A program made the position numbers and the translations under genes. The notes under the pieces were generated by a model. It was not told where the DNA came from. It was given only the letters and a program-made list of their open reading frames with translations, and ran no database searches. Shown here piece by piece: positions 1-10,058 of a stretch of 10,058 nucleotides of DNA. Source of the stretch: an uncultured Chloroflexaceae bacterium (GTDB lineage: Bacteria > Chloroflexota > Chloroflexia > Chloroflexales > Chloroflexaceae); contig CAKZQX010000334.1 of the NCBI GenBank assembly GCA_937141995.1, positions 1-10,058 of the forward strand, in the 5' to 3' direction. Position 1 is the stretch's first letter. Each line of letters opens with the position of its first letter.

Positions 1-35
1 CGCCTACAACCGGGTATGATCAACCTGGCGTCCGC

Positions 36-58
36 AGGTGCGGTGTACAACCGCACTT
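36..58. repeat. Small palindromic hairpin in the leader region
   Basis: GTGCGGT (38-44) pairs perfectly with ACCGCAC (50-56) around the loop GTACA. The stem extends by a G-T and an A-T pair to 36-58. No T-run follows on either strand, so it does not look like an intrinsic terminator. It may be an isolated REP-type palindrome or the end of an upstream transcription unit outside the window. Nothing else is recognised in bases 1-120. Confidence 0.5.
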
Positions 59-124
59 GTCGCCGCGCCTGCTTTGAACGAGCCCTGCTAATGCCATTGC
101 TTATCACATTGCGTGCTGCTGGCA

Positions 125-133
125 TGCTATAAT
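125..133 (+). promoter_or_regulatory. Extended -10 promoter for the 179-808 gene
   Basis: TGCTATAAT combines a perfect -10 hexamer (TATAAT, 128-133) with the TG of an extended -10 element. No -35 hexamer at a normal distance is convincing: TCACAT at 104-109, spacer 18, is poor, which fits extended -10 promoters. Transcription would begin near 140, giving a leader of about 40 nt before the ATG at 179. Confidence 0.6.
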
Positions 134-178
134 GACAGGTGATAGGAATAATCGTTGTAGGAATGAGAGGTAAAGACT

Positions 179-808
179 ATGAGCAGTGGCCCACCAGAGA
201 TAGTTACTTGGATCAGTGCAATCGGAACTATTGTAACTCCGATACTACTTGCTCTGTTTGCAGCGGTTGGTTGGGCAATACAGAAAAGAGTTGAAAAAGC
301 TCAAACTATTGAGCAAGAACTGCGCGAAAGATCTCATAAGTTAGAGGAGGCACTGCGAGAAGACCGGATAGAAGTTTATAATCAAATATTAGAGCCTTTT
401 ATTATCTTGCTTACGAAAGATGAAGGGTTACTAAACGATAGAGCCTTCAAAGGAAAAACGAAAAGCCAAATTGCTCAAGAGAAGATTCTCTCGCTATCAT
501 ACCGGCAAGCTGCCTTTAAATTATCACTTTTTGCCAGTGATGATGTGGTAAAATCGTACAATGAAATTATGCAGTTTTTCTATAGCATTGCAGCCTATCA
601 AAGCGAAGGTGTTGAGGCAGATCGACGGGAACGAGGCTTTAGAATGCTTGACCTTTTTGGAGGATTGCTCTTAGAGATACGAAAAAATATTGGTAACGAA
701 GGAACCTTGCTTAATAACACAGAAATGATCGAGTGGCTCATTAGTGATATTCGTGAATTACAAAAAGAGTATAAGTTGAATAATAAGCAGACAAAGTCAA
801 TAACCTGA
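179..808 (+). CDS. Hypothetical membrane-anchored coiled-coil protein (209 aa)
   Basis: I do not recognise a named family. Residues about 8-34 form one hydrophobic segment (WISAIGTIVTPILLALFAAV), followed at about 35-62 by a charged helix rich in Glu, Arg and Lys (VEKAQTIEQELRERSHKLEE) that should be a coiled coil. The rest is predicted helical, with a YNQILEPFIILL stretch near 67-78 and a MIEWLISDIRELQKEY tail. The likely topology is one membrane anchor with a large cytoplasmic helical domain. The ATG is supported by GAGAGG at 165-170, eight bases upstream, and by an extended -10 promoter. Three sampled lines (301-360, 661-780) hold 67 G+C in 180 bases, against 40 of 60 in acs line 2221-2280, so the gene is clearly AT-rich and may have been acquired. 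Proteins of this general build are common as accessory genes; a function cannot be given. Confidence 0.8.
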   Translation: MSSGPPEIVTWISAIGTIVTPILLALFAAVGWAIQKRVEKAQTIEQELRERSHKLEEALREDRIEVYNQILEPFIILLTKDEGLLNDRAFKGKTKSQIAQEKILSLSYRQAAFKLSLFASDDVVKSYNEIMQFFYSIAAYQSEGVEADRRERGFRMLDLFGGLLLEIRKNIGNEGTLLNNTEMIEWLISDIRELQKEYKLNNKQTKSIT

Positions 809-823
809 TAATCCATTCTAAAG

Positions 824-961
824 ATGAGCACCCCAATGAGCCAGACCCTGACAATCCCTGATACCCCCTCCGCGCACCTGGAGCAGATTGCACATATGCA
901 CGGTTTCGCCAGGATTGATCAACTACTGGAAGAGTGGCAGGCGTTTGTGGCGCAACCATAA
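824..961 (+). CDS. Small antitoxin-like ORF, possibly a remnant (45 aa)
   Basis: The reading frame ATG 824 to TAA 961 gives 45 residues: a short beta-strand-like start (MSQTLTIPDTP), then two amphipathic helices (HLEQIAHMHGF and RIDQLLEEWQAFV). This order, strand then helix then Gly-Phe turn then helix, resembles the N-terminal part of small antitoxin or ribbon-helix proteins that usually continue with a charged tail. Here it stops right after the second helix, so it may be truncated. It begins 15 nt after the stop of the 209-aa gene and so could be co-transcribed with it, yet its codons are GC-rich, unlike that gene. An alternative start is ATG 836. No good ribosome binding site is seen for either start, and no toxin gene follows. 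This is resemblance by eye only. Confidence 0.4.
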   Translation: MSTPMSQTLTIPDTPSAHLEQIAHMHGFARIDQLLEEWQAFVAQP

Positions 962-1053
962 TCACCCCAGGCGAGCAGACTGGCGAACGGTAAAACAGTT
1001 CGGATATGACGTGTGGTTGAATGGCGTTCATCACCGCGCGGCCTCGGCGTTGG

Positions 1054-1134
1054 AATCCCGGCTTTAGCCGGTTACGGCCGCAAACCGGCTGAAGCCGGGA
1101 CTCCGGGAGCAATGTCCGGATTGATTTTTCAACC
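1054..1134. repeat. REP-like palindromic repeat, unit A
   Basis: TCCCGGCTTTAGCCGGTT (1056-1073) and AACCGGCTGAAGCCGGGA (1083-1100) are inverted copies, 17 of 18 positions matching around a 9-nt loop, and so form a strong hairpin. The right arm runs on into ACTCCGGGAGCAATGTCCGG and then a T-rich tail (ATTGATTTTTCAACC). Both the arm and the tail recur further right (unit B). The unit lies in the gene-free stretch 962-1360. Open frames across it are chance products of the repeat. Confidence 0.75.
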
Positions 1135-1198
1135 TTATATCCGCCGGATCGGGCTTACACACGGCTGAGCTAGCTAGCCACATCAAGATGGGTTGCGC

Positions 1199-1218
1199 GG
1201 ACGCGCAGCAACGCGTCC
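1199..1218. repeat. Short GC-rich palindrome
   Basis: GGACGCG (1199-1205) pairs perfectly with CGCGTCC (1212-1218) around the loop CAGCAA. It lies between the two REP-like units. It is not followed by a T-run on either strand, so a terminator is unlikely. It is best read as another dispersed palindrome in the same repeat-rich gap. Confidence 0.5.
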
Positions 1219-1253
1219 CTACCGAAACGTGCTCTACCTGAGCGACAGCATCC

Positions 1254-1357
1254 AACCGGCTAAAGCCGGGACTCCGGGATGGCATATCCGGGTTATTTTC
1301 TCAAAGGTGTTCGTCGGCCAGAACGCCGGAAGCAATGTCCGGATTGACTCTCAACAT
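1254..1357. repeat. REP-like repeat, unit B with a third partial copy
   Basis: 1254-1279 matches 1083-1108 of unit A at 25 of 26 bases (AACCGGCTAAAGCCGGGA, then CTCCGGGA). The following TGGCATATCCGGGTTATTTTCTCAA is a diverged version of unit A's GCAATGTCCGGATTGATTTTTCAA. A cleaner copy of that tail, GGAAGCAATGTCCGGATTGA, recurs at 1328-1347. So there are three versions of the tail and two of the head within 300 nt, all in the same orientation. Confidence 0.7.
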
Positions 1358-1360
1358 CAC

Positions 1361-1400
1361 AAAACGCCCGCAGCCATAAGTTTCCTCATAGCTGCGGGCG
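1361..1400 (-). terminator. Intrinsic terminator of acs
   Basis: CGCCCGCAGC (1365-1374) and GCTGCGGGCG (1391-1400) form a perfect 10-bp GC-rich stem with a 16-nt loop. On the minus strand the stem is followed by TTTT (complement of AAAA 1361-1364) and then GTG. It lies 36 nt past the acs stop codon. The short T-run makes it modest but plausible. Confidence 0.7.
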
Positions 1401-1436
1401 CTGTGTATGCTGCGTGGTTATGCCAGGGTGTTAAAA

Positions 1437-3422
1437 CTACGACTCCAGCGTGCTGACGTCGCCCACGTCCTGACCGAGCGCCTGAGCCTTGAGCACGCGG
1501 CGCATAATCTTGCCGCTGCGGGTCTTGGGCAGGCTAGGCACAAAGGAGATCTTCTCCGGGCGAGCAATCGGTCCCATTTCGTGACCGACATGGCCCTTGA
1601 GTTCCTCCTCCAGTTGCGGGCTGCCCTCGAAGCCTTCGCGCAGAATGACAAAGGAGTGAATAACGTTCCCCTTGACCTCATGTGGCAGGCCAATAGAGGC
1701 AGCCTCGGCCACCGCGCTGTGGCTGACCAGCGCGCTCTCGACCTCGGCGGTACCCAGGCGGTAGCCGCTAACCTTGATCACATCGTCGAGGCGACCAATG
1801 ATCCAGAGGTAGCCATCATCATCCTTGCGCGCGCTATCGCCGACGGTGTACATCCCGGCGGGCTCCTTGTCCCAATAGGTGGTCACATAGCGTTCGGGGT
1901 CATTCAGGATGGTACGCATCATGCCGGGCCAGGGTTGCCGGACCACCAGCAGGCCGTCCTCGTTCGCTGCACACGAACTGCCGTCCTCGTGAACCACATC
2001 CACTTCAATCCCCAGGAAGGGCCGGGTGGCACTGCCGGGCTTGAGTGGCGTAATCGGGGTGGGCGTAATCATAAAGTGGCCGGTTTCCGTCTGCCACCAG
2101 GTATCCATAATCGGGCAGCGCTCGCCACCGATGATGCGATAGTACCAGCGCCAGGCTTCGGGGTTGATCGGCTCACCCACGGTGCCCAGCAACCGCAGTG
2201 TACTCAGGTCGTGGCGGCTGGGCCAGGCTTCGCCAAAGCGCATCAGGCCACGGATCGCCGTCGGCGCGGTGTAGAGAATGCTAATCCCGTGACGGGCGAT
2301 CAGCGACCACCAGCGGTCCGGATAGGGATAATTCGGCGCGCCCTCATACATAAACGACGTCGCCCCGGTCAGGAAGGGGCTATAGACAATATAGCTGTGG
2401 CCGGTAATCCAACCCGGATCGGCCGCACACCACCAGCGGTCTTCTTCCTTGATATCGAAGACAAACTTGAGGGTAGCATAGGTGCCGACCTGGTAGCCGC
2501 CGTGAGTATGCACCACACCCTTGGGGCGGCCGGTGGTGCCGCTGGTGTAGAGAATGAAGAGCGTATCTTCCGCATCGACCGGCTCGGTCGGACAGACCGC
2601 CGAGGCAATCGGCAGGCTCAACAGGTCGTGCATCCAGAGGTCGCGCCCGCTCTCCATAGTGACCTCGTGCCCGGTATGCTTGACGACAATACAGGTCTGG
2701 ATACTGGGCGTGCGGGCCATGGCTTCATCGGCAATCTTCTTGAGTTCGACCACCTTACTCCGCATCACGCCGCCGTCCGCCGTGACCAGCACCTTACTAT
2801 TAGCATCGTCCACGCGGTCAGCCAGCGCTTCAACGCTAAAGCCACCATAGACGACACTGTGGGCCGCGCCGATCTTGGCACAGGCCAGCATCGTAATCGG
2901 CAATTCGGGGATACGTGGCAGGTAGATGGTAACGATGTCACCCTTCTTCACGCCCATGCTCTTGAGCACATTGGCAAAGCGGCTGACTTCGCGGTTCAAG
3001 GTGTGGTAGGAATAGGTCCGCTGCGTCCCATCCTCGCCCTCCCAGATCAGCGCCAGCTTGTTGCGCCGCCAGGTGGTGACATGGCGGTCAATTGCGTTAT
3101 GCACAATGTTGGTTTTTGCGCCGACAAACCACTTGTAGAATGGTGCCTGGCTATCATCGAGCACCTGCTGCCAGGGCTCGTACCAACCCAGTTCATTCGC
3201 CTGATCCGACCAGAACTCCTGGGGGTTCTTAATACTCCAGTCGTACAGTTCCTCGTAGGTCGAGAAACCCTTCTGGCGCATATAGGCTGTCACATTGGCG
3301 TTTTCGACAACCTCGCTACTGGGCTTGTAGAGGCGCTGCAAGCCGTTGGTTGCCTGTTCCGTTCCGCCGGAACTGTCCATTGTCGCGGTATTGTCCAGCG
3401 CAGCATTGCGGGTCTCAGACAT
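1437..3422 (-). CDS. acs: Acetyl-CoA synthetase, AMP-forming (661 aa)
   Basis: Cytosolic enzyme that activates acetate with ATP and CoA through acetyl-AMP to acetyl-CoA, AMP and pyrophosphate. Length is normal for the family. Visible in order: the N-terminal Acs-type region (LGWYEPWQQVLDD near 78-90), the nucleotide-binding loop YTSGTTGRPKG (292-302), the DTWWQTETG motif (440-448) with the Trp (443) that limits the pocket to short acids, the adenylate motif around Asp529 and DDDGYLW, and the C-terminal PKTRSGK with catalytic Lys638. Acetate-pocket residues equivalent to Val310, Thr311 and Val386 of enterobacterial Acs are Ile339, Thr340 and Val415. The ATG at 3422 is fixed by AAGGAGGTT, five bases upstream. 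It has its own consensus promoter and a terminator, so it is probably monocistronic. A 673-codon open frame lies antisense to it. The remaining doubt is the exact substrate range. Confidence 0.96.
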   Translation of the reverse strand: MSETRNAALDNTATMDSSGGTEQATNGLQRLYKPSSEVVENANVTAYMRQKGFSTYEELYDWSIKNPQEFWSDQANELGWYEPWQQVLDDSQAPFYKWFVGAKTNIVHNAIDRHVTTWRRNKLALIWEGEDGTQRTYSYHTLNREVSRFANVLKSMGVKKGDIVTIYLPRIPELPITMLACAKIGAAHSVVYGGFSVEALADRVDDANSKVLVTADGGVMRSKVVELKKIADEAMARTPSIQTCIVVKHTGHEVTMESGRDLWMHDLLSLPIASAVCPTEPVDAEDTLFILYTSGTTGRPKGVVHTHGGYQVGTYATLKFVFDIKEEDRWWCAADPGWITGHSYIVYSPFLTGATSFMYEGAPNYPYPDRWWSLIARHGISILYTAPTAIRGLMRFGEAWPSRHDLSTLRLLGTVGEPINPEAWRWYYRIIGGERCPIMDTWWQTETGHFMITPTPITPLKPGSATRPFLGIEVDVVHEDGSSCAANEDGLLVVRQPWPGMMRTILNDPERYVTTYWDKEPAGMYTVGDSARKDDDGYLWIIGRLDDVIKVSGYRLGTAEVESALVSHSAVAEAASIGLPHEVKGNVIHSFVILREGFEGSPQLEEELKGHVGHEMGPIARPEKISFVPSLPKTRSGKIMRRVLKAQALGQDVGDVSTLES

Positions 3423-3568
3423 CGGTGAACCTCCTTAACTCATTAACTCATATGTTTGGCAGTAGAAGCCGGGAAAAGGTCAAGGTCGTGGTGTGCAGGT
3501 ATGGTGTTCTGATCTTCCAGTCTGATCACTTCTTCTGGCTAGATGCACGACTACGATTCACTGTCGTG

Positions 3569-3597
3569 ATTATAGAAAGGGCGTAAACGATTGTCAA
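3569..3597 (-). promoter_or_regulatory. Perfect sigma-70-type promoter of acs
   Basis: On the minus strand TTGACA (complement of 3592-3597) and TATAAT (complement of 3569-3574) are separated by exactly 17 bases, matching the housekeeping consensus at all 12 positions. Transcription should start near 3562, giving a leader of about 140 nt before the acs ATG. I recognise no riboswitch in that leader and no obvious operator over the promoter. Confidence 0.88.
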
Positions 3598-3710
3598 AAA
3601 GCCGCAAAAGTCACTCAATCCTCAGACATCTCAACGCCATACAGACATAGACATACCCAGGTAAAAGAGAGAACGGCTGCCGCACAACCCGGCCCGATAT
3701 GCGTCAGCCT

Positions 3711-3754
3711 GTGCAGCAAACCCGGTCGTCATACGACGAGCGGGTTTGCTGCAC
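3711..3754. repeat. 14-bp perfect inverted repeat with nested hairpin
   Basis: GTGCAGCAAACCCG (3711-3724) pairs perfectly with CGGGTTTGCTGCAC (3741-3754). The 16-nt interior itself folds: GTCGT (3725-3729) with ACGAC (3733-3737) around CAT. There is no T-run on either side, so it is unlikely to be a terminator. It ends 11 nt before the miniature element that starts at 3766 and may belong to the same repeat landscape. Confidence 0.7.
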
Positions 3755-3765
3755 TGTATTGCCTG

Positions 3766-3983
3766 ACAGGAGTTACGCGGTGTGTGTTCAAACGAACCGT
3801 TTACTCTCGATAACGGCGTATTTCGCCTGCGGCAGCATGGTACTTTTCTGCCTTTTTCCGGAACATTTGGCTCGGAGAGCCAAATGTTCCGGAAAAAGAA
3901 TGTCCCATTCCACCCTGCCGGAGGCGAATCGGGCCATGTGTCCAGGCAGACGCCTGGTTTGGAACCGACCGCGTAACTCCTGT
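3766..3983 (-). mobile_element. Miniature inverted-repeat element, copy 1 (218 bp)
   Basis: ACAGGAGTTACGCGGT (3766-3781) and its exact reverse complement ACCGCGTAACTCCTGT (3968-3983) bound a 218-bp unit. Inside, also in inverted arrangement, are TTTCGCCTGCGGCAGC (3821-3836) and, read on the minus strand, TTCGCCTCCGGCAGGGTGGA. At the centre is a 22-bp perfect hairpin; a smaller one, CCAGGC-AGAC-GCCTGG, is at 3942-3957. It contains no credible gene. Two related copies occur at 9131-9280 and 9950-10058; orientation is assigned by matching those. CCTGA stands at 3762-3766 and again at 3985-3989, a possible but unproven target duplication. The build fits a non-autonomous MITE or foldback element. 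It lies just downstream of prpE and upstream of the acs promoter. Confidence 0.75.
3852..3898. repeat. Central 22-bp perfect hairpin of element copy 1
   Basis: The arm at 3852-3873 (starts CTTTTTCCGGAACATT, ends GGCTC) is exactly complementary to 3877-3898, leaving a three-base loop, GGA. The T-run comes before the stem and the A-run after it on both strands. That is the reverse of an intrinsic terminator, so transcription termination is not the obvious purpose. Confidence 0.85.
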
Positions 3984-4003
3984 ACCTGAATTGTCAGCCA
4001 GAC

Positions 4004-5902
4004 CTAGAACTGACCCTTCAGCATATCGGCCGCCTCACGCACCATATCCACGGTGGCATCGTCTTCAATGGTGCTCAAGTCGCCAATATTGTCACCCTGA
4101 TAGACGGCCCGGATCACGCGGCGCATAATCTTGCCGCTGCGCGTCTTGGGCAGGCTAGAGACAAAGTGAATGCCCTTGGGCGAGGCAATCGGGCCAATGC
4201 GGTCACGCACCAGTTGGCGCATCTCCTCGGCCACCCGGTCCTCGTCCGCCGGAGCGATGTGGTTCTTCAGCACCGCTATGATCAGCACCCCTTCGCCGCG
4301 CAGTTCGTCCTTCACGCCGACAACGCCGACCTCGGCCACACCCGGATGCGACGAGACGACTTCTTCGATCTCGCGGGTACCCAGGCGATGCCCTGAAACG
4401 TTCAGCACTTCATCGGCGCGGCCCAGCATCCAGAAATAGCCGTCCTTATCCTCAATGGCATAGTCGCCGGTGAGGTAGAGTTGCTTGTCCTGGAACTGGC
4501 CCCAGTAGTCCTTCAGGTAACGCTTGTCGTCGTTCCAGAGCGTCAGGAGCATCCCCGGTGCCAGTGGCCCCCGTTCAATCAAGAAGCCCTTCTGCCCCTT
4601 CTCCAGCGAGTTACCATCCGGGTCAACTACCTCCAGGCGATGCCCGACGGCGGGCTTGGTAGGCGACCCCGGCTTGATCGGCAGCATCTCCAGCCCGACC
4701 GAGTTAGCCAGCATTGACCAGCCGCTCTCCGTCTGCCAGTAGTGGTCAATCGGCGGCGTACCCAGCACCTCCTTGCCCCACTGATAGGATGGCTCATCCA
4801 GCGGTTCCCCGGCGGTGAAGAAGTGCCGCAGCGAAGAGAGATCGCGGTCCTTGATCCAGCTATCGGGGAACTTCTTAAGCGCGCGCAAAGCGGTTGGCGC
4901 AGTGAAGACGCAGGTTACACCATACTTCTCAATAATGCGCCACCAGATGCCCGGATCGGGATAGTCCGGCGTGCCTTCGTAAACCACCGTCGGCAACCCT
5001 TTGAGCAGCGGCCCATAGACAATATAGCTGTGACCGACCACCCAGCCAATATCCGATGTAGACCAGTAGACATCGCCCTCGCTCACATCATAGATCTGGC
5101 TCATCGAGGCGTGCAGGGCCACCATATAGCCGCCCGTATCACGCACCACGCCCTTGGGCTTGCCGGTGGTGCCCGACGTATAGAGAATGTACGATGGATC
5201 GGTACTCTGCAGGCGCGTCGGCTCAACATGCAGCTCACCGCGCTGCGCCAGTTGCTCCGTCCAGTCCAGGTCACGCCCGCGTTTCATCGGGCAGGAACCC
5301 AGCCCGCGGTTTAACACCAGCACATCGCGTACACTGTCCGTCGTGGCCGCATCAAGCGAGGCATCAACCATCTCTTTGAGCGGAACAACATTGCCCTTGC
5401 GGGAACCGGCATCGGCGGTCAGCACCGCCACCGGCTCGGCATCGTCGATGCGGCTTGCCAGCGAAGAGACACTAAAGCCGCCAAATACCACCGAGTGAAT
5501 CGCGCCCAGGCGCACACAGGCCAGCATCCCGATAATTGCTTCCGGGACCATCGGCATGTAGATCAGCACCCGGTCGCCCTTGCGCACACCCAGGTTTTTG
5601 AGCACACCAGCCAGCTTATTGACCTCACGGTAGAGTTCAAAATACGTCAGCGTGCGGGTTTTTCCGACCTCGGTGCTCTCCCAAATAATTGCGGCCTGAC
5701 CTCGTTTGGAACCAAACGCATGCCGATCAACCGCGTTATAGCAGATGTTGGTCTCGCCGCCAACAAACCAGCGGTAGAATGGCGCATTGGAGTCGTCCAG
5801 TACCTTATCCCACTTGCGGTACCAGTGCAACTCCTCGGCAAGCTCACCCCAGAACGAAGTCGGATCCTCGATGGAACGGCGATAGACCTCATCGTAGCTC
5901 AT
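4004..5902 (-). CDS. prpE: Propionyl-CoA synthetase-like acyl-CoA ligase (632 aa)
   Basis: AMP-forming short-chain acyl-CoA ligase, most like PrpE, converting propionate, ATP and CoA to propionyl-CoA, AMP and pyrophosphate in the cytosol. Motifs in order: nucleotide loop YTSGTTGKPKG (241-251) followed by the PrpE-style RDTGGYMVAL, DIGWVVGHSYIVYGPLL (284-300), DHYWQTESGW (386-395), DKDGYFWMLGR (485-495), and PKTRSGK with catalytic Lys591. The 632-aa length suits PrpE. The frame is open up to an ATG at 6013, but I choose ATG 5902 because AGAGGAGGTT lies five bases upstream and alignment with the family begins there (MSYDEVYRRS). It is paralogous to acs, on the same strand, 581 nt upstream, with a miniature element between them, so a shared operon is doubtful. 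Specificity is inferred from motifs; a broad short-chain ligase is the alternative. Confidence 0.9.
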   Translation of the reverse strand: MSYDEVYRRSIEDPTSFWGELAEELHWYRKWDKVLDDSNAPFYRWFVGGETNICYNAVDRHAFGSKRGQAAIIWESTEVGKTRTLTYFELYREVNKLAGVLKNLGVRKGDRVLIYMPMVPEAIIGMLACVRLGAIHSVVFGGFSVSSLASRIDDAEPVAVLTADAGSRKGNVVPLKEMVDASLDAATTDSVRDVLVLNRGLGSCPMKRGRDLDWTEQLAQRGELHVEPTRLQSTDPSYILYTSGTTGKPKGVVRDTGGYMVALHASMSQIYDVSEGDVYWSTSDIGWVVGHSYIVYGPLLKGLPTVVYEGTPDYPDPGIWWRIIEKYGVTCVFTAPTALRALKKFPDSWIKDRDLSSLRHFFTAGEPLDEPSYQWGKEVLGTPPIDHYWQTESGWSMLANSVGLEMLPIKPGSPTKPAVGHRLEVVDPDGNSLEKGQKGFLIERGPLAPGMLLTLWNDDKRYLKDYWGQFQDKQLYLTGDYAIEDKDGYFWMLGRADEVLNVSGHRLGTREIEEVVSSHPGVAEVGVVGVKDELRGEGVLIIAVLKNHIAPADEDRVAEEMRQLVRDRIGPIASPKGIHFVSSLPKTRSGKIMRRVIRAVYQGDNIGDLSTIEDDATVDMVREAADMLKGQF

Positions 5903-6085
5903 CACTGAACCTCCTCTAAAGCGTTCTTCCTCGAACCTCTTCATAGAGGCAAAAAGAGGGAATACCAGATTCTGAAAGACGTACAACACGTCCGATAGTG
6001 CCGTAAAGCACAACCAGACGGCGGGCCGGGTTGAAACGAATATTGTGTTGACTAGTACAGGTTTTGAGGATTTGGGCTCAATGAG

Positions 6086-6113
6086 AGTTTATCACAAATT
6101 TTGACTTTGGCAA
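6086..6113 (-). promoter_or_regulatory. Possible promoter of prpE
   Basis: On the minus strand TTGCCA (complement of 6108-6113, five of six consensus bases) and TAAACT (complement of 6086-6091, four of six) are 16 bases apart in an AT-rich patch. That would give a leader of about 180 nt before ATG 5902. Nothing better is seen between 5903 and 6214. The call is weak. Confidence 0.35.
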
Positions 6114-6214
6114 ATTTTTGAAACAGGTGGAGTGGCGATGACGGGGATGCGACGGCGCGACGAATGGTTGGTGTATCGGGAGCAAGATCCTCCGAACCGT
6201 CTCGCCTCTTCGCT

Positions 6215-7331
6215 TCATCCCACAAGCCCCAGGTCCAGGTAGACCGCCGAGGTCAGCGCGTGGAAGCGCTGGTCGTGCTGCTCATTGCCCGGCGTGCCGT
6301 TGACGACAATAGCGACAACCAGATCATACGCCGGATCGGCGAAGGCGATGGAGGATTGATACCCGCCGTGGCCGAAGGTGCGCGGGGAGCTATGTTCGCC
6401 GTAACCGTAGGGCACAAGTGCGCTACCGTACTGCTTTGAGTCCCGCATGAAACCCAACCCCCAGTCCAGTGTATGCCCCAGCGTTTCGTCAACCATGCCG
6501 ACGCGGTGACGCGCGGTCAATGCCTCGACGGTCTGGGGGGCAAGCAGGCGGGTACCGGCGCGCTGCCCGCGTGCCAGCAGCATCTCGTAGAAGTACCCCA
6601 ACTCGCGGATGGGGCCCCGTCCACCACCACCCGGCCGGCAGGCGACGCAGTCCTCTTCCGTGTCCCAGAAGGGGTCGAGTTTTGACTCCGGATTGCCGGC
6701 GGTATTGTGCATAAAGCCGATGCGATTGCCATAGGCGCGGAACTGCTCCGGCGGCATCCCTACCCCAGGAGTCATGCATGCTGAGTGGGATAAAAATCTC
6801 CTCGCGGACATAGCGCTCGAAGGGGCGACCGTCGATGCGCCGGATTAACTCACCCAGGATAAACCAGGCCGAGGAGACATGATAGCCTCCCCGCCGCCCT
6901 GGTACCCATCCCGGCTCGAGTGCCGCCGCGCAAATGCCGGCAATTACCACCTCCCAGGCGACAGGCCGCCAGCGCGCCTCAACAAAACGAAACCCGGCGG
7001 TGTGGGTCAACAGGTGGCGCAGGGTGACGGCTTCTTTGCCGCCGGCAGCAAACTCAGGGATGTACCTGCTCACCCGGTCATCCAGATCAAGCTTCCCCTG
7101 CTCCCAGAGTTGCCCGATAGCCACCGCAGCCACCGGCTTCACCGAGGAGAACCAGAGCATAATCGTCTCGCTGGTCATCGGCAGGCCGTAGCGTGCCTCA
7201 CCGATGCCGCAGTCGGCCACGGGGGTGCCCGCCAGCGAGACATAGAGCTGCGCCCCCAGATGCAGGTTCTGGTCAATCCCCTGCGTGATCAGGGCAACGG
7301 TGCCGGGGAGGGTGGTTTGCGGCGATTGCAT
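6215..7331 (-). pseudogene. Serine hydrolase, class C beta-lactamase family, frameshifted
   Basis: Member of the large serine beta-lactamase-like hydrolase/esterase family (COG1680 type). Read through the lesion it is 371 aa. The nucleophile motif is SSVK (Ser62, Lys65); the second motif is Tyr150 in GGYHVSSAWFILGELI; the third, KTG-equivalent, motif is HGG (321-323) in TFGHGGYQSSIAFADP. The frame is broken after HDSW (about residue 189): the minus strand reads TCCTGGGGTAGGGATG, and dropping one G from the four-G run (6763-6766) gives W-V-G-M-P-P-E-Q-F and continues cleanly to the HGG motif and the TGA stop. So both halves are well conserved and one extra base separates them. I prefer ATG 7331 (GAGAAAG nearby) to the upstream GTG at 7349. 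There is no clear signal peptide. It could be a recent pseudogene or a sequencing error. Substrate unknown. Confidence 0.85.
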
Positions 7332-7415
7332 AACGGTTCGCTTTCTCACTCAGATAGTACCGGCGTTATTGTACCGCATTGGCGCGGGGATGATGGAGGG
7401 CAGCCGGGATGATAT

Positions 7416-7431
7416 GGTTGCACATGCAACC
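7416..7431. promoter_or_regulatory. Candidate operator palindrome between divergent genes
   Basis: GGTTGCA (7416-7422) and TGCAACC (7425-7431) form a perfect seven-base inverted repeat with a two-base centre. It lies in the 167-nt gap between the divergent hydrolase and DUF2207 genes, where a dimeric repressor or activator could control both. No regulator gene is nearby and no strong promoter hexamers frame it, so the role is a guess. Confidence 0.35.
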
Positions 7432-7498
7432 TATCGGTGCGAAGCTGCGTAGTGAAGAACACACGGAGGAAAGAATTTCCTAAAGGAAGGGGGATGTT

Positions 7499-8587
7499 AT
7501 GTCAGTATCCCAGGTGTTACGACGCAGTGTCACCGTGGGTGAGCTGTTCATTGCTGCACTGCTAACCAGCCATCCGGCCCTGGCCCAGGAGCGATCTTTC
7601 ATCTATGAACGGATCGATGTCACCGTTGATGTTCCGACGAATGGTGTGCTTACCGTCACCGAGACCATGACACTCGACTATCGGGGCGGTCCATTCACCG
7701 CTGCCTCCCGCGACATTGCCCTTCAACAACTTGACGACATCCGCGATATTACCCTGTACGAAGGTGAGCAGGTTTATACCACGGCACCGGCAAGTAACGT
7801 TGCCGGCACTTATACGGTCGAGCGTCGGCAGGATGCCGTCAATGTCCAGTGATTCTATCCACCCACCAGTGATATGACGCGCACCTTCACACTCCGCTAC
7901 CAGGTTGACGGTGCCGTACGGGTCGGCAATGAAACCGATCAACTCTGGTGGGTCGCTATTTTCCCGGAGCGTTCGATTGATGTTCAGCGGAGTAGTGTCA
8001 CCGTGCGCCTGCCAGAGGCAGCGCAACTCCAACCCGATGATGTCACCCTGCCGGCGGCCACAGGGCAGGTGAATATTGTGCAGAATGTCGTCACAGTTGT
8101 GCGCGATACGCCCCTCCCACCCGGGATGTCGCTCGATGTGCGAGTCGCGTTCCCACCTGATCTGGTACAGGCCGAGGCTCCGATGTGGCAAACCGAGGCG
8201 TGGGCGCAACCCCGTCAACCTGCTGTGACACCAGCAACTACTGGGGCGGTTCCCGCATCCTGGTTTATCGGGTCAATAGTGGTTATTCTGGGTGTTGTTC
8301 TCATGCTTTTTCTCTATCTTATGCGTAATGTACAGGAGTACCAATATCCGCGCAGCAAGGAAGATAACGCGGATGAGAATGACGTGGAGCGTGCATATCA
8401 ACGCCGTCTCCGGGAGATGGAACGTGCCGGTCGTGACTGGCAAGCGCGCCGGCCGCGCAGTTCCTCCCGCAGCACTGGTGCCTATTTTCATAGCGGTAGT
8501 GGGAGTTCTACTGGTAGCGACAGTGGCAGCTTTGGGGGTAGCAGTAGTGATAGCGGCAGTGGTGGCGGTGGTGGTGGTGCCTGGTAA
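7499..8587 (+). pseudogene. DUF2207-type exported membrane protein with in-frame TGA
   Basis: The frame codes for 362 positions but is interrupted by TGA at 7850-7852 (position 118). Upstream part: signal peptide (hydrophobic 14-27, ending ...SHPALAQ), then a beta-rich extracellular domain (ERIDVTVDVPTNGVLTVTE). After the stop, in the same frame, come FYPPTSDMTRTFTLRY and GNETDQLWWVAIFPER, one membrane helix at about 254-275 (SWFIGSIVVILGVVLMLFLY), a charged juxtamembrane segment and a Ser/Gly-rich tail ending GGGGGGAW. This order fits DUF2207 proteins, where a Trp normally precedes the YFPPT-like stretch, so TGA most simply replaces TGG. AAGGAAGGGGG stands just before ATG 7499. Reinitiation at ATG 7874 has no ribosome binding site and would lack a signal peptide. 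Shorter than many DUF2207 proteins. Function of the family is not known to me. Confidence 0.8.
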
Positions 8588-8646
8588 GTTTTTTCTTCTC
8601 TTTTGGTACGTCAGTAACCCATAGCAAACATAGCCGAAAGATCTGT

Positions 8647-8652
8647 TATATT
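8647..8652 (+). promoter_or_regulatory. Possible extended -10 promoter for the 8764 gene
   Basis: TGTTATATT (8644-8652) gives TATATT preceded by a TG dinucleotide at extended -10 spacing. No -35 hexamer is visible. Transcription would start near 8660, about 100 nt upstream of ATG 8764, and the leader would include the inverted repeat at 8657-8703. Confidence 0.4.
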
Positions 8653-8656
8653 TAGC

Positions 8657-8703
8657 GGCGTGAAGGGTCTGACATGTTCTTCCGTAGAGAGATTCTTCAC
8701 GCC
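8657..8703. repeat. Nine-base inverted repeat in the leader of the 8764 gene
   Basis: GGCGTGAAG (8657-8665) and CTTCACGCC (8695-8703) are perfect inverted copies with a 29-nt loop. It lies between the DUF2207 stop and the small membrane protein. No T-run follows on either strand. It could be a leader structure or an operator; I cannot tell which. Confidence 0.4.
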
Positions 8704-8763
8704 TACTGCAAAGCATGTATGACGCCTATTCCGTTATGAGCCGGATTTCAGGAGAAGCACACA

Positions 8764-9117
8764 ATGAGTCAATACTACGAAGGAATACCGCTGGAAAAGA
8801 AGCATTCCAGATTGGGGATTGCTGCGTTGATCATCGGCATACTGGTGGGTATGCTTTTGTGTATCCTGATCGTTTTTGCCGGTGTTATCGAAGTTTCGCA
8901 ACCGGGGAGTCTGACGGGAGATTCTGTCGGAGCCGTATTACTGGGATTGCTGGTCATCGGTGGGCTCCTGCTAAACCTGATCGGAATTGGCCTGGGCATC
9001 GGTGGCCTGTTTCAGCAGCAGCGTAAGAAGCTATTTCCCATTCTCGGCATATCGATAAACAGCGTTATTCTCCTGGGCGTGTGCGTGCTTATAGCATGGG
9101 GAAGTGTTCAACCGTAG
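8764..9117 (+). CDS. Small three-helix membrane protein (117 aa)
   Basis: I do not recognise a named family with confidence. Three hydrophobic segments are clear: about 17-42 (LGIAALIIGILVGMLLCILI), 55-82 (VGAVLLGLLVIGGLLLNLIG) and 90-113 (LFPILGISINSVILLGVCVL). The first twelve residues are polar and carry KK at 12-13; the loop QQQRKK (84-89) is positively charged and so probably cytoplasmic. The glycine-rich helices and the RKKLFPILGI turn resemble small DUF4190-like membrane proteins seen in many bacteria. The start is supported by AGGAGA at 8750-8755, eight bases before the ATG. It stands alone: the next gene is convergent, and an element copy begins 13 nt after its stop. No enzymatic motif is seen. 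Confidence 0.8.
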   Translation: MSQYYEGIPLEKKHSRLGIAALIIGILVGMLLCILIVFAGVIEVSQPGSLTGDSVGAVLLGLLVIGGLLLNLIGIGLGIGGLFQQQRKKLFPILGISINSVILLGVCVLIAWGSVQP

Positions 9118-9130
9118 CGTCAACAAACCC

Positions 9131-9280
9131 GGGTTACGCGGTCCCTATCCCGAAAGGGGATCTCGCCTCCGCCAGGGCGGAACGAACCATCTTTTGTGAC
9201 CAAGATAAAAGGACCAGGCTGCCGCAGACAAAATTCAGTTTCGCCTGCGGCAGCCTGGTTTGAATGTCCACCGCGCAAGT
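9131..9280 (+). mobile_element. Miniature inverted-repeat element, copy 2 (diverged)
   Basis: Starts GGGTTACGCGGTCC and ends ACCGCGCAAGT, an imperfect version of the copy 1 termini. 9159-9195 matches 9977-10013 of copy 3 at 32 of 37 bases, covering CTCCGCCAGGGCGGAA and AACCATCTTTT. TTTCGCCTGCGGCAGC (9239-9254) repeats copy 1 exactly. The long central hairpin is missing; instead ACCAGGCTGCCGCAG (9213-9227) pairs perfectly with 9245-9259 over a 17-nt loop. No gene lies in it. It sits between convergent genes and could help separate their transcripts. Confidence 0.7.
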
Positions 9281-9435
9281 CGTGTCACACTTGCGTAGAA
9301 CGTGGGTCACAAGCATGTGGGCGTAGTCACCACGAGAGGTTACATCATGCTTTTCAGATGGAGTTGCCACCGCCGCGAAGACGGTGCTGCCAACATTGTT
9401 TACGCCTTTGCGCGTCCGTGTATACCTGTGCCAAT
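9281..9435. other. Gene-free remainder of the convergent intergenic gap
   Basis: Together with element copy 2 this makes a gap of 318 nt between the 8764 gene and the 9436 gene. I see only a weak hairpin, CACCG with CGGTG near 9367-9385, without a following T-run on either strand. No convincing ORF, promoter or RNA gene is seen. Confidence 0.4.
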
Positions 9436-9876
9436 TTACCCGGTCCGGCCCAGGGTTGCCCCCGGCACCACTGCCGGCTCATCTATCCGTACTCCAACAT
9501 ACTGTGCCGGGCCAAAGGCCAGCAGGAGCATAAATATCGGGCTCAGGAAGATCAACCCCAGGGTAAAGCCGATGCCCTTGCCGAAGGCTCGCGACAGGTC
9601 GTGCATCAGCATCAGCGAAATAACCACATTTACGACCGGAACAAACCAGAGGAGCAACCACCAGCCTGGGCGTCCGACAATCTTGAGGAACACCACGATG
9701 TTGTAGAAGGGGATAAGCGCAGCCCATCCCGGTTGACCGGCTTTGGCGTAAATTTTCCACGACGCGGCCAGCGCCACGAAAAGCAGGGCAAAACCAAACA
9801 GCAACGACAGAACTGCTATCACCATGTCGCCGGATGAGCCACCGGCTTGCTGGGCCATTGCGAGAGACCAGATCAT
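9436..9876 (-). CDS. DUF5684-type integral membrane protein (146 aa)
   Basis: A small membrane protein whose core matches the DUF5684 pattern: KAGQPGWAALIPFYNIVVFL (45-64), KIVGRPGWWLLLWFVPVVNV (65-84), then LSRAFGKGIGFTLGLIFLSP (94-113) and a final FGPAQYVG. Hydrophobic segments lie at about 17-38, 52-65, 71-92 and 101-121. The paired PGW motifs next to helices and the FGKG turn are the family's typical marks. A Pro/Gly-containing tail (AVVPGATLGRTG) closes the protein. ATG 9876 is supported by AAGGAGA, about five bases upstream. In other bacteria this domain occurs alone or near signal peptidase genes, but no such neighbour is present here, and its biochemical role is not known to me. It is convergent with the 8764 gene and has an element copy upstream. 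Confidence 0.85.
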   Translation of the reverse strand: MIWSLAMAQQAGGSSGDMVIAVLSLLFGFALLFVALAASWKIYAKAGQPGWAALIPFYNIVVFLKIVGRPGWWLLLWFVPVVNVVISLMLMHDLSRAFGKGIGFTLGLIFLSPIFMLLLAFGPAQYVGVRIDEPAVVPGATLGRTG

Positions 9877-9949
9877 GTGCTTCTCCTTGTGTGTTGAATG
9901 CTTCAGGTCGGTTCGCTTACTCGGTCGATCTAATTGTCTGATTGCCAGT

Positions 9950-10058
9950 AGTTACGCGGTCGTTGACCCGACAAGCGATTTCGTCTCCGGCAGGGCGGAA
10001 GAAACCATCTTTTTTCACAAAAAAATTTGCACATAGTGCAAATTTTTTTGTGAAAAAA
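9950..10058 (+). mobile_element. Miniature inverted-repeat element, copy 3 (cut by window end)
   Basis: Begins AGTTACGCGGTC, then CCCGACAAGCGATTTCG, then CTCCGGCAGGGCGGAA and AACCATCTTTT, in the same order as copy 2. It then enters a perfect hairpin: 10010-10032 (TTTTTTCAC, an A-rich middle, TTTGCAC) pairs with 10036-10058 over a three-base loop, ATA. The 23-bp stem finishes on the last base of the window, so the right half of the element is not seen. It lies about 73 nt upstream of the DUF5684 gene's start, in its promoter region. Confidence 0.72.

Follow-up and report, generated by a model that had tools for sequence, protein, structure and literature searches.

The window, by which we mean the whole stretch of 10,058 nucleotides analysed here, holds three copies of a repeat, on the strands that a sequence-only reading had assigned to them, and the terminal repeats, which were used to set copy boundaries, place them at 3767-3982, 9128-9284 and 9946-10058. 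The features are listed below.

3760-3766: left target duplication of copy 1, TGCCTGA, matching 3983-3989 at 6 of 7 positions
3767-3982, minus strand: copy 1, a complete element of 216 bp with perfect 15-bp terminal repeats and its internal blocks on the minus strand
3767-3781, plus strand: terminal inverted repeat of copy 1, CAGGAGTTACGCGGT
3821-3843, minus strand: internal block 2 of copy 1 (GTACCATGCTGCCGCAGGCGAAA on the minus strand); the block CCATGCTGCCGCAGGC is present 307 times genome-wide (control, 0)
3852-3898: central hairpin of copy 1, a perfect 22-bp stem with a 3-base loop
3911-3927, minus strand: internal block 1 of copy 1 (TCGCCTCCGGCAGGGTG on the minus strand), which pairs with its counterpart in copy 3
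3968-3982, minus strand: second terminal inverted repeat of copy 1
3983-3989: right target duplication of copy 1, TACCTGA, 6 of 7 bases identical to the left
9128-9284, plus strand: copy 2, a degenerate element of 157 bp with a rearranged centre
9213-9259: central inverted pair of copy 2 (9213-9233 and 9239-9259, 90% complementary), which replaces the usual central hairpin
9939-9945: left target half of copy 3, TGATTGC, its partner past the contig end
9946-10058, plus strand: copy 3, of which only the left part is present, the contig ending within its hairpin
9946-9960, plus strand: terminal repeat of copy 3, CAGTAGTTACGCGGT
10010-10058: central hairpin of copy 3, 23-bp arms and a loop of 3

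The terminal sequence had been ascribed to all three copies, but copy 2 lacks AGTTACGCGGT, ending in CCCGGGTTACGCGGT and ACCGCGCAAGTCGTG, and no recognisable target duplication was found at its flanks. Two further matches were reproduced, namely the identity of 32 of 37 bases between copies 2 and 3 (9159-9195 and 9977-10013) and the presence of TTTCGCCTGCGGCAGC in both copies 1 and 2. Folded as single-stranded DNA, copy 1 reaches -71.5 kcal/mol (z = -12.2).

The expectation of many further copies was borne out by 439 exact occurrences of the 11-mer AGTTACGCGGT in the genome, as opposed to 7 for the reversed control, which rules out a chance repeat. Typical copies are gene-free, measure 193-198 or 214-219 bp (59 of 64), and carry the 15-bp terminal inverted repeat CAGGAGTTACGCGGT at both ends, with variation between copies. 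Of 57 copies, 7 lie mostly inside an open reading frame of at least 150 amino acids, such mechanically called frames covering 74.5%. A target duplication, either 7-bp TNANTNA or 8-bp TNANNTNA, flanks 40 of 64 copies, compared with 5.1% of random flank pairs, and positions 1, 3 and 7 of the seven-base form are T, A and A in 26 of 26. Another family of the order also has related copies, and their hairpins are near-perfect.

A full-length transposon with the same ends, which the sequence-only reading had proposed to look for, was found in two relatives, G081 and G014, in the form of an insertion sequence (IS) with an IS701-like transposase and one end variant matching at 15 of 15 bases. In G081 the IS is 1274 bp long and both of its ends read CAGGACTTACGCGGT, a variant that also occurs in G000; its flanks are unmatched, a point against the account preferred below. 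In G014 the same ends stand at seven contig tips, and the matching flanks, paired across separate contigs, are 8-bp TNANNTNA duplications (TAAGGTTA and TGAGGTGA). The partner resembles the IS701-like elements of the IS4 superfamily in that it matches DDE_5 and IS701 models, and shares with the repeat its 15-bp end variant and its 8-bp duplications. It departs from the IS701 family in two respects: its transposase passes Pfam DDE_5 (40.8 over 27) but stays below both curated IS701 cut-offs (NF049921, 125.8 of 250 bits; NF033540, 97.9 of 150 bits), and its duplication, as read in G014 from flanks paired across contigs, is of 8 bp, whereas that of classical IS701 is of 4 bp.

In the repeat's own genome, which is 86% complete, a search covering one Pfam transposase family (five of seven PF01609 matches were inspected for ends) and two proteins found no IS with these ends, and no autonomous element adjoining the repeat ends was recognised in the loci examined. 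Across the phylum the partner transposase had matches in 1 of 400 genomes at E 1e-20, where IS ends were sought and not identified. Two candidates were set aside. The first IS701 candidate, L204, is not a direct partner, as its ends (TAGGACTTACGCAGT) differ and its flanks are unmatched; an IS701-type copy in G000, L222, adjoins an array, but its ends are CTCACCTTACGC and it is a cousin at best, its 8-bp duplication TAATATAA, read by eye, fitting the target format in part.

Taken together, the earlier guess of a mobile MITE family is supported by hundreds of copies with sharp common boundaries, by target duplications that follow a strict consensus and by the IS of related genomes, whose ends match: the element is short, intergenic and without a transposase gene, it lies between terminal inverted repeats and target duplications, and it has an autonomous relative with the same ends. 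The copies have the shared boundaries that had been anticipated, but a clean empty site in a sister strain was not found: in G001, a genome of the same genus, the spacer at the orthologous position is without element ends but too diverged to align. Bacterial MITEs such as Nezha, NEMIS, RUP and ERIC (names as given in the part of PMC3733652 consulted) are likewise short and gene-free with terminal inverted repeats, and share the target duplication, the many intergenic copies and the matching IS in relatives. They differ from this family in that it has a matched central stem of freely varying sequence and often lies in head-to-tail arrays with one shared duplication. REP and BIME elements are also extragenic palindromes in high copy; REPs, however, measure 20-40 bp (PMC3733652, in part), while the present element measures about 195-217 bp and has target duplications. 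Among the matches listed, no published title or abstract opening names this repeat family, and a word search of a MITE review (PMC10969869) returned none of the terms tandem, hairpin, compensatory, IS701 or Chloroflex.

Two features of the family are the most unusual, namely the covariation of the hairpin and the arrays with their shared target duplication, and both were absent from the sequence-only reading.

Many copies stand head to tail with a single target duplication between them (50 junctions, of which 37 have a 7-bp and 13 an 8-bp duplication). The array spacer differs from the outer flanks by 1.16 and 0.91 mismatches of 7, against 2.9 when shuffled (n = 32 each), and the element appears to re-use its own target duplication. 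Copies are also mosaic: among 27 pairs whose left arms are close, the right arms are close in only 2. Some linkage of the two arms persists (11 close pairs versus 1.1 expected, in a threshold test at 15%), a result that overturned the absence of linkage in a Mantel test. Mosaic copies, together with the inverted spacers of some arrays, are what an immobile, ancient repeat spread and arranged by homologous recombination alone would leave; that account is nevertheless very improbable, being contradicted by the 7- or 8-bp target duplications of 40 of 64 copies and by an IS whose ends match and whose 8-bp target format is the same.

From copy to copy, 31% of the central stem positions differ, in one arm as in the other, and yet Watson-Crick pairs make up 1258 of 1280; shuffling of columns gave a mean of 872 and at most 906 (1000 shuffles). 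Covariation of this strength, and the stable stem-loops that MITE transcripts are said to form (PMC10969869, in part), would suit a hairpin that is transcribed and acts as folded RNA, for instance by stabilising or cutting messages, under selection on the RNA. We consider this improbable. Covariation tolerant of G-U is absent, G-T and C-A being both rare (10 versus 7 in 1280, p 0.63); the window has no Rfam match at the gathering score; the copy 1 hairpin at 3852-3898 has no site resembling a rho-independent terminator (a GC stem followed by a T-run); and 39 placed copies reveal no visible bias in gene orientation (20 tandem, 8 convergent and 11 divergent; all neighbouring pairs of open reading frames, 112, 34 and 45). 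Because pairing is near-perfect and G-T is no commoner than C-A, the hairpin is apparently kept up at the DNA level, whether by template switching, in which one arm is copied from the other, by selection on mobile copies, or by the two together.

Inverted loops would point specifically to copying, and the data no more than hint at them. Reverse-complement loops number 94 over all copy pairs, compared with 54 expected if loop positions are independent and 66 if the outer two are treated as a unit (p 0.001), and the copies L101 and L017, whose flanks differ by 4%, carry the loops TTC and GAA. Selection alone does not predict such a general excess, which may, for its part, reflect only an equal loop preference on both strands. 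Among close relatives (261 pairs with at most three stem differences), reverse-complement loops stand at 15 versus 12.2 expected (p 0.23) and identical loops at 31 versus 12.0; the lack of enrichment for inversion among close copies weakens the template-switch reading and strengthens selection. Loops also change faster than stems, differing in 35 of 39 pairs with at most one differing stem pair, which counts against neutral arm copying, since this predicts equal speed. The bases beside the stem remain unpaired, a further point against arm copying.

That selection acting whenever the MITE transposes keeps its hairpin perfect, such that only copies with intact hairpins are well mobilised, is a real possibility, albeit one we lean against; an extruded hairpin or stem would aid the transposase or the replication fork. 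This reading would account for the slower stems and for their conserved features, a tip of CAC-N3-GTG or CTC-N3-GAG and a T-run at the base. Copies with worn blocks have worse hairpins, with 13 of 240 stem pairs mismatched (5.4%) as opposed to 20 of 1520 otherwise (1.3%) and hairpins lost in 4 of 16 versus 4 of 80. Loops of 3 prevail in other genera too, where stem sequences are unrelated, and the two outer loop bases avoid complementarity (8 of 64, 19.8 expected). Against selection, perfect stems mostly persist where one or both ends are badly worn (11 of 16 copies), with 8 of 300 pairs mismatched versus 24 of 1320 where ends are good.

Our preferred account, to which we give an even chance, is a MITE family with IS701-like mobilisation, array growth and a hairpin matched mainly by template switching. 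Since the IS ends and the target format match, we infer that an IS sharing the 15-bp ends would provide an IS701-like DDE transposase, which would cut the element and insert it at TNANTNA or TNANNTNA with a duplication of 7 or 8 bp. The duplicated target would then be a good target again, so that further copies insert beside the first and produce the observed head-to-tail arrays, within which recombination would shuffle left arms, right arms and hairpins. The central palindrome would be kept matched at the DNA level, most likely by replication copying one arm from the other and turning single mutations into paired ones, with stem selection in mobile copies probably contributing. No step would require a host function.

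In the portions of the sources available, template switching is described as a process that makes arms uniform and inverts spacers (PMC8604942) and as one that can give rise to compensatory changes (PMC8794818). These quasipalindrome events likewise homogenise arms with paired changes, but they are a mutation process and not an element, and here they would be read back from present-day copies. The closest analogues in manner of working alone are the yeast mitochondrial GC clusters and the double-hairpin elements of Allomyces, also mobile hairpins with loops more variable than stems (PMC4478555, in part, where tandem arrays appear in a cited title; the mobility of double hairpins is mentioned in the part of PMC7218506 consulted); they differ in being organellar, 42-base elements. 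Going further, the central palindrome could be an active DNA device that extrudes at replication, is recopied often enough for both arms to change together and is needed by the element for mobility or copy-number control, a suggestion we regard as rather unlikely and put forward tentatively.

Paired-base covariation is the standard proof of functional RNA. Near-perfect covariation across many copies, lacking the G-U stages expected of RNA, indicates that the cause here seems to lie in DNA, and the family offers a large natural data set in which compensatory changes arising from a copying process can be set against those arising from selection on a mobile DNA hairpin. If the palindrome is indeed an active DNA device, the family would constitute a genome-wide natural record of template switching, one that mimics the covariation from which functional RNAs are called.

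The three repeat copies that the sequence-only reading proposed for the window are real, with its boundaries only approximate; the 15-bp terminal repeat now delimits them as follows.

Copies of the element in the window
3767-3982: copy 1, complete
9128-9284: copy 2, worn, with a rearranged centre
9946-10058: copy 3, cut by the contig end inside the hairpin

Copy 1 folds strongly on itself as DNA (z = -12.2). The expectation of many copies in the genome was borne out in G000, the window's own genome, a fragmented MAG of 5.42 Mb in 1122 contigs (86% complete). There the two strands have 220 and 219 occurrences of AGTTACGCGGT (reversed-letter control, 4 and 3), which at two ends per element alone implies at least about 216 copies. 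The internal block CCATGCTGCCGCAGGC was found at 307 places, its control at none. Anatomy was established on 60 whole G000 contigs (375 kb) with the motif or a match to copy 2, plus 29 shorter loci. A central hairpin lies between block 1 (CGCCTCCGGCAGGGCGGAAG) and block 2 (GTACCATGCTGCCGCAGGCGAA); outward of each block come a variable arm and then the terminal repeat CAGGAGTTACGCGGT, variable in its outer positions and inverted at the block 2 end. In length, 59 of the 64 copies having both ends measure 193-198 or 214-219 bp.

The placement of copies between genes, as first described, holds for most of the family, as 7 of 57 have most of their length within an ORF of 150 aa or more, although such mechanically called ORFs cover 74.5%. 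ORF orientation around 39 copies shows no visible difference from all neighbouring ORF pairs, and therefore suggests neither a terminator nor a promoter role. The window also holds features of other kinds.

Other features in the window
1046-1350: second, unrelated short inverted repeats around GGAATCCCGGCTTTAGCCGGTT / AACCGGCTAAAGCCGGGACTCC (1052-1073, 1083-1104, 1254-1275)
3711-3754: separate 20-bp hairpin with a 4-base loop, adjoining copy 1, between two acetate/propionate-CoA ligase genes
6215-7349, minus strand: two overlapping ORFs that look like one gene broken by a frameshift, presumably serine hydrolase / beta-lactamase-like
7499-8587: DUF2207 membrane protein gene split by an in-frame TGA (7850-7852), both halves matching the same Pfam model

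Direct repeats that match at no fewer than 6 of 7 or 7 of 8 bases adjoin the ends of 40 of 64 copies, not all independently as array neighbours have duplications in common, against 5.1% for random pairings of left and right flanks from the same set. Seven-base duplications (n = 26) read TNANTNA, with T 26, A 26, T 22 and A 26 at positions 1, 3, 5 and 7, and eight-base ones (n = 14) read TNANNTNA (T 13, A 14, T 12, A 14). Many copies follow one another head to tail: a scan with 4-10 bases permitted between 15-bp ends found 52 array junctions, 37 with 7 bases, 13 with 8, one with 9 and one with 10 (50 when limited to 7 or 8). Array spacers equal the array's outer flanks, with 1.16 and 0.91 mismatches of 7 against 2.9 in shuffled sets (32 each). 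Adjoining copies can have very different hairpins, as do three at one G000 locus (L099), so these arrays are more than plain duplications. A few G000 arrays (L077, L068) carry the outer target duplication in inverted form as their spacer, a sign of recombination within arrays. Right-hand tips of array neighbours (L099, L101, L118 and L120 of G000) have variants in common more often than shuffled ones (1.73 against 2.27 mismatches of 7, 26 pairs, p 0.002), while left-hand tips show no such excess.

The suggested search for a full-length transposon with the element's ends succeeded outside G000. In G081, of the same order, a 1274-bp insertion sequence with ends CAGGACTTACGCGGT, a variant also present at element ends in G000, encloses a DDE transposase that matches Pfam DDE_5 above the cut-off and IS701 models below theirs; its left and right flanks are unmatched. 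Seven contig tips of G014, a genome of the same family, carry these ends. Between separate contigs, the flanks of opposite ends match as reverse complements, giving 8-bp duplications TAAGGTTA and TGAGGTGA, so that these contigs would belong together in pairs; the other three tips have no partner. TAAGGTTA is also an array spacer in G000 (L066). The partner search covered one transposase Pfam family and then proteins: in G000, no insertion sequence with these ends was found among the 5 of 7 PF01609 matches inspected for ends, and the G081 transposase gave one weak match, with different ends. Several insertion sequences found mostly via IS701-like proteins (L204, L209, L222, L225-L228, L230-L232, L245, L250, L251, L262) have TTACGC, required by the search itself, at end positions 7-12, and their flanks suggest, by eye, duplications of 5 to 8 bp.

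The central hairpin varies in sequence and keeps its pairing. Copies were selected by blocks 1 and 2, independently of pairing; 66 of 79 block pairs enclose a hairpin with a 3-base loop, and the 13 without were by eye 6 stretches of chance DNA and 7 copies with a deletion or shifted arm. A separate scan (stems of at least 15 perfect pairs, loops of 2-6) gave a loop of 3 in 64 of 66 element hairpins, counted by hand. Over 64 distinct stems of 20 pairs each, 1258 of 1280 pairs are Watson-Crick, against a mean of 872 and a maximum of 906 in 1000 shuffles of the 3' letters within columns. Between copies, both stem sides differ at 30.9% of positions and one side at 2.9%. Such pairing is usually read as the mark of a working RNA. 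An RNA helix tolerates G-U and not C-A, so the 22 non-Watson-Crick pairs (TG 8, GT 2, CA 5, AC 2, other 5) give no sign of RNA selection, with G-T and C-A at 10 and 7 (p 0.63).

Copies are also mosaic. Among 27 pairs whose left arms differ by no more than 10%, two have right arms that are equally close (0.2 expected by chance): the arms are linked, yet exchange is frequent. Two copies (L092 and L023) have identical right arms and differ at 12 of 20 stem pairs.

The loop evolves faster than the stem, differing in 35 of 39 distinct-copy pairs with at most one stem-pair difference; loops differ on average by 0.62 per base in the 8 pairs whose stems show no difference, and by about 0.70 in the rest. 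Loops keep some ancestry, being identical in 31 of 261 close pairs (12.0 expected). Over all pairs, identical loops number 92 (51 expected with independent positions, 62 with outer bases kept together). Complementary outer loop bases are avoided (8 of 64 against 19.8 expected), so the 3-base loop looks real. Reverse-complement loops number 94 over all pairs, against 54 expected with independent positions and 66 with outer bases together (p 0.001), and L101 and L017, whose flanks are 4% different, carry TTC and GAA. One published account gives spacer inversion as a mark of template switching (PMC8604942), and such inversion of the loop is at most suggested in G000. Close copies are not enriched for reverse-complement loops (15 of 261 against 12.2 expected, p 0.23), and the overall excess could mean only that the same loops are preferred on both strands, which would again point to DNA rather than RNA.

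Among 120 genomes, G000 included, at one per species, 14 contain the exact internal block: besides G000, G072 has 103, G078 68, G055 10, G053 5, G001 5, G081 4, and seven others 1-2, some low counts looking like chance or other repeats (e.g., L311, L325). In the fetched stretches of G072 and G078, amplified genomes from another family of the same order, hairpins occur in 12 of 15 copies (loop of 3 in 7) and 19 of 20 (loop of 3 in 18), and Watson-Crick pairs account for 198 of 202 and 342 of 348 in these stems, which were picked by score, so that their trimmed ends favour pairing; the stem sequences are dissimilar to those of G000. Thirty mixed loci with the block gave hairpins at 15 of 36 block places (280 of 289 pairs Watson-Crick), several of them already counted among the G072 and G078 copies. 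One G081 copy has a hand-counted 37-bp perfect stem and a 7-bp duplication, and a single element in an uncultured Roseiflexus MAG shares the ends and has, by eye, a GC-rich hairpin that is perfect but for one mismatch. This distribution makes the window's organism a probable member of the Chloroflexales. In G072, 10 of 20 fetched block places (L339-L358) lie no more than 200 bases from a contig end; the repeat itself probably breaks assemblies, which may conceal full-length partners. No clean empty site was found; an orthologous G001 spacer lacks element ends but is too diverged to align.

Worn copies bear on how the stems are kept. With looser blocks, 88 of 96 distinct copies keep the hairpin. 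Copies with 0-5 block mismatches have 20 of 1520 stem pairs mismatched and a lost or shifted hairpin in 4 of 80 cases, those with 6-12 have 13 of 240 and 4 of 16 (rho 0.20, p 0.06); this fits selection on mobile copies, or slow decay. Stems are nonetheless perfect in 11 of 16 copies with at least one badly worn end (mismatches in 8 of 300 pairs, against 24 of 1320 otherwise), which fits upkeep in place. One account proposes that arm-to-arm copying can give rise to compensatory changes in genes for RNAs (PMC8794818). Judging from present-day copies, we slightly favour such copying as what keeps the stems of this family, aided by selection on the stem.
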